From Tistrella mobilis KA081020-065 (GTDB lineage Bacteria; Pseudomonadota; Alphaproteobacteria; Tistrellales; Tistrellaceae), in contig NC_017956.1 in NCBI RefSeq assembly GCF_000264455.2, positions 1,967,501 to 2,031,500 on the forward strand: 64,000 nt of DNA, given 5' to 3'. The notes beneath the pieces are model-generated. The model saw only the letters and a list, made by a program, of their open reading frames with translations, was not told the DNA's origin and made no database searches. A program made the position numbers and the translations under genes. Of the stretch, positions 1-64,000 are shown piece by piece (the first letter of the stretch is position 1; every line of letters begins with the position of its first letter).

Positions 1-179
1 GCGAACAGGGTGAGATAACCGATCCCGTGCTCCACGGCGCGATCGATCACCTTGCGGACCGATTCGGCCCCGCGATAGTGACCGACGGTGCGCGGCAGGC
101 CGCGGGCTTTCGCCCAGCGGCCATTGCCGTCCATGATGATCGCGACGTGGCGCAAGGGGGGATCTGAGACCAGCGCCAT
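1..179 (-). CDS. uppS: Isoprenyl (undecaprenyl) diphosphate synthase, 5' part only
   Basis: Only the first ~59 residues lie in the window; the gene runs off the left edge. The visible part has the cis-prenyltransferase N-terminal signature [11 protein letters not shown], whose Asp is the catalytic diphosphate-binding residue, followed by a [10 protein letters not shown] segment. The enzyme makes the C55 lipid carrier for peptidoglycan and other envelope polymers. The ATG at 179 has GGAG nine bases upstream; an in-frame ATG at 194 is possible but poorly spaced. It follows frr by about 40 bases in the same direction, the usual alphaproteobacterial order pyrH-frr-uppS. Confidence 0.93.
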
Positions 180-216
180 GGGGCTCGGCTCCATCCTGAG
201 GGGACGCGCTCCGGAC

Positions 217-777
217 TCAGACCTGCATGATCTCCTTTTCCTTCGCCGCCACCAGATCGTCGATCTGCTTGATGCGTTCATCCGTCACGGTCTGAACGCG
301 ATCAGAAGCACCACGCAGTTCGTCCTGGCTGATCTCGCTGTCTTTCTCGAGCTTCTTGAGCTTATCGAGGCCGTCACGGCGAACATTGCGAACCGAAATG
401 CGGGCCTGCTCGCCGTAACGCGAGGCCACCTTGCCCATCTCGCGGCGGCGCTCTTCGGTCAGCTCCGGAATCGGCACCCGGATCACGGCACCCTCACCGA
501 TCGGGTTGAGACCCAGGCCGCTGTCACGAATCGCCCGCTCAACCGCCTTGGCAAGGCTCTGATCCCAGACCTGGACCGACAGCATGCGCGGCTCGGGAAC
601 GCTGATGGTCGCGACCTGGGAGACCGTCATCTCCGAGCCATAGGCGTCGACACGCACCGGCTCGAGCAGATTGGCCGAGGCGCGGCCGGTACGCAGACCC
701 GCCAGCTCATGCTTCAGGGCGTCGACCGCGCCGTCCATGCGGCGGCGGACGTCCTTGATGATGTCATCCTTGGACAC
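217..777 (-). CDS. frr: Ribosome recycling factor
   Basis: This 186-residue protein has the family's length and signature segments: a long N-terminal helix leading to LRTGRAS near residue 30, and a C-terminal helical half with [17 protein letters not shown] splits post-termination ribosomes together with EF-G. The start is a GTG at 777 with GAGG eight bases upstream, lying across the end of pyrH, whose stop is three bases away. This implies translational coupling within the pyrH-frr-uppS operon. Confidence 0.97.
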
Positions 778-780
778 GGT

Positions 781-1509
781 TCAGGCCTCGTTGGTAATGA
801 TGGTGAAAAGTCCCCGACCGAGCATCACCTCGGCAAAGCCGCCGGCATGATGCAGGTTGAAAACCACGATCGGGATGTTGTTGTCGCGGGCCAGCGTGAT
901 GGCGGAAGCGTCCATCACCTTCAGGTCACGCGAAAGAACCTCCAGATAGCCGAGGCTGTCATAGCGTTCGGCGCGCGGGTCCTTCTTGGGGTCGGCAGTA
1001 TAGACACCGTCGACCTGGGTTCCCTTCAGCAGCGCATCGCAACCCATCTCCACGGCACGCAGGGCAGCTGCGGTGTCGGTGGTGAAGAAGGGGTTACCGG
1101 TACCGGCAGCGAAGATCACCACCCGGCCCTTCTCCATGTGCCGCACGGCACGGCGCCGGATATAGGGCTCGCAGATGCTCGACATCGGGATGGCCGACTG
1201 CACCCGGGTCGCAACGCCGATCCGCTCCAGTGCACTCTGCATCGCCAGCGCGTTCATCACCGTCGCCAGCATGCCCATGTAATCTGCCGTCGCCCGCTCC
1301 ATGCCGGTCGCGGCACCGGAAATGCCGCGGAAGATGTTGCCGCCGCCGATCACCAGGCAGACCTGCACGCCCATGGACTGCACGGACCGGATCTCGCCGG
1401 CGACGCGCTCCACCATATCGACGTCCAGACCGTACTGGCGATTGCCCATCAACGCTTCGCCCGAGACCTTCAGCAGGACCCGGCGGAACCGCGGGGTGGA
1501 GAACGACAT
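781..1509 (-). CDS. pyrH: UMP kinase
   Basis: This 242-residue protein phosphorylates UMP to UDP in pyrimidine synthesis. Amino-acid-kinase-fold motifs are visible: KVSGEALMG near the N-terminus, the glycine-rich [21 protein letters not shown], and [14 protein letters not shown] near the C-terminus. The frame stays open upstream to 1854, but the family N-terminus ([18 protein letters not shown]) begins at 1509, where AGGAGA sits at proper spacing. It lies downstream of tsf behind a terminator, so pyrH-frr-uppS probably has its own promoter between 1510 and 1712. Confidence 0.97.
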
Positions 1510-1712
1510 GGATTGTCTCCTGTTCGACGACGCTGTTCGGCCCGGAAGGGATGCGACCGGGTCCGGAATGGCTACGCCGGCATTGGCCGGACGGATGCGG
1601 ACACGGTGTGACAGCCGCGGCAGCGACGCCGGGCACGGGCCGTGTAACGTATAGCCGTGCGCGCGGGCCAAGGCAACCGCCGCAAAAGGGCGTGCGGCAC
1701 TGCCGGCGGGAA

Positions 1713-1748
1713 CAAAAAAGGGGCGCCCCGTTCGAGGCGCCCCTCTTT
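1713..1748 (-). terminator. Rho-independent terminator of tsf
   Basis: Read on the minus strand, GGGGCGCC and GGCGCCCC form an 8-bp GC stem around a short loop, followed immediately by a run of six T. It lies about 25 bases past the tsf stop and separates rpsB-tsf from pyrH-frr-uppS. Confidence 0.85.
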
Positions 1749-1771
1749 CGCATCTGCGGATCGGCAGAGGA

Positions 1772-2695
1772 TCAGGCGCCCAGCGCCTTCTCCACCTCGG
1801 CCGCGAAGTCTTCCTGCTTCTTCTCGACGCCCTCGCCGAGTTCGAAGCGGGCAAAGGCCTTCAGGGTCACCGGCGCACCGACCGTCCCCTTGGCATTCTC
1901 CACGACCTTGCGGATCTTGGTCTCGCCGTCGATCACGAAGATCTGTTCAAGCAGGCAGACCTGCTCGTAGTACTTGCGGATCCGGCCTTCGACCATCTTC
2001 TCGATGATGCTCTCGGGCTTGCCGCTCTCGCGAGCCTGCTCGATGAGCACCGCGCGCTCGCGGTCGAGCGACTCGGCCGACACGTCGGCGACGTCGAGCG
2101 CCTCGGGACGGGCCGCCGCGGCATGCATGGCGATCTGACGGCCGAGTTCGGCCAGCTTCGCCTTGTCACCGGTCGACTCGAGCGCAACCAGCACGCCGAT
2201 CTTGCCAAGGCCTTCGGCGACCTGGTTGTGAACATAGGCGGCGATCACGCCATCGGTGACCTCGAGCACGGCCGCACGACGCAGGGCCATGTTCTCGCCG
2301 ATGGTGGCGATCAGATCGGTCAGCTTCGCCTCGACGGTGCCGCCATCGGGATAGGCCGCCGCCTTCAGCGCCTCAATGTCGGCGCCGGCCTCGAGAGTGA
2401 CGCCCGCGACCTTGGCGACATAGTCCTGGAACTTCTCGTTGCGGGCCACGAAGTCGGTCTCGGAGTTCACCTCGACCACCGCGGCGCGCAGACCGTCGAC
2501 CTTCACGCCGACCAGGCCCTCGGAAGCCACACGGCTCGCCTTCTTGGCCGCCTGCGACAGGCCCTTGGTGCGCAGCCAGTCGATGGCCGCATCCAGGTCG
2601 CCGTCGTTCTCGGTCAGCGCCTTCTTGCAGTCCATCATGCCCGCGCCGGTCTTCTCGCGGAGCTCCTTGACCAGGGCAGCAGTGATCTGAGCCAT
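1772..2695 (-). CDS. tsf: Translation elongation factor Ts
   Basis: This 307-residue nucleotide exchange factor for EF-Tu starts with the family N-terminal UBA-like domain ([20 protein letters not shown]) and contains the core signature [11 protein letters not shown] near residue 80. The open frame extends to 2881, but the ATG at 2695 is preceded by GAGGTGG and matches the family start. The gene lies downstream of rpsB in the standard order and ends in a strong terminator. Confidence 0.97.
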
Positions 2696-2854
2696 GATTC
2701 CACCTCGTGTGAGTTCTGTTGCGAACGCAGTCGCCTGACGGCGCATCGCGTCACGGAAATCCTGCGGGTCCGGGTTCGCATATCCTGCGGCTAAGGGGCC
2801 GCATGCGCCCTGCCCGTCTTGAGTTCTGTCGTCGATCCGGCCCGGAAACGCGAA

Positions 2855-2878
2855 CGGCGGCACCCCGGGGCGCCGCCG
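2855..2878 (-). terminator. GC-rich palindrome in the rpsB-tsf gap
   Basis: A 24-base near-perfect palindrome (CGGCGGC, four C, four G, GCCGCCG arms) lies about 55 bases after the rpsB stop. No T run follows, so it may be an attenuator, an mRNA-stability hairpin or a weak terminator that adjusts the tsf/rpsB ratio. The regulatory role is inferred only from shape and position. Confidence 0.4.
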
Positions 2879-2932
2879 CATCGCCAGCCGCCCCCGGGGT
2901 GAGGGCGGCCGTTCGTCCGTGGTCCGGATACG

Positions 2933-3739
2933 TCAGGCCTGGGCCTCGCCCGCAGTCTCTTCGGTCGCCTCTTCCTCGACGGCTTCGTCGTCGAGATCGA
3001 CCGAGACCGGATCGGCCAGCGCGCCGAGATCGGCGCCCGAACGGATCATCTCCTGCTGGATGCCGTCGAGGACCGCGCCCGAGACGAGCTCCAGATAAAG
3101 CTGGATCGCCTTGGTCGAGTCGTCATTGCCGGCAACCGGGAAGGTCACGCCGTCGGGGTTCGAGTTGCTATCCAGGATCGCGATCACCGGAATGCCCAGC
3201 TTCGCCGCCTCGCGGACCGCCAGCTCTTCCTTGTTGGTGTCGATCACGAACAGCGCGTCCGGCAGGCCGCCCATGTCCTTGATGCCGCCCAGCGACGCCT
3301 CAAGGTTGTCGCGCTGACGGGTCAGCTTCAGCAGCTCCTTCTTGGTCAGGCCCAGATCGGCCTGCTGATCGAGGAGCTGCTCGATCTCACGCAGACGGCG
3401 GATCGAGTTGGAGATGGTCTGCCAGTTGGTCAGCATGCCGCCGAGCCAACGACGGTTGACGTAGTACTGACCGCAACGCTTCGCGCCCTCGGCGACCAGC
3501 TCCTGCGCCTGGCGCTTGGTGCCGACGAACAGCACGCGGCCACGGTTGGCGACGATGTCGCGCACCGCTTCCATCGCACGATAGAGCTGCGGCTGGGTCT
3601 CGCGCAGGTCGATGATGTGGATGCCGTTGCGGGTGCCGTAGAGATACGGCGCCATGCGCGGGTTCCAGCGGCGGGACTGATGCCCGAAGTGAACGCCGGC
3701 TTCGAGAAGCTGACGCATGGTGAAGGTGGGAAGCGCCAT
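2933..3739 (-). CDS. rpsB: 30S ribosomal protein S2
   Basis: This 268-residue protein has the S2 signatures [14 protein letters not shown] near the N-terminus and [19 protein letters not shown] in the second half. An acidic C-terminal tail rich in Glu/Asp follows residue ~240, as in many alphaproteobacterial S2 proteins. The frame is open upstream to 3982, but the ATG at 3739 fits the family N-terminus and has AAGGA upstream. A ~215-base leader separates it from a good promoter, consistent with the leader-based S2 autoregulation known in other bacteria; that is inference here. Confidence 0.97.
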
Positions 3740-3953
3740 GGAAAATCGTCCTTTTCCGGTTCGGCCTCCGCGAGGTTGAGATCGGCACCGGCATCGTATC
3801 CTGGGGCTTTCCCCCGGGATGCGACGGCCACCGGTACCGACACCGGAGCGACGCCGACCGCCCTTCCCCATGTTTTCAAGGGGCATGCTGGCGGTTGGCC
3901 GCGGACCTCGCGTGCGTGTGAACGCCCCGACGAACCCTCGTCGGAACGGCCGC

Positions 3954-3982
3954 TCTATAGCCCGGGCGGCGGGGTTTGGCAA
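3954..3982 (-). promoter_or_regulatory. Probable sigma-70 type promoter for rpsB-tsf
   Basis: On the minus strand, TTGCCA (3977-3982) and TATAGA (3954-3959) are separated by exactly 17 bases; each hexamer matches five of six consensus positions. It faces rpsB and leaves a leader of roughly 210 bases. The remainder of the 3740-4029 gap shows no gene. Confidence 0.6.
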
Positions 3983-4029
3983 GGGTTTAGCAGGTGATCG
4001 CCGCCGCTTTCCGCCGTTTTTGCGACGCG

Positions 4030-7000
4030 TCAGGCCTCGATCGCGTCGATCACCCCCGGCGTGATCTTGAGCGCGGCCTTGAGCGCCGGCGTGATCGAGA
4101 CCGGCTTGGGCAGATCCAGGCGCACGACCTGGCGCTCCCCCTCGAGGTCGATATCCAGCTCCAGGGTAATGCGGCCGCGGCCCTCGGGTTCCCGTTCGAT
4201 CAGCCGGCGGATCAGCGCCAGCGCCCGCTCCTCCGCCACCTGAATGGTCAGACGGGCGGAGGACGAGGCTGCGACATCGTCGAGCGAGCGAACGTTCTGA
4301 GCCGTCAGCCGGACGGTGTCCTCACGCCATTCGCCGCTCGCCTCGATCAGCAGCGGCACACCGGGCTCCAGCAGATCGCGGGCCTGGGACAGGGTTTCCG
4401 AGAACAGGGTCACCTCGAACACCCCGGTCGGATCCGAGAGCTGCGCGAAGGCGAACCGGCTGCCCTTGGCCGACCGGCGTTCCTGCTTGGCGATCAGCGT
4501 GCCCGCGAGCTTGAGGCCGGCTGCCCCTTCCCGCTCCAGCTTGGCCGCCAGATCGCCGGCCCTGACCACCCCCAGCCGGTCCATGACCTTGTCATAGGCG
4601 TCGAGCGGATGGGCCGAGAGATAGAAGCCCACCGCCTCCAGCTCCCGCTTCAGCTGCTCCATCGGCATCCACGGGTCGACCGAGGGCATGGGCGGCTTGG
4701 GCACGGCCTCGCCGCCCGGCCCGCCGAACAGGCTGACCTGGTTGCTCTCCCGTTCCTCCTGGGCGGCCTGGCCGTAGCGCAGCACCATGTCGATGGCGTT
4801 CATCACCTGCGCCCGATTGGCGTTCAGACGATCGAAAGCACCGGCCTTGGTCAGGCTTTCCATCATGCGCTTGTTGATGACCTTGGTGCCGAGCCGGGCC
4901 GAGAGGTCGAAGAGATCGGCATAAGGCCCGCCCTTACGACGCTCGGCCACGAGTTCCTCCATGGCCTGCGGGCCGACCTGTTTCAGGGCGCCCAGCGCAT
5001 AGAGGATCTCGCCCTTGGGTGCGCTCTTCGTCCGGCGCACCGAGAACACCGCGTCCGACTGGTTCACGTCCGGCGGCACCACGCCGATTTTGAGCCGGTT
5101 CAGCTCCTGGCGAAAACCGGCCAGCTTGTCGGTGTTGTGCATATCGAGCGTCATGGAGGCGGCCATGAACTCGACCGGCCAGTTGGCCTTGAGGTAGGCG
5201 GTCTGATAGGCGACCAGCGCGTAGGCCGCGGCATGCGACTTGTTGAAGCCATAACCTGCAAACTTGGCGATCTGGTCAAAGATCAGGCCGGCGGTCTCCT
5301 TGTCGACCCCGTTGGCGACGGCACCCTTGGTGAAGCTCTCACGCTGGGCGTCCATCTCCTCCTTGATCTTCTTGCCCATCGCCCGGCGCAACAGATCGGC
5401 CTGGCCCAGGCTGTAGCCCGCCAGCACCTGGGCCGCCTGCATCACCTGCTCCTGATAGATCATGATCCCGTAGGTTTCCTCCAGGATCGGCTTGAGCATG
5501 GGATGGAGGTATTCGGCCTCTTCCGAGCCGTGCTTGACCGCAATGTAGCGCGGAATGTTATCCATGGGGCCCGGGCGGTAGAGCGCCACCACCGCGATGA
5601 TGTCTTCGAACTTATCGGGGCGCATCTTGCGCAGCACGTCACGCATGCCCGAGCTTTCCAGCTGGAACACGCCGACGCCTTCGCCGCGGGCCAACATCTC
5701 GAAGCTCTTCCGGTCGTCCAGCGGCACGCGGTTGATGTCGAAATCGGGCTCGACCTGCCGGATCAGCCGCTCGGCGGTGGTGATCACGGTGAGGGTCTTC
5801 AGTCCCAGGAAGTCGAACTTGATCAGCCCGGTCTGCTCGACATACTTCATCGAAAACTGGGTGACCGGCATGTCGGAGCGCGGATCGCGATAGAGCGGCA
5901 CCAGCTCGTCGAGCGGCCTGTCGCCGATCACCACGCCGGCCGCATGGGTCGAGGCGTGTCGATAAAGGCCTTCGAGCTTGAGCGCGATGCTGATCAGCCG
6001 CGCGACCTGTTCATCCTCGTCCCGCGCCCGCTGCAGCGCCGGTTCGCCGTCGATCGCCTCCTGCAGGGTGACCGGGTTGGCCGGGTTGTTCGGGACCAGC
6101 TTGCAGATCTTGTCGGTCTGACCGAAGGGCATGCCCAGCACGCGGCCCACATCGCGCAGCACCGCGCGGGCCTGGAGCTTACCGAAGGTGATGATCTGGG
6201 CGACGCGGTCGAAGCCATAGAGTTCGCGGACGTGCTGGATCACCTCGTCGCGGCGGTCCTGACAGAAGTCGACGTCGAAATCCGGCATCGACACGCGTTC
6301 CGGGTTCAGGAAGCGCTCGAACAGCAGGCCAAACCGCAACGGGTCGAGATCGGTGATGGTCAGCGACCAGGCCACCACCGAGCCCGCGCCGGAACCGCGG
6401 CCGGGCCCGACCGGAATGCCGTGAGCCTTCGCCCACTGGATGAACTCGGCCACGATCAGGAAGTAGCCGGGAAAACCCATCTTCACGATCACGTCGAGTT
6501 CGTAGTCCAGCCGCTCCCGATAGGGTATCGCAACGGCCTCGCGCGCCGCCTCGTCCATGGCGGGCGTGTAAACCGCCGTCTCAAGGCGGCGCTCCAGCCC
6601 TTCTTTCGAAAGGCGGCGGAGTTCGTCCTCCTCCCGCGCATTCGGATCGCGGGTGGATTTGGGCAGGATCGGCTTGCGGAAGGGCGCCTTGGCCGCGCAG
6701 CGCTGCGCGATCACCAGCGTGTTGTCGACCGCTTCAGGCAGATCCGCGAACAGCGCCCGCATCTCGGCCGCCGATTTGAAATAGTGATGGGGCGTCAGGC
6801 GGCGGCGGTTGGTATCCTCGATATGCCGACCTTCCGCGATGCACAGCAGCGCATCATGGGCCTCGTACATCGCCTCGGTGGTAAAGAAGACGTCATTCGT
6901 CGCCACCAGCGGCAGATCGAGATCATAGGCGATCTCGACCAGCCCCGGCTCGCTGTCCGCCTCGGCGTCGGGCGGCGTCTCCCCCGGGGCGCAATGGCGC

Positions 7001-7527
7001 ATCAGCTCAATATAGAACCGGCCGGGAAAGATCGCTGCCAGACGCTCGGCCTGCGCCCGCGCCTCGTCGTCCCGCCCCTCCAGGATGCGGGCGCCCACCG
7101 GGCCATTGGGGCCGCCCGACAGACAGATGATGTCGGACGAAAACTCTGCCAGAACCTGTTCGGAAACCTGGGGAGTTTCGCCGGTCGGCGTCTCCATGAA
7201 CGCCCGGCTGACGATCCGGCCGAGATTGTCGTAGCCGGCCCCGGTCTGGGCCAGCAGCACCAGCGGCTCGGGTTCCGGCCGGCGGCCGAAGCGGTCCTCG
7301 CCGGCAGCACGGGTCAGCCGGATGATCATGCCCAGGATCGGCTGGATGCCTTCCTTGGGCAGGGTGGAGGAAATCTCCATCGCGCCGAACAGATTGCCGG
7401 TGTCGGTCACCGCCACCGCCGGCATCTTCTGCGCTTTGACCAGCTTGACCAGATCCTTGGTCTTCACCGCCCCCTCGGACAGCGAATAGGCGGTATGGAC
7501 GCGAAGATGGACGAAATCGGCGTGCGA
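4030..7527 (-). CDS. dnaE: DNA polymerase III alpha subunit (replicative polymerase)
   Basis: The protein has the DnaE layout: an N-terminal PHP domain ([16 protein letters not shown], then [13 protein letters not shown]), the palm with the catalytic DxD in [15 protein letters not shown] near residue 414, the thumb and fingers, then tandem HhH and OB domains. A beta-clamp binding motif QVSLFG sits near residue 930. The open frame extends to a GTG at 7611, but the family N-terminus corresponds to the GTG at 7527, and numbering from there places the DxD close to E. coli D401/D403. An upstream GGAG with 11-base spacing gives modest support. The start is therefore likely but not certain; the identity is clear. 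Confidence 0.95.
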
Positions 7528-7626
7528 CACAGGTCTGGGCGCTCCATCGCTCGGGGCGGGGACGATCCCGGAAATCTGGACCAAATCCCCGCCCGGAGCA
7601 ACCTTGGGCACACCCCTCGCCGACGG

Positions 7627-8121
7627 TCAGTTCAGTCGGGTCGAGAGATGCGCCACGATGCCATCGGTCGCAGGCGTCGGCCCCTTGCACTGCTGGCAGG
7701 TCTCGATCAGACGGTAGTCAGCGCGATAGTCATCGTCGGCGAACCAGTGGGTCAGTGCCCGCAACGTGCGCGCACGGTAGTCCTCCTGCTCGGCGCCCAG
7801 GGTGGCGAGCGGGGCGTGATGGATGTAGGTACCAAACAGGTCCTCGCACATCCCGATATACCAGCGGGTATCGAGAATAGCACGGTGCCAGTACTCATCT
7901 GCCTCCACCCCCGGTGCGTGATAGCTGTCGGGGTCAAGGAACATGAGCGCAAGGAACTGCTTGAGCTTCATCTCGGCCCAGCGGCACTTCTCGGCCGACC
8001 AGCCGAACTTCGCCGCGCACATGTCGTTGACGCGCGAGAAGTCGTAAGCCTCGAGCCGGTCCAGAACGGCAATCAGCCGATCATTCAAGGGATCACGATG
8101 CAGATTCAAAGGAAGGGTCAT
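7627..8121 (-). CDS. Glycine-rich-domain-protein-like (DUF1399-type) protein
   Basis: This 164-residue cytosolic protein has the segment DEYWHRAILDTRWYIGMCED followed by FGTYIHHAP. That resembles the conserved WH...IL.T..Y...C...FG..IHH pattern of the DUF1399/GRDP group, whose function is unknown in bacteria. Three His residues and a CQQC near the C-terminus could bind metal, but that is only a suggestion. It lies upstream of dnaE in the same direction with a ~100-base gap and is probably not functionally linked. No signal peptide or membrane segment is visible. Confidence 0.6.
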   Translation of the reverse strand: MTLPLNLHRDPLNDRLIAVLDRLEAYDFSRVNDMCAAKFGWSAEKCRWAEMKLKQFLALMFLDPDSYHAPGVEADEYWHRAILDTRWYIGMCEDLFGTYIHHAPLATLGAEQEDYRARTLRALTHWFADDDYRADYRLIETCQQCKGPTPATDGIVAHLSTRLN

Positions 8122-8340
8122 CGGAAGTCTCCTGCGAAAACGTCGCAGGCCCGGCCGCGGACCTTATGGCCGGCCGCGCGGCAGAGCCATCCGGAAAGGA
8201 AGAAGGCGGTGTCGGAACGTCTCATAGAAAGCCTGCAGCGCGATCCGAGCCCGTATGATCCGCATCTCGCTGCAGCTCAAAAAATTCTATCCTGAGTTCA
8301 TATTCCAGGCAATAAACCTCGCATTTGATTCAGTTTGAGT

Positions 8341-8625
8341 TCATTTGGTCAGAAAATCGAGCCGCGCATCGGCTCGGTTTGGCGTGATCTTCACGATCTC
8401 GGCTGTGACCACGCCCTGTGCCACGAATGGATCAGCGGTCACCCGCCTTTCGACGTCCTCCTCGGAGAGGCCATGGATAAACACTGTGCCGCCCTGTCCG
8501 GCAGCAAGGCTGCCGGCGAGCAGAAACCGCCCCTCGGCGAAGCCCTCATCAAGCCAGGCCTTGTGGCCGGCCAAAACCCCGGCGGCCTTTCCACGATCGA
8601 TGAACTTCAGCAGCACTACGAACAT
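8341..8625 (-). CDS. YciI-like (YCII domain) protein
   Basis: This 94-residue protein has the YCII layout: a first strand FVVLLKFIDRG, a central region with HKAWLDEGFAEGRFLLAGSL, then an acidic stretch leading to DPFVAQGVVTAEIVKI near the C-terminus. Members are small dimeric ferredoxin-like proteins; some act as dehalogenases or lyases, most are uncharacterised. It sits downstream of a LysR gene in the same direction after ~100 bases. The specific reaction cannot be read from the sequence. Confidence 0.75.
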   Translation of the reverse strand: MFVVLLKFIDRGKAAGVLAGHKAWLDEGFAEGRFLLAGSLAAGQGGTVFIHGLSEEDVERRVTADPFVAQGVVTAEIVKITPNRADARLDFLTK

Positions 8626-8722
8626 AGTCAGTCATCTCCCTGGATTGCCGTGCCCGGTCAGTGTGCGGACACACCATCGGCAAACCTATGGAAGATACTG
8701 AACACCCCGACGAAAGAAGCTT

Positions 8723-9625
8723 TCAGGCAGACCTGCCATCGAGTACGGGGGCGAGGGTCCGAAGGGCGCGCGCCAGCGCATCGGCCGCGCTGCGGATGCG
8801 TGGCACCCGGGCCATCTCGGGATGAACCAGAAGCCAGAGACCGAGCGAGAGCCCCGTCAGAGGCTCCGATACCCTGACCAGCCCCGGGATGGCTGCGCCG
8901 ATAAAGCAGGGCAGCACTCCGAATCCGATACCCGATCGGACCGCCTGTGCCGCGCCCGGCAGGGTATTGGCGCGAAAGCGGATCCGGGATTCGGGGATAC
9001 GCGCCGCGACCCAGCGGCCAGGGCCGGTGCAGGCAAGCCCCGCGTCATAGCCGATCCAGGGCCGGTCGGCAGGGTTGCCGTCCATCCACTTCCGTGCCAG
9101 TTCGGCATCGGCGTGGACCGCCATCGCCACCGTGCCCACCCGCCGCCCCTTGAGCACCGGATCCGGGGCTTCGGTGACGCGCAGTGCGATATCGGCGGCA
9201 CGTCCTGCCAGAGAAACGACCTCGTTCGACACCACCAGTTCCACGGTGACGTCCGGCAGTTCCCGGCAGAGGCTGGCCAGCACGCCCGGCAGCAGGTACT
9301 CGGCCACGGCATCCGGAGCCGTCAGCCGGACGACGCCACCAGGGGCATCATCCCTGCCGCGGATGCGGCTCTCCAGACCCTGGATATCATCCCGCAGACG
9401 GATGGCCAGATCGCGCATCTCCTCCCCGGCCGCGGTCAGTCGCCAACGGGGCGACGTGCGGTCAAACAGTCGCACGCCCAATCCGGCTTCGATCTGCCGC
9501 AGGCGCCGGGAGAGGGTCGGATGACTGATCCTGAGGGTTACCGCCGCCGCGGTCACGGTGCCCTGCTCGGCGACGACCAGTACCAGGCGCAGATCATCCC
9601 AATTGAGGCCAGAGACTTGCGACAT
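8723..9625 (-). CDS. LysR-family transcriptional regulator
   Basis: This 300-residue protein starts with a winged helix-turn-helix (residues ~10-65, AVTLRISHPTLSRRLRQIE) and continues with a substrate-binding domain in which VVRLTAPDAVAEYLLPGVLA opens the first lobe. It lies 71 bases downstream of an amidase gene on the same strand rather than divergent from a target, which makes its target unclear. The amidase and the YciI-like gene are the nearest candidates. Confidence 0.9.
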   Translation of the reverse strand: MSQVSGLNWDDLRLVLVVAEQGTVTAAAVTLRISHPTLSRRLRQIEAGLGVRLFDRTSPRWRLTAAGEEMRDLAIRLRDDIQGLESRIRGRDDAPGGVVRLTAPDAVAEYLLPGVLASLCRELPDVTVELVVSNEVVSLAGRAADIALRVTEAPDPVLKGRRVGTVAMAVHADAELARKWMDGNPADRPWIGYDAGLACTGPGRWVAARIPESRIRFRANTLPGAAQAVRSGIGFGVLPCFIGAAIPGLVRVSEPLTGLSLGLWLLVHPEMARVPRIRSAADALARALRTLAPVLDGRSA

Positions 9626-9696
9626 AATCTGAACCCGTGCCTGGAGCTGCCGGAGAGCGGTGCCGGGACCGCCCTCCAGCTATAGCCCGGCGCAGA

Positions 9697-11124
9697 TCAG
9701 ACGGCAAACACCCCCGGCCGGTCCTGACGCCAGGGCTGGAGCCCTTCCAGATCCCGCCCCAGCTGCAGCAGGATGTCCTCGCGACCCATGCCGGCTGCGA
9801 GCTGGATCGGCAACGGCATGCCGTCATGCATACCCGCAGGAAGTGCCATCGCCGGCAGCCCGGTCATGTTGAACGGCGCGGTGAAGGGGACGGTGTCGAA
9901 CAACCGGTCATACCAGCCCCGCGCATCGAGATCGGGATCATTCTGATCAAGATAGCCAAGCGGAACCGGGATATCCTTCAGAACCGGCATCAGAATGGCA
10001 TCATAAGTGCCGAAGAAGGCGCCGAAACTCCGCGACACCGTGTTCATGACCATAAAGGCCTGCTCGACATCCAGTGCCGTGAGCTTCGCCCCTGCCTGCG
10101 CACAGGCCATGGTCACCGCTTCAACGGTGTCCGGCCCGGGCTGCAGGTTCAGCATCTCGGCCATACCGTAAACCCCCGCGGCGAGGAACGACATCCAGGC
10201 GGTAAAATTCGCCCGGTGGAAGGCGGCCACATCGTAATCCGGCGCCGCCTCTTCGACGACATGCCCTTCCGCTTCCAGCAGTTTCGCAGTCCGGACCAGC
10301 GCCGCATCGATATGAGGCGCCGCTGCCGGCGACCCCGGCCACCGCCGTGCCAGGGCGATGCGCAGCTTTGGCGTCGGTTTGCGGATGGCCTCGGCATAGG
10401 GCACGGCTGGCGGCGGGATATCGGTCATTGCCCCGGGATCGGCCCCTGCGACCGCATCGAGCAGGGTGGCGGCGTCGCGCATGCTTCGCGTCACCGCAAA
10501 CTCGTTGGCCATGCCCAGCAGCGGCAGACCGTAATAGGGCCCGAACGGTATGCGCCCGCGCGAGGGCTTGAGACCCACCAGCCCGCAGGCCGCAGCCGGA
10601 ATCCGAATCGAGCCGCCGCCGTCATTGGCATGGGCGAGCGGCACGACGCCCGCCGCAACCGCAGCAGCCGAGCCACCAGACGACCCGCCGGGGGAGCGCT
10701 CCAGATTCCACGGATTGCGGGTCGGTCCGTAGAGTATGGCCTCCGTCGTGGCGTTGAAGCCGAATTCGGGCGTTGCGGTGATCCCCAGCGTGTTCAACCC
10801 CGCCCGCCTGAAACGGGCAAAGAGTTCCGAATCGACCGGAGGCACGAACTGCCCCTGGCCCAGCATCCGCGAACCCATCATTTCCGGATGGCCGCCGACC
10901 GCCAGGACCAGATCCTTCACCAGGAAGGGCACACCGGCAAAAGGACCGGACGGGTCACCCGAGACCGGCGCGTCGAAACGGCGAACCACCGCATTGATCC
11001 GGCCGTTCACTGCCTCGATCGCCTGATTGGCGCATTCGGTCAGCTCGGCGGCGCTCACTTCGCCTGCCGCGACCAGACCGGCAAGGCCGGTCGCATCCTC
11101 GGCAACGTAATCCTTCAGATCCAT
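9697..11124 (-). CDS. Amidase-signature family hydrolase
   Basis: This 475-residue enzyme carries the Ser-cisSer-Lys triad of the amidase signature family: Lys70 in FLVKDL, Ser148 in SPGGSSGGS and nucleophile Ser172 in [10 protein letters not shown]. The 24-residue serine spacing matches that of fatty acid amide hydrolase. It hydrolyses a carboxamide to acid plus amine or ammonia; the substrate is not evident. It is not GatA, because no gatB or gatC is nearby. A LuxR-type regulator gene lies upstream on the same strand and a LysR gene downstream. Confidence 0.9.
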
Positions 11125-11202
11125 CCCTCGTCTCCCTGTTTTGTATGGCGGGACCCGAGGATTTTCGGCCCATCCGTGGCCGGCCTCCAGGATGCAGATG
11201 GA

Positions 11203-12138
11203 TCACATCGACCCGAGCACCGTCACCAGAGCGGCACGGGAATTGATCCCCAGCTTGTCGTAGATCCGGCGGGTCTGATTGCGGATGGTGACGGGTGACA
11301 GCCCGAGTTGCCGGGCAACTTCCTTGTGGCCCTGGCCGCGGGCCAGCAGGGCGGCAATCTCAGCCTCGCGGGGGGAGAGCCGGTCCACAGGCGCCACCCG
11401 GCGCAGCACCAGCCGCACCAGTCCGGCCCCTGCCCCATCGACCTCGGCCATCAGTCCGAGTGCCGGAACCTCCTGTCGCCCCGGGTGTCCGAGGATCTCG
11501 CGGAGCGGTGTCGGCAGCCACGGCACGGCTGCGAGACCCAGCCGTGCCAGATGTCGCCAGCCGAAAATGCACAGCCCCGCCGGGGTGACATGCAGGTGCA
11601 CGCTATCGGCATCGTTCGGCGCTTCTGCACGGCCACGAACCATGCGGTCGAGGGTTGTAACCGCACCGTAGAGGAAATCCTGCTCGTCCTCATGCCAGGA
11701 TCTCCCGTCCCCACCACCGCGATAACAGGCGAGGAAGAGCGAGGCGGGCTGTCCCGGCCGGAACGACATCGCACCCGCCGCGGCATCGAGGTCGTAGCGC
11801 CCCGACATCCGTATCAGCCCGGGCGTCTGTTCGAGCTGCCGCCTGCGATAGGTGGCAACCCGGTCGGGCGCACGGCGGATCTGGCCCAGCATCAGATCGT
11901 CATGACGCATCGCCCGCCAGTCGTCGAAGAATGGACCGGTGATGTTGAAGGTGCGCGAGGCCGCGATCTCCACCCGCCCGCCATCCCACGCGGAAAAGCC
12001 GTACCAGGCGGAATCGAAACCCAGCACGCCCGCCAGCCGTCCGATCGCCAGATCGAGCGCATCCGCCGGCGAGGCTTCAGCGAGGAAGCCGTCGACGTCT
12101 TCGAGCCAAGCCGAGAAGCTGCGGATGCCCATGGTCAT
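11203..12138 (-). CDS. LuxR-type (GerE-domain) transcriptional regulator
   Basis: The C-terminal ~65 residues form a LuxR/GerE helix-turn-helix (LSPREAEIAALLARGQGHKE, then LGLSPVTIRNQTRRIYDKLG). The N-terminal ~230 residues look like a GAF/PAS-type sensory region (ALDLAIGRLAGVLGFDSAWY) with no autoinducer-domain hallmarks. The open frame runs to a GTG at 12228; the ATG at 12138 has AGGGGA ten bases upstream and removes a non-conserved 30-residue extension, so I chose it with moderate confidence. It precedes the amidase gene by 78 bases and may regulate it. Confidence 0.85.
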   Translation of the reverse strand: MTMGIRSFSAWLEDVDGFLAEASPADALDLAIGRLAGVLGFDSAWYGFSAWDGGRVEIAASRTFNITGPFFDDWRAMRHDDLMLGQIRRAPDRVATYRRRQLEQTPGLIRMSGRYDLDAAAGAMSFRPGQPASLFLACYRGGGDGRSWHEDEQDFLYGAVTTLDRMVRGRAEAPNDADSVHLHVTPAGLCIFGWRHLARLGLAAVPWLPTPLREILGHPGRQEVPALGLMAEVDGAGAGLVRLVLRRVAPVDRLSPREAEIAALLARGQGHKEVARQLGLSPVTIRNQTRRIYDKLGINSRAALVTVLGSM

Positions 12139-12241
12139 GGGGGAAGCGTCCCCTTGAAGCGAGACGACATGCAGACCGTCCGCCGATGTTGACACGGCCC
12201 GAGGCATCCGGCAACGACGCCATCCCACTGCCCCACAACGG

Positions 12242-12276
12242 AAAGCCGGCAGCCCCCGAGGGGACTGCCGGCTTTT
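12242..12276 (-). terminator. Terminator after rpsI
   Basis: The arms AAAGCCGGCAG and CTGCCGGCTTTT form an 11-bp stem closing on a C/G-rich inner stem-loop. It lies ~60 bases after the rpsI stop. The T run is short on the minus strand and slightly better on the plus strand, so it may work in both directions. Confidence 0.7.
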
Positions 12277-12338
12277 CGCAAAGGCATACCCGATGCACGG
12301 GGCCGCAGATCCCGGAAGGATCGCAGCCCCGGCGCGGA

Positions 12339-12833
12339 TCAGCGCTTCGAGAACTGGAAGCTGCGGCGGGCCTTGGCCTTACCGTACTTCTTACGCTCGA
12401 CGACGCGGCTGTCGCGGGTCAGGAAGCCTTCCTTCTTCAGCGGCTTGCGCAGGGTCGGCTCGTAGAGGGTGAGCGCCTTGCTGATGCCGTGACGCACGGC
12501 ACCCGCCTGACCCGACAGGCCGCCGCCGACCACGGTCGCAACGATGTCGAAATTGTCGACGACATTGGCCACGGTGAAGGGCTGACGGATGACCATCATC
12601 AGAACCGGACGCTTGAAATAGGCGTCGGCGTCCTGGCCGTTGACGGTAATCTTGCCCGAACCCGGCTTCACCCAGACGCGAGCGATCGCGTTCTTGCGCT
12701 TGCCGGTGGCGTAGGAGCGGCCCTGCGCATCGCGGACCGGCTCGGGGAGCTGCTCGTCTGCGATCAGACCGGCGGCCTGGGCCATGTCCTTCAGCGCGCC
12801 GAGGCCCTGGGCCTGAACGTTGGTTTCGGTCAT
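12339..12833 (-). CDS. rpsI: 30S ribosomal protein S9
   Basis: This 164-residue protein ends in the S9 C-terminal tail ([18 protein letters not shown]), whose basic residues contact P-site tRNA. It contains [14 protein letters not shown] and [15 protein letters not shown], both family signatures. About 40 extra N-terminal residues precede the core, as is common in alphaproteobacteria. It lies seven bases downstream of rplM in the standard two-gene operon. Confidence 0.97.
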
Positions 12834-12840
12834 AGCTCGA

Positions 12841-13299
12841 TTACCCCACGTTCTTGCGGTTCAGGGCGGCGACGTCCAGCGGCTCCGGGGTCTGGGCCGC
12901 ATGCGGATGCTCGGGGCCGGCATAGACGTGCAGCTTGCGCATCACATCGCGGCCGAGGGGGCCACGGGGGACCATGCGGCGCACGGCGGCCTCGATCACG
13001 CGCTCAGGGTAGCGGCCGTCGAGGATCTTGTCCGCGGTCCGCTCCTTGATGCCGCCCGGATGGCCGGTGTGCCAGTAGTAGGTCTTCTGGACGCGCTTGC
13101 GGCCGGTGAGCACCACCTTTTCGGCATTGACGATCACGATGTGATCGCCGCAATCCATATGGGGGGTGAACATCGGCTTGTGCTTGCCGCGCAGACGGTT
13201 GGCAACAAGGGCGGCAAGACGGCCGAGCACGAGCCCGTCAGCGTCGATCACCGTCCACTTGTGCTCAAGGTCTGCCAGCTTGGCGGTATAGGTCTTCAT
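12841..13299 (-). CDS. rplM: 50S ribosomal protein L13
   Basis: This 152-residue protein shows the L13 signatures [29 protein letters not shown] and [13 protein letters not shown]. The ATG at 13299 gives the family start MKTYTAK and has AAGG upstream; an in-frame ATG four codons earlier is less likely. It is the first gene of the rplM-rpsI operon and diverges from the crotonase gene across a 304-base gap. Confidence 0.97.
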
Positions 13300-13394
13300 G
13301 AGCCTTGGCACCGAGATGGGTTCTTGAAACTGGAGGCGGAGTATGCCACGGAACCCGCGGCCGTCAATGGCGAAGAAGCGCCTTATATCAATAG

Positions 13395-13423
13395 CTTATA
13401 AAATCGGTATCATAATACCACAA
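13395..13423 (-). promoter_or_regulatory. Candidate promoter for rplM-rpsI
   Basis: On the minus strand, TTGTGG (13418-13423) and TATAAG (13395-13400) are 17 bases apart, inside the only AT-rich stretch of the 13300-13603 gap. The -35 match is weak and the -10 match is five of six. The rest of this 304-base gap holds no gene; its right end carries the GGGAGGG ribosome site of the next gene. Confidence 0.4.
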
Positions 13424-13603
13424 ACGCTGAGCCAGGAGAACCGGGGCTTCCCGGCCGTTTGTTGTACGCCAGAAGGTCCGGCAGGGCTTGGACGGTCGCG
13501 CCGGCCGGCGTTATGATGCGCACGAAAGCATACAGCATCCCCCGAAAGCGCGCGCAGCATGACGCCCGCGAATACAGATTGAGTAAGGGAGGGACACCGC
13601 GCC

Positions 13604-14413
13604 ATGACTGATCAGTCGCCGACGAGGACCGCCGAGGCTGCCCCTATCCGGCTTGAGGTGGAGGCCGATGGCGTCGCCGTGCTCACTCTCACCCGTTCCG
13701 CTCAGCGCAATGCACTCTCGCTCGGCATGATGACCGCGATCGAAGCCGCGCTGGAACAGATCGCCGCCGATGCCGCCGCCCGGGTGGTGGTGCTGCGCGC
13801 GGAAGGCCCGGCCTTCTGCGCCGGCCACGATCTGAAAGAAATGCGGGCGTCACCGGATCGCGCCTCATACGAAGCGCTCTTCGCCCAGTGCAGCCGGATG
13901 ATGACCCGGATCGTGCGCCTGCCCAAGCCGGTGATCGCCGAAGTCTCGGGCATCGCCACGGCGGCAGGCTGCCAGCTGGTGGCGAGCTGCGACCTGGCGG
14001 TTGCCGCCACCACCGCCCGCTTCGCGACCCCCGGGGTCAATCTCGGCCTGTTTTGCTCGACGCCGATGGTGGCGCTCTCACGCGCGGTCGGCCGCAAGCA
14101 CGCGATGGAGATGCTGCTGCTGGGCCAGATGGCCGATGCCGAGACGGCGTACCGCTTCGGCCTGGTCAACCGCGTGGTCGCCCCCGAAGAGCTGTCGGAC
14201 ACCGTGATGGGCATGGCGCGGATCATCGCGTCCAAGTCGCCGCTGACGCTTAAGATCGGCAAGGAGGCCTTCTACGCGCAGGTCGAGATGCCGCTCGACG
14301 ACGCCTATGCCTATGCCTCCCGGGTGATGACCGAAAACATGATGGCCCGCGATGCCGAAGAGGGCATCGACGCCTTCATCAACAAGCGCCAGCCCGTCTG
14401 GCAGGGGTGCTGA
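13604..14413 (+). CDS. Crotonase-fold protein (ECHDC3-like enoyl-CoA hydratase family)
   Basis: This 269-residue protein has the crotonase oxyanion-hole segments GPAFCAGHDLKEM and ATAAGCQLVASCDLAVAA, then TPGVNLGLFCSTP, and ends with EGIDAFINKRQPVW. This pattern matches the ECHDC3 subgroup rather than true hydratases. The two catalytic glutamates of mitochondrial enoyl-CoA hydratase are not at their usual places: Gln occurs in GCQL, and there is no Glu in the PGVNLG segment. Hydratase activity is therefore doubtful. GGGAGGG lies upstream of the ATG. It is followed after five bases by a CoA-binding protein and then metY. Confidence 0.85.
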   Translation: MTDQSPTRTAEAAPIRLEVEADGVAVLTLTRSAQRNALSLGMMTAIEAALEQIAADAAARVVVLRAEGPAFCAGHDLKEMRASPDRASYEALFAQCSRMMTRIVRLPKPVIAEVSGIATAAGCQLVASCDLAVAATTARFATPGVNLGLFCSTPMVALSRAVGRKHAMEMLLLGQMADAETAYRFGLVNRVVAPEELSDTVMGMARIIASKSPLTLKIGKEAFYAQVEMPLDDAYAYASRVMTENMMARDAEEGIDAFINKRQPVWQGC

Positions 14414-14417
14414 TCCG

Positions 14418-14921
14418 ATGACCGGGACCCGTGCGGTCGTCCATGACCGCTATCCGGATGCCTATATCCGCGACATCCTGCGCAACACCCGCGTCATCGC
14501 CATGGTCGGCGCCAGCCCGAACTGGAACCGGCCAAGCTATTTCGCCATGAAGTATCTGCAGGAAAAGGGCTATCGGGTGATCCCGGTCAACCCCGTCGCC
14601 GCCGGCCAGACCATTCTGGGTGAACCCGTCTACGCGACGCTGGACGAGCTGCCGGTGGTCCCCGATATGGTGGACATCTTCCGCAATTCCGAAGCCGCAG
14701 GGCCGATCACCGACGATGCCATCCGCATGGGCGCGAAGACGGTGTGGATGCAGCTGGGCGTGCGCAACGACGCGGCAGCCGCCCGCGCCGAAGCGGCCGG
14801 GCTGAACGTGGTGATGAACCGCTGCCCGAAGATCGAATACGGCCGCTTGTCCGGAGAGCTGGGCTGGAGCGGCGTGAACACCGGCGTGATCAGCGCCAAG
14901 CGCATGGGGCCGCCCCGATGA
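14418..14921 (+). CDS. CoA-binding domain protein (YccU-like)
   Basis: This 167-residue Rossmann-fold protein has the CoA_binding-type segment VIAMVGASPNWNRPS, then YRVIPVNP and MNRCPKIEYGRLSGELGW. Relatives resemble the CoA-binding part of succinyl-CoA synthetase alpha but lack a catalytic partner. The open frame extends to 14352, but the ATG at 14418 has AGGGG upstream and avoids overlapping the crotonase gene. Its stop overlaps the metY start (ATGA), so the two are translationally coupled. Confidence 0.88.
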   Translation: MTGTRAVVHDRYPDAYIRDILRNTRVIAMVGASPNWNRPSYFAMKYLQEKGYRVIPVNPVAAGQTILGEPVYATLDELPVVPDMVDIFRNSEAAGPITDDAIRMGAKTVWMQLGVRNDAAAARAEAAGLNVVMNRCPKIEYGRLSGELGWSGVNTGVISAKRMGPPR

Positions 14922-16234
14922 CCGATCAGACGACGAAGCCGGATGCCGCCAGCGGCGCCGGCGGCTTCGGCTTTTCAACCCTCGCCGTCCATGCCGGCAA
15001 CCGGCCGGAGCCCCATACCGGCGCGCGGGTGACGCCGATCTATCAGACCTCGTCCTTCGTGTTCGACAGCGTCGACCACGCCGCGTCTTTGTTCAACCTG
15101 CAGACCTTCGGCAACATTTATTCGCGCCTGGGCAATCCCAGCGTTTCGGCGCTGGAGGAACGGGTGGCGGCACTCGAAGGCGGCCGCGGCGCCACCGCCT
15201 GCGCCAGCGGCCATGCCGCACAGTTCCTGGCACTGGCCAGCCTGATGGAGGCAGGCGACGATCTGGTCGCCTCGCGCTTCCTCTATGGCGGCTCGTACAC
15301 GCAGTTCAGCCAGAGCTTCAAGCGCTTCGGCTGGGGTTGCAGCTTCGTCGACGCCCGCGACCCCGACGAAGTCGCCAGGGCGATCGGGCCGCGCACCAAG
15401 GCAGTGTTCGTCGAAAGCCAGTCCAACCCTTCGGGCGTGCTCACCGACATCGCCGCCCTCGCCGATGTCGCCCATGCCCACGGCCTGCCGCTGATCGTCG
15501 ACAACACCATTCCCAGCCCCTATCTCTGCCGGCCCTTCGATCTGGGCGCCGATCTCGTCACCCATTCGCTGACCAAGTTTCTGGGCGGCCACGGCAATTC
15601 GCTGGGCGGGGCGATCGTGGAAAGCGGCCGTTTCGGCTGGAAGGCGTCCGGCAAGTTCCCGTCGCTGTCCGAGCCCAATCCCGGCTATCACGGCCTGCGG
15701 TTTGAAGAGACCTTCGGCGACTTTGCCTTTACCGTCCATGCCCATGCCGTGGCGCTGCGGGATTTCGGCCCGACGCTCTCGCCCTTCAACGCCTTCATGA
15801 TCATGACCGGAATCGAGACCCTGCCGCTGCGCATGGACCGCCATGTCGCGAATGCCAAGACGGTCGCGGCGTGGCTGGAAGCCCATCCCAAGGTCGCCTG
15901 GGTCTCGTATGCCGGTCTGCCATCCAGCCCGCAATACGATCTGGGGTGCCGGCAGATGCCCCGCGGCGTCGCCCCGGTCTTCACCTTCGGTCTGAAGGGC
16001 GGCTATGAAGCCGGTATCCGGCTGGTGGAAAGCGTGGAACTGTTCAGCCATCTCGCCAATGTCGGCGACACCCGGTCCCTGATCCTGCACCCGGCCTCGA
16101 CCACCCATCGCCAGCTGTCACCCGAAGACCGGACGAAGAGCGGCGCCGGTGACGATGTCATCCGGATTTCGATCGGCATCGAGACGGTCGACGACCTGAT
16201 CGCAGATCTCGACCAGGCTTTCGCGCAGATCTGA
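14918..16234 (+). CDS. metY: O-acetylhomoserine aminocarboxypropyltransferase (sulfhydrylase)
   Basis: This 438-residue PLP enzyme of the Cys/Met metabolism family makes homocysteine from O-acetylhomoserine and sulfide. Features include GFSTLAVHAGNRPEP at the N-terminus, SRLGNPSVSALEERVAALEG, VDNTIPSPYLCRP, and the PLP lysine (about residue 220) in SLTKFLGGHGNS. The length (~430) and the YLCRP/FGDFAF-type insertions fit MetY better than MetB or MetZ. The start overlaps the preceding stop by four bases. Confidence 0.92.
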   Translation: MTDQTTKPDAASGAGGFGFSTLAVHAGNRPEPHTGARVTPIYQTSSFVFDSVDHAASLFNLQTFGNIYSRLGNPSVSALEERVAALEGGRGATACASGHAAQFLALASLMEAGDDLVASRFLYGGSYTQFSQSFKRFGWGCSFVDARDPDEVARAIGPRTKAVFVESQSNPSGVLTDIAALADVAHAHGLPLIVDNTIPSPYLCRPFDLGADLVTHSLTKFLGGHGNSLGGAIVESGRFGWKASGKFPSLSEPNPGYHGLRFEETFGDFAFTVHAHAVALRDFGPTLSPFNAFMIMTGIETLPLRMDRHVANAKTVAAWLEAHPKVAWVSYAGLPSSPQYDLGCRQMPRGVAPVFTFGLKGGYEAGIRLVESVELFSHLANVGDTRSLILHPASTTHRQLSPEDRTKSGAGDDVIRISIGIETVDDLIADLDQAFAQI

Positions 16235-16272
16235 CCACACAAGTCCCCCGACCCGAGGCTTCCATTCCGTTC

Positions 16273-16878
16273 ATGGCTCCGTCGCATTTCCCCGGGGCAG
16301 GTCCTGCCCTGCCCGCCCTTGCATCCGTCGACCGGCTGATCTTTCTGCGCCATGGCCGCACGGCCTTCAATGCCGAGGGCCGCGTCGCCGGCCAGAGCGA
16401 CATCCCGCTCGACGAAACCGGCCGCGCGGAGGCCTGGGCGGCCATCGAACCGGTCCGCGCCCTCGGCCCCGATGCCATCGCCGCAAGCCCGATGCAGCGG
16501 GCACGGAGCACCGCGGCGATCATCGCCGAAGGGTTGGGCATGACCGATGTGGTGCAGCTGGTCCCGGGCCTGCGCGAACGGAACTGGGGCATGTATGAAG
16601 GTGCGCCACTCGGCGACCGGCCCCCCTACGAAGAAACGCCGCCCGGGGGCGAACCCTGGGCAGCGTTCCTGGATAGAACGGCGCATGCCCTTGCAGGGGC
16701 ATTACGCATGATGGGCAGCCCGCGCCGCCCGCTGATCGTCGCTCACTCGGGCACGTCGCTCGCCCTCTCGAAGCTGCTCGGCGCACCGATGCCGGTCGAG
16801 AAGGCGCAGAACGCCGTGCCGCTGGTGTTCCAGCGCGCCCGCGACGGGTCGTGGCGCTGCTGGATCCCGGGGAGCTGA
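16273..16878 (+). CDS. Histidine phosphatase (phosphoglycerate-mutase-like) family protein
   Basis: This 201-residue protein has the catalytic RHG motif in LIFLRHGRTAFN near residue 27, a second-half SPMQRARSTA segment, RERNWGMYEG and the second catalytic His in VAHSGTS. Family members are phosphatases (for example alpha-ribazole or sugar phosphatases) or mutases; the substrate is not apparent. It follows metY by 38 bases in the same direction and may be co-transcribed. It converges on azoR, with only 22 bases between them. Confidence 0.85.
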   Translation: MAPSHFPGAGPALPALASVDRLIFLRHGRTAFNAEGRVAGQSDIPLDETGRAEAWAAIEPVRALGPDAIAASPMQRARSTAAIIAEGLGMTDVVQLVPGLRERNWGMYEGAPLGDRPPYEETPPGGEPWAAFLDRTAHALAGALRMMGSPRRPLIVAHSGTSLALSKLLGAPMPVEKAQNAVPLVFQRARDGSWRCWIPGS

Positions 16879-16900
16879 CGGCGCGGGTGCGCAGCAGCCG

Positions 16901-17530
16901 TCAGGCGGCAACCGCCTGCGGCACCAGACGGGCGATCTCGGCCTCGGCCGCCGCGATCGCCTTGGCGCGTGCCTCGGGGCCCATGCCGATGCCCTCGGCA
17001 CGAACGATCTCGACATCGGTGATGCCGATGAAGCTGAAGACCGCCTTCAGCCAGCTCTCCTGATGCTCGAAGGCTGCCATCGCCGGGTTCGAGGAATAGA
17101 CGCCGCCACGGCTCGACACCACGATCACCTTGCGACCACCGGCCAAGCCTTCGGCACCATTCGGGCCGTATCGGAAGGTGCGGCCGGCGCGGGCCAGACG
17201 ATCGATCCAGGCCTTGAGCTGGCTCGGCACCGAGAAATTGTACATCGGCGCGCCGACCACCACGACGTCCGCCGACAGGAACTCGTCGAGCACCGCCTCG
17301 GCCAGCGCCAGCTCATCCTGCTGGACCGGCGTCAGATCCTCGGTCTTGCCGGCACGGACCACCGGCATGCGCTCCGCCGACAGATGCGGCAGCTCGTGGG
17401 CCGCCAGATCGCGGGTCACGACTTCGAGGCCCGGCATGGCCTCGGCGATGGCCGTGGTGATGGTCTCGACCAGCTGGCGGCTGACCGACGCGCCTTCCGT
17501 GGCGCTGGACTGGATCTGGAGCAGCTTCAT
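16901..17530 (-). CDS. azoR: FMN-dependent NADH:quinone oxidoreductase / azoreductase
   Basis: This 209-residue flavodoxin-fold protein matches AzoR: QSSATEGASVSRQL (FMN phosphate loop) at the N-terminus, PMYNFSVPSQLKAWIDR near residue 100, and VVSSRGGVYSS near residue 145. It reduces quinones and azo bonds by two-electron transfer. It is transcribed divergently from a LysR gene across 134 bases that contain a palindrome, suggesting LysR control. Confidence 0.92.
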   Translation of the reverse strand: MKLLQIQSSATEGASVSRQLVETITTAIAEAMPGLEVVTRDLAAHELPHLSAERMPVVRAGKTEDLTPVQQDELALAEAVLDEFLSADVVVVGAPMYNFSVPSQLKAWIDRLARAGRTFRYGPNGAEGLAGGRKVIVVSSRGGVYSSNPAMAAFEHQESWLKAVFSFIGITDVEIVRAEGIGMGPEARAKAIAAAEAEIARLVPQAVAA

Positions 17531-17630
17531 GGAGCATATCCCTGAGTGATAGTTGAGATGGTAGAAAACCTTCTCCCTATACCTGCCGACGGAACGGGCC
17601 TGACACCAGATGGCAAATTCTGGATAATAC

Positions 17631-17646
17631 GTTCCATTGGTGGAAC
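17631..17646. promoter_or_regulatory. Palindromic operator candidate between azoR and lysR
   Basis: GTTCCA-TTGG-TGGAAC is a perfect 6-bp inverted repeat 19 bases upstream of the lysR ATG and just downstream of GATAAT (17623-17628), a possible -10. The position fits autoregulation by the adjacent LysR protein. The assignment is inferred. Confidence 0.45.
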
Positions 17647-17664
17647 GCCAGGGCGAGGTGGCCG

Positions 17665-18624
17665 ATGCAGGACCTGAACGATCTGATGATCTTTGCCCGC
17701 ATCGTCGAGCATGGCGGTGTCGCCGCCGCCGCCCGCGCTTTGAGCCTGCCCAAATCCACGGTCAGCCGACGGCTGGCCGCACTCGAAGACCGTCTCGGCG
17801 TGCGGCTGATCCAGCGCAATACCCGCGCCTGGACGGTGACCGAGGTCGGCCGTGCCTATCACCGCCATTGCCAGGCCGTGATCGCCGCCGCAGAGGCCGC
17901 ACAGGAGGTGATCGATCACAGCCGGGCAGAGCCGCGCGGCCTGATCCGGATGAGCTGCCCCCTGCCGCTGCTGTTCACGGCGATCGCGCCCATCCTCTCC
18001 CGCTTCATGGCCGATTATCCTGAAGTCCGGGTGGAGGTAGAGGCGACCCAGCGGCGGGTGGATGTGATCGAGGAAGGCTTCGATCTGGCGCTGAGGGTCC
18101 GGCCTCTGCCGCTTGAGGACACCGATCTGGTGGTGCGGATCCTGGGACAGAGCGCGAGCGTGGTCGTGGCGTCACCGCAGCTGCTGCATGGCCGCCCGCC
18201 CGTCACGCGGCCTGAAGAGATCGCGACACTGCCGACCATCGCCCAGACCCTTCCGGGGACGCGCAGCCATGCGGGCAATGACACCAACCCGCCCCATCAT
18301 TGGGTGCTTACCGGGCCGGGCGGCGAGATCGTGCGGGTGGCCCATCATCCGCGGCTCGCCGTCGATGATCTGCCCACCCTGCATCACATGGCCCTGGCCG
18401 GCATCGGCGCAACGATCCTGCCGGATTATCTGGTAGCCCCGCATCTGGAGGCCGGACGGCTGGTTGCCCTGTTGCCCGACTGGCACCCGCCATCGGGCGC
18501 AGTGCATGCCGCCTTCCCATCCCGCCGCGGTCTGGTTCCGGCCGTGCGCCGCCTGATCGACCGGCTGGCGGACGAGTTCGATGGCGAGGCCGGCTATTCA
18601 CGAGGAGACCGCAGATGTCCGTAG
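17665..18624 (+). CDS. LysR-family transcriptional regulator
   Basis: This 319-residue protein has an N-terminal HTH (AARALSLPKSTVSRRLAALE, residues ~20-42) and a CrgA-type effector domain (RMSCPLPLLFTAIAPILSRF, then DLALRVRPLPLEDTDLVVRI). It is divergent from azoR, and its last ten bases overlap a flavin reductase gene. It probably controls both, perhaps in response to a quinone or electrophile, as in other azoR loci. Confidence 0.92.
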   Translation: MQDLNDLMIFARIVEHGGVAAAARALSLPKSTVSRRLAALEDRLGVRLIQRNTRAWTVTEVGRAYHRHCQAVIAAAEAAQEVIDHSRAEPRGLIRMSCPLPLLFTAIAPILSRFMADYPEVRVEVEATQRRVDVIEEGFDLALRVRPLPLEDTDLVVRILGQSASVVVASPQLLHGRPPVTRPEEIATLPTIAQTLPGTRSHAGNDTNPPHHWVLTGPGGEIVRVAHHPRLAVDDLPTLHHMALAGIGATILPDYLVAPHLEAGRLVALLPDWHPPSGAVHAAFPSRRGLVPAVRRLIDRLADEFDGEAGYSRGDRRCP

Positions 18625-19181
18625 CCCGCCGCTTCATCAAGCAGGAACTGCCGCTCCATCTGGTGCGGCGCCATCTGGAGCCGGGTCCGGTGGTCCTGTT
18701 GACCTCCGCCCAAGGCACCAGCCGCAATGTGATGACACTGGGTTGGCAGACGGTGATGGAGTTCTCGCCATCGCTGGTCGGCTGCATGATTTCGGCCGGC
18801 AATCACAGCTTCGAGCTGATCCGGCAGAGCGGCAGCTGCGTGATCAACGTCCCGCCGGCCAACCTGATCGATACAGTGGTCGGTATCGGCAACACCAGCG
18901 GCGCGGATATCGACAAATTCGAGACCTACAGTCTGACGACGGAGCCAGGCGTCAAGGTGCCGGCCCCGTCCATCGCCGAGTGCTTCGCAAGCTTCGAATG
19001 CCGGCTCTCGGACGACCGACTGGTGGAGAGCCACAACTTCTTCGTCTTCGAGATCGTTCATGCCACGGTCGCCCGTCTGGCCCGCATGCCGCGGACCCTG
19101 CACTATACCGGTGACGGTGTCTTCATGATCTCAGGACGGCGGATCGACAAGTCGGCCCTCTTCAACCCTCATATGCTCTGA
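18615..19181 (+). CDS. Flavin reductase-like (FMN-binding split barrel) protein
   Basis: This 188-residue protein resembles the flavin-reductase-like domain: GPVVLLTSAQGTSRNVMTLG and SPSLVGCMISAGNHSFELIR, then GSCVINVPP and FECRLSDDRLVESHNFF. Members bind FMN and reduce flavin or act as small oxidoreductases. The start lies inside the end of lysR (10-base overlap) with GAGGAG just upstream, so translation is coupled. Confidence 0.85.
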   Translation: MSVARRFIKQELPLHLVRRHLEPGPVVLLTSAQGTSRNVMTLGWQTVMEFSPSLVGCMISAGNHSFELIRQSGSCVINVPPANLIDTVVGIGNTSGADIDKFETYSLTTEPGVKVPAPSIAECFASFECRLSDDRLVESHNFFVFEIVHATVARLARMPRTLHYTGDGVFMISGRRIDKSALFNPHML

Positions 19182-19206
19182 ACACCCCCTGAACCAAGCG
19201 GAGATC

Positions 19207-20058
19207 TCACGCCGCGGCAAGATGTGCCTGTATGAAGGCTCCAAAGGCCTTGACCGCCATGGATGGTTGCTCGCCGGCATAGACGACTGCGATTCCGATT
19301 CCGGGCAGAGCCGGCATCAGATCGTCCAGGGTGAAAAGGTCCTGCGGCACGGCCGAGCCGGTAATCACGCTGATCGCCTGTCCGGAACGCGCCACAGCAA
19401 GCAGGCCGGCCAGGCTGTTGCTGGCAAAGGAAATCCGGTAGGGCCGGCCGGCCTTATCCATCGCATTGCAGGCAGCGCGGTGATCGAGCGTGTCGGGTGC
19501 CGACAATGCAAGCGGAACGATCTTCTGCCCCATGACCTCGGGTTGAGGGCTGTTCGCCACCCAAACGAAAGATTCCGGCCGGATGATCGACCCGCCGCTT
19601 GCGTCATCAGGCAGGGAGATCACCGCCAACTCTATCTGCCGGCGATGCAGCATGGGGCGTAACTCCACCGTCGGCGCGCAGACCACTTCGATTTCCACCG
19701 ACGGATGTCGCGCATTGAACCCCCTCAGAATTTCGGGAAAGAAGGCTGTCAGATAATCCTCCGGACAGCCGAATCGGACCAAGCCCTGCAAGCCACTCCC
19801 CGACAGATCCGAGATGGCCTCGTCATGCACACCAAGTATGCGGTCGGCATAGACCAGCAGACGCTCTCCCGTCGTCGTCAGGCGCATACCGTTGCCGGTG
19901 CGATGCAGGATCGGCTGGCCGATAACGGCTTCCAGCCGCTGCATCTGCATGCTCAACGCTGATTGGGTACGGCCGACCTGAAGTGCGGCCGTGCTGATGG
20001 ATCCGCTCCGCGAAACGGCCACGAAGCTGCGCAGCAGCTGGATGTCGAGAGACAGCAT
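19207..20058 (-). CDS. dgdR: LysR-family regulator, DgdR-like
   Basis: This 283-residue LysR protein has its HTH at residues ~18-40 (AALQVGRTQSALSMQMQRLE) and an effector-binding domain starting near LVRFGCPEDYLTAFFPEI. It diverges from dgdA across 114 AT-rich bases. In Burkholderia cepacia a LysR repressor, DgdR, is likewise divergent from the dialkylglycine decarboxylase gene, so the name rests on homology style plus position. The expected inducer is a dialkyl amino acid such as 2-aminoisobutyrate; this is inference. Confidence 0.8.
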   Translation of the reverse strand: MLSLDIQLLRSFVAVSRSGSISTAALQVGRTQSALSMQMQRLEAVIGQPILHRTGNGMRLTTTGERLLVYADRILGVHDEAISDLSGSGLQGLVRFGCPEDYLTAFFPEILRGFNARHPSVEIEVVCAPTVELRPMLHRRQIELAVISLPDDASGGSIIRPESFVWVANSPQPEVMGQKIVPLALSAPDTLDHRAACNAMDKAGRPYRISFASNSLAGLLAVARSGQAISVITGSAVPQDLFTLDDLMPALPGIGIAVVYAGEQPSMAVKAFGAFIQAHLAAA

Positions 20059-20077
20059 GATATCAATTTTCCTGATT

Positions 20078-20113
20078 TTTGATTTTCATACTATGAATTT
20101 GAATGAAATCAAA
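20078..20113. promoter_or_regulatory. Inverted-repeat operator between dgdR and dgdA
   Basis: TTTGATTTTCAT (20078-20089) and ATGAAATCAAA (20103-20113) form an 11-bp inverted repeat with one bulged base and a 13-base spacer. The repeat lies in the AT-rich dgdR-dgdA gap, where LysR sites are expected. Confidence 0.5.
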
Positions 20114-20154
20114 GCCCTGACTACCCTCTCTTCAGCCACGGCATACGTGGGTAG

Positions 20155-21495
<1,341 letters not shown>

Positions 21496-21534
21496 CATCC
21501 AACAAACCCGCAGATCATACGGAGATCGTCCGCC

Positions 21535-22401
21535 ATGCAGACCCGAACCGGCCTGGTCGACATCGACCACATTATGTGCGGCGTCTCGGATATCAATGCG
21601 ACTGTGGCAGATCTGAGCCGGCTGGGTTTCAGCTTCACACCGGAAAGCACCATCGGCGGCATGTCCAATCGCCTCGTCCAGATGAAACCGATCCGGCCGG
21701 CCGGTGCAGCGAATTTCTTCGAACTGATGACCGTCAACGACCATTTGCGCGTACCGCCGCTGATGCGGGACATTCTGTCGGGCCCTGACGGGCTGAAGAT
21801 GATCGTGCACCTTTCCGATGACATAGAACAGGCTGCGGCAACCTTTGCCAAAGCCGGAAGCCCGATCGGCGACAGTTGGACGGTCGGGCGTGACTGGGTC
21901 CGGGAGGATGGCGAACGGGAGCATGTGCGCTTCACCGTCCTGATTCCCGCACGCGGTCATCTGCCGTTCTTCATGAATGCCTATCGCCCCGACTCCATCG
22001 CGCAATATAGCCAGGCCCGATACCAGACTCATGAAAATGGCGCACGCCATATCCGTCGCGTCTATGCCACCTGTCCGGCAGCCAAGCTGCCGGAGGTCGT
22101 GGCGCAGCACGAAAAACTCTACGGCTGTCAGGCCTCGACACTTGGCGACGACGCATTCGCAATCCGGCCGGGAGACGTCGACCTGGTACTGATGAGCGAG
22201 GACGGCTTCGCTTCCCGCTTCGGCCTTGCAGGACACATGCAGCTCGGATTGCCACGCCTCGCCGGCCTGACGATCGAGGTCTCGGATCCGGACGCCCTTG
22301 CCGCTTTGCTGGCCCGGAACGGTATCCCGGCCACCGCCTGCGAACATGCCCTGGTCGTGGGACCGGAGCATGCTGCGGGCATGGTGATCGAATTCATCTG
22401 A
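21535..22401 (+). CDS. VOC / glyoxalase-like protein
   Basis: This 288-residue protein opens with VDIDHIMCGVSDINATVADL, the start of a vicinal-oxygen-chelate βαβββ module, with the typical metal His in IDHI. A second module begins near residue 180, where LARL-type strands precede IEVSDPDALAALLARNG. Such proteins act as dioxygenases, lyases or isomerases; the reaction is not evident. It lies 39 bases after dgdA and 48 before the M19 gene, so a role in the same catabolic route is likely. The conserved metal ligands of the other strands could not be assigned by eye. Confidence 0.7.
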   Translation: MQTRTGLVDIDHIMCGVSDINATVADLSRLGFSFTPESTIGGMSNRLVQMKPIRPAGAANFFELMTVNDHLRVPPLMRDILSGPDGLKMIVHLSDDIEQAAATFAKAGSPIGDSWTVGRDWVREDGEREHVRFTVLIPARGHLPFFMNAYRPDSIAQYSQARYQTHENGARHIRRVYATCPAAKLPEVVAQHEKLYGCQASTLGDDAFAIRPGDVDLVLMSEDGFASRFGLAGHMQLGLPRLAGLTIEVSDPDALAALLARNGIPATACEHALVVGPEHAAGMVIEFI

Positions 22402-22449
22402 TGACGACGTCGGCTTGGAAGGGCCGGCACACGGAAGAGGAAGATCCTC

Positions 22450-23613
22450 ATGGACATCGCTCCCTGGCTCGATCAGGCCCGCGCCTTGCAGACCGAGACC
22501 TTCGTCTTCGACTACGCCCCTTGTGGGGAGCCGATCATAATGACCCCGCGCCACCGGGCACAGATGATGGCCGGCCTGGAGCATAAACTTCCGATCGGCC
22601 GCATCCTTGCAACCATGACCCGCGACCGGCTGGACGAGATCGCCACCTCCACGGAACTGCGCGCCCGCATCCGGGCCTGCTGGGATCAGAGCGGTGTCGA
22701 TGCAGTTCAGCTCACGCTGGGAGGCCGGGCACTGGCTCCGCAGCTCTGGGACGCATGCATCGAGGATGTTGGCCATTGGCTGCACCGGGCACGCGCCGGC
22801 GGCGACATGGCCGTCTGTACCTCGGCGGACGACCTCGTCCAGGCCCGGGCAGCCGGGCGGATCGGTCTGGTTTTTGGCCTGCAGGATTCCGGTGTCATCG
22901 GCACCGATCTCGACCGCCTCGACCTGCTCTATCGCATGGGACTGCGTGTCGCGCAGCTCACCTACAATACCCGCAACGCGATCGGCGACGGCTGTGAGGA
23001 GCGTGCACCTGCGGGATTGAGCCGGTTCGGCCTCGTCGCGGTACACCGAATGAACGCACTGGGCATAGTGGTCGACGTATCGCATTGCGGGCCTGCCACG
23101 ACCATGGATGCCATTTCCATGTCCCGGGCTCCGGTCGCCGTGACCCATGCCTGCTGCCATACCGTTGCCGCCCACCCTCGGGCCAAAACCGATGATGTCC
23201 TGCGGGCGCTACGTGACACCGGAGGCTTCTTCGGTATCGTGACGGTTCCCAAATTCCTCAGTCCTGAAGGTCAGGCCGATCTCGGTGTCATGCTCCGCCA
23301 CATAGACCACGCCGTGAGCATCCTTGGTACCGACAAGGTCGGCATCGCGACCGACTGGGGTGGCTGGACACCCGATCTGCCCCCCGAACTGATCGATGCC
23401 GCAACGGAAAACTTCCGCAGGCTGGGTTTCAAGGCGGATACCTCGCCACAATTCGGTGTCGGCCTCCCCGAGTTCACGGCCTGGGAGCAGTGGCCGCATC
23501 TGACCGCCAGCCTGCTCGCCGCCGGCTATCCTGCTGACGATGTCCGCCAGATGATCGGTGGGAACTGGCTGGCATTCACCCGACGGGTCGAAGCTGCCTC
23601 CAGGATTGCCTGA
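22450..23613 (+). CDS. Membrane-dipeptidase (M19) family protein with altered metal site
   Basis: This 387-residue TIM-barrel protein is recognisable as M19 by DVSHCGP (His212), AVTHACCH (His233), GFFGIVTVPKF and GIATDWGG (Asp302). Two other zinc-ligand sites of canonical dipeptidases differ. The N-terminal DGHxD motif is replaced by FDYAPCG (residues 20-26), and the bridging Glu of GxExG is Gln145 in FGLQDSG. A mononuclear metal site or a different hydrolytic role is plausible. Linked to dgdA and a TRAP importer, it may release an amino acid from an amide or peptide conjugate; this is inference. Confidence 0.8.
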   Translation: MDIAPWLDQARALQTETFVFDYAPCGEPIIMTPRHRAQMMAGLEHKLPIGRILATMTRDRLDEIATSTELRARIRACWDQSGVDAVQLTLGGRALAPQLWDACIEDVGHWLHRARAGGDMAVCTSADDLVQARAAGRIGLVFGLQDSGVIGTDLDRLDLLYRMGLRVAQLTYNTRNAIGDGCEERAPAGLSRFGLVAVHRMNALGIVVDVSHCGPATTMDAISMSRAPVAVTHACCHTVAAHPRAKTDDVLRALRDTGGFFGIVTVPKFLSPEGQADLGVMLRHIDHAVSILGTDKVGIATDWGGWTPDLPPELIDAATENFRRLGFKADTSPQFGVGLPEFTAWEQWPHLTASLLAAGYPADDVRQMIGGNWLAFTRRVEAASRIA

Positions 23614-23681
23614 ACAGGCCCCTGACCGCCCCCGCATGCACCAAAATAAGAACAAATAACAAACACAAAGGGAACATAAAG

Positions 23682-24788
23682 ATGAGGGTGACGATCTTTG
23701 CCGCAGTTTGTACCGCCCTGGCACTTATGGGACAGTCCGTCGTCGCGAAAACGCTGACTTATGGCTCAGGAGTTCCCGAACGCGCTGCAGCCAACCGTCT
23801 CGGTGTCCTTCCGATGCTCGATCGGCTGACACAGGTGAGCGACGGTGAGATTCGCTTCACGCCCATACTGGGGGGGCAACTGGTCTCAATCCCGGGGGGA
23901 CTCCCCGCCATCCGCGACCATGTGGTCGATGCAGGTTTCTTTCTCACGCAATTCCATCCGGCCGATATGCCTGCCGCATCATTCATGGCGGAGCTGACCG
24001 GGCTTGGCACATCGCCCCTGGCGACGATCGGCGCCCTGAACGAGATCTTCTTCACGCGTTGCCCCGCCTGCATGGCTGACATGGCCAGACAGAATGTGGT
24101 GCCAATGATGATCCAGTCAGCCACGCCGCTGGTTCTGCAGTGCACGGGTCAGGTATCGGATGCTCCGGATCTGGCTGGCCTGAGAGTGGCAGTGATCGGG
24201 CAGCCAGAAATGCGCTGGATTGAGGCGCTGGGCGCGATACCGGTACGATCGTCGGTCTCTGATATCCTGAGTGCCCTTCAACTGGGGCAGGCAGATTGTG
24301 GATTGCTCCCTCTGTCCTGGATCCGGAGCTATGGGTTGCAGGATACGATCCGCAGCGTGATCGACCGGCCGCAGGGGATCATTACCGGCGCAGTTCCATT
24401 GGCGATCAACGCCGATACCTGGTCAACACTTCCCCAAACGACCCGGCAAAAAATGATCGCCGCCATGCCAGGCATCATCCACGACTATGTGACGTCTGCC
24501 TATGTCGGGCCCGATGATGCGGTCCGCGGCGAAATGGCAGAGCGGCTGCACGTCTCCGATGGCGGCCCCACCCTGGCCGCGGCCTGGGCATCTTTTCAGA
24601 AGGCGGAGCCGACTGCCCTGATCGAGGCCGCGCGCGCTCATGGACTCGAGAATCCGGAAGGTTTCGTCGCCATGGCCGTAGAGACCTTCCGGATATGGCA
24701 TGAAGATCTCCTGCCGCGTTTCACCGATGATCCGGACACGTTCACCGCACTGCTGAAGGCTCGTGTCTACGACGCTGTCCACCCCTGA
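23682..24788 (+). CDS. TRAP transporter substrate-binding protein (DctP family)
   Basis: This 368-residue protein begins with a Sec signal peptide (residues 1-22, hydrophobic stretch ending GQSVVA-K) and continues as a DctP fold: LTYGSGVPERAAANRL, then IPGGLPAIRDHVVDAGFF and LAGLRVAVIGQPEMRWIEAL. It is periplasmic and delivers substrate to the DctQM permease encoded directly downstream. The Arg that clamps substrate carboxylates, in the usual GLKxRVP segment, seems to be Ala here (GLRVAVI), which may signal a non-standard ligand. A ribosome site AAGGGA precedes the ATG. Confidence 0.88.
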   Translation: MRVTIFAAVCTALALMGQSVVAKTLTYGSGVPERAAANRLGVLPMLDRLTQVSDGEIRFTPILGGQLVSIPGGLPAIRDHVVDAGFFLTQFHPADMPAASFMAELTGLGTSPLATIGALNEIFFTRCPACMADMARQNVVPMMIQSATPLVLQCTGQVSDAPDLAGLRVAVIGQPEMRWIEALGAIPVRSSVSDILSALQLGQADCGLLPLSWIRSYGLQDTIRSVIDRPQGIITGAVPLAINADTWSTLPQTTRQKMIAAMPGIIHDYVTSAYVGPDDAVRGEMAERLHVSDGGPTLAAAWASFQKAEPTALIEAARAHGLENPEGFVAMAVETFRIWHEDLLPRFTDDPDTFTALLKARVYDAVHP

Positions 24789-24800
24789 GGGAGAACGCTC

Positions 24801-25271
24801 ATGCAGCGCTCGTTGCCCGATCGCGCCTGCCGCATCGGAGAACTCGCGGCGGCCACCGTCATCGGCCTCATGACCCTGCATATCGGGCTCGACGTGGCTG
24901 CTCTCGCCCTGTCGGGCACTCCATTGCGGGGAACCGCTGAAATCGTCTCGGAACTCTACATGCCCTTTGTCGTCTTCGGGGGGCTCGCCGCGGTTCAGTA
25001 CGCCGGAGACGAGATACGGGTCGACATCATCGACGGAATTCTGTCGCAGCCCCTCCGCCGCGGTCTCGAAAAACTGACTCAGCTGATCGTCGCACTGGCA
25101 GCAGGCGCATTGGCCTGGCAGACCAGCCTTCAGGCGCTGGATGCCCTGAAGCAGGGGGAGCATCTGGTCATCGGCACCATGCGCATCATCACCTGGCCCG
25201 GCAAGGCAGCGATTCCGGCAGCTTTTGCCATGCTTGCCCTGGCATCGATCGACAGGATGCGGCGATCATGA
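24801..25271 (+). CDS. TRAP transporter small membrane subunit (DctQ family)
   Basis: This 156-residue protein has four predicted membrane helices (about residues 15-35, 47-67, 88-108 and 131-150) and the DctQ pattern YMPFVVFGGLAAVQYAGDEI followed by VDIIDGILSQPLRRGLE. It lies 12 bases after the binding-protein gene and overlaps the large-subunit gene by four bases, so the three make one transporter. Confidence 0.88.
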   Translation: MQRSLPDRACRIGELAAATVIGLMTLHIGLDVAALALSGTPLRGTAEIVSELYMPFVVFGGLAAVQYAGDEIRVDIIDGILSQPLRRGLEKLTQLIVALAAGALAWQTSLQALDALKQGEHLVIGTMRIITWPGKAAIPAAFAMLALASIDRMRRS

Positions 25272-26575
25272 CCCCGATTGATATCAGCGTATTGGTCCTG
25301 GCAGGTGCGGTACTGCTGATCTTGCTGCGTCTTCCCGTCGCAATCGCCCTGGGTCTCTCGGCATTCGCCGGGGCCGTCGCCCTCCTGCCTCTGCCCGCTG
25401 CGGTCAGCATCATGACCCGCACCCCCCATGAATTCGCCGCCAGCTGGGAATACTCGGCCGTCCCCCTCTTCCTCGCCATGGGGGCTCTGATCGTCCGGAC
25501 CGGTTTGTCGGATTCGCTTTTTATTCTGGCCAGCCGCGCCTTCGCCCGCATTCCTGGTGGCCTCGCGATTGCTACCAATTTCGCAGGCGCCGCCTTCGGT
25601 GCCGCCTCAGGGTCGAGTCTCGCCACAACCATCGCCCTCGGGCGACTGGCAACGCCAAGGATGCTGCGTGCCGGCTACGATCCGGGGCTCGCCACAGCCG
25701 TCACGGCCTGCTCCGGCACCATGGCCGCTCTGATTCCCCCGTCAATACCACTGATCGTCTACGGAATCCTGGCCGAGCAATCGGTGGTCAGGCTGTTCTT
25801 CGCCGGCATCCTGCCCGGCCTGCTCACAGCCCTCGGTTACGGGGTGATGATCTGGATCCGCTCCGTCAGACATCCCGAACTCGCCCCGCCACCAGCCCGG
25901 GACACGGATGAGGACCTCCCGATCTCATGGTCGATCCTGGCCCTGCCGATGATTGCCATACTGGTGCTGGGAGGCATCTATGGCGGCTGGTTCTCTCCCG
26001 GTCAGGCCGGGGCGGTCGGCACCCTGGCAGTGATCGCGCTCTCAGCCCTTCAGCCGGGCGTGACATGGCCGCGTCTTCGCGAGGCATTCGCCGATACTGC
26101 CCGGCAGACCGCGTCAATTCTTTTTGTCGCCGCCGGCGCCATGATGCTGACCAGAACGATGGCTCTGACCGGTCTGCCGGCCGCATTGGCATCTTTCGTA
26201 GCAGATGCGGGTCTTTCACCGGCCCTGCTGCTGGCAGCCCTGTCGCTTCTCTTTCTGCTGCTCGGCATGATCCTTGATCCGTTCGGGATCATGATGCTCG
26301 CCGTCGCCGTCCTGCTGCCGACCCTGGAGCAGGCCGGCTTCAATCTGATCTGGATGGGAATCGTAATCGTGAAGTACATTGAAATCGGCGTCATCACGCC
26401 ACCGGTCGGCATGAACGTTTTTGCCGCAAAATCGATCGCCCCACCTTCCATCAGTCTGACGGTGATCTTCCGCGGGGTATCCTGGTTCCTGGTGGTCGAG
26501 ATGGTGATCCTTGTAATCCTGCTTACGTCTCCGGAACTGGTGCTCTGGCTGCCCGATCTCATGACCAGTCGCTAG
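25268..26575 (+). CDS. TRAP transporter large permease (DctM family)
   Basis: This 435-residue protein has about 12 membrane segments. DctM hallmarks include AVPLFLAMGALIVRTGLSD, FGAASGSSLATTIALGRLA, MAALIPPSIPLIVYGILAEQ, LGMILDPFGIMML and GVITPPVGMNVFAAKSIAP. It drives sodium-coupled uptake of organic acids or amino-acid-like solutes. It is the last gene of the dgdA cluster, ending eight bases before the convergent nucleotidyltransferase gene. Confidence 0.93.
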   Translation: MTPIDISVLVLAGAVLLILLRLPVAIALGLSAFAGAVALLPLPAAVSIMTRTPHEFAASWEYSAVPLFLAMGALIVRTGLSDSLFILASRAFARIPGGLAIATNFAGAAFGAASGSSLATTIALGRLATPRMLRAGYDPGLATAVTACSGTMAALIPPSIPLIVYGILAEQSVVRLFFAGILPGLLTALGYGVMIWIRSVRHPELAPPPARDTDEDLPISWSILALPMIAILVLGGIYGGWFSPGQAGAVGTLAVIALSALQPGVTWPRLREAFADTARQTASILFVAAGAMMLTRTMALTGLPAALASFVADAGLSPALLLAALSLLFLLLGMILDPFGIMMLAVAVLLPTLEQAGFNLIWMGIVIVKYIEIGVITPPVGMNVFAAKSIAPPSISLTVIFRGVSWFLVVEMVILVILLTSPELVLWLPDLMTSR

Positions 26576-26582
26576 GCGGGCA

Positions 26583-27626
26583 TCAAAGCACCAGACGCAG
26601 CCGGAGTGGATGGTCTGCCGGATAGCGGGTCTCAATTAAGGCCATGAGTGCGCGGCTGAAGCCGGCAGCCTCGTCCTTGAGGTCGCGATAGAGCGGCACT
26701 GCCCTCGCTTCGGCGGGCGGTACATCGAGTGCCATGCGGTTTGCCGGATCATCGAGTGCAGCCAGGAACCGGTCGTAATGGCTGAGCGCCGGCGCCAGTG
26801 CCGCCGGGCCGCAGACATCGAGCATACGGTCGATCGGCGGGCGGCCCAGAAGGCCCCCGAGCAGGCGGCGCTTCTCCTCCACGGCGAGCCCCGCCGTTTC
26901 GGCCGCAGCCACCACGCCCGAGACGTAGAGCAGCTTGCGTGAGAAGACCAGCTTCACATTGCGCAGGCCCCAGCCCTTGGCCTCGGCCCCCCGGGTCTTC
27001 ATCTCGAAGTCGACGCAGATGCTGCGGTAATAGCGGATCACGTCGTTGAGCAGGAAGGTCGCCGGATCGTCGCGACCATGATGATCCTGCACATAGGTGG
27101 CGATCAGCCCGTCGAGGGTCCGGCGGAAGACGGCCTCGCCGGCAAGTGCCCGCCCCTCCAGCAGCATCAGCAGGCGGCGGGTGGTGATCTGGTTGACATC
27201 CGCAACGCCACCAATGGTGTTGATCAGATCATCGGTGGACTGGGCACTCTCGAAGGCGCCGCCATCCGCTGGCTGGCGGATACCCGCCGCCTTCGCCGCC
27301 CCGTGAACCCGCCGGGCCAGCACCCGGGCCCTGGCCTCCGTGGCCCGCCCCGGCTCGTAAAGCACATAGCTGTCCAGATCCGCCTGCGGACCGGCCTCGC
27401 CGCGGCCATAGGATCCGCAGACCACCACCGACAGGCCGGGTTCAATCACACCCGCAGGCTCAGCGCCCCGGAAGAGGTCGTCATCGTCCAGCACAGGCAC
27501 CATCGGCAGGGCATCGGAAAGCCGTCCGAGTTGCGCCTCCGTACGTCGGCGCAACTGCACCAGATGCGGGGCGTCGGCCTCGAGGGCCGTGAAGCCCGCG
27601 CCGACGGGGGCATGATCAGCGGTCAT
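26583..27626 (-). CDS. Putative nucleotidyltransferase (Pol-beta-like NTase fold)
   Basis: This 347-residue protein has the minimal NTase signature: GSYGRGE at residues 71-77 and the metal-binding Asp pair at 83 and 85 in ADLDSYVLY. A third acidic position may be Asp138 or nearby. The C-terminal two thirds is helical (TTRRLLMLLEGRALAGEAVF, then NDVIRYYRSICVDFEMKTRG) with no domain I can name. Its start overlaps the stop of the HD-domain gene (ATGA), so the two form a coupled pair. Substrate and acceptor are unknown. Confidence 0.65.
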   Translation of the reverse strand: MTADHAPVGAGFTALEADAPHLVQLRRRTEAQLGRLSDALPMVPVLDDDDLFRGAEPAGVIEPGLSVVVCGSYGRGEAGPQADLDSYVLYEPGRATEARARVLARRVHGAAKAAGIRQPADGGAFESAQSTDDLINTIGGVADVNQITTRRLLMLLEGRALAGEAVFRRTLDGLIATYVQDHHGRDDPATFLLNDVIRYYRSICVDFEMKTRGAEAKGWGLRNVKLVFSRKLLYVSGVVAAAETAGLAVEEKRRLLGGLLGRPPIDRMLDVCGPAALAPALSHYDRFLAALDDPANRMALDVPPAEARAVPLYRDLKDEAAGFSRALMALIETRYPADHPLRLRLVL

Positions 27627-28891
27627 GCCGCCACGCCGAACAGGTCGGGCTGGCGCCCGCCTGCCCCCTCGGCCGCGATGGCCGCCAGCGCGGACAGGCC
27701 GTAAAGCGGCCGCTTGCGGCGGGTCTTCACCTCGCGGTAGCGCCGGGCATAGGCTTCGGGAGAGTCCAGCACCACGTCGGGCTCGATGGTGAAGCGGCGC
27801 TCCCGCCCCATGACCATCTCGACAGGCACCGCCGCCTCGACGGCTGCCCGCTTGCGGCCGGCAGCGGCAGCACGGGCCGCCCTGAAATCGGCATGGATAT
27901 GGCCCACCAGGATGGCGATCAGCGCCTGAAGATCACGCACGCGACCGAGCAGGGCGCGCTCGGTCAGGAAGAAATCCTCGGCCCGATACCGGTCGATCGT
28001 CTGATCGACATGACGCTGCACCAGCGCATCGGCCGAGCGGCAGACGTCACCATAAATGAAACTGTCGTAGATCCGCTCCTTCAGCCGCCAGAAACCATCC
28101 AGGCGGCGCACCCCGGCGCGGTCGACCCGGGCCAGCGCCAGAACCGAAATCAGCGGGTGGGCATCGACCGGCGCCCGGTGGAGATAGGTGTTCGCACGGC
28201 AGATGCCGTCGATCGTATCGATGTTGATCGGGCCGGAGAACAGATGCGCATGCGGGCGGTTCGACCGGCGGGCAATCAGTGCCACCACCTCGTCGGGGTC
28301 GACGCCATGCCGGTCGAGCGCTGCGCGAACATCGCGACCGATCGGCACCTCGCCCCGGATCACCGCCGCAGTCGCTGCATGATGATCGATACCGAACCGA
28401 TCGGCGAAGACCGGCTCCAGCGTATGCGACAGCGGCCCGTGACCCACGTCGTGGAGCAGGGCGGCGGCAATCAGCAGATCGCGGTCACGCGGCTGAACGC
28501 CCGCCAGCCGACAGTAGCTGACGGCCAGCAGCGCCACGCCCAGCGAATGATGATAGCGGTTATGCCGGACGAAAGACGGCTTGCCGTTCGGGTGGAACAG
28601 CCGGTCGATGACCCCCAGGAACGAGATGTCGCGCAGCCGCTGAAATCCGGGGCTGGCGATCAGCTCGCGATGCAGGGCTTGCGGAAAAGCCTGGGCGATG
28701 GCCCCGTCGTCCAGACGGAAACGGAAACGTGGCGCCTCGGGAAACAGATCGCCCGCCGCCCTCGCCTCTTCAGGCCACGACACCGGTGCCCAGTCGGCCA
28801 GATCCTCGAAAGCTTCGGCCATGGCGGGCGCATGGGGCGGCTCCGCCGTCTCGACTCCGAAGTCCCAGATGGTGATCTGCCGTCCGGTCAT
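27623..28891 (-). CDS. HD-domain phosphohydrolase (dGTPase/YdhJ-like)
   Basis: This 422-residue protein has a full HD motif set: RHNRYHHSLG (His114/115), LLHDVGHGPLSH (His147-Asp148, then His151 and His156) and a distal Asp in NIDTIDGI. The segment YLHRAPVD and the overall order resemble SAMHD1-like or YdhJ-type HD phosphohydrolases rather than RelA/SpoT. The ATG at 28891 is preceded by GGAGAAGG and is preferred over the longer frame to 28990. The overlap with the nucleotidyltransferase gene suggests that one enzyme makes and the other removes a nucleotide or nucleotidyl group; that is speculation. Confidence 0.82.
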   Translation of the reverse strand: MTGRQITIWDFGVETAEPPHAPAMAEAFEDLADWAPVSWPEEARAAGDLFPEAPRFRFRLDDGAIAQAFPQALHRELIASPGFQRLRDISFLGVIDRLFHPNGKPSFVRHNRYHHSLGVALLAVSYCRLAGVQPRDRDLLIAAALLHDVGHGPLSHTLEPVFADRFGIDHHAATAAVIRGEVPIGRDVRAALDRHGVDPDEVVALIARRSNRPHAHLFSGPINIDTIDGICRANTYLHRAPVDAHPLISVLALARVDRAGVRRLDGFWRLKERIYDSFIYGDVCRSADALVQRHVDQTIDRYRAEDFFLTERALLGRVRDLQALIAILVGHIHADFRAARAAAAGRKRAAVEAAVPVEMVMGRERRFTIEPDVVLDSPEAYARRYREVKTRRKRPLYGLSALAAIAAEGAGGRQPDLFGVAA

Positions 28892-29021
28892 ACCTTCTCC
28901 GCTCGCATGCCGCGCCACTGGTCGGAAAGCCCCACGCAGCCGGGCACCTGATCTAGCACCCGCAGCGCCAGCGGGTCCAGTGCCCTGCATCGGACCTCCC
29001 GGTCAGCCACCGCATTCCTGC

Positions 29022-29741
29022 TCAACTATGGCATTCCTGCGCGATCCAGGCCAGGAAACCGGCAGATCCACCCTCGATCGGCCAGGCAGATATGCCCGGC
29101 AGGTCATAGCTGTGCAGGGCGATCACCCGCGCTGTCAGAAGCTCGAGGCGATCGGCGGTCGTCTTGGCGATCAGCACCACTTCCTCGCCCGTCTCCACCT
29201 TGTCTTCCCAGCGATAGATCGCCGTCATGCCGCCGATCAGATTGCAGCAGGCGGCCAGGCGTTCCTCGACAAGCGTGCGGCCGATCATCAGCGCTTCGTC
29301 GCGGCTGCCGCAGGTGACATAGGCCACCATGGCGCGCGCGACCATACCAGCCGCTTCGACAAGGCACCGCTCGGCGGCGTCGAGCGGTGCCACGCCGTCG
29401 ACCGCCAGGGCAAGTGCCGACAAGGCATGTGCAACGTCTTTACCCCCGGCCGGCTCGCCGGCCTGTGCGCTTTCCAAAAGCCGCTCCAGCTGTCGTGCAG
29501 CTTCACCGACCTTCGGAAAACCGAAGCTGCCTGCGGCGCCGGCAAGGGAATGCGCCGCCCTCTCCGCATCGTCGAGCCCCGCAGCCTCATGCTGATCGCG
29601 CCAGGCGGCAATGCCTTCGCGGATGCGGGCGATCCGTGCCGGCATGCCCTGGCGGAACTCTTCCGTCAGCGTGGCGATGATGTCGGTAGCACTGCCGGCC
29701 CTGCCACCATCGGGCCCATCGGTTTCGGGACTGTCAGTCAC
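29022..29741 (-). CDS. HPt phosphotransfer domain fused to CutA
   Basis: A single 239-residue frame joins two domains. Residues ~15-115 form a histidine phosphotransfer domain with the phospho-acceptor His64 in AAHSLAGAAGSFGF and the following helix EAARQLERLLE. Residues ~137-235 are a complete CutA domain: VAYVTCGSRDEALMIGRTLV, ERLAACCNLIGG, TAIYRWEDKVE and ALHSYDLPGISAWPI. CutA forms trimers and binds divalent metal in some species. The GTG start overlaps the response-regulator stop (GTGA) and has GGAGAAG upstream. No strong internal ribosome site precedes the CutA part, so a true fusion is likely. Confidence 0.87.
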   Translation of the reverse strand: MTDSPETDGPDGGRAGSATDIIATLTEEFRQGMPARIARIREGIAAWRDQHEAAGLDDAERAAHSLAGAAGSFGFPKVGEAARQLERLLESAQAGEPAGGKDVAHALSALALAVDGVAPLDAAERCLVEAAGMVARAMVAYVTCGSRDEALMIGRTLVEERLAACCNLIGGMTAIYRWEDKVETGEEVVLIAKTTADRLELLTARVIALHSYDLPGISAWPIEGGSAGFLAWIAQECHS

Positions 29742-30181
29742 GACCAGCTTCTCCGCTCGGGGGGGTGCTTTTCAGAGAGTCCCTTATCGGACGGGTCACC
29801 GGATTGCAGGGCTCGATATATCGCCTGCAGTTCGGCAGACAGCGTCAACGGATCAAATGGCTTGGCAATGACGGCCGCCGCTGCCACCCCATCCACCCCG
29901 TCCAGATCGGTGCGGGTGCGGGCCGTCAGAAATACTGCCGGCACCAAAGCTCCTCCCGGCAACAACCGGAGCCGCCTCAGGGTTTCCGGCCCATCTATCC
30001 CCGGCATCATGACATCCAGAAGCACCAGATCGTGCCGCGCGGCATCAAAGGCCTCAAGGGCCGCATGCCCGTCGGCACAAACCGTCACCTCGATCCGCCC
30101 GACGGCAGACAGCGCCAGACGAACAAGTTCGCGCAGGTCGGGCTCATCTTCAACGAGCAACACGTGCCGAAGCTCACCCAT
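29738..30181 (-). CDS. Single-domain response regulator (REC)
   Basis: This 147-residue protein is a receiver domain: acidic pocket Glu11-Asp12-Glu13 in LLVEDEPDLRE, phospho-acceptor Asp56 in LVLLDVMMPGIDG, Thr in VFLTART and Lys in VIAKPF. No output domain follows. The ATG at 30181 has GGAG six bases upstream; the frame is open to 30256. Translational coupling to the HPt-CutA gene makes a REC-HPt phosphorelay step likely. Confidence 0.9.
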   Translation of the reverse strand: MGELRHVLLVEDEPDLRELVRLALSAVGRIEVTVCADGHAALEAFDAARHDLVLLDVMMPGIDGPETLRRLRLLPGGALVPAVFLTARTRTDLDGVDGVAAAAVIAKPFDPLTLSAELQAIYRALQSGDPSDKGLSEKHPPERRSWS

Positions 30182-30395
30182 CCCCATCTCCACCGTTTCG
30201 GGCGATTGTCGCCCGGTCGCCCGCATTGGAAGACAGATCCCGAGAACCGGAGACATACCCCGTCGGTCCTTCCTGAGGGCACGGCAGGTATCTCAACCTG
30301 TCCAGCGATGCCCACCAGGTGGGCAACCTGATCTGGACAGTGCCAGGTCGGGCTTCAAACCCGCGCACGCAGCTTTGCATGGTACAAAAATGAGA

Positions 30396-30428
30396 ACGGC
30401 CGCGCCATCCGTCGGATGGTGCGGCCGT
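30396..30428 (-). terminator. Terminator downstream of tRNA-Pro
   Basis: The arms ACGGCCGCACCATCC and GGATGGCGCGGCCGT (minus strand) pair at 14 of 15 positions around a three-base loop; TTCTCATTTTTG follows. It lies ~60 bases past the tRNA 3' end. Confidence 0.75.
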
Positions 30429-30488
30429 GAAAGCTGCAGACTTCGCTGCTGGTACGGCATCCGGGGATGATGCCGTGAAGAGAAGAAT

Positions 30489-30566
30489 TGGTCGGAGCGA
30501 GAGGATTCGAACCTCCGACCCCTAGTCCCCCAGACTAGTGCGCTAACCAGGCTGCGCCACGCTCCG
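30489..30566 (-). tRNA. tRNA-Pro (anticodon GGG)
   Basis: On the minus strand a complete cloverleaf can be folded: acceptor arms CGGAGCG/CGCTCCG, a D-arm with AGCCTGGTTAGCGC, an anticodon stem CTAGT/ACTAG closing the loop CTGGGGG with GGG at positions 34-36, a T-arm with GGTTCGAATCC, and an encoded CCA end at 30489-30491. It lies between the response regulator and merR, the usual place next to the ihfA-merR block. Confidence 0.96.
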
Positions 30567-30687
30567 ACCGTTCTTCATGGGGTCGCGATGCCGTTTCCGC
30601 CATCCTCCCCCTTGCGAAGTGCGCGGACTATAGCCAACCGGATCGGCCCGCGCAACCCTTCTGAAGCAGGATTTGTATCCGGGCTGG

Positions 30688-31560
30688 TCAGCCCTGCCCC
30701 TGCTGTCTCACCTTCTCCACCTCCTCGGTGGAAATCTCCTCGGTTCCAGCGGTTTCGGCCCGTTCTTCACCTGCGGCCTCAACCTCGTCCGTCGCATCCC
30801 CATCTGCCGCCGGCAGATCGGCACCGGTTTCGCCGTCGGCAAGCTCGACGACGAAGACGTCCTGGGCGAAGCTCTCGTCGGGTGTCAACTCCCCACCGCC
30901 GGCGGTGGCGTCCACGCCTGCGTCTTCATCGGTCCCGTCGAGGATTGCCCGCGCCTGCTTCAACAGGTCGAACGCCTCACACAAGACCAGACGACGCCGT
31001 TCATCGGCGGCAAGAAGATCCCTGACACGGCTTTCCGCGCGTTCCGCCGCTGCGACAGCCTCGGCCGTCATCGAAGTGGTGGCGATCTCTTCAGCCGGTT
31101 CGTCTTCATCGAAGCCGTCGCTGTCGGTCTCGTCATCCTCGACGACGGCATCATCGGCATCCTGATCTTCATCGAAGATCTCGTCTTCGCTCTGACGCGC
31201 CAACGCCTCGAGCAGATCAGGATCCTGCGCCGCCGCGCCGGCCGCACCGGCTTCCACTCGTTCGGCGACGGCCTTGGCGCCGCCTTCGCGGAGCAGCTTC
31301 TGCACACCCTTGATGGTGTAGCCTTCTGCATAGAGCAGATCGCGGATCCGGCGAAGCAGGACCACGTCGTCGGGGCGGTAGTACCGGCGCCCGCCCGCCC
31401 GCTTCAACGGCTTCACCTGCGGGAATTTGCCTTCCCAGAAACGGAGGACGTGGGCGGGGACGTCGATGTCTTCCGCCACCTCGCTGATGGTGCGGTACGC
31501 GCCAGGCGCCTTGCCGCCGCCGCGCCGCCGGTCGCCATCATGGGCGGTGGTGTCGGTCAT
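30688..31560 (-). CDS. MerR-family transcriptional regulator
   Basis: This 290-residue protein has a MerR winged helix ([20 protein letters not shown], then [20 protein letters not shown]) at residues ~22-75, followed by a helical stretch and a long low-complexity acidic C-terminal region rich in Asp, Glu and Ala. It lacks the Cys pattern of metal sensors. It follows ihfA in the conserved alphaproteobacterial plsX-fabH-ihfA-merR order. GGAGGCG precedes the start. The acidic tail has no assigned function. Confidence 0.9.
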
Positions 31561-31600
31561 CTCGTCAACGCCTCCATCTCACCGGCCGCATCGCCCTTGC

Positions 31601-31945
31601 TCAGGCTTCGGCCTCGTCATCCTCTGTCTCGAGGTCCAGATCCGCGATATCCGCCAGGCTCTTGCCGATCCGGTCCTTGAGCACGTTCGAGGCACGGAAC
31701 ACCAGCACCTTCCGCGGAAGGATCGGGACCTCCTCGCCGGTCTTCGGATTGCGGCCCACGCGCTCGCCCTTCTGGCGCACTGCAAAAGTGCCGAAAGACG
31801 AGATCTTGACGGTGTCGCCTTCGACCAGGCTGTCGGAGACGACGGACAGCACCGCCTCCACCAGCTGGGCCGATTCATGCCGCGACAGACCGACTTCCTG
31901 ATAGACCGCCTCGGCCAGATCCGCGCGAGTGACGGTGCGTGCCAT
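31601..31945 (-). CDS. ihfA: Integration host factor alpha subunit
   Basis: This 114-residue DNA-bending protein has the HU/IHF fold with [20 protein letters not shown], then [20 protein letters not shown] and the arm signature [20 protein letters not shown]. It forms a heterodimer with IhfB. The ATG at 31945 has GAGGA upstream and fits the family; a 12-residue longer frame exists. It sits between fabH and merR. Confidence 0.95.
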
Positions 31946-32105
31946 AGTCTTGTCCTCAAATACTTGCGCGCGCAGCTTCACCCTGTTTATGCGCCATGGC
32001 AGACAAGAATGTCAAACGCCATGCGCTTCAAGGCTTTGCGACACGCAGTTGCGTCGTTTCGGAAAAAGCGTGAAAGGCTCACCACCGACGGTAAGGCCGG
32101 GGGCG

Positions 32106-33083
32106 TCACCAGCGGATCAGCGCCGAACCCCAGGCCAGGCCGCCACCGATGGCTTCGACGAGCACCACCTGCCCCGGCTGGATGCGGCCGTCGGCCACGG
32201 CCTCGCTCAGCGCCAGCGGGATGGAGGCGGCAGAGGTGTTGCCGTGGCGGTCCACCGTCATGACCACCTTCTCCATCGGCAGGCCCATCTTGCGGGCCGT
32301 ACCGGTGATGATCCGGGCGTTCGCCTGATGGGGCACCAGCCAGTCGATCGCATCCGCCGTCATGCCGTTGGCCTCCAGCGCCTCGTTGACACTGTCGGCC
32401 AGTTTGACGACGGCGTGGCGGAAGACTTCCTTGCCCTCCATCCGCAGATGACCGGCACTCTGCGTCGACGACACGCCGCCGTCGACATAGAGCGCGTCGT
32501 GATGCCGGCCGTCGGAGAAGAGATGCGTGGATAGCACGCCGCGGTCGTCGCTCGTGCCCTCGCCTTCCGCGGCCCTGAGCACCACTGCACCTGCACCGTC
32601 ACCGAACAGCACGCAGGTCCCGCGGTCGTTCCAGTCCAGGATGCGCGAGAAGGTCTCGGCACCGATCACCAGCGCGGTGCGAAACTGGCCGGCCTTCAGG
32701 AAATTGTCGGCGGTCGACAGCGCGAAGATGAACCCCGCGCAGACGGCCTGGACATCGAAGGCGGCGCCACGGGTTATGCCGAGCCCGGCCTGGATCTTGG
32801 TCGCGGTCGCCGGGAAGGTCTCGTCGGGCGTCGAGGTCGCGACCACGATCAGGTCGACCTCGTCGGCGCCGATGCCGGCATTGGCGAGTGCTGCGCGCGC
32901 CGCATGCAGGCCCAGGGTCGAGGTCAGCTCCTCGGGCGCCGCGATACGACGCTCGCGGATGCCCGTCCGCTCCTGGATCCATTCGTCGGAGGTGTCGACC
33001 ATTTTCGACAGATCGTCGTTGGTCAACACCCGGGCGGGCAGGTAGCCGCCGACGCCGAGCACGCGCGCGCGCAATACCGTCAT
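32106..33083 (-). CDS. fabH: 3-Oxoacyl-[ACP] synthase III (KAS III)
   Basis: This 325-residue enzyme starts fatty acid synthesis by condensing acetyl-CoA with malonyl-ACP. The Cys-His-Asn triad is visible: Cys in [13 protein letters not shown], His in [11 protein letters not shown] and Asn in [14 protein letters not shown]. The N-terminus has [14 protein letters not shown] and [17 protein letters not shown]. Its start overlaps the plsX stop by four bases. Confidence 0.96.
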
Positions 33084-34144
33084 GCCGTTGCCGCCTTCTG
33101 CTGGTCGGACGTCCCGTCGATCCGGTCCGCCGCGATCCGTTTGAACTCGCCGATGATGCGTTCGTTGAAGCCGTGCGCCACCAGGTCGTAGGCAACGCCG
33201 ATGGCATTGGCAAAACCAAGGGCATCGGTACCGCCATGGCTCTTGACGGCAATGCCGCCGAGCCCAAGGAACATGGCACCGTTGTGGTGACGCGGATCCG
33301 TCTGCTTCTGGATCGCCTTCAGGCTCGACCGCGCAAAGAGATACCCGATCCGGGCCAGCAGCGAGCGGCCGAACGCAGAACGGAGATAGTGGCTGTAGAG
33401 CTTCGCCGTGCCCTCGGCCGTCTTCAGCGCGATGTTGCCGGTAAATCCGTCGGTGACGACGACGTCGACCGTGCCCTTGGCGATATCGTCACCTTCCACG
33501 AAGCCATGGAAGCGGATGCTCTCGGCGGCTTTCAGCCTCGCCGCCGCTTCCCGCACCGTTTCGAGCCCCTTGACCTCTTCCTCGCCAACATTCAGCAGGC
33601 CGACCGAGGGGGTCTGATAACCGAGCACGATGCGTGCGAACAGTTCCCCCATCACGGCGAACTGGATGAGGTTCCGGACGTCGCATTCGGTATTGGCGCC
33701 CAGATCGAGCACAACACTCTCACCGCGCAGCGTCGGCATGGTTGCCGCGATCGCCGGGCGATCGATGCCCGGCAGCATGCCGAGCATCATCCGCGCCATC
33801 GCCATCAGCGCGCCGGTATTCCCGGCCGAGACGGCGGCACTGGCACGGTTCTCCCGCACCGCCCGAAGGGCCAGGCCCATGCTCGACTTGCGCCCCTGCC
33901 TGAGCGCGACCGAGGGGCGCATGGTGCCCGGAACCACTTCGTCGGTGTGCAGGAAGTCGGTCGCGGCGAGCAGCTTTTTGCGCCGCTTCATCAGCGTGCG
34001 CAGCCGCGGCTCGTCGCCGACCATCAGGAACCGGAGGCCCGGATGTCGCTTGAGTGCGATGGCAGCGCCCTTGACCACCATCTTGGGAGCCTGATCGCCG
34101 CCCATCGCATCGAGTGCGATGGTAACTTCACCGGACAAGGCCAC
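33080..34144 (-). CDS. plsX: Phosphate acyltransferase PlsX
   Basis: This 354-residue protein converts acyl-ACP to acyl-phosphate for phospholipid synthesis. Motifs include [19 protein letters not shown] at the N-terminus, [25 protein letters not shown] and [16 protein letters not shown]. It follows rpmF and overlaps fabH, as in most bacteria. Confidence 0.96.
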
Positions 34145-34218
34145 CTCACCTCCGCGCCCTTCGTCGGGCCAGGCCGGCCCGACGTCTTCCTCCGATCACC
34201 TGGAGCCGGCAGGCCGGA

Positions 34219-34404
34219 TCAACCGGCCGCCGCCTCGGTCGCGACGTCACGGCCGTCATAGAAGCCGCACGAGCCGCAGACATGATGCGAGAGCTTCAGC
34301 TCACCGCAGTTCGGGCACTCCTGCGCGTTGGTCGCGGTCAGGGCGTGGTGGGCACGACGCATGTCGCGCCGCGACTTGGAGACCTTTTTCTTGGGGACGG
34401 CCAT
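34219..34404 (-). CDS. rpmF: 50S ribosomal protein L32
   Basis: This 61-residue protein has the L32 N-terminus [20 protein letters not shown] and a zinc ribbon built from CPNC and CGSC. It sits between yceD and plsX, the conserved position. Confidence 0.96.
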
Positions 34405-34517
34405 AGTCTTCGCCTTTCGGGATGGTAACGGTCACGAGCCGAATAGCGCGCTTAGTTAGCGAAAAACCGGCTCGATGGCAAGGCTTCTCCCGGATCTCGT
34501 ATCCGGTGTCATGCCGG

Positions 34518-35135
34518 TCAGGATGCGTCACCCCCTTCGGGCGTGTCCGTATCCATGCGCTGCTTCAGGGCCGCAAGCTTCGCGAAGGGATGTTCGCGGC
34601 CCTTTCCCTCAGGGGCGCTGCCACCCCTGAGCGTGAAGACTTCACGCTCGACCGGTTCCCCCGGGGCCTCAGGGCTCCGGGGATAGGGATCGATCGCGAG
34701 AGAAAAGTACTCGGTCGCAAGTTCGCCGGCATCAACCCTGCCGTCGACCAGCTGCTCCGGCGGTTCCTGGTCGTCTTCCGGCTCGGCCGCATCAAGGGCT
34801 GCCAGCCGCCGGCCGTATTCCGGCTCGGCAAGTGCATCCACCTCGACGGTTTCGGAGACCGAAGCCTCGAACCTTAGATTGGTCACGACACAGGTCTGAA
34901 TCAACCTGCCCGAGAGCTCGAACACCAGATGAGCACCGCCCCGAACGCGCGTCACGGTAACCTCGGCCTCCAGTGACAGGATCTGATCCTGCCCCAGACG
35001 CCGGGCAAGCGCCGCACACTCGGCCGGCGTGGCCGTGTACGAGAAGGTGCGCGGCTCCCCCGGCTCGATCGCCTCGATCTCGATGACGCGCGAGAATTCG
35101 GGGGTCTGAGCGCTGGTGGTATCGGTGCCGGTCAT
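34518..35135 (-). CDS. yceD: YceD / DUF177 protein
   Basis: This 205-residue acidic protein matches the DUF177 pattern: a β-rich N-terminal half with ARRLGQDQILSLEAEVTVTR and LSGRLIQTCVVT, and an acidic centre leading to ELATEYFSLAIDPYPR. Homologues (plant DUF177, bacterial YceD) are linked to 23S rRNA accumulation. The ATG at 35135 is preferred to the frame's upstream end at 35195. It precedes rpmF in the standard order. Confidence 0.88.
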   Translation of the reverse strand: MTGTDTTSAQTPEFSRVIEIEAIEPGEPRTFSYTATPAECAALARRLGQDQILSLEAEVTVTRVRGGAHLVFELSGRLIQTCVVTNLRFEASVSETVEVDALAEPEYGRRLAALDAAEPEDDQEPPEQLVDGRVDAGELATEYFSLAIDPYPRSPEAPGEPVEREVFTLRGGSAPEGKGREHPFAKLAALKQRMDTDTPEGGDAS

Positions 35136-35254
35136 GGGCGTCGGTCGTCCTTGGAACGCGAAATGCCGGGCCCAGCCGGGCCCGTGGCGGCGCACCCTAC
35201 TCCATCAGCCCGGGTTTCGCCAGCCCCGGCAATGTGTTGGGTCATGTGCAGGGA

Positions 35255-35860
35255 TCAATCCCCACCGGCGTCGGACGCATCCTCGCACTCTGCCGACGGC
35301 ACCGGCAGTGCGGCATAGGCGGCCCGGCCGTCCAGAAGGTCTGCCGCCGGCTGCCCATCCAGCGCGCGGATGCTGGCGAGCACATAGGATGCAAGTGCCC
35401 CAAGCACGACGCCTGAGGGTCGTACGGCCCCCTCGCCCTCCACACCGAACACGTTGCGGGCGATGGCGTCGCCAAGCTCTGCACCGCCATCGGCTGCCGA
35501 CGCCTCAATGGCCGCATCATAGCTTTTGACCCGGCCATAGAAGGCCTCGCCCATGCGTTTGACATGCTTACCGACACTCAGATCGCCGACGCCCATCTCC
35601 CGCAGCGAGCGGTCCATGTCGGCAAACATGCGGTCGAACAGCGCCTGTCCGGTCCGACGTCCTGCCTCCCCCTCGCGCTTCAGGCGGTGCAGAATCATGA
35701 AGACGTGGAGCACCAACATGTCGAAGCGGCCGTCCACCGTGTCCGGTACGCCGAAGTCACGATAAAAGGTCACCGACCGCGCCTGGGCGACCGCCGTATC
35801 ATAGAGCGCTTCGGCGGCGGCACGGGGCCCCGTGCGACCGAACAGCCTGTCGAGAAACAT
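35255..35860 (-). CDS. Ubiquinol-cytochrome c chaperone (CBP3-like) protein
   Basis: This 201-residue protein has the CBP3-like core: AAEALYDTAVAQARSVTFYR, RFDMLVLHVFMILHRLKREG, then FDRMFADMDRSLREMGVGDL and VKRMGEAFYGRV. The mitochondrial homologue assists cytochrome b assembly into complex III; the bacterial role is presumed similar. GAGGAGG precedes the ATG at a long spacing. It lies between yceD and the divergent bamE, a typical alphaproteobacterial context. Confidence 0.9.
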   Translation of the reverse strand: MFLDRLFGRTGPRAAAEALYDTAVAQARSVTFYRDFGVPDTVDGRFDMLVLHVFMILHRLKREGEAGRRTGQALFDRMFADMDRSLREMGVGDLSVGKHVKRMGEAFYGRVKSYDAAIEASAADGGAELGDAIARNVFGVEGEGAVRPSGVVLGALASYVLASIRALDGQPAADLLDGRAAYAALPVPSAECEDASDAGGD

Positions 35861-36118
35861 CGGGCATGGACCTCCTCTTTCGACCATCTGCAAGCCGGTT
35901 GTACCAGAACGGCCGCCGGTCCGATTGACACCCCGCATCGCGGAATGCAATCTTGGGCCGCCCGCCAGCAGACGGGCCGTCGCATCCCCGCCGTTCTGGG
36001 CTTTCCGAAGCACTGCTCTCTTTGACGCCCGCTCGCCGGCGTCGTTCCGTGCAGATGCCGGTTCGTGCAAGTGGTTATGGAGGCGACGCCCCACAGCGTC
36101 AACGGTGACATCGCCAAG

Positions 36119-36643
36119 ATGATCCGGTCAGCGCCCCGGCGCCGCCCCATTTTCCCGTCCGTCACCCGCACCACGCCGATGGTCGCGGTGGTTCTTGCCG
36201 GCCTCGCCCTCGGCGCCTGCCAGCCGGTGATCCGCACCCACGGCTTCATGCCGTCGAAGGACGAGATCGCCCAGCTGCAGCCCGGCGTCCAGACGCGCGA
36301 GGATGTCCGCGCCATCCTGGGCGCCCCGGCCACGACGGGCACCTTCGAAACCGACACCTGGTATTATATCCAGCGACGGACCAGTACGATCGCCTTCTAT
36401 TCGGCCGATGTCACGGAGCAGGATGTCCTTGGCCTGCGCTTTGGTGCAGATGGCCGGCTCGCCGACGTGCTTCGCTTCGGCCTGGATGATGCCCGCCAGG
36501 TCAGCTATGTCGACCGGGTCACGCCGACTTCGGGCAATGAGCTGACCGTGCTGGAGCAGTTCGTCGGCAATATCGGCCGGTTCAATTCGGACCCCTCGGC
36601 CACCAACCCGGGCAACCCGTCGGGCATGGGCCGACCGCGCTGA
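36119..36643 (+). CDS. bamE: Outer-membrane assembly lipoprotein BamE (SmpA/OmlA)
   Basis: The protein has a lipoprotein signal ending in LAGLALGAC, with the lipobox Cys about 33 residues from the chosen start. The BamE domain follows: LQPGVQTREDVRAILGAP, TFETDTWYYIQRR and GLRFGADGRLADVL. It supports BamA in outer-membrane protein insertion. The start is uncertain: in-frame options lie at 36065, 36077, 36119 and 36179, and none has a strong ribosome site. 36119 gives a basic n-region before the hydrophobic core. Confidence 0.88.
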   Translation: MIRSAPRRRPIFPSVTRTTPMVAVVLAGLALGACQPVIRTHGFMPSKDEIAQLQPGVQTREDVRAILGAPATTGTFETDTWYYIQRRTSTIAFYSADVTEQDVLGLRFGADGRLADVLRFGLDDARQVSYVDRVTPTSGNELTVLEQFVGNIGRFNSDPSATNPGNPSGMGRPR

Positions 36644-36668
36644 CGGCCGGCATGCCATACTGCAGACG

Positions 36669-36706
36669 ATGAAAGAAGGGGTCGATCGGTCGACCCCTTC
36701 TTCATG
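36669..36706. terminator. Bidirectional terminator between bamE and FliL-like gene
   Basis: GAAGGGGTCGA (36675-36685) and TCGACCCCTTC (36690-36700) form a perfect 11-bp stem with a TCGG loop, flanked by A-rich and T-rich ends. It lies between two convergent genes and suits both. Confidence 0.8.
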
Positions 36707-36731
36707 TCCGGCCGGCCTTTCCGGCAAGCCG

Positions 36732-37190
36732 TCAATTGATCTTCTGTGCCGCGACGTCGCTGGTCCGCTGGATCAGGACATCTGCCACGACCTCGCGTCC
36801 GAACCAGTCATTGGCCGCATCGGTAAGGCCGACCTTGATCTCGTCGAGTGTCGGCTCACGCCCCAGGCGGTCGGCGGTGGTCGAGACATGCTGGGCAGCG
36901 CCGGTCAGCACCGGACGCAGGCGCTCAATGCCGTTCGATACCTCCTCGTCATCCGCTCCGGGGACGAGTTCGAGCACCAGATCCAGCATGAGATAACGAT
37001 AAACCACACCGTGTCGGATCATGGGCACCCCCACACCGGTCATCCCCACGAACTCCGGCGCAGGCACGGCGGCGGGGGCGCGCAAATGGTGCCCGAAGAC
37101 GCCGAAAGGGTCATCCCGGTAGATCAGCCATCCGCCACCGCCCGCAACCACGAGCAGCACGGAAACGATGAAGATCAGCAGGACTCTCAT
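36732..37190 (-). CDS. Small membrane-anchored protein, FliL-like topology
   Basis: This 152-residue protein has one N-terminal membrane helix (residues ~3-23, LLIFIVSVLLVVAGGGGWLI) and an exported C-terminal domain. The order of elements, RYLMLDLVLELVPG then a helical LRPVLTGAAQHV region and VVADVLIQRTSDV at the end, resembles FliL proteins, but I see no flagellar genes nearby and the match is weak. It may be the last gene of the thiL-DUF4865 run. Confidence 0.5.
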   Translation of the reverse strand: MRVLLIFIVSVLLVVAGGGGWLIYRDDPFGVFGHHLRAPAAVPAPEFVGMTGVGVPMIRHGVVYRYLMLDLVLELVPGADDEEVSNGIERLRPVLTGAAQHVSTTADRLGREPTLDEIKVGLTDAANDWFGREVVADVLIQRTSDVAAQKIN

Positions 37191-37235
37191 TCTGGCGGAC
37201 CGTCAGGATGGGGCGCGAGGGCGCCGGGCTTCCGG

Positions 37236-37805
37236 TCAGCCACGACCTCCCGGCTCTGAGAAGTGCAGCACTTCGTAGGTATTCACGCAATCGGATTGCG
37301 CGCCCACCGCCGCATCCCGCGAGGCAGCCTCGTTACACCACAGGCTGTAGCGGACCAGCTCCCACCGGTCGGCGTCGAGCGCGATGGAATGAGCATACAG
37401 GCCGGGCTTGGTCAGCATCTGCGCCTGCAGCGCCGCCTCGCGCTCACGCACCGCCTCGAGCGACGTCTCGGGTGCGATCACATCGACCTCACGCACGGCG
37501 AAGCGCGGCTGATCGGTACATGCGCCATGGCCGAAGCCGAGCACGAACCAGGTTCGCACGCGCGGCCGTCCGAAAGCTGCAGCCAGATTGGCGAACAGAT
37601 CCCCGAAGACGAACTGCTTCCAGTCCTCTTCCGAGCGCCAGATGTAGAACGGTGCATAGACCTGATCCTCCTCGTTCAGGAGGAAGGACTTCATCACCAG
37701 TCCCGGGTGATTGTCGTAGAGCGATCCGCGTTCGGCCACGCGCCGGCGGATCATATCCGCGTCCACGTCGGCCTTCAGACGGACTGTGTATTGCAGCGCC
37801 AGCAT
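37236..37805 (-). CDS. DUF4865 family protein
   Basis: This 189-residue protein starts MLALQYTVRLKADVDADMIR and continues with HPGLVMKSFLLNEEDQVYAP, FYIWRSEEDWKQFVFGDLF and FGRPRVRTWFVLG. That is the DUF4865 pattern, a ferredoxin-like-barrel group of unknown function. The frame is open to 37964, but the family N-terminus is at 37805. It sits 182 bases downstream of thiL in the same direction. Confidence 0.75.
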   Translation of the reverse strand: MLALQYTVRLKADVDADMIRRRVAERGSLYDNHPGLVMKSFLLNEEDQVYAPFYIWRSEEDWKQFVFGDLFANLAAAFGRPRVRTWFVLGFGHGACTDQPRFAVREVDVIAPETSLEAVREREAALQAQMLTKPGLYAHSIALDADRWELVRYSLWCNEAASRDAAVGAQSDCVNTYEVLHFSEPGGRG

Positions 37806-37987
37806 CGTCTGCGTTCGTCCCCCCGCGATCGATGGGCCCCCACCGTGGCGCAGATGCACGCAGCTGGCGGGTCGGATATCCCCGGCGGCACGCGGCCCTG
37901 CGTGGCCCGAGGGTGTATCCGCGGACGTTACGCCATCGTTGCCGTCGCGAGAACGGTCATTCACGCATGACGCCCATGCAAGCTGCG

Positions 37988-39028
37988 TCAGAAATGCACA
38001 TGTCCGGCCCTGTCGGCCGCAATGATACGCCCGTCTGCGTTGATCAGCACGGTCCGGCCTCTGTCTCCTGCCCTGGGAACGATGCGCCCGATGCGGCTGA
38101 CATGAATGCCTTCGCGTGCGGACAGCGCCGTGATGGCGTGGGCGGCGGCAGGTGGCGCGGTGAAGACGAGTTCATAATCGTCACCCCCCGTCCAGACGAT
38201 CGACCCGAGATCCGGACGGGCAGCCACCACACGGCCAGCTGCGGCCGACCGGGGGACGAGATCGATGTGCAACTCGGCATCGACCCCCGAGGTCTCGGCA
38301 ATATGCCCCAGATCCGCCGGCAGGCCGTCCGAGACATCCGCGCAGGCCGTGGCCAGCCCCACCAGCATCCGCCCCAGCGCCAGTCGCGGCTCCGGCAGCT
38401 GCCGCCGCGCCTCCAGCCCCGCGATTTCCTCGGCAGAGAGGCCGAGGGCGGCGGGGTCGAAGCGGCCATACCCCGCTTCGACCGACAGCGCTGCATCGCC
38501 GATCGTGCCCGAGACCCAGACGTCGTCGCCCGGCCGGGCCCCGCCGCGGGTGAGCAGGGCCGATGGCGCCGGGGCATGGCCAAGCAGCGTAAGACTGGCC
38601 ATGGCCGGGCCGTCGGTCCCCACCGTGTCACCGCCCAGTACCGCCACACCATAGCGGCCCTGATCGGCACCGAGCCCCTCTGTGAAGCGCCGGATCCAGT
38701 CTCCGGCATGGGGGCCCGGAACCGCCAAGGCCAGCAGATAGGCGACGGGCGTTGCCCCCATCGCCGCCAGATCCGACAGGTTCACCCGAAGCAGCTTGCG
38801 CGCCACCAGTTCCGGCGGCTCCCCCGGAAACCAGTGCCGCCCCTCGACCATCGCATCCTTGGCGGCGACCAGGATCCGCCCGGGTGGCAGGGCGAGCCAG
38901 CCGGCATCATCGGTCAGGTCGAGTGCGCCCGGCAAAGACCGGGCAAGCGGCCGCAGCCAGCGTTCAATGGCGCCGAACTCGCCGAGCGGCGCCTCCGGGG
39001 CGGTCTCGTCCGGCGCCTTGCCTGTCAC
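37988..39028 (-). CDS. thiL: Thiamine-monophosphate kinase
   Basis: This 346-residue enzyme phosphorylates thiamine phosphate to thiamine diphosphate. Motifs are GEFGAIERWLRPLA at the N-terminus, DDAGWLAL, KLLRVNLSDLAAMGATPVAY, GGDTVG, SGTIGDAALS, ACADVSDGLPADLGHIA and TGGDDYELVFT. Its start overlaps the nusB stop (ATGA), the common nusB-thiL pairing. Confidence 0.95.
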   Translation of the reverse strand: MTGKAPDETAPEAPLGEFGAIERWLRPLARSLPGALDLTDDAGWLALPPGRILVAAKDAMVEGRHWFPGEPPELVARKLLRVNLSDLAAMGATPVAYLLALAVPGPHAGDWIRRFTEGLGADQGRYGVAVLGGDTVGTDGPAMASLTLLGHAPAPSALLTRGGARPGDDVWVSGTIGDAALSVEAGYGRFDPAALGLSAEEIAGLEARRQLPEPRLALGRMLVGLATACADVSDGLPADLGHIAETSGVDAELHIDLVPRSAAAGRVVAARPDLGSIVWTGGDDYELVFTAPPAAAHAITALSAREGIHVSRIGRIVPRAGDRGRTVLINADGRIIAADRAGHVHF

Positions 39029-39618
39029 TTGCGGGGGGCCCCGCCGGCAGGCTTGCCACCGCGGTGGTCGGCACGCAGATGCCCCGCCAGCCGGTCCAGA
39101 ATCCCGTTCACGAAGCCCGGTTCCGAGCCCGAGAAAAAGGCATGGGCCACATTGACGTATTCGTTGATGATCACGGCCGTCGGCACATCGGTGCGCGCCG
39201 TCAGCTCGTAGGCGCCGGCACGCAGGATCGCGCGCAGCGTCTGCTCAACCCGCTCCAGCCGCCAGCCCTCGGCCAGCGAGGATTCGAGCATCGGGTCGAT
39301 CTCGGCCTGGGCCGCAGCGACGCCGGTCACGATATCGCGGAAATGGTCGCGATCGGCATCCAGCTCCAGCCCGTCGTCGATCACCTTCCCGATACGATGG
39401 TTCAGGAATTCGGCGATGACCGCCTCGGCCCGGGCCGCGTTGAAATCGATCTGATAGAGCGCCTGAACGGCGGCCAGGCGCGCCGCCGTCCGGCGGGCCA
39501 TGCCGGCCTCGCGGCCGGGGCGCGGGGCGCCGCTGCGCTTGCCCGCCCGTGCAGCGGGTTTCGCATCCGTCTTGGCTCCCGGTTTCGCCGGGGCGGCGTC
39601 ACGCGGCTTGTCGGTCAT
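39025..39618 (-). CDS. nusB: Transcription antitermination factor NusB
   Basis: This 197-residue protein carries the NusB core from residue ~40 (RRTAARLAAVQALYQIDFNA), with AILRAGAYELTARTDVPTAV and INEYVNVAHAFFSGSEPGFV near the end. A basic, Ala/Pro/Lys-rich extension of about 40 residues precedes the core. NusB helps rRNA transcription antitermination. It lies between ribH and thiL, as in many proteobacteria. Confidence 0.95.
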   Translation of the reverse strand: MTDKPRDAAPAKPGAKTDAKPAARAGKRSGAPRPGREAGMARRTAARLAAVQALYQIDFNAARAEAVIAEFLNHRIGKVIDDGLELDADRDHFRDIVTGVAAAQAEIDPMLESSLAEGWRLERVEQTLRAILRAGAYELTARTDVPTAVIINEYVNVAHAFFSGSEPGFVNGILDRLAGHLRADHRGGKPAGGAPRK

Positions 39619-39634
39619 GGCAATTCCTGGTCCT

Positions 39635-40084
39635 TCAGCCCTGCTGGAACTGGCGCTTGATTTCGATCATGCGCAGGCAGGCATTGGCCACGTCGGCGCC
39701 CTTGTTGGCCCGGTCGGCGCGTGCGCGGGCCCAGGCCTGCTCGCGGTTCTCGACGGTCAGGATGCCATAGCCGATGCAGGCCTTGCGATCGATCGCAAGC
39801 TGGTTGAGCCCGCGGGCGCTTTCGCCGCAGACGTAATCATAATGGGTGGTGTCGCCGCGGATGACGCAGCCCAGCGCGACGAAGCCGTCATAGCGTCCGC
39901 TGTCGAGCGCGAAACGGATCGCCGCCGGGATCTCGAAGGCGCCCGGCACGGCCAGACGCTCGACCTGGGCCCCGGCGGCTTCAAGCACGCCCATCGCGCC
40001 GTCGACCAGCGCATCGGCGATGTCTTCGTAGAAGCGCGCCTCGACGATCAGGATGCGCAGATCGGAGGTGGTAACGGTGGCCAT
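39635..40084 (-). CDS. ribH: 6,7-Dimethyl-8-ribityllumazine synthase
   Basis: This 149-residue protein condenses the pyrimidine and 3,4-dihydroxy-2-butanone 4-phosphate. Signatures are LRILIVEARFYEDIADAL, VPGAFEIPAAIRFAL, FVALGCVIRGDTTHYDYV (catalytic His) and GILTVENREQAWARA. It lies eight bases downstream of ribBA. Confidence 0.96.
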   Translation of the reverse strand: MATVTTSDLRILIVEARFYEDIADALVDGAMGVLEAAGAQVERLAVPGAFEIPAAIRFALDSGRYDGFVALGCVIRGDTTHYDYVCGESARGLNQLAIDRKACIGYGILTVENREQAWARARADRANKGADVANACLRMIEIKRQFQQG

Positions 40085-40091
40085 GGGTGTC

Positions 40092-41243
40092 TCAGACCTT
40101 CTCGATGATCAGCGGGGCATGCCCGGTGATGTGGAGGCCGTAGCCGTCCAGCCCCACCACCGTCTGCCGCGAATTGCTCAGCAGGATCATGTTGCGCACC
40201 CCCAGGTCCAGCAGGATCTGGGCGCCGGTGCCATAGTCGCGCAGCGTCGATGCCGCCTGCGGGCTTTCCAGCCGGGCGCGCGCCAGATCCGACAGGCCCG
40301 TCGGCCGCGGCTCGCGCAGCAGGACCAGCACGCCACGGCCGGCACGATCGATCTGCTCCATGGCAGCACGCACCGCACCGGCACGGCCGCTGCTGCGATC
40401 GCCCAGAAGATCGTCGAAGGCGTTCACGACATGCATACGCACCAGCACCGACTGATCGCCCGCAGCCGCCAGATCGCCCTTCACCAGCGCCATGTGTTCC
40501 GAGCCGTCGATCTTGCTGGCATAGACGATCATTCGCCACTCGCCACCGAAATGGCTGCGGAACAGGCCATCGGTCAGGCGCTCGACCAGCTTCTCGGTGC
40601 GGCGGCGATAGGCGATCAGATCGGCGATCGTGCCGATCTTGAGCCCGTGCAACTGGGCGAAGGGCACCAGGTCCGGCATCCGCGCCATGGTGCCGTCGTC
40701 GTTCATGATCTCGCAGATCACGCCGGAGGGGTTCATGCCGGCCAGCCGCGCGATATCGACCGCGGCTTCGGTATGCCCGGCCCGGACAAGCACGCCGCCA
40801 TCGCGGGCGCGGAGGGGGAAGATGTGGCCGGGGGTGACGACGTCGCGGGCGCCCTTGGCCGGATCGATCGCAACCTGCACGGTATGGGCGCGGTCGGCGG
40901 CCGAGATACCGGTGGTGACGCCGTCGCGCGCCTCGATCGACAGGGTGAAATTGGTGTGGTGCCGGGAGGCGTTGCGCTGGGTCATCAGTGGCAGGTTCAG
41001 TTCCTCGACCCGCTCACCGGTCAGGGTCAGGCAGATCAGCCCGCGGCCGTATTTGGCCATGAAGTTGATCACCTCGGGCGTCACCATCTCGGCCGGGATG
41101 ACCAGATCGCCCTCATTCTCGCGATCCTCGTCATCGACCAGCACCACCATGCGGCCGTTGCGGGCGTCCTCGATCACCTCTTCGATGCTCGAGATATAGC
41201 CGCGGACATCGTCGGCGCCGCCCTCGTCCTTGATCACCGTCAT
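40092..41243 (-). CDS. ribB: 3,4-Dihydroxy-2-butanone 4-phosphate synthase with degenerate GTP cyclohydrolase II domain
   Basis: Residues ~20-215 form a complete DHBP synthase: [40 protein letters not shown] and [17 protein letters not shown]. The C-terminal ~165 residues follow the GTP cyclohydrolase II fold but have lost the zinc-binding cysteines. The region that should read GDVFGSxRCDCG is [13 protein letters not shown], and the following RxEGRGIG region is [11 protein letters not shown]. The second domain is therefore probably not a cyclohydrolase, as in the RibBX-type proteins of other alphaproteobacteria. A separate ribA is expected elsewhere. Confidence 0.93.
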
Positions 41244-41292
41244 GGTCTTCCTCTCCTCTGGGCCGCCTTCGGACCGGGCGGCCTCCCGCTGA

Positions 41293-41925
41293 TCAGCCGC
41301 GGATGCCCGCCTGCCACTCGTTCAACCGCGCCACATAGCGCGCAAGCACGTCGATCTCAAGGTTAATCGCATCGCCGGGCTTGCGGTCGCACAGTGTGGT
41401 GTGGGTCCAGGTGTGGGGAATGATGTTCACACCGAAGCGGGTGCCGTCGACTTCGTTCACCGTCAGCGAAATGCCGTCGATGGTCACCGAACCCTTGGGC
41501 GCGATGAAGCCGGCAAGCTCCGTCGGTGCCTCGAACACCAGTCGATGAGAACCGCCTTCGGGCGCAATCGAGACCAGACGGCCCAGCCCGTCGACATGGC
41601 CCAGCACGACATGGCCGCCCAACTCATCGCCGACCTTCGCCGCCCGCTCCAGATTGATCCGCCGGCCGGCACCCCAGCCGCCGAGCGTGGTCTTGGACAG
41701 CGTCTCACCCGACGCCTCGACCAGGAACCAGCCCTGCCCTGCTCCGTCGCGGCCACGCTCGATCACCGTCAGGCAGCAACCGGAGCAGGCGATGGAGGCA
41801 CCGATATCGATGCCGTCGGGGTCATAGGACGTCCGGATCGTCAGCCGGCGGTCTTCCGCCGCCCCGGCTTCGGGCGCCTGGACGGAGACGATCTCGCCGA
41901 TGTCGGTGATGATGCCGGTGAACAT
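41293..41925 (-). CDS. ribE: Riboflavin synthase alpha subunit
   Basis: This 210-residue protein is two tandem lumazine-binding barrels: MFTGIITDIGEIVSV opens the first, with GASIACSGCCLTV. The second opens near GGHVVLGHVDGLGRLVSI and contains GSVTIDGISLTVNEVDG. It dismutates two lumazines into riboflavin. AAGG precedes the ATG at 41925. It lies between ribD and ribBA in one operon. Confidence 0.95.
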   Translation of the reverse strand: MFTGIITDIGEIVSVQAPEAGAAEDRRLTIRTSYDPDGIDIGASIACSGCCLTVIERGRDGAGQGWFLVEASGETLSKTTLGGWGAGRRINLERAAKVGDELGGHVVLGHVDGLGRLVSIAPEGGSHRLVFEAPTELAGFIAPKGSVTIDGISLTVNEVDGTRFGVNIIPHTWTHTTLCDRKPGDAINLEIDVLARYVARLNEWQAGIRG

Positions 41926-42003
41926 GGAACACGACCTTCTGCCGGGGGAGCGCGGCCGGAACACGCGCGGGATGTCGAAAGATAACGTCGAAAGAGGCAG
42001 GGC

Positions 42004-43155
42004 TCAGCCGCCGGGCGTGACCACGGCGGTGCCCGCATAAACCTCGTAAAGGTCGGGGCCGAGCTGCCGGATATCGAGCCGGACGAAGGCCGCCATGTCC
42101 ACCAGCTCCTGCACACCATAAGACCGCGCAGCAGGCACACCGTCGCCCCCCATCACGGCGGGCGCCCGGAACCAGTGGATGCGATCGACCAGCCGGTCGC
42201 GCAGCAGAGAAGCGGCCAGCTCTCCGCCGCCCTCGACCAGCACCCGGGTGATGCCCCGATCGCCCAGCGCCTCGGTCATCCGCAACGGATCGGGGCGGCC
42301 GTCGGCCCCGTGGGGCACCTCGATCACGGTGATGCCAGCGGCGGCCAGCGCATCATGACGGCTACGGTCGCAGTCGGTCCGCGTGATGATCCATACGGGC
42401 GGGCGGCCGCCTTCGCAGGCCTCGCGTACCAGCGTGTGCGTCAACGGCAGGCGCAGGCGGCTGTCGATCACCACCCTCACCGGCGAACGTTCCTCAAGCC
42501 CCGACACACGCACATTCAGACGCGGATTATCGGCAAGAGCAGTGCCGACACCGACCATGATCGCATCATGGCTCGCGCGCAGCATATGACCCATGGTACG
42601 GGCCTCGGGTCCGGTGATCCACTGGCTCTCACCGGCTGCGGTCGCGATCCGGCCATCAAGCGTGGTCGCAACTTTCCAGGCGACCAGCGGCCGACCTTTC
42701 AGAATGCGAGAAAAGAAACCGGCATTGAGCGCCCCCGCTTCGGCGGCCATCAGGCCCAGATCGACCGTCATACCCGCGGCCGTCATCCGATCGAGCCCAC
42801 GGCCACTGACCCGGGGGTCGGGGTCGCCTGTGGCCACCACCGCCCGGGTCACACCGGCCGCCACCAGCGCATCGGCGCAGGGCGGTGTCTTGCCCCAATG
42901 GGCGCAGGGTTCAAGGCTGACATAGGCCGTGGCGCCGCGCGCCGCCTCGCCCGCCTCGGCCAGGGCCATGGCCTCGCCATGGGGGCGGCCGCCGGGCTGG
43001 GTCCAGCCACGACCGACAATCCGACCATCCGCCGACACCAGAACACAGCCGACGGCCGGGTTAGGCCACACCCGTCCCAGGCCGCGTTGCGCAAGGGTCA
43101 GGGCGTGGGCCATATGGCGACGGTCGGCCTCGCTCCAGATTATCGGTTCAGCCAT
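42004..43155 (-). CDS. ribD: Bifunctional riboflavin deaminase/reductase
   Basis: This 383-residue protein has an N-terminal deaminase (residues ~15-140) with the zinc motifs PHGEAMAL and [18 protein letters not shown], and a C-terminal reductase starting near [20 protein letters not shown] with [14 protein letters not shown]. It converts the first ring-opened pyrimidine of the pathway by deamination and ribosyl reduction. The ATG at 43155 overlaps the nrdR end by eight bases. Confidence 0.95.
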
Positions 43156-43624
43156 CGTTGCCCTGCCCCTGATCGCCGCCGCCAAGGCTGCCGATCAGTG
43201 CCTGGAAGTCGTCGACCTCGCGGAAATCCTTGTAGACCGAGGCGAAGCGGACATAGGCGATCTTGTCGACGCCCATCAGCGCCTCCATCACCGCTTCGCC
43301 GATCCGGCCGGTCTCGATCTCGGTCTCACCCAGCCCTTCCAGCCTGCGGTGGATGGCGCTCACTATCCGCTCCACCTGCTCGGCCTCAACCGGGCGCTTG
43401 CGGACGGCGATGCGGATCGACCGGGCCAACTTCTCCCGGTCGAAGGGCTCGCGGGTACCATCCTTTTTCACCACCACCAGTTCGCGGAGCTGAACGCGCT
43501 CGAAGGTGGTGAAGCGGGCGCCACAGGCGGCACAATGCCGACGCCGCCGGATGGCGAAACCTTCCTCCGCCGGCCGACTGTCCTTCACCTGGGTCTCTTC
43601 GTTGCCGCAGAACGGGCAGCGCAT
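43148..43624 (-). CDS. nrdR: Transcriptional repressor NrdR
   Basis: This 158-residue protein has a zinc ribbon ([16 protein letters not shown] and [13 protein letters not shown]) and an ATP-cone ([20 protein letters not shown]). It represses ribonucleotide reductase genes in response to dATP/ATP. It precedes ribD with an overlap, the widespread nrdR-rib arrangement. Confidence 0.97.
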
Positions 43625-43664
43625 CTCACCTCCGCAAACCGGGCGTCATGAACCGGGAGAGCCG

Positions 43665-43700
43665 CGTGCCCGCCTCCCCTCGTTGCGGGAGGCGGGCACG
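43665..43700 (-). terminator. Strong hairpin immediately after glyA
   Basis: CGTGCCCGCCTCCC and GGGAGGCGGGCACG form a perfect 14-bp stem starting five bases after the glyA stop and ending ~40 bases before nrdR. There is no T run, so it may attenuate read-through into nrdR-rib or protect the glyA mRNA end. Confidence 0.55.
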
Positions 43701-43704
43701 TCGA

Positions 43705-45003
43705 TCACAGGGCCGGGTAGATCGGGAAGCGGTCGCAGAGCGCCTTGACCTCGGCCCGCACCGCCGCCTCCACCCCGGCATCCCCCTCGGGCGTCGCCGC
43801 CAGCGCGTCGAGCACGCGGACGATCATCTCGCCCACCTGGCGGAATTCGGCCTCGCCGAAGCCGCGGGTGGTCGCCGCAGGGGTACCGAGGCGGATGCCC
43901 GAGGTCACCATCGGCTTCTCGGGATCGAAGGGGATGGCGTTCTTGTTGCAAGTCATGCCCGTGCGCTCAAGCGCATGCTCGGTGGCATTGCCCTTAAGGC
44001 CCTTCGGACGAAGATCGACCAGCATCAGGTGATTGTCGGTGCCGCCGGTGACGATGTCGAGACCGCCGGCAACCAGCGTCTCGGCCAGCACCTGGGCATT
44101 CGCCACGACCTGGCGGGCATAGGCCTTGAATTCCGGACGCAGCGCCTCGCCGAAGGCAACCGCCTTACCGGCGATGACATGCATCAGCGGACCGCCCTGC
44201 AGACCGGGGAAGACGGCCGAGTTGATCTTCTTGGCAAGCGCCTCGTCATTGGTCAGCACCATGCCGCCGCGCGGACCACGCAGGGTCTTGTGGGTGGTGG
44301 TGGTGACGACATGGGCATGCGGCAGCGGCGACGGATGGGCACCGGCGGCCACCAGACCCGCGAAATGGGCCATATCGACCATCAGATAGGCACCGACCTC
44401 GTCTGCAATCGCACGGAAACGCGCGAAATCGAAGACGCGGCTATAGGCCGACCCGCCGGCGATGATCAGCTTCGGCTTGCTTTCCTTCGCCAGCCGCTCG
44501 ACCTCGTCCATGTCGATGCGGCCGTCCTCGGGACGGACACCATACTGAACCGCATGGAACCATTTGCCCGACTGGTTCGGCGCCGCACCATGGGTCAGAT
44601 GGCCGCCGGCCGCCAGCGACAGGCCCAGAATGGTATCGCCCGGCTGCAGCAGAGCCTGGAACACCGCCTGGTTGGCCTGGGCACCGGAATGGGGCTGGAC
44701 ATTGGCGAAGCCACAGCCGAACAGGGCACAGGCCCGTTCGATCGCCAGCTTCTCGGCAACGTCGACATATTCGCAGCCGCCGTAATAGCGCTTGCCCGGA
44801 TAGCCTTCGGCATATTTGTTGGTCAGCACCGTGCCCTGGGCTGCGATCACCGCCGGGCTTGCAATGTTCTCGGAAGCGATCAGCTCGATCTGATCACGCT
44901 GCCGGGCAAGTTCGTCGTTGATCGAGCGCATCAGCTCGGCATCGTCGGCGAGAGCGGCACGGAAGAAGGCCGCGGCACTGTAGCTGGGGGTCTGATCGGT
45001 CAT
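43705..45003 (-). CDS. glyA: Serine hydroxymethyltransferase
   Basis: This 432-residue PLP enzyme interconverts serine and glycine with tetrahydrofolate. Motifs include [54 protein letters not shown], the PLP lysine in [16 protein letters not shown], and [16 protein letters not shown]. The start at 45003 fits the family; the frame extends to 45249. It follows rpiB by 154 bases. Confidence 0.97.
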
Positions 45004-45157
45004 CGGTCGGCACTTTCTGACGGGGTCGCGCTCGTGCGGGACAAGACGCAGAGACCGGGACGGTCGAAACGACCTCATGCGGTCGGATACTGGAACGGCG
45101 GCGGCGGCACTCCGCACACACCGGAGCACCGCCGACGTCACGAACGGATCTGTGCGG

Positions 45158-45601
45158 TCAGCCGAGCTTGTCGACCCGCCGCTGATGGCGACCGCCTTCG
45201 AAGGGCGTGTCCAGGAAGACCCGGAGCGCGTCCCGCGCGGTCTCGACACCGGTCACGCGGGCCCCGAAGGCCACGACATTGGCATCGTTGTGCTCGCGGC
45301 AGAGCCGGGCGGTGAGCGCGTCGTGGACCAGAGCAGCCCGGATATGGGGGTGACGGTTGGCGGCGATCGAGATACCGATGCCGGATCCGCAGATCAGCAC
45401 GCCACGCGCCGCCCGCCCCTCAGCCAGGGCGGCCGCCAGCGCATTGGCGAAATCGGGATAGTCCACCGAAGCGGAGCCATCGGTCCCGAGGTCCAGGACC
45501 TCCAGACCTCGCGCAGCGAGGTCTTCCTTCAGGACCGTTTTGAGGTCGACGCCGCCGTGATCACAGGCGATCGCCACGATACGGGTGCTGTCCTCGGACA
45601 T
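45158..45601 (-). CDS. rpiB: Ribose-5-phosphate isomerase B
   Basis: This 147-residue protein has the RpiB pattern [29 protein letters not shown], the catalytic Cys in [17 protein letters not shown], and [14 protein letters not shown]. It interconverts ribose and ribulose 5-phosphate. The ATG at 45601 has AAGGGG upstream. It is the first gene of the rpiB-glyA run, as in many alphaproteobacteria. Confidence 0.95.
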
Positions 45602-46095
45602 TCCGGCCCCTTCCATCGCATCGAGACCCAGGCGACCGGCCCGATGGCCGGGGTTCCGGTGCCGGATATCCGGCGTCGGAGCCCGGTTGCGGAAGCCCGG
45701 TCGCGGCGCCCCTCTCCCTTAACACAACCCGTGTGCCACGCCAACTGCGGTACACACATGGCCCTTCGCCAGCGCATGCATGATGGCGACCGCAATCGCC
45801 CGCCATGGCGGCACGCATCCCCATTCTCCAAATCCACCGGCGTCGATTGTGGCCCAATACTGATAAAGTCACCACCTCACGCCATATTTCTGTTGTGATA
45901 TCTGTGGACGCAAGTCATCATGCGGCGAGTGATATTTGCAGGATGCCTGTGCCCTCCGACCGGGCCAAGTTCCGGAGGTGGTTCTAACCGGAGCAATGAC
46001 GGTTCGATATAATCTGGAAGGCATGCGGACTGTCCTGCAGCAACACATCGTGCGGCGACTACAACGGCTGCCAGCCATCGGAAAGCGAGTGTTCC
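45602..46095. promoter_or_regulatory. 494-base gene-free control region of mucR and rpiB
   Basis: No gene is visible. The centre (about 45858-45930) is AT-richer than its surroundings, which fits the known preference of MucR/Ros proteins for AT-rich sites and their autoregulation. A perfect TATAAT lies at 46008-46013, 82 bases before the mucR ATG, but no good -35 is found at the right distance. Whether MucR binds here is untested inference. Confidence 0.45.
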
Positions 46096-46569
46096 ATGTC
46101 GGATAGTTCCGAAAACCCCATCATCGCCCATGACAAGCTGCTGAGCATGGCCGCGCAGATCGTCGCGGCCTATGTCAGCCACAACAGCCTGCCGGCCCAG
46201 CAACTGCCCGAGATCATCCAGACGGTCTACAGTGCGCTGAACGATCAGCAGAGCGGCACGGCCGCCGCACAGGAAGTCGTGCGCGAGGAAGCGCAGAAGC
46301 CTGCGGTTCCGGTTCGGAAGTCGATCACGCCGGACTACATCGTCTGCCTGGAAGACGGCAAGAAGCTCAAGATGCTGAAGCGGCATCTGCGTGCCAACTA
46401 TGGCATGACCCCCGAGGAATACCGCGCCAAATGGGGTCTGGCGCCTGATTATCCGATGGTTGCGCCCAATTATGCACGTCAACGCTCGGACTTCGCCAAG
46501 AAGATCGGTCTGGGTCGTGCGACGAATGCGCCGCGGGCGCGTGGCGGCCGGCGGGCTGCGCAGGCCTGA
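46096..46569 (+). CDS. mucR: MucR/Ros-family transcriptional regulator
   Basis: This 157-residue protein has the Ros/MucR zinc-finger domain in its C-terminal half: DYIVCLEDGKKLKMLKRHL with Cys and His ligands, then MTPEEYRAKWGLAPDYPMVA. The finger looks atypical, with a single Cys visible before the His, as in MucR proteins where the first ligand pair varies. These regulators are H-NS-like silencers of exopolysaccharide, motility and virulence genes in alphaproteobacteria. Confidence 0.93.
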   Translation: MSDSSENPIIAHDKLLSMAAQIVAAYVSHNSLPAQQLPEIIQTVYSALNDQQSGTAAAQEVVREEAQKPAVPVRKSITPDYIVCLEDGKKLKMLKRHLRANYGMTPEEYRAKWGLAPDYPMVAPNYARQRSDFAKKIGLGRATNAPRARGGRRAAQA

Positions 46570-46621
46570 AAACCGGCGTCGCGTTCACGCAGGACCGCGT
46601 TGAACGGCCATCAGACGGTTT

Positions 46622-46664
46622 ACACGAACGGGGCGCCGCAAGATCTGCGGCGCCCCGTTCGTGT
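46622..46664 (+). terminator. Long perfect hairpin after mucR
   Basis: Two 19-base arms, ACACGAACGGGGCGCCGCA and its exact complement, flank a five-base AGATC loop about 50 bases after the mucR stop. The T run is poor but the stem is very stable. It also shields mucR from the convergent RiPP-like operon. Confidence 0.8.
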
Positions 46665-46728
46665 TCAGGCGCAATATGTTCCGAGATAAATTTCCATAAA
46701 TTTAAATAAAATACATTGTTTTGGATTA

Positions 46729-47827
46729 TCACTCCTGAGCACCATGCCAGAGCCGGGCCCCCAGATAGATCTTGGCCGCCGAGCCACCCGCAGCTGGCAG
46801 CAGCTTGGCATGGCTGATCCCGACCAGGATCGCCGCGGCGGGAATACGGGCGAAGAGACGGTGGCGCCCGACGGCCCGCAGGACGCTCTCGGCCAGCCGT
46901 GGATGGGCCGCCCCCGCCTCGCCCATCAGTTCAAAGAATTGCGGCCAGGCTCCGGGGCGCCCCATATAGAAGCGGGCATCATCGTTGATCTCGATACCGA
47001 CCCGTGGGGAGATCCCCGCCGGCGTGAGGTCGATGGAGAGCGCCAGTGCTCCCCCCGCCCGCCTGCAGGCGACCGGAAAGCGGCAGAATGGCGCCCAGCA
47101 CGTGATCCCGCACCTCCGGAGCCATTTCTCCGGCCAGCAGCGACGGAATGGCGTCGGGCCGCAGGCGACGGATCACCACCCGCAGGGTCTCCGCCCCTTC
47201 GGCCCGACCGATCATTCGGCCCGCCTGGAAGACTTCGGCCCAGGGCGGCAACCGGCCGAGCAGACGTCTGAAGGTCGCGTGGATCCCGGGCCCGATCTCG
47301 CCCGACAGGCTGCAAAGCGGGGCAAAGCCGACAGCCGGGTCCGCATGGAACCGGTTGGTCGGGCTCATCTCAGGGGTCTCGTCCGCAAGATCGGCCGGCG
47401 CAGTGAACACCCCTGCATCACGAGCCCCGGGTGTGCCGGTGTCGAATTCCAGAAGCAGATCCCGCAATTGGGGAAACATGCCTCCCCGCCATGCCTCAAT
47501 CGTCTGAACCACCCGCCCCCAGGCTTCATCCGACCAGAGCCGCCGCCAGGGGCCATCGGCCGCCGCACAGGCGGGGTCCGCCACCTCCTGGCGGGTCATG
47601 GCAACACAGAGATCGACGGCTCCGCCATCCGGCGCATCGGCACGCAGTTCGACACCGAACGAATTGCGCGCCAGGGCAGCCGGTATCGCCGCAGCAACAT
47701 CCATGATCCGCCGGCGGTCTTCCGGGGGAACCAGATCGCGCCCCATGACCCCGAGCAGCGCCTGAATGGCCGGCCCCATCCCCTGACCATGATGAAGACG
47801 ACCGTCATCCGAACCGAAGACCGTCAT
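46729..47827 (-). pseudogene. RiPP-operon protein of unknown function, frameshifted in a G6 run
   Basis: The first frame (from 47827) encodes ~260 meaningful residues, then runs into a nonsense tail ending at 46979. Skipping one base in the six-G run (six C at 47051-47056 on the plus strand) continues into a second good frame: GALALSIDLTPAGISPRVGI, INDDARFYMGRPGAWPQFFE and ISHAKLLPAAGGSAAKIYLG, ending at 46729. The restored protein would be 365 residues. I cannot name the family; segments LRDLLLEFDTG and LGRLPPWAEVFQAGRMIGRA look conserved. Its ATG overlaps the stop of the toroid-like gene. The frameshift may be a real mutation, a sequencing error in a homopolymer, or +1 recoding. Confidence 0.7.
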
Positions 47828-48762
47828 ATGCCGTCCCCTCGCCTCCGCGCGCGTGCCAACGCCCCCAACGTCAATGCCGTTGCCAATGCGTCCGAGCGAT
47901 AGTGGCAGCCGGGCGGTGCAGGTGGGGTGACACCGAGATAGATCGCGTCCGAGCGACAGTATCCATGCGTGAAGACCTCGCGGACCAGCAGGGCAACTGG
48001 GCGGTCCCTGACAGGCAGCGGCAGCATGTCCAGGGCGTCGGCAACATCCAGGGCCTGCGCCAGACGAAAGGGCGAGGCTCCATCATCCTCCAGCACCCGG
48101 GCCGCCGTCCTGGAGACGTCCGGCAGTGCTGGCCGCAAGCTACCTGTGCCCCGACGAACGGCACGGGCGACGGCCTGGGCCAGATCGATGGGATGGTCGT
48201 AAAAGATCAGCGCCTCCCGCGCAGATCCCGAACAGGCTGCGATCACGAAATCGGCCGCCGCGCGGCATTCCACGGCATCGCCCAACCAGCCGATCATGTT
48301 GGCATTCACCACGGCATCGATGTCCAGATCGGCTCTCGGCCCTGCCATCCAGGTTCTGAAGCGGCCATCCGGTACCCGTGCTGCACGCCCCAGAGTGCGA
48401 TTGCGGCCGGATGCGATCCAGGGATGGGCGCCGGAGAGCGCCATGGAGGCACAGGCGGTGTCGTCGCAATCGGGCACGAAGCCCTCAAGATAGGCCCAGA
48501 TCCCGGGTGCGCGCATAGTGCGCACAAGAAACCCGCGCGAGCGGTCGATCAGCGCGGCAATCTCTGTCTGGTCCGGATCTGCAAGCCCCCCAAGCGCCAG
48601 AAGCCCCACCGCCGCCACGAAGGGCGTGCGCTCGTCGATCCCGGGACCGACGGGATTATCGGGCGGGCCCGGCACACGCTGCGAGGGCCAGCAGCCGTCG
48701 GCAGCAACCGTCCGGTTCAACCAGTCCCGGGCCACACCGAAGGCGTGATCGATCTCCACCAT
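47824..48762 (-). CDS. Toroid-fold (squalene-cyclase/prenyltransferase-like) protein with DxDDTA motif
   Basis: This 312-residue protein looks like an alpha-alpha toroid: repeated helical segments such as TPFVAAVGLLALGGLADPDQ, RSRGFLVRTMRAPGIWAYLE and RSDALATALTLGALARARRR. The segment VPDCDDTACASMAL carries DxDDTA, the catalytic acid motif of class II terpene cyclases and squalene-hopene cyclase. At about half the usual size it is unlikely to be a normal hopanoid enzyme. It starts three bases after a putative RiPP precursor gene, so peptide modification is a reasonable but unproven role. Confidence 0.7.
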   Translation of the reverse strand: MVEIDHAFGVARDWLNRTVAADGCWPSQRVPGPPDNPVGPGIDERTPFVAAVGLLALGGLADPDQTEIAALIDRSRGFLVRTMRAPGIWAYLEGFVPDCDDTACASMALSGAHPWIASGRNRTLGRAARVPDGRFRTWMAGPRADLDIDAVVNANMIGWLGDAVECRAAADFVIAACSGSAREALIFYDHPIDLAQAVARAVRRGTGSLRPALPDVSRTAARVLEDDGASPFRLAQALDVADALDMLPLPVRDRPVALLVREVFTHGYCRSDAIYLGVTPPAPPGCHYRSDALATALTLGALARARRRGDGI

Positions 48763-48765
48763 CCG

Positions 48766-49065
48766 TCACCGCATGTTGCCGACCAGCGGAGACTGCGGGG
48801 CGTTCAGCCACGGCGTCAGGTCGACATTGCCGCGAGACGCCAGAAACTGTGCCAGGGCCTGCTGAATCTCGGCATCGGTAAAGCCGCCGGTCCCACCTGC
48901 GACGCGATCCAGCGCGTCGTCGTCCAACGCTCCGTCCTCTATGGCGGGCGCCGCCCGGAAGATCTGTGTGACCGCCGATTTCGGGTCGCTCTCCAGAAGG
49001 GCCGCCAGCTCCGGCTTCTCCCGGACCGCCGCTGCAATCCGGGCCAGAATCTCGTCCATGCTCAT
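48766..49065 (-). CDS. Putative RiPP precursor with double-glycine leader (NHLP/Nif11-like), second copy
   Basis: This 99-residue peptide has an amphipathic leader (ILARIAAAVREKPELAALLE, then DPKSAV) and the cleavage-type motif LDDDALDRVAGG at residues ~47-58. A 41-residue tail follows, with NVDLTPWLNAPQSPLVGNMR at its end. GAGAGGG precedes the ATG. It lies 42 bases after the first precursor. The tail shares the pattern VD...LNxP with that peptide. Identification rests on leader layout and clustering. Confidence 0.72.
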   Translation of the reverse strand: MSMDEILARIAAAVREKPELAALLESDPKSAVTQIFRAAPAIEDGALDDDALDRVAGGTGGFTDAEIQQALAQFLASRGNVDLTPWLNAPQSPLVGNMR

Positions 49066-49107
49066 CAGAATTCCCTCTCCCCCGGCGCCACCACCGGTGG
49101 ATTGGCC

Positions 49108-49380
49108 TCACATCGGAAAGTTGAGGTTATTCCAGTCGACAGTGCCGCCGGACACCGCTTCCAGGGATGCGTCGTCCAGTGCATCGCCGGCGGGCGGCAG
49201 CACGATGTGCAGGCGCGAGGGGGTTTCTTCATGCACCACGACCTCCAGCGCCGTCGGCAGTTCGATCCCGAGCAGTGTGGAGATCGCAGCCTTCGGATCG
49301 CGAAGCATTGTCTCGCGAAATCCCGGATCGGCAGTTGCGCGGTCGAGAATGCGGTTCAGAGCGTCATCGCGGGACAGCAT
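49108..49380 (-). CDS. NHLP-type RiPP precursor peptide (nitrile-hydratase-like leader)
   Basis: This 90-residue peptide has the nitrile-hydratase-alpha-like leader pattern: ILDRATADPGFRETMLRDPK, then LGIELPTALEVVVHEETPSR and LHIVLPP. It continues to the leader end LDDASLEAVSGG (residues ~68-79), leaving a predicted core of only 11 residues, TVDWNNLNFPM. AGGTGAG precedes the ATG. It is the first gene of the operon. A perfect TTGACA (49494-49499, minus strand) lies ~115 bases upstream, without a clear -10. Confidence 0.8.
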   Translation of the reverse strand: MLSRDDALNRILDRATADPGFRETMLRDPKAAISTLLGIELPTALEVVVHEETPSRLHIVLPPAGDALDDASLEAVSGGTVDWNNLNFPM

Positions 49381-49542
49381 GCGATCTCACCTTTCAGGGA
49401 TGATGCACGGCAGCGGCGGCCCCGAAGGGCGATCCTGCTGGCCGGGTGATCATCCCCTGCGGCAGGCGCTCGGGCAATCCGCACCTGCAGACATGTCAAC
49501 CGGCATTGAACCATGTCCTGTCCCCGATCCTGAAATGACGAA

Positions 49543-49578
49543 GCCGGCCGCGCCCGTCTGATATGGGGCAGGGCCGGC
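49543..49578 (-). terminator. Imperfect hairpin after aspS
   Basis: GCCGGCC-CT-GCCC and GGGC-GC-GGCCGGC pair with a two-base internal mismatch, about 30 bases after the aspS stop. No clear T run follows, so termination is uncertain. It lies between aspS and the RiPP-like operon on the same strand. Confidence 0.45.
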
Positions 49579-49608
49579 CTCGTACAGGCACGGTGATGGC
49601 AGTTTTGG

Positions 49609-51435
49609 TCAGGCCTCGGCAGCCGGCGCGGCATCTCCGGCAGGCTTTTCGGCCTTCACCACCTTGGGCGGCAGGACCACGCGCAGGTGCAGTTCCTTCA
49701 ACTGCTCAGGCGTCGCCTCGTGCGGCGCGTTCATCATCGGGTCCTGGGCCTGCTGGTTCATCGGGAAGGCCACGACCTCGCGGATGTTCGGCTGATCGGC
49801 CAGCAGCATGACGATGCGGTCGACACCCGGCGCGATACCGCCATGCGGCGGGGCGCCGAAGCGGAAGGCGTTCAGCATCCCGCCGAACTTGTCCTCGACC
49901 ACCTCGGGACCGTAGCCGGCGATCTCGAAGGCCCGGTACATGATCTCGGGCTTGTGGTTACGAATCGCGCCCGAAGAGAGTTCCACGCCGTTGCAGACGA
50001 TGTCGTACTGATAGGCGTTGATCTCCAGCGGATCCTTGGTGTTCAGCGCCTCGAGCCCGCCCTGCGGCATCGAGAACGGGTTGTGGCTGAACACGATCTG
50101 GTCGAGCTTCTCGTCGAACTCGTACATCGGGAAGTCGACGATCCAGCAGAGCCGGAAGACGTCGGGCTCGATCAGGTCGAGCTCGGCGCCAAGCTTGAGG
50201 CGGGCGGCGCCCGCCAGCTTCGCGGCCTTGTCTGCCACGTCGGTGGCGAAGAACACGCCGTCGCCATCCCCCAGGCCCAGCTGTGCCTTCATCTCCGCCA
50301 GACGCTCATCGCCCAGATTCTTGGCGATCGGGCCCTTGCCGCCGCCATTCTCGAAGGCGATCCAGCCCATGCCCGGGGCACCCTGCTCGCGCGCCCAATC
50401 GTTCATCTTGTCGAAGAAGCTGCGCGGCCGGTCGGCGACGTTCTTGACCGGCACCGCACGCACCACCTTGCCGGCCTCGACCGCCTTAGCGAACACACCG
50501 AAGCCGGACCCGCGGAAGATCTCCGACACATCGGCGATCTCGATCGGAATGCGCAGATCAGGCTTGTCGGAGCCATATTTCAGCATGGCTTCGGCGAAGG
50601 GAATGCGCGGGAACGGCCCGGCGGGCACATGGCGGGTGCCGCCGAATTCCTCGAACACACCCCGCAACACCGGCTCGATCGCCTGGAAGACGTCTTCCTG
50701 GGTCACGAAGGACATTTCGATATCGAGCTGATAGAACTCGCCCGGGCTGCGATCCGCGCGGGCGTCCTCGTCGCGGAAACAGGGGGCGATCTGGAAGTAG
50801 CGATCGAAGCCCGCCACCATCAGCAGCTGCTTGAACTGCTGCGGCGCCTGCGGCAGGGCGTAGAACTTGCCCGGATGGATACGGCTCGGCACCAGGAAGT
50901 CGCGGGCCCCTTCAGGGCTCGACGCCGTCAGGATCGGGGTCTGGAACTCCATGAAGCCCTGATCGGTCATCCGCCGGCGCAGCGACGAAATCACCTGCGA
51001 GCGCAGCACGATGTTCTTGTGAACATGCTCGCGACGCAGATCCAGATAGCGATAGCGCAGCCGGGTGTCTTCCGGATAGTCGCGGTCGCTGTTGACCTGC
51101 AGCGGCAGCGGGTCCGCAGCCGACTGCAGCGACAGCTCCTCGACCCGGACCTCGATCTCACCGGTGGCCATGCCGGCGTTCACCGTTTCGGGGCTGCGGG
51201 CGACGACCCGGCCGGTCGCGGTGATCACGCTCTCGTTCTTCAGCTCTTCCGCCAGCTTGAAGGCGGCGCTGTCGACGTCGACCACGATCTGGGTCAGGCC
51301 GTAATGGTCGCGCAGGTCGATGAACAGCAGATTGCCGTGATCGCGCTTGCGATGCACCCAGCCCGAAAGCCGGACGGTCTGGCCCTCATGGGCGAGCGTC
51401 AGTTCATTGCAGGTATGCGAGCGATAGGCATGCAT
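49609..51435 (-). CDS. aspS: Aspartyl-tRNA synthetase
   Basis: This 608-residue class II synthetase opens with the OB anticodon domain ([37 protein letters not shown]). It then shows class II motifs and the bacterial GAD insertion: [29 protein letters not shown] and [18 protein letters not shown]. The length fits the bacterial type. The ATG at 51435 gives the family start; the frame is open to 51558. Whether it is discriminating or also charges tRNA-Asn cannot be told from this window. Confidence 0.97.
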
Positions 51436-51685
51436 CGGTTCGGGCCTGTTCGTCAGCGGGCGGGTCGAGACTGTGGGTGCGGCGACCGGGTGCGGCAGCG
51501 CACGCGAAGGCCCCGCGACGAAAGGCTTTCCGCGCGGGACCGGTTCGGAACAACGCACGGATGCCGCCGGATTGTCAAGCCATGCCGCCTTGCATCCCTC
51601 GCGCGGGCGCCATGAAGCCCCCGGAAGGTGACGTGACGTGTGTCGCCCGTGGCGGCGGGGCGGGCAATCATGCTATAGACGGATC

Positions 51686-52963
51686 ATGACAGAGATGATC
51701 ACCGATACCCAGTCGCTGCGGCAGTTGGTCGACGAGTTGAAGGCGGAGCCCTTCGTGACCGTCGATACCGAATTCATGCGCGAGAAGACCTACTGGCCCA
51801 AGCTGTGCCTGGTACAGCTGGCCGGCGCGCAGCGGGCGGCCGCGGTCGATCCGCTGGCCGACGGTATCGATCTCGCGCCCTTGGGGGAGCTGCTCGCCGA
51901 TCCGTCGGTCCTGAAGGTGTTCCACGCCGCCCGACAGGACGTCGAGATCTTCCTGCTGTTGTTCGGCAACGTGCCGCGGCCGATGTTCGACACCCAGGTC
52001 GCCGCCATGGTCTGCGGCTTCGGTGAAAGCGTCGGCTATGAAACGCTGGTCAACAAGCTGGCGAAGGCGTCGATCGACAAGTCGTCGCGCTTCACCGACT
52101 GGTCGCGCCGGCCGCTGACGCCCAAGCAGATCGCCTATGCGCTGGCCGACGTCACCCATCTGCGCACCGTCTATCTGAAGCTCGCGAAGCTGCTGGAAGA
52201 CAGCGGCCGCGAGGAGTGGCTGGACGAGGAGATGGCGACGCTCAACGCGCCCGAGACCTATGAAAGCCGACCCGAGGCGGCGTGGGAGCGGATCCGCACC
52301 CGCAGCCTGGATCGTCGCTTCCTGGGGCTGGTGCGCGAGTTGGCCGCCTGGCGGGAACGTCAGGCCCAGTCGCGCAATGTGCCGCGGACCTTCATCTCGA
52401 AAGACGAGACCCTGCTGGAGATGGCGTCCAGCCAGCCCCGCAGCGCCGAGGATCTGAAACGGGTGCGCGGCCTGCCCAAATGGGCGACCGAGGGTGCCGG
52501 TGGCGACGAGGTGCTGACGGCGATCGAGCGGGCGCTGGCCGAGAACCGCAACGCCCTGCCCGATCGCGAGCCGCCGCGCGAACTGCCGCGCGGCCTTGGG
52601 CCGCTCATCGAACTGCTCAAGGTCCTGCTCAAGATGAAGAGCGAGGAGCACGGCGTGGCGCGCACGCTCATCGCCTCGCAGGAGGATCTGGAGACCCTGG
52701 CGCTCGATGGCTCAGCTGCGCAGATCGCCGCCCTGAAGGGCTGGCGGCACGAGGTCTTCGGCGAGGACGCCCTGCGTCTTCTGGCAGGTGAGGTCGCCCT
52801 CGGCGCCCGCGGCCGGTCGATTGCCGTGCTGTCGCTGTCGGGTGACGAAGCCGTTCTGCAGGCCACCCGCCGCAAGCGGCGCAAGCGCAAGTCCCGCAAG
52901 GATGGCGAGCCGGCTGGAGCCGATGATGCGGCCACGGCATCGGACGCCGTCGCAGCAGACTGA
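51686..52963 (+). CDS. rnd: Ribonuclease D
   Basis: This 425-residue protein has the DEDDy exonuclease domain (VTVDTEFMREKTYWPKLCLV, LKVFHAARQDVEIFLLLFG, QIAYALADVTHL) followed by HRDC-type helices (RSAEDLKRVRGLPKWA). The last ~35 residues are a basic Lys/Arg patch and an acidic Ala-rich end. It trims tRNA 3' ends. The ATG at 51686 is right behind TATAGA, so the mRNA leader may be very short. It diverges from aspS. Confidence 0.93.
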   Translation: MTEMITDTQSLRQLVDELKAEPFVTVDTEFMREKTYWPKLCLVQLAGAQRAAAVDPLADGIDLAPLGELLADPSVLKVFHAARQDVEIFLLLFGNVPRPMFDTQVAAMVCGFGESVGYETLVNKLAKASIDKSSRFTDWSRRPLTPKQIAYALADVTHLRTVYLKLAKLLEDSGREEWLDEEMATLNAPETYESRPEAAWERIRTRSLDRRFLGLVRELAAWRERQAQSRNVPRTFISKDETLLEMASSQPRSAEDLKRVRGLPKWATEGAGGDEVLTAIERALAENRNALPDREPPRELPRGLGPLIELLKVLLKMKSEEHGVARTLIASQEDLETLALDGSAAQIAALKGWRHEVFGEDALRLLAGEVALGARGRSIAVLSLSGDEAVLQATRRKRRKRKSRKDGEPAGADDAATASDAVAAD

Positions 52964-52991
52964 TCGACCTCGGTCGATCGGCGTTGATCGA

Positions 52992-53759
52992 TCAGCGATC
53001 GGCCTGAAGCATCAGAGTCGGGACCGCAGCCGGCGGCTCGGACAGGGTGAAGACCCTGGTCCCCGGCCGCCGACCGGTCCGGATCCCTGTCACGGCGATG
53101 CCCGCCGCGGCCAGACGCCGATGCGTGGCCTCGATATCGGCCACCCGCCAGCACAGCCCCCACAACCGGTCCGACACAGGCGGATGTGGTGCGGCGGCGG
53201 CGGTTTCGTGGATGACCTCGACCACCGCATCGCCGCAGCGGAAGAACAGCATCCGCGCCCCCCAGGCGGGGTTGGCACGATCCAGCCTGAGATCCAGACC
53301 CAGCCGACCGCCGAGCATCGCCAGAGACCGTTCCGGATCATCACTGGCCACGACCAGATGATCGAGCCCTATAACGCTGCCCGCCGCTGCCGGACGCGCC
53401 GCATCCTGCTCGACCAGAAGCCAGAGCGCCGGATCGGTGCCGCTGCGCAGCACCGCGACCGGGCGGCCATCCACGGCATCGGTGCCATGATCGACGGCAA
53501 GCCCGCGCCGCGACATCAGGCGCGCGGTCCGGTCCAGGTCCGACACCGCCAGGGCGGCATGAGCCAGGCCTTCCGCCACCGCCCCCTGCCCCACGCCGGT
53601 TTCAGCGCGGACCAGCCGCACCTCCAGACCGCCGATCCGGAACCGGACGAGGTGGTCATCGGCAGCGACCGGCGCCAGATCCAGGATATGCGCATAAAGC
53701 CGGGCCGCAGCATCGGTTGCCGGCACGCGGATCATGAGATGGTCGAGCCCCAGGATCAT
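52992..53759 (-). CDS. VOC / glyoxalase-like protein
   Basis: This 255-residue protein has two VOC-type modules: LDHLMIRVPATDAAARLYAH at the N-terminus, and a second beginning IGLDHLVVASDDPERSLAML near residue 125. The metal His is seen in LDHL of both modules. The catalytic role is unknown. Its start overlaps the hdaA stop by four bases. Confidence 0.78.
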   Translation of the reverse strand: MILGLDHLMIRVPATDAAARLYAHILDLAPVAADDHLVRFRIGGLEVRLVRAETGVGQGAVAEGLAHAALAVSDLDRTARLMSRRGLAVDHGTDAVDGRPVAVLRSGTDPALWLLVEQDAARPAAAGSVIGLDHLVVASDDPERSLAMLGGRLGLDLRLDRANPAWGARMLFFRCGDAVVEVIHETAAAAPHPPVSDRLWGLCWRVADIEATHRRLAAAGIAVTGIRTGRRPGTRVFTLSEPPAAVPTLMLQADR

Positions 53760-54484
53760 CCGTCGCCTGCCGTCCGGCCCCGACCGCGGACCCGCGGCGC
53801 CGGGATACCGAGAACACCACGTGCCAGCGCCACCGTGATCCCGCGACGCTCCGCCAGCGCCGCAGCATCGAGCTGATCGACCAACCGGCGGGCCGCATCG
53901 AAAGACCGCTCCATGTGCAGCGTCAGCCAGTGCACCACCTCGCCGCTGACCCTGAGCTGGCGATCGGTGAACAGCTTGACCAGCACGGCGCTCAGCAGCG
54001 CGTCATCCGGCGGCCCTACCCTGACCGCAGGGGCCGCCCGCAGCCTGGATGCGAGATCCGGCAGCGCCAGCGCCCAGCGGGCCGGCGGCTCGGCCCCGGT
54101 CAGCAGCAGGGTGCCTCCGGCGGCGGCCAGGTGATTGTAGAGATGGAACAGCGCCGTCTCGTCCGCTCCTGAGGCAATCGCCTCGCCCACATCTTCGACC
54201 AGCACCGCACGGGCACCGCCGGACAGGTCGACCGGTGCGGCATCTGCAGTCAGTCGGTCAGCCGCCACCTCTACGGCGCCGCTCATCGCCTGCCACACCC
54301 GGGCCAGATGGGTCTTGCCGCAGCCGGCCGGCCCGTGGATGGCCAGTGCCGGCCCCGGCCAGTCGGGCCACCGGTCCAGCCACGCCACCGCCTCGGCATT
54401 GGACGGCGCCACGAGGAAATCCTCCCGCCCGAGTGCCGGGCGAAGCGCAAGGTCCAACGGCAGTTGAGCGGGGCGTCGTGTCAA
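53756..54484 (-). CDS. hdaA: HdaA-like DnaA-related AAA+ protein
   Basis: This 242-residue protein has an N-terminal beta-clamp-binding motif QLPLDL, a Walker A GPAGCGKTHLA near residue 52 and a Walker B-like VLVEDVGE, with DnaA-type domain III helices but no DNA-binding domain IV. This matches HdaA/Hda, which with the clamp stimulates ATP hydrolysis on DnaA. It overlaps neighbours by four bases on each side. Confidence 0.88.
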   Translation of the reverse strand: MTRRPAQLPLDLALRPALGREDFLVAPSNAEAVAWLDRWPDWPGPALAIHGPAGCGKTHLARVWQAMSGAVEVAADRLTADAAPVDLSGGARAVLVEDVGEAIASGADETALFHLYNHLAAAGGTLLLTGAEPPARWALALPDLASRLRAAPAVRVGPPDDALLSAVLVKLFTDRQLRVSGEVVHWLTLHMERSFDAARRLVDQLDAAALAERRGITVALARGVLGIPAPRVRGRGRTAGDG

Positions 54485-55620
54485 CCACCGGCCTCCGGGG
54501 CAGCTGTGGAGCAGGCATCCGGCGAGCCGGTGGCATCGATGACCGTTGCATCGACCGCCGGCCGCGGATCATAGAGCGCACTGGCAAGATACCGCTCCAG
54601 CGCATAGCGCACCACAACCGCGACACAGACGGCGGCCGGCAGGGCCACCAGTACGCCCACCAGCCCGAACAGAGCGCCGCCGACCATCAGGGCGAAGATG
54701 ATCCAGACCGGGTGCAGCCCGACACGATTGCCGACCAGCGGCGGCTGAAGCAGGGTCTCGATCCCCTGCCCGGCCAGAAAGATCGCGCCCGCCGCGATCA
54801 CATGCCAGTCGGTACCGAACTGAAGCAGCGAGAAGCCGACCGACAGCGCAAAGCCGCTGATGAAGCCGACGAAGGGCACGAAGGACAGAATACCCGCCGC
54901 CATGCCGACCGGGACCGCCAGATCAAGCCCGATGGTCACCAGCCCAAGCGAGTACCAGGTTCCCAGGATCAGGCAGAGCAGCGTCTGACCGCGGACCAGA
55001 CCGGCAATGCCACGATCCATGTCGCGGGCCAGCCGGCGAACAACGTCGCGGCCGGTGACCGGTACCCAGCCGTCGATGCGCGCCATCATCGCGTCCCAGT
55101 CGCGCAGCAGATAGAAGCTGACCACAGGGGTGATCAGGATCAGCGAGACCAGGTTGGCGATCGACATCACCGAGTTCATCACGCCCTTGAGCACATCGGC
55201 GATCATACCCGCCGCGCGCGAGCCCTCCCCCTCGGCCGAGGTGAACATCGCCTGGATGCGATCCGCCACTTCAGGCGGCAGCCGGCGCCAGAGCAGATCC
55301 AGCTGCGGCAGGACCTCCTCGCGGACCGCCTTGACGTAATCCGGCAGCTTGTCGATGAAGGCGCTGATCCGGGTCTGGATATAAGGCGCGAGCACGGCGA
55401 TGCCGATCACGATCACGCCGAAGAACATGATCGTCACCAGCCAGGTAGATGCCATGCGGCCCAGACCGGCGCGTTCGAAGCGGTCGACCACGGGGTCGAG
55501 GAAATAGGCGACCAGAAGCCCGGCTACGAAGGGCAGCAGCACGCCGCCCAGCAGCCAAAGGCTGCCGATCAGCACCACGATGAAGGCGGCCCAGAACAGG
55601 GTGCGTGCACTGCGGCTCAT
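54481..55620 (-). CDS. AI-2E family transporter (PerM-like) membrane protein
   Basis: This 379-residue protein has about eight membrane segments. The first pair (residues ~9-45, with LLPFVAGLLVAYFLDPVVDR) and LLCLILGTWYSLGLVTIGLD, then FVPFVGFISGF and VALPAAVCVAVVVRYALE, are typical of the AI-2E/PerM family. Substrates vary and are unknown here. GGGAGA precedes the ATG at 55620. It precedes hdaA, a common alphaproteobacterial neighbour. Confidence 0.9.
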   Translation of the reverse strand: MSRSARTLFWAAFIVVLIGSLWLLGGVLLPFVAGLLVAYFLDPVVDRFERAGLGRMASTWLVTIMFFGVIVIGIAVLAPYIQTRISAFIDKLPDYVKAVREEVLPQLDLLWRRLPPEVADRIQAMFTSAEGEGSRAAGMIADVLKGVMNSVMSIANLVSLILITPVVSFYLLRDWDAMMARIDGWVPVTGRDVVRRLARDMDRGIAGLVRGQTLLCLILGTWYSLGLVTIGLDLAVPVGMAAGILSFVPFVGFISGFALSVGFSLLQFGTDWHVIAAGAIFLAGQGIETLLQPPLVGNRVGLHPVWIIFALMVGGALFGLVGVLVALPAAVCVAVVVRYALERYLASALYDPRPAVDATVIDATGSPDACSTAAPEAGG

Positions 55621-55639
55621 CCGGTCTCCCTTCGGATCG

Positions 55640-56257
55640 TCAGGACGGCGGCCGGCCGTCGGCGTCGTCGCGAGGCTCGTGATCATGCGTGCGGGCATGG
55701 GACAGCCAGCGCCCCAGATAGCCCGCCCCGGATGTCAGGGTGGTGGCTGCCACCACCAGCATCAGCAATTCCGTCACCGTCCGCCAGTGACGTTCGTCGG
55801 TCGGGCCGTGACCGGGCAGCATCGCCGCCGCCATGGCCATCACCATCAGCGCCAGCCCGATCTGGGCGGCAGTATTGATCTTGCTGGCCCGCGAAGGGGC
55901 GATGGCGAAGGGCTGGCCCATGGTCTGGCCCAGCATCACCGCCCCCATGATCAGCACATCGCGCGAGGCGACCAGCATCACCAGCCAGACCGGCACCAGA
56001 TTCTGCCAGCCGAGCGCGATGAACGTGCCGGCGATCAGCAGTTTGTCGGCGATCGGGTCCAGCCAGGCGCCCAGTTCTGTCCGGGCGTCGAAGCGCTTGG
56101 CGATCCAGCCGTCCAGCCCGTCGGAGAAGCCCGCGAACAGGAAGACCCAGAAGGCCTCGGCCACCATGCCCTTCAGGATCAGCCAGATCACCACCGGCAC
56201 CATCAGGATCCGGGCGGTGGTGATCAGATTGGGCAGCTGGCGCAGGCCGGCGGCCAT
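55640..56257 (-). CDS. pgsA: CDP-alcohol phosphatidyltransferase (PgsA-like)
   Basis: This 205-residue membrane protein has the CDP-alcohol phosphatidyltransferase motif starting SDGLDGWIAKRF and ending GAWLDPIADK, with its conserved Asp residues, and about five membrane helices. The probable reaction makes phosphatidylglycerophosphate from CDP-diacylglycerol and glycerol-3-phosphate. It ends 19 bases before perM. Confidence 0.9.
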   Translation of the reverse strand: MAAGLRQLPNLITTARILMVPVVIWLILKGMVAEAFWVFLFAGFSDGLDGWIAKRFDARTELGAWLDPIADKLLIAGTFIALGWQNLVPVWLVMLVASRDVLIMGAVMLGQTMGQPFAIAPSRASKINTAAQIGLALMVMAMAAAMLPGHGPTDERHWRTVTELLMLVVAATTLTSGAGYLGRWLSHARTHDHEPRDDADGRPPS

Positions 56258-56260
56258 GGC

Positions 56261-57574
56261 TCAGCCGCCGGTTCCCACCGTGCGCGGCGGCACGCTGCCG
56301 CCCTGCCCGGACGTCCCGGCCGCCGGCGTGCCGGTATTGGCGGCGGGCGCCGCCGCCGGCGAGGTGGAGGTGGTGGTCGGCGCCACCCCACCATAGGGGG
56401 CGAGGCCGGAGTTCTGCGGCGGCACGGGCTGTACGGCCGCATCGGGGTTGCGGATGCGATCGATCAGCTCCCAGTCGACCCCCAGCGGCACCAGCGCCAG
56501 ATTCTGCCGGGTCAAGGCCGCCTGAAGCCCCTCGCGATCGCCGTAATACCGGATGGTGATCTCGGCGCCGACATTGGAGAGCAGCGTCTCCTCGACCTTC
56601 TCGATCATGGCGAGCGCCGTCAACCGCCGGCGGATCTCGGCCCAGACCGACAGATTGGCGAAGCGCACCACCGCGTCCAGGCGCTCACGCCGGCTGTAGT
56701 CGACGATGTTGGTCGCGCGCCAGCCGCTGCGCGCCTGATCCAGCAGCTGGGCCACCACCGCCTCGGCGGCCGTTGCGACACCGTTGTCGCCGGCAATCTG
56801 GCCGTTGGCGGTGTAGACGGTCCCGTCGGCGGCGGTCATCCGCCCCTGAAGCTGGCTGCCGGTCACCTGCGCCTCGGCCACCCAGACACCCTCGGCATCG
56901 TAGCGCTTCGCCAGCTCGCCCTTGGCCACGTCGTCGGCGAGCGACGCGCCGTCGGCCGGCAGGGCCTGACGATCGGCAAAGTCGCCGAGCGGCACCAGCA
57001 TCGGGATCAGCCCGCCGCGGCCGACAGCCTGTTCCCACGCCGCCCGCCACCAGCCGTCATCCCAGTAGATGCCGTCATCGGTGCGGATGACCGGCACCAC
57101 CAGCGACAGCCCCTGATCGGCGGCCGCGAAGGCGATGCCGGCATTGCGCAGCAGGCCGCGTACCCCCTCGGCATCGAAACGCACGGTCAGGGTGGCGCGA
57201 TAGCGCTGCGGCGCCACCGCCTCGTTCGCCACGTCGATCGAACGCACCAGCCGAAGCAGCTGATCGTCCGACGGCTGCGGCAGGCGGCCATGGTCACGCG
57301 GATCGGTCATGCCGCTGAGCAGCATGTCCAGCGCCTTGCGCTGACCCACGGCAAGCGCCTTTTCGCGCGCCGCATTGGCATTGCCGGAGGTCTCGTCGAC
57401 CGCGACACCATCCTGGGTATAGACCTGGGCGCGGCTCTGCGCCAGGGCGGCACCCGACGCAGCCAGGCACAGCACCGCCACCACAAGGGCGGCGAATGCC
57501 GGCATAAGGCGCCGGAGCACGGGTCGGACGCCATTGAAGGCGGAAAGGCCGGGTACAGCGTGGCCTGGCTGCAT
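56261..57574 (-). CDS. DUF2066 secreted protein
   Basis: The protein has a signal peptide (hydrophobic stretch AALVVAVLCLAASGAALA) followed by a DUF2066-type region: ALAVGQRKALDMLLSGMTDP, VVPVIRTDDGIYWDD and VRFDAEGVRGLLR. It ends in a low-complexity Pro/Ala/Thr/Gly tail of ~55 residues. Function is unknown. The start is uncertain: ATGs at 57583, 57574 and 57505 and a GTG at 57520 are in frame, none with a clear ribosome site; the frame is open to 57811. It lies three bases from pgsA and is divergent from purM. Confidence 0.78.
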   Translation of the reverse strand: MQPGHAVPGLSAFNGVRPVLRRLMPAFAALVVAVLCLAASGAALAQSRAQVYTQDGVAVDETSGNANAAREKALAVGQRKALDMLLSGMTDPRDHGRLPQPSDDQLLRLVRSIDVANEAVAPQRYRATLTVRFDAEGVRGLLRNAGIAFAAADQGLSLVVPVIRTDDGIYWDDGWWRAAWEQAVGRGGLIPMLVPLGDFADRQALPADGASLADDVAKGELAKRYDAEGVWVAEAQVTGSQLQGRMTAADGTVYTANGQIAGDNGVATAAEAVVAQLLDQARSGWRATNIVDYSRRERLDAVVRFANLSVWAEIRRRLTALAMIEKVEETLLSNVGAEITIRYYGDREGLQAALTRQNLALVPLGVDWELIDRIRNPDAAVQPVPPQNSGLAPYGGVAPTTTSTSPAAAPAANTGTPAAGTSGQGGSVPPRTVGTGG

Positions 57575-57785
57575 TGCTAGCATTGCAAACGCCGATCGTT
57601 GCAGTATGTTCACCGCGCCGGACCGCCCGCCGGGCCGCCCGCCGTTGTTGTTCGACGGCAACTCTAGTCGAGAGCCGGCGCGCTGAAAACCATCTCGCCC
57701 GGAAATCAGCTTCACGACACGGGATTGCCGCAGCACGCGGCACCGGCCGCGTGACCGCTGCCCCGGACCACGACACTCAGAGGCG

Positions 57786-58891
<1,106 letters not shown>

Positions 58892-58919
<28 letters not shown>

Positions 58920-59557
58920 TCTCCGGATCGGGCAGCAACCTTCAGGCATTGATCGATGCGGTTGCCGCCGATCCGGACCACCCGGCCCGGATCCGGCTGG
59001 TGATCTCCAACAAGCCCGGCGTCTACGGGCTGGAGCGCGCCGCCGCGGCTGGCATCGAAGCGGTCGTCATCGATCACAAGGCCTTCCCCGACCGGGCGGC
59101 CTTCGATGCCGCACTCCAGGCCGAGCTTGAGGCGCGCGGGATCGATCTGGTCTGCCTCGCCGGCTTCATGCGCATCCTGACCGCCCCCTTCGTCGAGGCC
59201 TGGACCGGGCGGATGCTGAACATCCACCCCTCGATCCTGCCGGCCTTCAAGGGGGCACGCGCGATCGACGATGCCCTGGCGGCCGGCGTGCGCATCACCG
59301 GCGTCTCGGTGCATTACGTGGTGCCCGAAATGGATGCCGGCCCGATCGTGGTACAGGCGGCGGTGCCGGTACTGCCCGGCGACGATCATGATGCGCTGGC
59401 GAAGCGCATCCATGCCGCCGAGCACCGGATCTATCCGGCCGCCCTGCGCTGGGTTGCCGCCGGCGACGTGCGGTTGGCAGAGTCGGGTCGGGTCGAACAC
59501 CTGACCGATCCGGTGGCGATCAACTCGGTGCTGATCTCGCCACCCGCCCTCGGCTGA
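58892..59557 (+). CDS. purN: Phosphoribosylglycinamide formyltransferase
   Basis: This 221-residue folate enzyme has the start [18 protein letters not shown], the catalytic Asn-His in [13 protein letters not shown] and the Asp in [10 protein letters not shown]. The start lies within the end of purM, so the two are coupled. Confidence 0.95.
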
Positions 59558-59592
59558 CGCCGGGCTGTCCTTGATAGGACGTCATGGATATG

Positions 59593-59628
59593 AAAAGGGC
59601 CGCGCGGCTTGTGCCACGCGGCCCTTTT
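59593..59628. terminator. Bidirectional terminator between purN and ndk
   Basis: AAAAGGGCCGCG and CGCGGCCCTTTT form a perfect 12-bp stem with a 12-base loop. T runs appear on both strands, suiting the convergent purN and ndk genes. Confidence 0.9.
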
Positions 59629-59649
59629 CTTCGTCCCGAAGGCGTCGGA

Positions 59650-60072
59650 TCAGCCGACGATCTCGGTCTGGGCGAAGAAGTAGGCGATCTCGATCGCCGC
59701 ATTCTCGGCCGAATCCGAACCATGCACCGAATTCGCCTCGATCGACTCGGCGAAGTCCTTGCGGATGGTGCCCTCGGCGGCATTGGCCGGGTTGGTGGCG
59801 CCCATGATCTCGCGGTTGGCGGCAACCGCATTCTCGCCCTCGAGCACCTGGACCACCACCGGGCCCGAGATCATGAAAGCGACGAGATCGTTGAAGAAGG
59901 GGCGCTCGCTGTGCACGGCATAGAAGCCCTCGGCCTGGGCCTTGGTCAGCTGCAGGCGCTTCTGGGCAACGATGCGCAGACCCTTCGCCTCGAAACGGGC
60001 ATTGATCTGGCCGGTCAGGTTGCGGCGGGTGGCGTCGGGCTTGATGATCGACAGGGTGCGCTCGGTGGCCAT
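59650..60072 (-). CDS. ndk: Nucleoside diphosphate kinase
   Basis: This 140-residue protein has [20 protein letters not shown] and, at the active site, [19 protein letters not shown] with the phosphorylated His. It balances nucleoside triphosphate pools. The frame is open to 60153, but the ATG at 60072 is the family start. Confidence 0.96.
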
Positions 60073-60328
60073 GTCTCGAACTCGTCTCTCGGAAGCGGAA
60101 GGAAGCGGTGCCGCAGGGACATCCCCCGGGCGCCGACGGGTCTCCGCGGCCACCCCGACCGGCCCGTTACCGGGCGCGCATCGACATGCCGCGATCGAGC
60201 CGGCTTATAACGGTTTCCCGGGGCCGGGGCAACCGCCGCTCCGTGACGACACGACGCCGACACAACACCGATCCCCCCGCCTCCGGCAGCGGATGACAGC
60301 CCTCGCGGCTCATGCTATGTGATCGCCC

Positions 60329-62242
<1,914 letters not shown>

Positions 62243-62642
62243 GAATGCCGATGCCGCGCTGACGGCGTCCGCTCCTCCGCAATCCGATCGCCATCACGAT
62301 GCGCAGGCCGGCCAGCGCCGCCTGCCGCCTCTGCTTTTTTTGCGCCCGAAACGCGTCTACGACGCGACGGGCGAATTTTGCGTTGCAGACTGCGACTGAG
62401 ACGCAACCCTATGCGCTGCAGAATGCATCGCGTTTTGCATCAAGACATCATAACCATTCCCGGCGGTCGTTATTCACGCCTGGCGTATCAGCAGCAGCCG
62501 ACGTCGAGTGCCAATAATCAAAGGATCTCATCTTCAAATTTTGCTTCGCATTTTTCATCTTGAACACATCGTCGAGACGATCCTAAATAATCCATATGAT
62601 CCCTGCTCAATTCACATGCTTCCATCCGTAAGGAGTGCGGCC
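62243..62642. promoter_or_regulatory. 400-base gene-free leader upstream of usg
   Basis: No gene is visible; the right half is clearly AT-richer. A possible promoter TTGAAC (62560-62565) and TAAATA (62584-62589), 18 bases apart, contains a palindrome ATCGTC-GA-GACGAT (62568-62581) in its spacer, a classic repressor position. The -10 match is weak. The gap ends in AAGGAG before the usg ATG. Confidence 0.4.
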
Positions 62643-62906
62643 ATGAAAGAAATTGAGGCTATCCTGCGCGACAATCGCATCACCACTGCGGAGATTCTCT
62701 ATCATATGCCGGATCATCCAACAGTCCTTCAGAGTTTTGTCTGGCAATTCCTCGACATCGCTCCCCGGTTTCCGAAGTTACGCTCGTTCCTGGATTTCTG
62801 GGCCCGCGAGATTGATGGCCGAATTCACTCGGTAACGGTTGCCAACTCAACACTGGCAGCACCTGCACGCTGGCGGCACCTGGACGGGGTGTGGCGCCTG
62901 CAATAG
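62643..62906 (+). CDS. usg: Usg family protein
   Basis: This 87-residue protein has the Usg pattern: RITTAEILYHMPDHPTVLQS, VWQFLDIAPRFPKLRSFLDF, WAREIDGRIHSVTVA. It is common in alphaproteobacteria and of unknown function. The ATG at 62643 has AAGGAG upstream; the frame is open to 62508. Confidence 0.88.
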   Translation: MKEIEAILRDNRITTAEILYHMPDHPTVLQSFVWQFLDIAPRFPKLRSFLDFWAREIDGRIHSVTVANSTLAAPARWRHLDGVWRLQ

Positions 62907-63044
62907 GCATGGGCCCGCGCTGTGACTGCCACAGCCCGAACGATCATGGCGCGGGACTTGCTTACCTCTTCGGTCATCACCACCGCCCCCCACCACGGCA
63001 CATGCCGGCAGGCGCCTGCATGTGGTCGCGGACGGAAAGCTGTC

Positions 63045-64000
63045 ATGACCGAAGACCGGCCGGGCGCCGCAGCGCGCCCTGCACCTGATCATCGAAGCGC
63101 CGGGAGACGATCGACGATCGCCGCCGACGCCTTGATCGTCTGGCTGAAGCCAGTGGCGGTCGGGCTGATGCTCGCGGCCCTGCTGTTGTTTGCCGTGGGG
63201 TTGGTGCGCAGCAACGAGATGGTCCGCGGCGTCATAACGGCCGCATCGGGCGATCTTCCGCGTGCCGCGATCGCCCTCCGCGATCTTGAGCGCACGATTC
63301 TGGCCGTGGTGGCGGGGCTCCCGTCGACGGACCGGACAATCCCTGACGAGCCCGATATCACGCGCAACAGGCTCGATCATATCCGAGAGCTGACGATCGC
63401 GATCGACAGCACCGGCATGGGCGCAATCGTCCGCGCCTTGCCGGATGGCGGACCGGTCCTGGATACACTGCGCGCCACACTCCGCCGGGCAGGCAGCACG
63501 GCAGATCCCGGCGAGGTGGTCCGGGAGCTGGGCCCGATCGCCGCCCGGCTCGCAGGGCTGCTGCCGAGGATCGAAGAAAAAACGGCCGAAGCCCGGATGG
63601 CCGCCCGCGCTGAGCTTCAGACGTTGCAGACGATGAGCATGCTGTCGGCAACGGGGGTCGTGGTCTCGGTCACGGGTCTCACCCTGTTGTCGGTGATCAT
63701 GCAGCTCAGGCTCCGCGCAAGCCGCGGGCGACTGCGCGACGCCATCGAAGCCATGTCCGACGGCTTTCTGCACATCGACCGCAATGGCCGCGTGACCGTT
63801 GCCAATGAACGGCTGCGCAGCCATCTGCCTCGCACCATGGCGTCCGTCCACCGCGGCCAGCCCTCGGGGCTGCTGATCGCCGCCCTGGCCGCCAGTGCGG
63901 CCGACCCGGAAACCGCACATCGACGCCTGCTTCATGTATTGGACAGCATGCCGGAGCCCGGACGCGCGCTGCTTCCGGCCCTGGATGTCAAGCTGGCCGA
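63045..64000 (+). CDS. Membrane sensor with PAS-like domain, 5' part (kinase or cyclase output not seen)
   Basis: The frame runs off the right edge after ~318 residues. It has a first membrane helix (about residues 37-58, VAVGLMLAALLLFAVGLV) and a periplasmic helical domain with LRDLERTILAV and LRATLRRAGSTADPGEVVRE. A second membrane helix follows (about 200-218, VVVSVTGLTLLSVIMQL), and a PAS-like segment starts near residue 231 (LRDAIEAMSDGFLHIDRNGR). This is the usual front end of a sensor histidine kinase or diguanylate cyclase. GGAAAG precedes the ATG. Confidence 0.8.
   Translation, partial: MTEDRPGAAARPAPDHRSAGRRSTIAADALIVWLKPVAVGLMLAALLLFAVGLVRSNEMVRGVITAASGDLPRAAIALRDLERTILAVVAGLPSTDRTIPDEPDITRNRLDHIRELTIAIDSTGMGAIVRALPDGGPVLDTLRATLRRAGSTADPGEVVRELGPIAARLAGLLPRIEEKTAEARMAARAELQTLQTMSMLSATGVVVSVTGLTLLSVIMQLRLRASRGRLRDAIEAMSDGFLHIDRNGRVTVANERLRSHLPRTMASVHRGQPSGLLIAALAASAADPETAHRRLLHVLDSMPEPGRALLPALDVKLA

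Follow-up and report, generated by a model that had tools for sequence, protein, structure and literature searches.

A predicted two-enzyme RiPP pathway for the terpenylation of NHLP-type peptides in Tistrella mobilis

The operon and its precursor peptides

The window (the whole 64,000-nucleotide stretch of Tistrella mobilis KA081020-065 DNA analysed here) carries a compact operon that encodes two small peptides, PepA and PepB, a toroid protein and a predicted prenyltransferase (Table 1). The pepA and pepB genes lie 42 bases apart, pepB and the toroid gene are separated by 3 bases, and the toroid and prenyltransferase genes overlap by 4 bases. All four open reading frames (ORFs) of the original prediction are found where it placed them. 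The last of them is present as an ORF, but its frame is broken near 47,063 by an indel relative to G142, a genome of the same species in which the gene forms one open frame (365 aa), as it does in the sister species (G001). In comparisons with these two genomes, pepA, pepB, the toroid gene and both prenyltransferase parts all have a dN far smaller than dS, and this conservation indicates that the operon genes are real.

Table 1. Features of the operon, with positions counted within the window
Feature	Positions	Strand	Length	Remarks
pepA, NHLP-leader precursor peptide	49108..49380	minus	90 aa	
pepB, second GG-leader peptide	48766..49065	minus	99 aa	
Toroid, predicted monodomain class II terpene cyclase	47824..48762	minus	312 aa	DCDDTA = residues 98-103
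Predicted ABBA prenyltransferase, first-frame ORF	46979..47827	minus	282 aa	Family-like to about 47,045-47,063, then out of frame
Prenyltransferase remainder, second frame	46729..47067	minus		Profile positions 250-366, with conserved H-x-K and K-x-Y

NHLP/Nif11-type leaders had been proposed for both peptides. PepA has one, scoring 67.3 bits against the NCBIfam model TIGR03793 (curated cut-off 50.9). Its leader ends in ...LEAVSGG and is followed by the core TVDWNNLNFPM, which reads [TN]VDWNNL[NH]FPM across three genomes. PepB, though its leader ends in the quoted GG motif, fits no leader model: the NCBIfam search returned nothing at E ≤ 1, neither TIGR03793 nor a Nif11 model, and the one Pfam match is below cut-off. 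The VHEE..LPP stretch typical of NHLP leaders is missing from PepB, and its kinship to that leader type is drawn from a match to a sister PepA (phmmer E 8e-4). The PepB tail holds one Trp (..DLTPWLNAPQ..), which is kept in the two relatives where the peptide is conserved.

Trp recurs in the cores of other NHLP peptides. It is the last residue in 11/11 peptides, with ten different cores, on one stretch (L061) of genome G260. It is not universal, as the cores of G285 and G287 are LCCCF and RCCC. At one paired toroid/prenyltransferase locus the core ends in SY, and the second peptides of four loci end in MCCCGI.

The known partners of such peptides had been described as absent from the window. 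This holds for YcaO, since YcaO, halogenase and HlyD-like queries from the srp clusters (see below) gave no phmmer match among the window ORFs; the only YcaO match in the genome is on another contig. For export, two NHLM exporter queries find just one window protein by phmmer, of ABC type (60329-62239, E 1.3e-24), a match taken for shared ABC domains, but NHLM exporters are encoded elsewhere on the same chromosome.

The two predicted enzymes

The original prediction correctly recognised a toroid protein with a DxDDTA motif, for which the more precise reading is a class II terpene cyclase. Its sequence does not reach the cut-off of any Pfam or NCBIfam model. However, the toroid profile A4 matches solved class II cyclases, including drimenol synthase, AstC and monodomain squalene-hopene-type cyclases. 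An AlphaFold2 model (pLDDT 87.3) has drimenol synthase as its best listed Foldseek match (E 1.1e-10), with MstE also listed. In VIA, superposition on drimenol synthase (Z 30.6, rmsd 2.5, 286 residues) identifies a terpene-cyclase-type alpha/alpha-toroid fold. Terpene cyclases fill the first 33 of the 50 places listed by VIA (Z 30.6 to 17.7), and the first unrelated toroids follow at Z 17.6. LanC also has a toroid fold; its absence among these 50 speaks weakly against a LanC-like reading.

The acid motif is consistent with the fold. D100 is invariant in alignments of 13 and of 25 toroids and aligns with AsDMS position 333, which is occupied by Asn in the D333N structure, placing DCDDTA at the catalytic site as a motif of the DxDD/DxDT type. 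The protein is predicted to be a single-domain class II terpene cyclase with a DxDD acid motif. It resembles MstE and drimenol synthase in both fold and motif, whereas their structures hold, by title, small prenylated molecules or farnesyl diphosphate, unlike the peptide substrate proposed here.

The last protein, previously assigned to an unknown family, is predicted to belong to the ABBA aromatic prenyltransferases. Profile A3 recognises both parts of the broken gene (E 1.2e-68 for 47045-47824; E 5.9e-36 for 46735-47067). No Pfam or NCBIfam model scores above cut-off, none names the family, and a sequence search of the family against solved structures gave 0 matches at E ≤ 10; the assignment therefore rests on the predicted fold. 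A homologue (L124; 22% identical to the window part) yields a model with an ABBA barrel (pLDDT 89.8). All 50 listed Foldseek matches and all 50 listed VIA matches of this model are prenyltransferases by title, with moderate TM-scores among the listed Foldseek matches (0.37-0.58) and MpnD as the best listed VIA match (Z 16.7). Nine residues (E60, D72, D129, R208, R216, H339, K341, K352, and Y354) are each kept by at least 20 of the 21 family members aligned. In ABBA enzymes, basic and Tyr residues bind the diphosphate. The cyanobactin prenyltransferases LimF and KgpF are among the listed Foldseek matches and act on peptides, as proposed here. However, the family of the window protein matches no solved structure by sequence, and cyanobactin prenyltransferases are described as adding short-chain groups in the available part of a review (PMC13290415).

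Pairing of the enzymes and their occurrence in srp clusters

The two enzyme families travel together. Among 385 genomes sampled from the class, the toroid occurs in 11 and the prenyltransferase in 15, and all 11 fall within the 15 (hypergeometric P 2e-18, relatedness ignored). An early prenyltransferase profile (three rows; weak, and excluded from these counts) found only the T. mobilis genome and, with a weak match, G567 (E 2e-4) among 398 genomes of the phylum. In a set of 12 loci, the two genes are 0 to 8.3 kb apart in every case. A larger set of named loci comes from genome contigs, where a scan with the window toroid as a single sequence found no relative and an alignment-based scan found 219; the best 80 were used, and the named-locus counts thus cover 80 of 219. 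The prenyltransferase is present in 43/43 toroid loci with 7 kb on both sides. It was not seen in 16 of the 80, all of which have a flank shorter than 7 kb to one or both sides of the toroid. The named loci are not independent: one pair comes from a single bin (RHO2_bin_50), and L124 is the same DNA as L030 of the 12-locus set.

Separate NHLP peptides accompany the enzyme pair in 11/12 loci of the smaller set and in 41/43 well-flanked named loci. The original prediction was to fall if homologues of the two enzymes never occurred beside leader-GG peptides; the opposite is found, which leaves its central claim, that an NHLP leader directs the modification of a peptide, well supported. Members of the prenyltransferase family are also encoded in a lasso-like cluster and, on cyanobacterial plasmids, close to NHLP or Nif11 peptides. 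A tblastn search of plasmids with the G260 toroid gave no match. At L170-L172 no toroid lies near the prenyltransferase, for which contig ends or the stretch examined may account.

Many of the named loci belong to the srp clusters, which are sponge-derived RiPP proteusin clusters (SrpE/SrpC/SrpI) with the published core LCCCW, whose C-terminal Trp is the known bromination site, a point against Trp as the prenyl acceptor there, according to the part of the source available (PMC10286304). YcaO is present in 66/80 named toroid loci, and the core LCCCW beside YcaO marks these loci as srp. LCCCW itself is found in 60 of 96 NHLP ORFs, among which are some repeats as well as the other NHLP ORFs of the T. 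mobilis genome. Many isolate names among the named toroid matches are presumably those of sponge projects. The window operon has its toroid and prenyltransferase families in common with srp, and both systems have NHLP precursors and NHLM exporters. However, it has no YcaO or brominase nearby and a different core (TVDWNNLNFPM), which sets it apart from srp proper. The toroids differ as well. The named toroids carry DLDST (61), DLDSS (16) or other motifs (3), and none has DxDD, so the window motif is not common to srp members. In 79/80, the NHLP leader profile also matches inside the toroid ORF, an N-terminal stretch that the window toroid lacks.

The presence of the enzyme pair in srp clusters predicts terpenoid peptides there. 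We consider it an even bet that the cryptic srp products are azoline-bearing, brominated peptides that also carry a cyclised isoprenoid, with the split module general across many bacterial phyla and constant in srp, and with a cyclase that has its own NHLP-like leader domain. If so, this domain would couple a tailoring enzyme to a leader-guided pathway in a new manner. Work on the srp family in the literature examined has so far concerned its bromination and azoline steps. A term search of PMC10858898 found no prenylation or terpene cyclisation for srp. The available part of PMC9426513 mentions neither prenyltransferase nor squalene and has one 'cyclase', and that of PMC10286304 has 'prenyl' once, in its reference list; the founding JACS 2021 paper may name the genes. 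Because the pair accompanies srp clusters in 43/43 well-flanked loci, the prediction for this orphan product family is specific and testable.

Proposed pathway and alternative readings

We favour, with a probability of roughly 0.78, a minimal RiPP pathway in which two enzymes terpenylate NHLP-type peptides, placing a cyclised isoprenoid probably on Trp. We infer the enzyme activities, donor length, acceptor residue, step order and export in trans as follows. The NHLP leader of PepA, and probably also the shorter leader of PepB, would bring the peptide to the ABBA-fold prenyltransferase. This enzyme would transfer a polyprenyl group (farnesyl and geranylgeranyl being the likeliest) to an aromatic core residue, most likely the Trp within TVDWNNLNFPM and that within DLTPWLNAPQ. 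The terpene cyclase would then protonate the attached chain through the middle Asp of DxDD, closing one or more rings. The leader would be cut after GG, and the product may leave through a C39 exporter of the NHLM type whose gene lies elsewhere on the chromosome.

The broken prenyltransferase frame means that the pathway may be silent in this strain, unless the indel is a sequencing error. That the operon is decaying and the system unused here is compatible with the proposed pathway, and we regard it as possible, on balance unlikely. The indel relative to G142 favours decay, but the parts flanking the break both still have a dN far smaller than dS, the gene is intact in two relatives, and an assembly error could produce the same picture.

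Alternatively, the prenyltransferase could act on the peptide with the toroid as a degenerate cyclase that binds the leader or substrate, giving a linearly prenylated product. In G285 and G287 the prenyltransferase occurs with NHLP peptides, yet a whole-genome search found no toroid, the acid motif is DLDST or DLDSS in 77/80 named toroids, and the leader match within 79 of those ORFs suggests a binding role. However, the window toroid keeps the full DxDDTA, its D100 is invariant in both toroid alignments, and its closest structural relatives are drimenol synthases, which have DxDTT, so that a binding-only role seems improbable. It is less probable still that the product of the pair is a free meroterpenoid or prenylated small molecule, with NHLP peptides only as carriers or unrelated neighbours. 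MstE, a close structural match, was crystallised, by title, with prenylated dihydroxybenzoates and no peptide, but such an activity fits poorly with the separate NHLP peptides at nearly all paired loci and with the NHLP/Nif11 and lasso-like settings of the prenyltransferase family. The idea that a toroid and an unknown enzyme perform wholly new peptide chemistry, as originally envisaged, draws on the want of a Pfam or NCBIfam model above cut-off for either protein and is very hard to sustain, because both predicted folds belong to known catalysts, and RiPP maturases that fuse the two have been reported.

Such a fusion is also seen among the relatives of the window enzymes. In a 725-aa protein, a prenyltransferase half (E 4.7e-30) is linked to a half that matches a prenylcyclase (E 8e-34) and MstE (E 6e-31). 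The 2024 paper by Hubrich et al. is reportedly the primary account of RiPP maturases of the NctPC/ChrPC type. In the available part of the review cited above, NctPC and ChrPC are the enzymes named as attaching a cyclised isoprenoid to a RiPP peptide; both are fused and perform prenylation followed by terpene cyclisation, and NctPC combines an alpha-beta-beta-alpha barrel prenyltransferase unit with a cyclase unit that resembles MstE (PMC13290415). The claim that the window chemistry would be new was therefore too strong, and the system appears to be a two-gene variant of a known fused-enzyme chemistry. The likeness, drawn from their description, lies in prenyltransferase and cyclase units (in the window, by predicted fold) for a RiPP peptide, encoded with the precursor. 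However, NctPC and ChrPC are single fused proteins, whereas the window has two overlapping genes. The PalQ/PalX system is alike in the Trp prenylation of an NHLP-type precursor from a three-gene cluster, but PalQ resembles trans-isoprenyl-diphosphate synthases, not ABBA enzymes, and the cluster as described in the available part of the source has no cyclase (PMC10853753).

The window operon is a very small, separable version of this arrangement, with two precursors and two stand-alone enzymes, and each step could therefore be assayed alone. A sequence profile is now available for a prenyltransferase family that has no Pfam or NCBIfam name. Another prenyltransferase-like protein, of 555 aa, is encoded at L168 (E 4.9e-12).

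The operon and its precursor peptides

The operon most probably (at a probability of about 0.78) encodes a pathway in which a prenyltransferase and a terpene cyclase, split between two genes, act on peptides with NHLP leaders, the type found in proteusin-like precursors. Fused prenyltransferase-cyclase RiPP enzymes are already known; what is new here is the split, two-gene version, which makes prenylation and cyclisation separable steps. According to the review PMC13290415, NctPC fuses a prenyltransferase of the alpha-beta-beta-alpha fold to a cyclase resembling MstE, and it places a C20 group on Trp and cyclises that group; ChrPC likewise prenylates and cyclises, with a different prenyltransferase fold. 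The window pair would work alike. However, it is set apart from the NctPC class because its enzymes are separate genes and NctPC is known here by description, not sequence.

Genes of the operon, with divergence from the sister species (G001)
Gene	Coordinates	Strand	Length	Order of transcription	dS/dN
pepA	49380-49108	minus	90 aa	first	1.14/0.066
pepB	49065-48766	minus	99 aa	second	1.11/0.13
Toroid protein	48762-47824	minus	312 aa	third	0.78/0.17
Last gene	start at 47827	minus	282 aa (first-frame ORF)	fourth	0.77/0.13 (first part); 0.73/0.14 (second part)

All four ORFs of the original prediction (46729-49380, minus strand) are present. Gaps of 42 and 3 bases separate the first three genes, and the toroid and last genes overlap by 4 bases. 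An ORF of 649 aa, read by eye as aspartyl-tRNA synthetase, lies upstream of the operon on this strand. Both peptides had been assigned leaders of the NHLP or Nif11 type. This holds for pepA, whose match to TIGR03793, the NHLP leader model, reaches 67.3 bits (cut-off 50.9), but pepB exceeds no family cut-off, with no NCBIfam match at E<=1 and a Pfam match below cut-off only. Because its leader ends in LDDDALDRVAGG and phmmer relates it to the sister-species pepA (E 8e-4), we take pepB as a probable shortened relative of pepA's leader type.

The last gene extends beyond its 282-aa ORF. The prenyltransferase profile matches 47045-47824 in one frame (E 1.2e-68) and 46735-47067 in another (E 5.9e-36), and comparison with a second genome of the species (G142) shows a single indel near 47,063. 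The homologues in G142 and the sister species are single open frames (365 aa; up to 399 aa from the first possible start). Since the frame is split here and intact in both, the gene would be either recently broken or mis-assembled.

Predicted functions of the two enzymes

On its predicted fold and motif, the toroid protein is a putative class II terpene cyclase. No Pfam family matched it, and a profile of 13 homologues matched drimenol synthase among PDB sequences (E 1.5e-11), as well as AstC and single-domain squalene-hopene-type cyclases. An AlphaFold2 model of the window protein (25-row alignment, mean pLDDT 87.3) retrieved drimenol synthases with Foldseek (E 1.1e-10), together with monodomain cyclases and MstE. 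The best VIA-align match had Z 30.6 (rmsd 2.5 over 286 residues). Among the 50 VIA-align matches listed, rows 1-33 are terpene cyclases (Z 30.6 to 17.7); unrelated toroids, which are hydrolases, follow from Z 17.6 downwards, leaving only the upper rows clearly separated. DCDDTA (residues 98-103) aligns with the drimenol synthase motif DxDTT. D100, unchanged across sets of 13 and 25 homologues, aligns with the position occupied by Asn in the D333N structure of AsDMS.

The last protein is predicted, by its fold, to be an ABBA PRENYLTRANSFERASE. Its profile had no match among PDB sequences at E<=10. A model of the homologue at L124, which shares 22% identity with the window part, contains repeated alpha-alpha-beta-beta units (15 rows, mean pLDDT 89.8). 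Prenyltransferase titles account for 50/50 Foldseek and 50/50 VIA matches listed, and the best Z among the latter is that of the indole prenyltransferase MpnD (16.7, rmsd 4.3 over 301). The ABBA barrel is common to these prenyltransferases. Across 21 family members, E60, D72, D129, R208, R216, H339, K341, K352, and Y354 are conserved in all rows or all but one.

In four proteins, 663 to 725 aa long, an N-terminal part recognised by the prenyltransferase profile with E from 4.7e-30 to 1.4e-14 is joined to a further half. In L166 this half matches a prenylcyclase (E 8e-34) and MstE (E 6e-31) by sequence. Pfam squalene-hopene cyclase domains are above cut-off in L166 and just below in L164; the other two have no Pfam domain and weak toroid-profile matches only. 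In the prenyltransferase tree, a supported branch (99/96) parts the window lineage and the fused rows from the srp, class 2, and prenyltransferase-only rows.

Pairing of the enzymes and the srp clusters

The original prediction proposed a neighbourhood comparison, which found homologues of both proteins sharing loci, mostly with NHLP peptides. Among 385 sampled genomes of the class, the toroid occurs in 11 and the prenyltransferase in 15, which include all 11 (P 2e-18, ignoring kinship). In 12/12 toroid loci from sampled genomes the prenyltransferase lies 0 to 8.3 kb away (in L027 a stop and the end of the contig truncate it), and 11/12 have a separate NHLP peptide. An alignment-based genome scan gave 219 toroid relatives, mostly from metagenome-assembled genomes labelled with many phyla, of which the best 80 were kept; one, L124, is the same DNA as a sampled-genome locus. 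The prenyltransferase was found in 64 of these best 80. Where at least 7 kb flanks each side (43 of the 80), predicted prenyltransferase and predicted cyclase occur together in 43/43, with a separate NHLP peptide in 41/43, YcaO in 39/43, a C39 exporter in 40/43, and a halogenase in 35/43.

The commonest core in toroid loci is LCCCW (60/96 NHLP ORFs examined, a set with repeats). As PMC10286304 gives LCCCW as the SrpE core, its Cys cyclised by SrpC and its Trp brominated by SrpI, we take the loci that carry this core as probable srp (sponge-derived RiPP proteusin) clusters. The enzyme pair points to terpenoid chemistry in widespread sponge srp clusters; in the literature searched, which did not include the founding srp paper, no statement linking srp to prenylation or terpene cyclisation was found. 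In 79 of the best 80 scan loci (L063-L142 except L106), the cyclase ORF itself matches the NHLP leader profile, and in aligned srp-type rows this stretch is N-terminal. Such a cyclase would be an enzyme with a copy of its own substrate's leader. L140:9704-11002 is one example. The acid motif in the same 80 is DLDST (61), DLDSS (16), or other (3), whereas the window toroid has DxDD.

The neighbouring genes would fit a lipid-like product, because relatives of a fatty-acid-desaturase-domain protein occur in 64 of these best 80 (PF00487 in 2/2 examined) and of an MMPL transporter in 31 (sterol-sensing match in the one examined), and the prenyltransferase-only locus L170, with two prenyltransferases, encodes a geranylgeranyl-reductase-family protein above its cut-off. 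An odd pairing of PF00487 with a GlnE-like adenylyltransferase part (PF03710; above cut-off in L028, below in L032) occurs within a single srp-cluster protein at L028:4719-7163 and L032:10594-12987.

Acceptor residues and other genomic contexts

Trp occurs once in the pepA core and once in the pepB tail, kept in three genomes, and a C-terminal Trp ends 11/11 NHLP peptides, with ten different cores, in stretch L061 of G260. A simple Trp acceptor rule would nevertheless be contradicted by the cores LCCCF and RCCC of two genomes that carry the prenyltransferase but lack any toroid match genome-wide (G285, G287), by a paired locus whose core ends in SY, and by second peptides of four loci ending in MCCCGI. 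Toroid-free stretches with NHLP peptides and a prenyltransferase are L169, L170, and L172, whose cores are LCCCF, RCCC, and a sequence that ends in AGCM.

Besides pepA, the T. mobilis genome has 15 NHLP-model matches at E<=0.1, four above cut-off. Three of these four lie in an array of four NHLP-like peptides (L059:9369-10968; contig C3, about 395.4-397.0 kb), three with Trp soon after GG. Inspection of the surrounding stretch by eye revealed no maturase; the window pair may act on the array's peptides in trans. The genome also encodes two polyprenyl synthases, NHLM exporter proteins above cut-offs (C1:1.68 Mb), and a single YcaO match, on C4. A second NHLM-like exporter set (L058; C1, about 1.616-1.622 Mb) reaches 568.8 bits with TIGR03797, short of that model's cut-off of 709.4.

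Also on C1 (about 3.722-3.729 Mb; L163:7264-13755) is a lasso-like cluster that includes a 663-aa protein matching the prenyltransferase family over its N-terminal part. The cluster has a lasso leader match above cut-off, isopeptide-cyclase-like and PqqD-like proteins below theirs, an HprK-like kinase, and a P450; L166 and L167 look similar by eye. Such clusters are candidates for terpenylated lasso peptides. In the sister species, a 613-aa protein (L165:8378-10216) combines a prenyltransferase-like part with one resembling, by eye, a SAM methyltransferase. The prenyltransferase family also occurs near NHLP peptides on a Nostoc sp. UHCC 0926 plasmid (L176) and, as a 597-aa protein annotated 2OG-Fe(II) oxygenase, near a Nif11 peptide and LanM on a Pseudanabaena galeata plasmid (L177).
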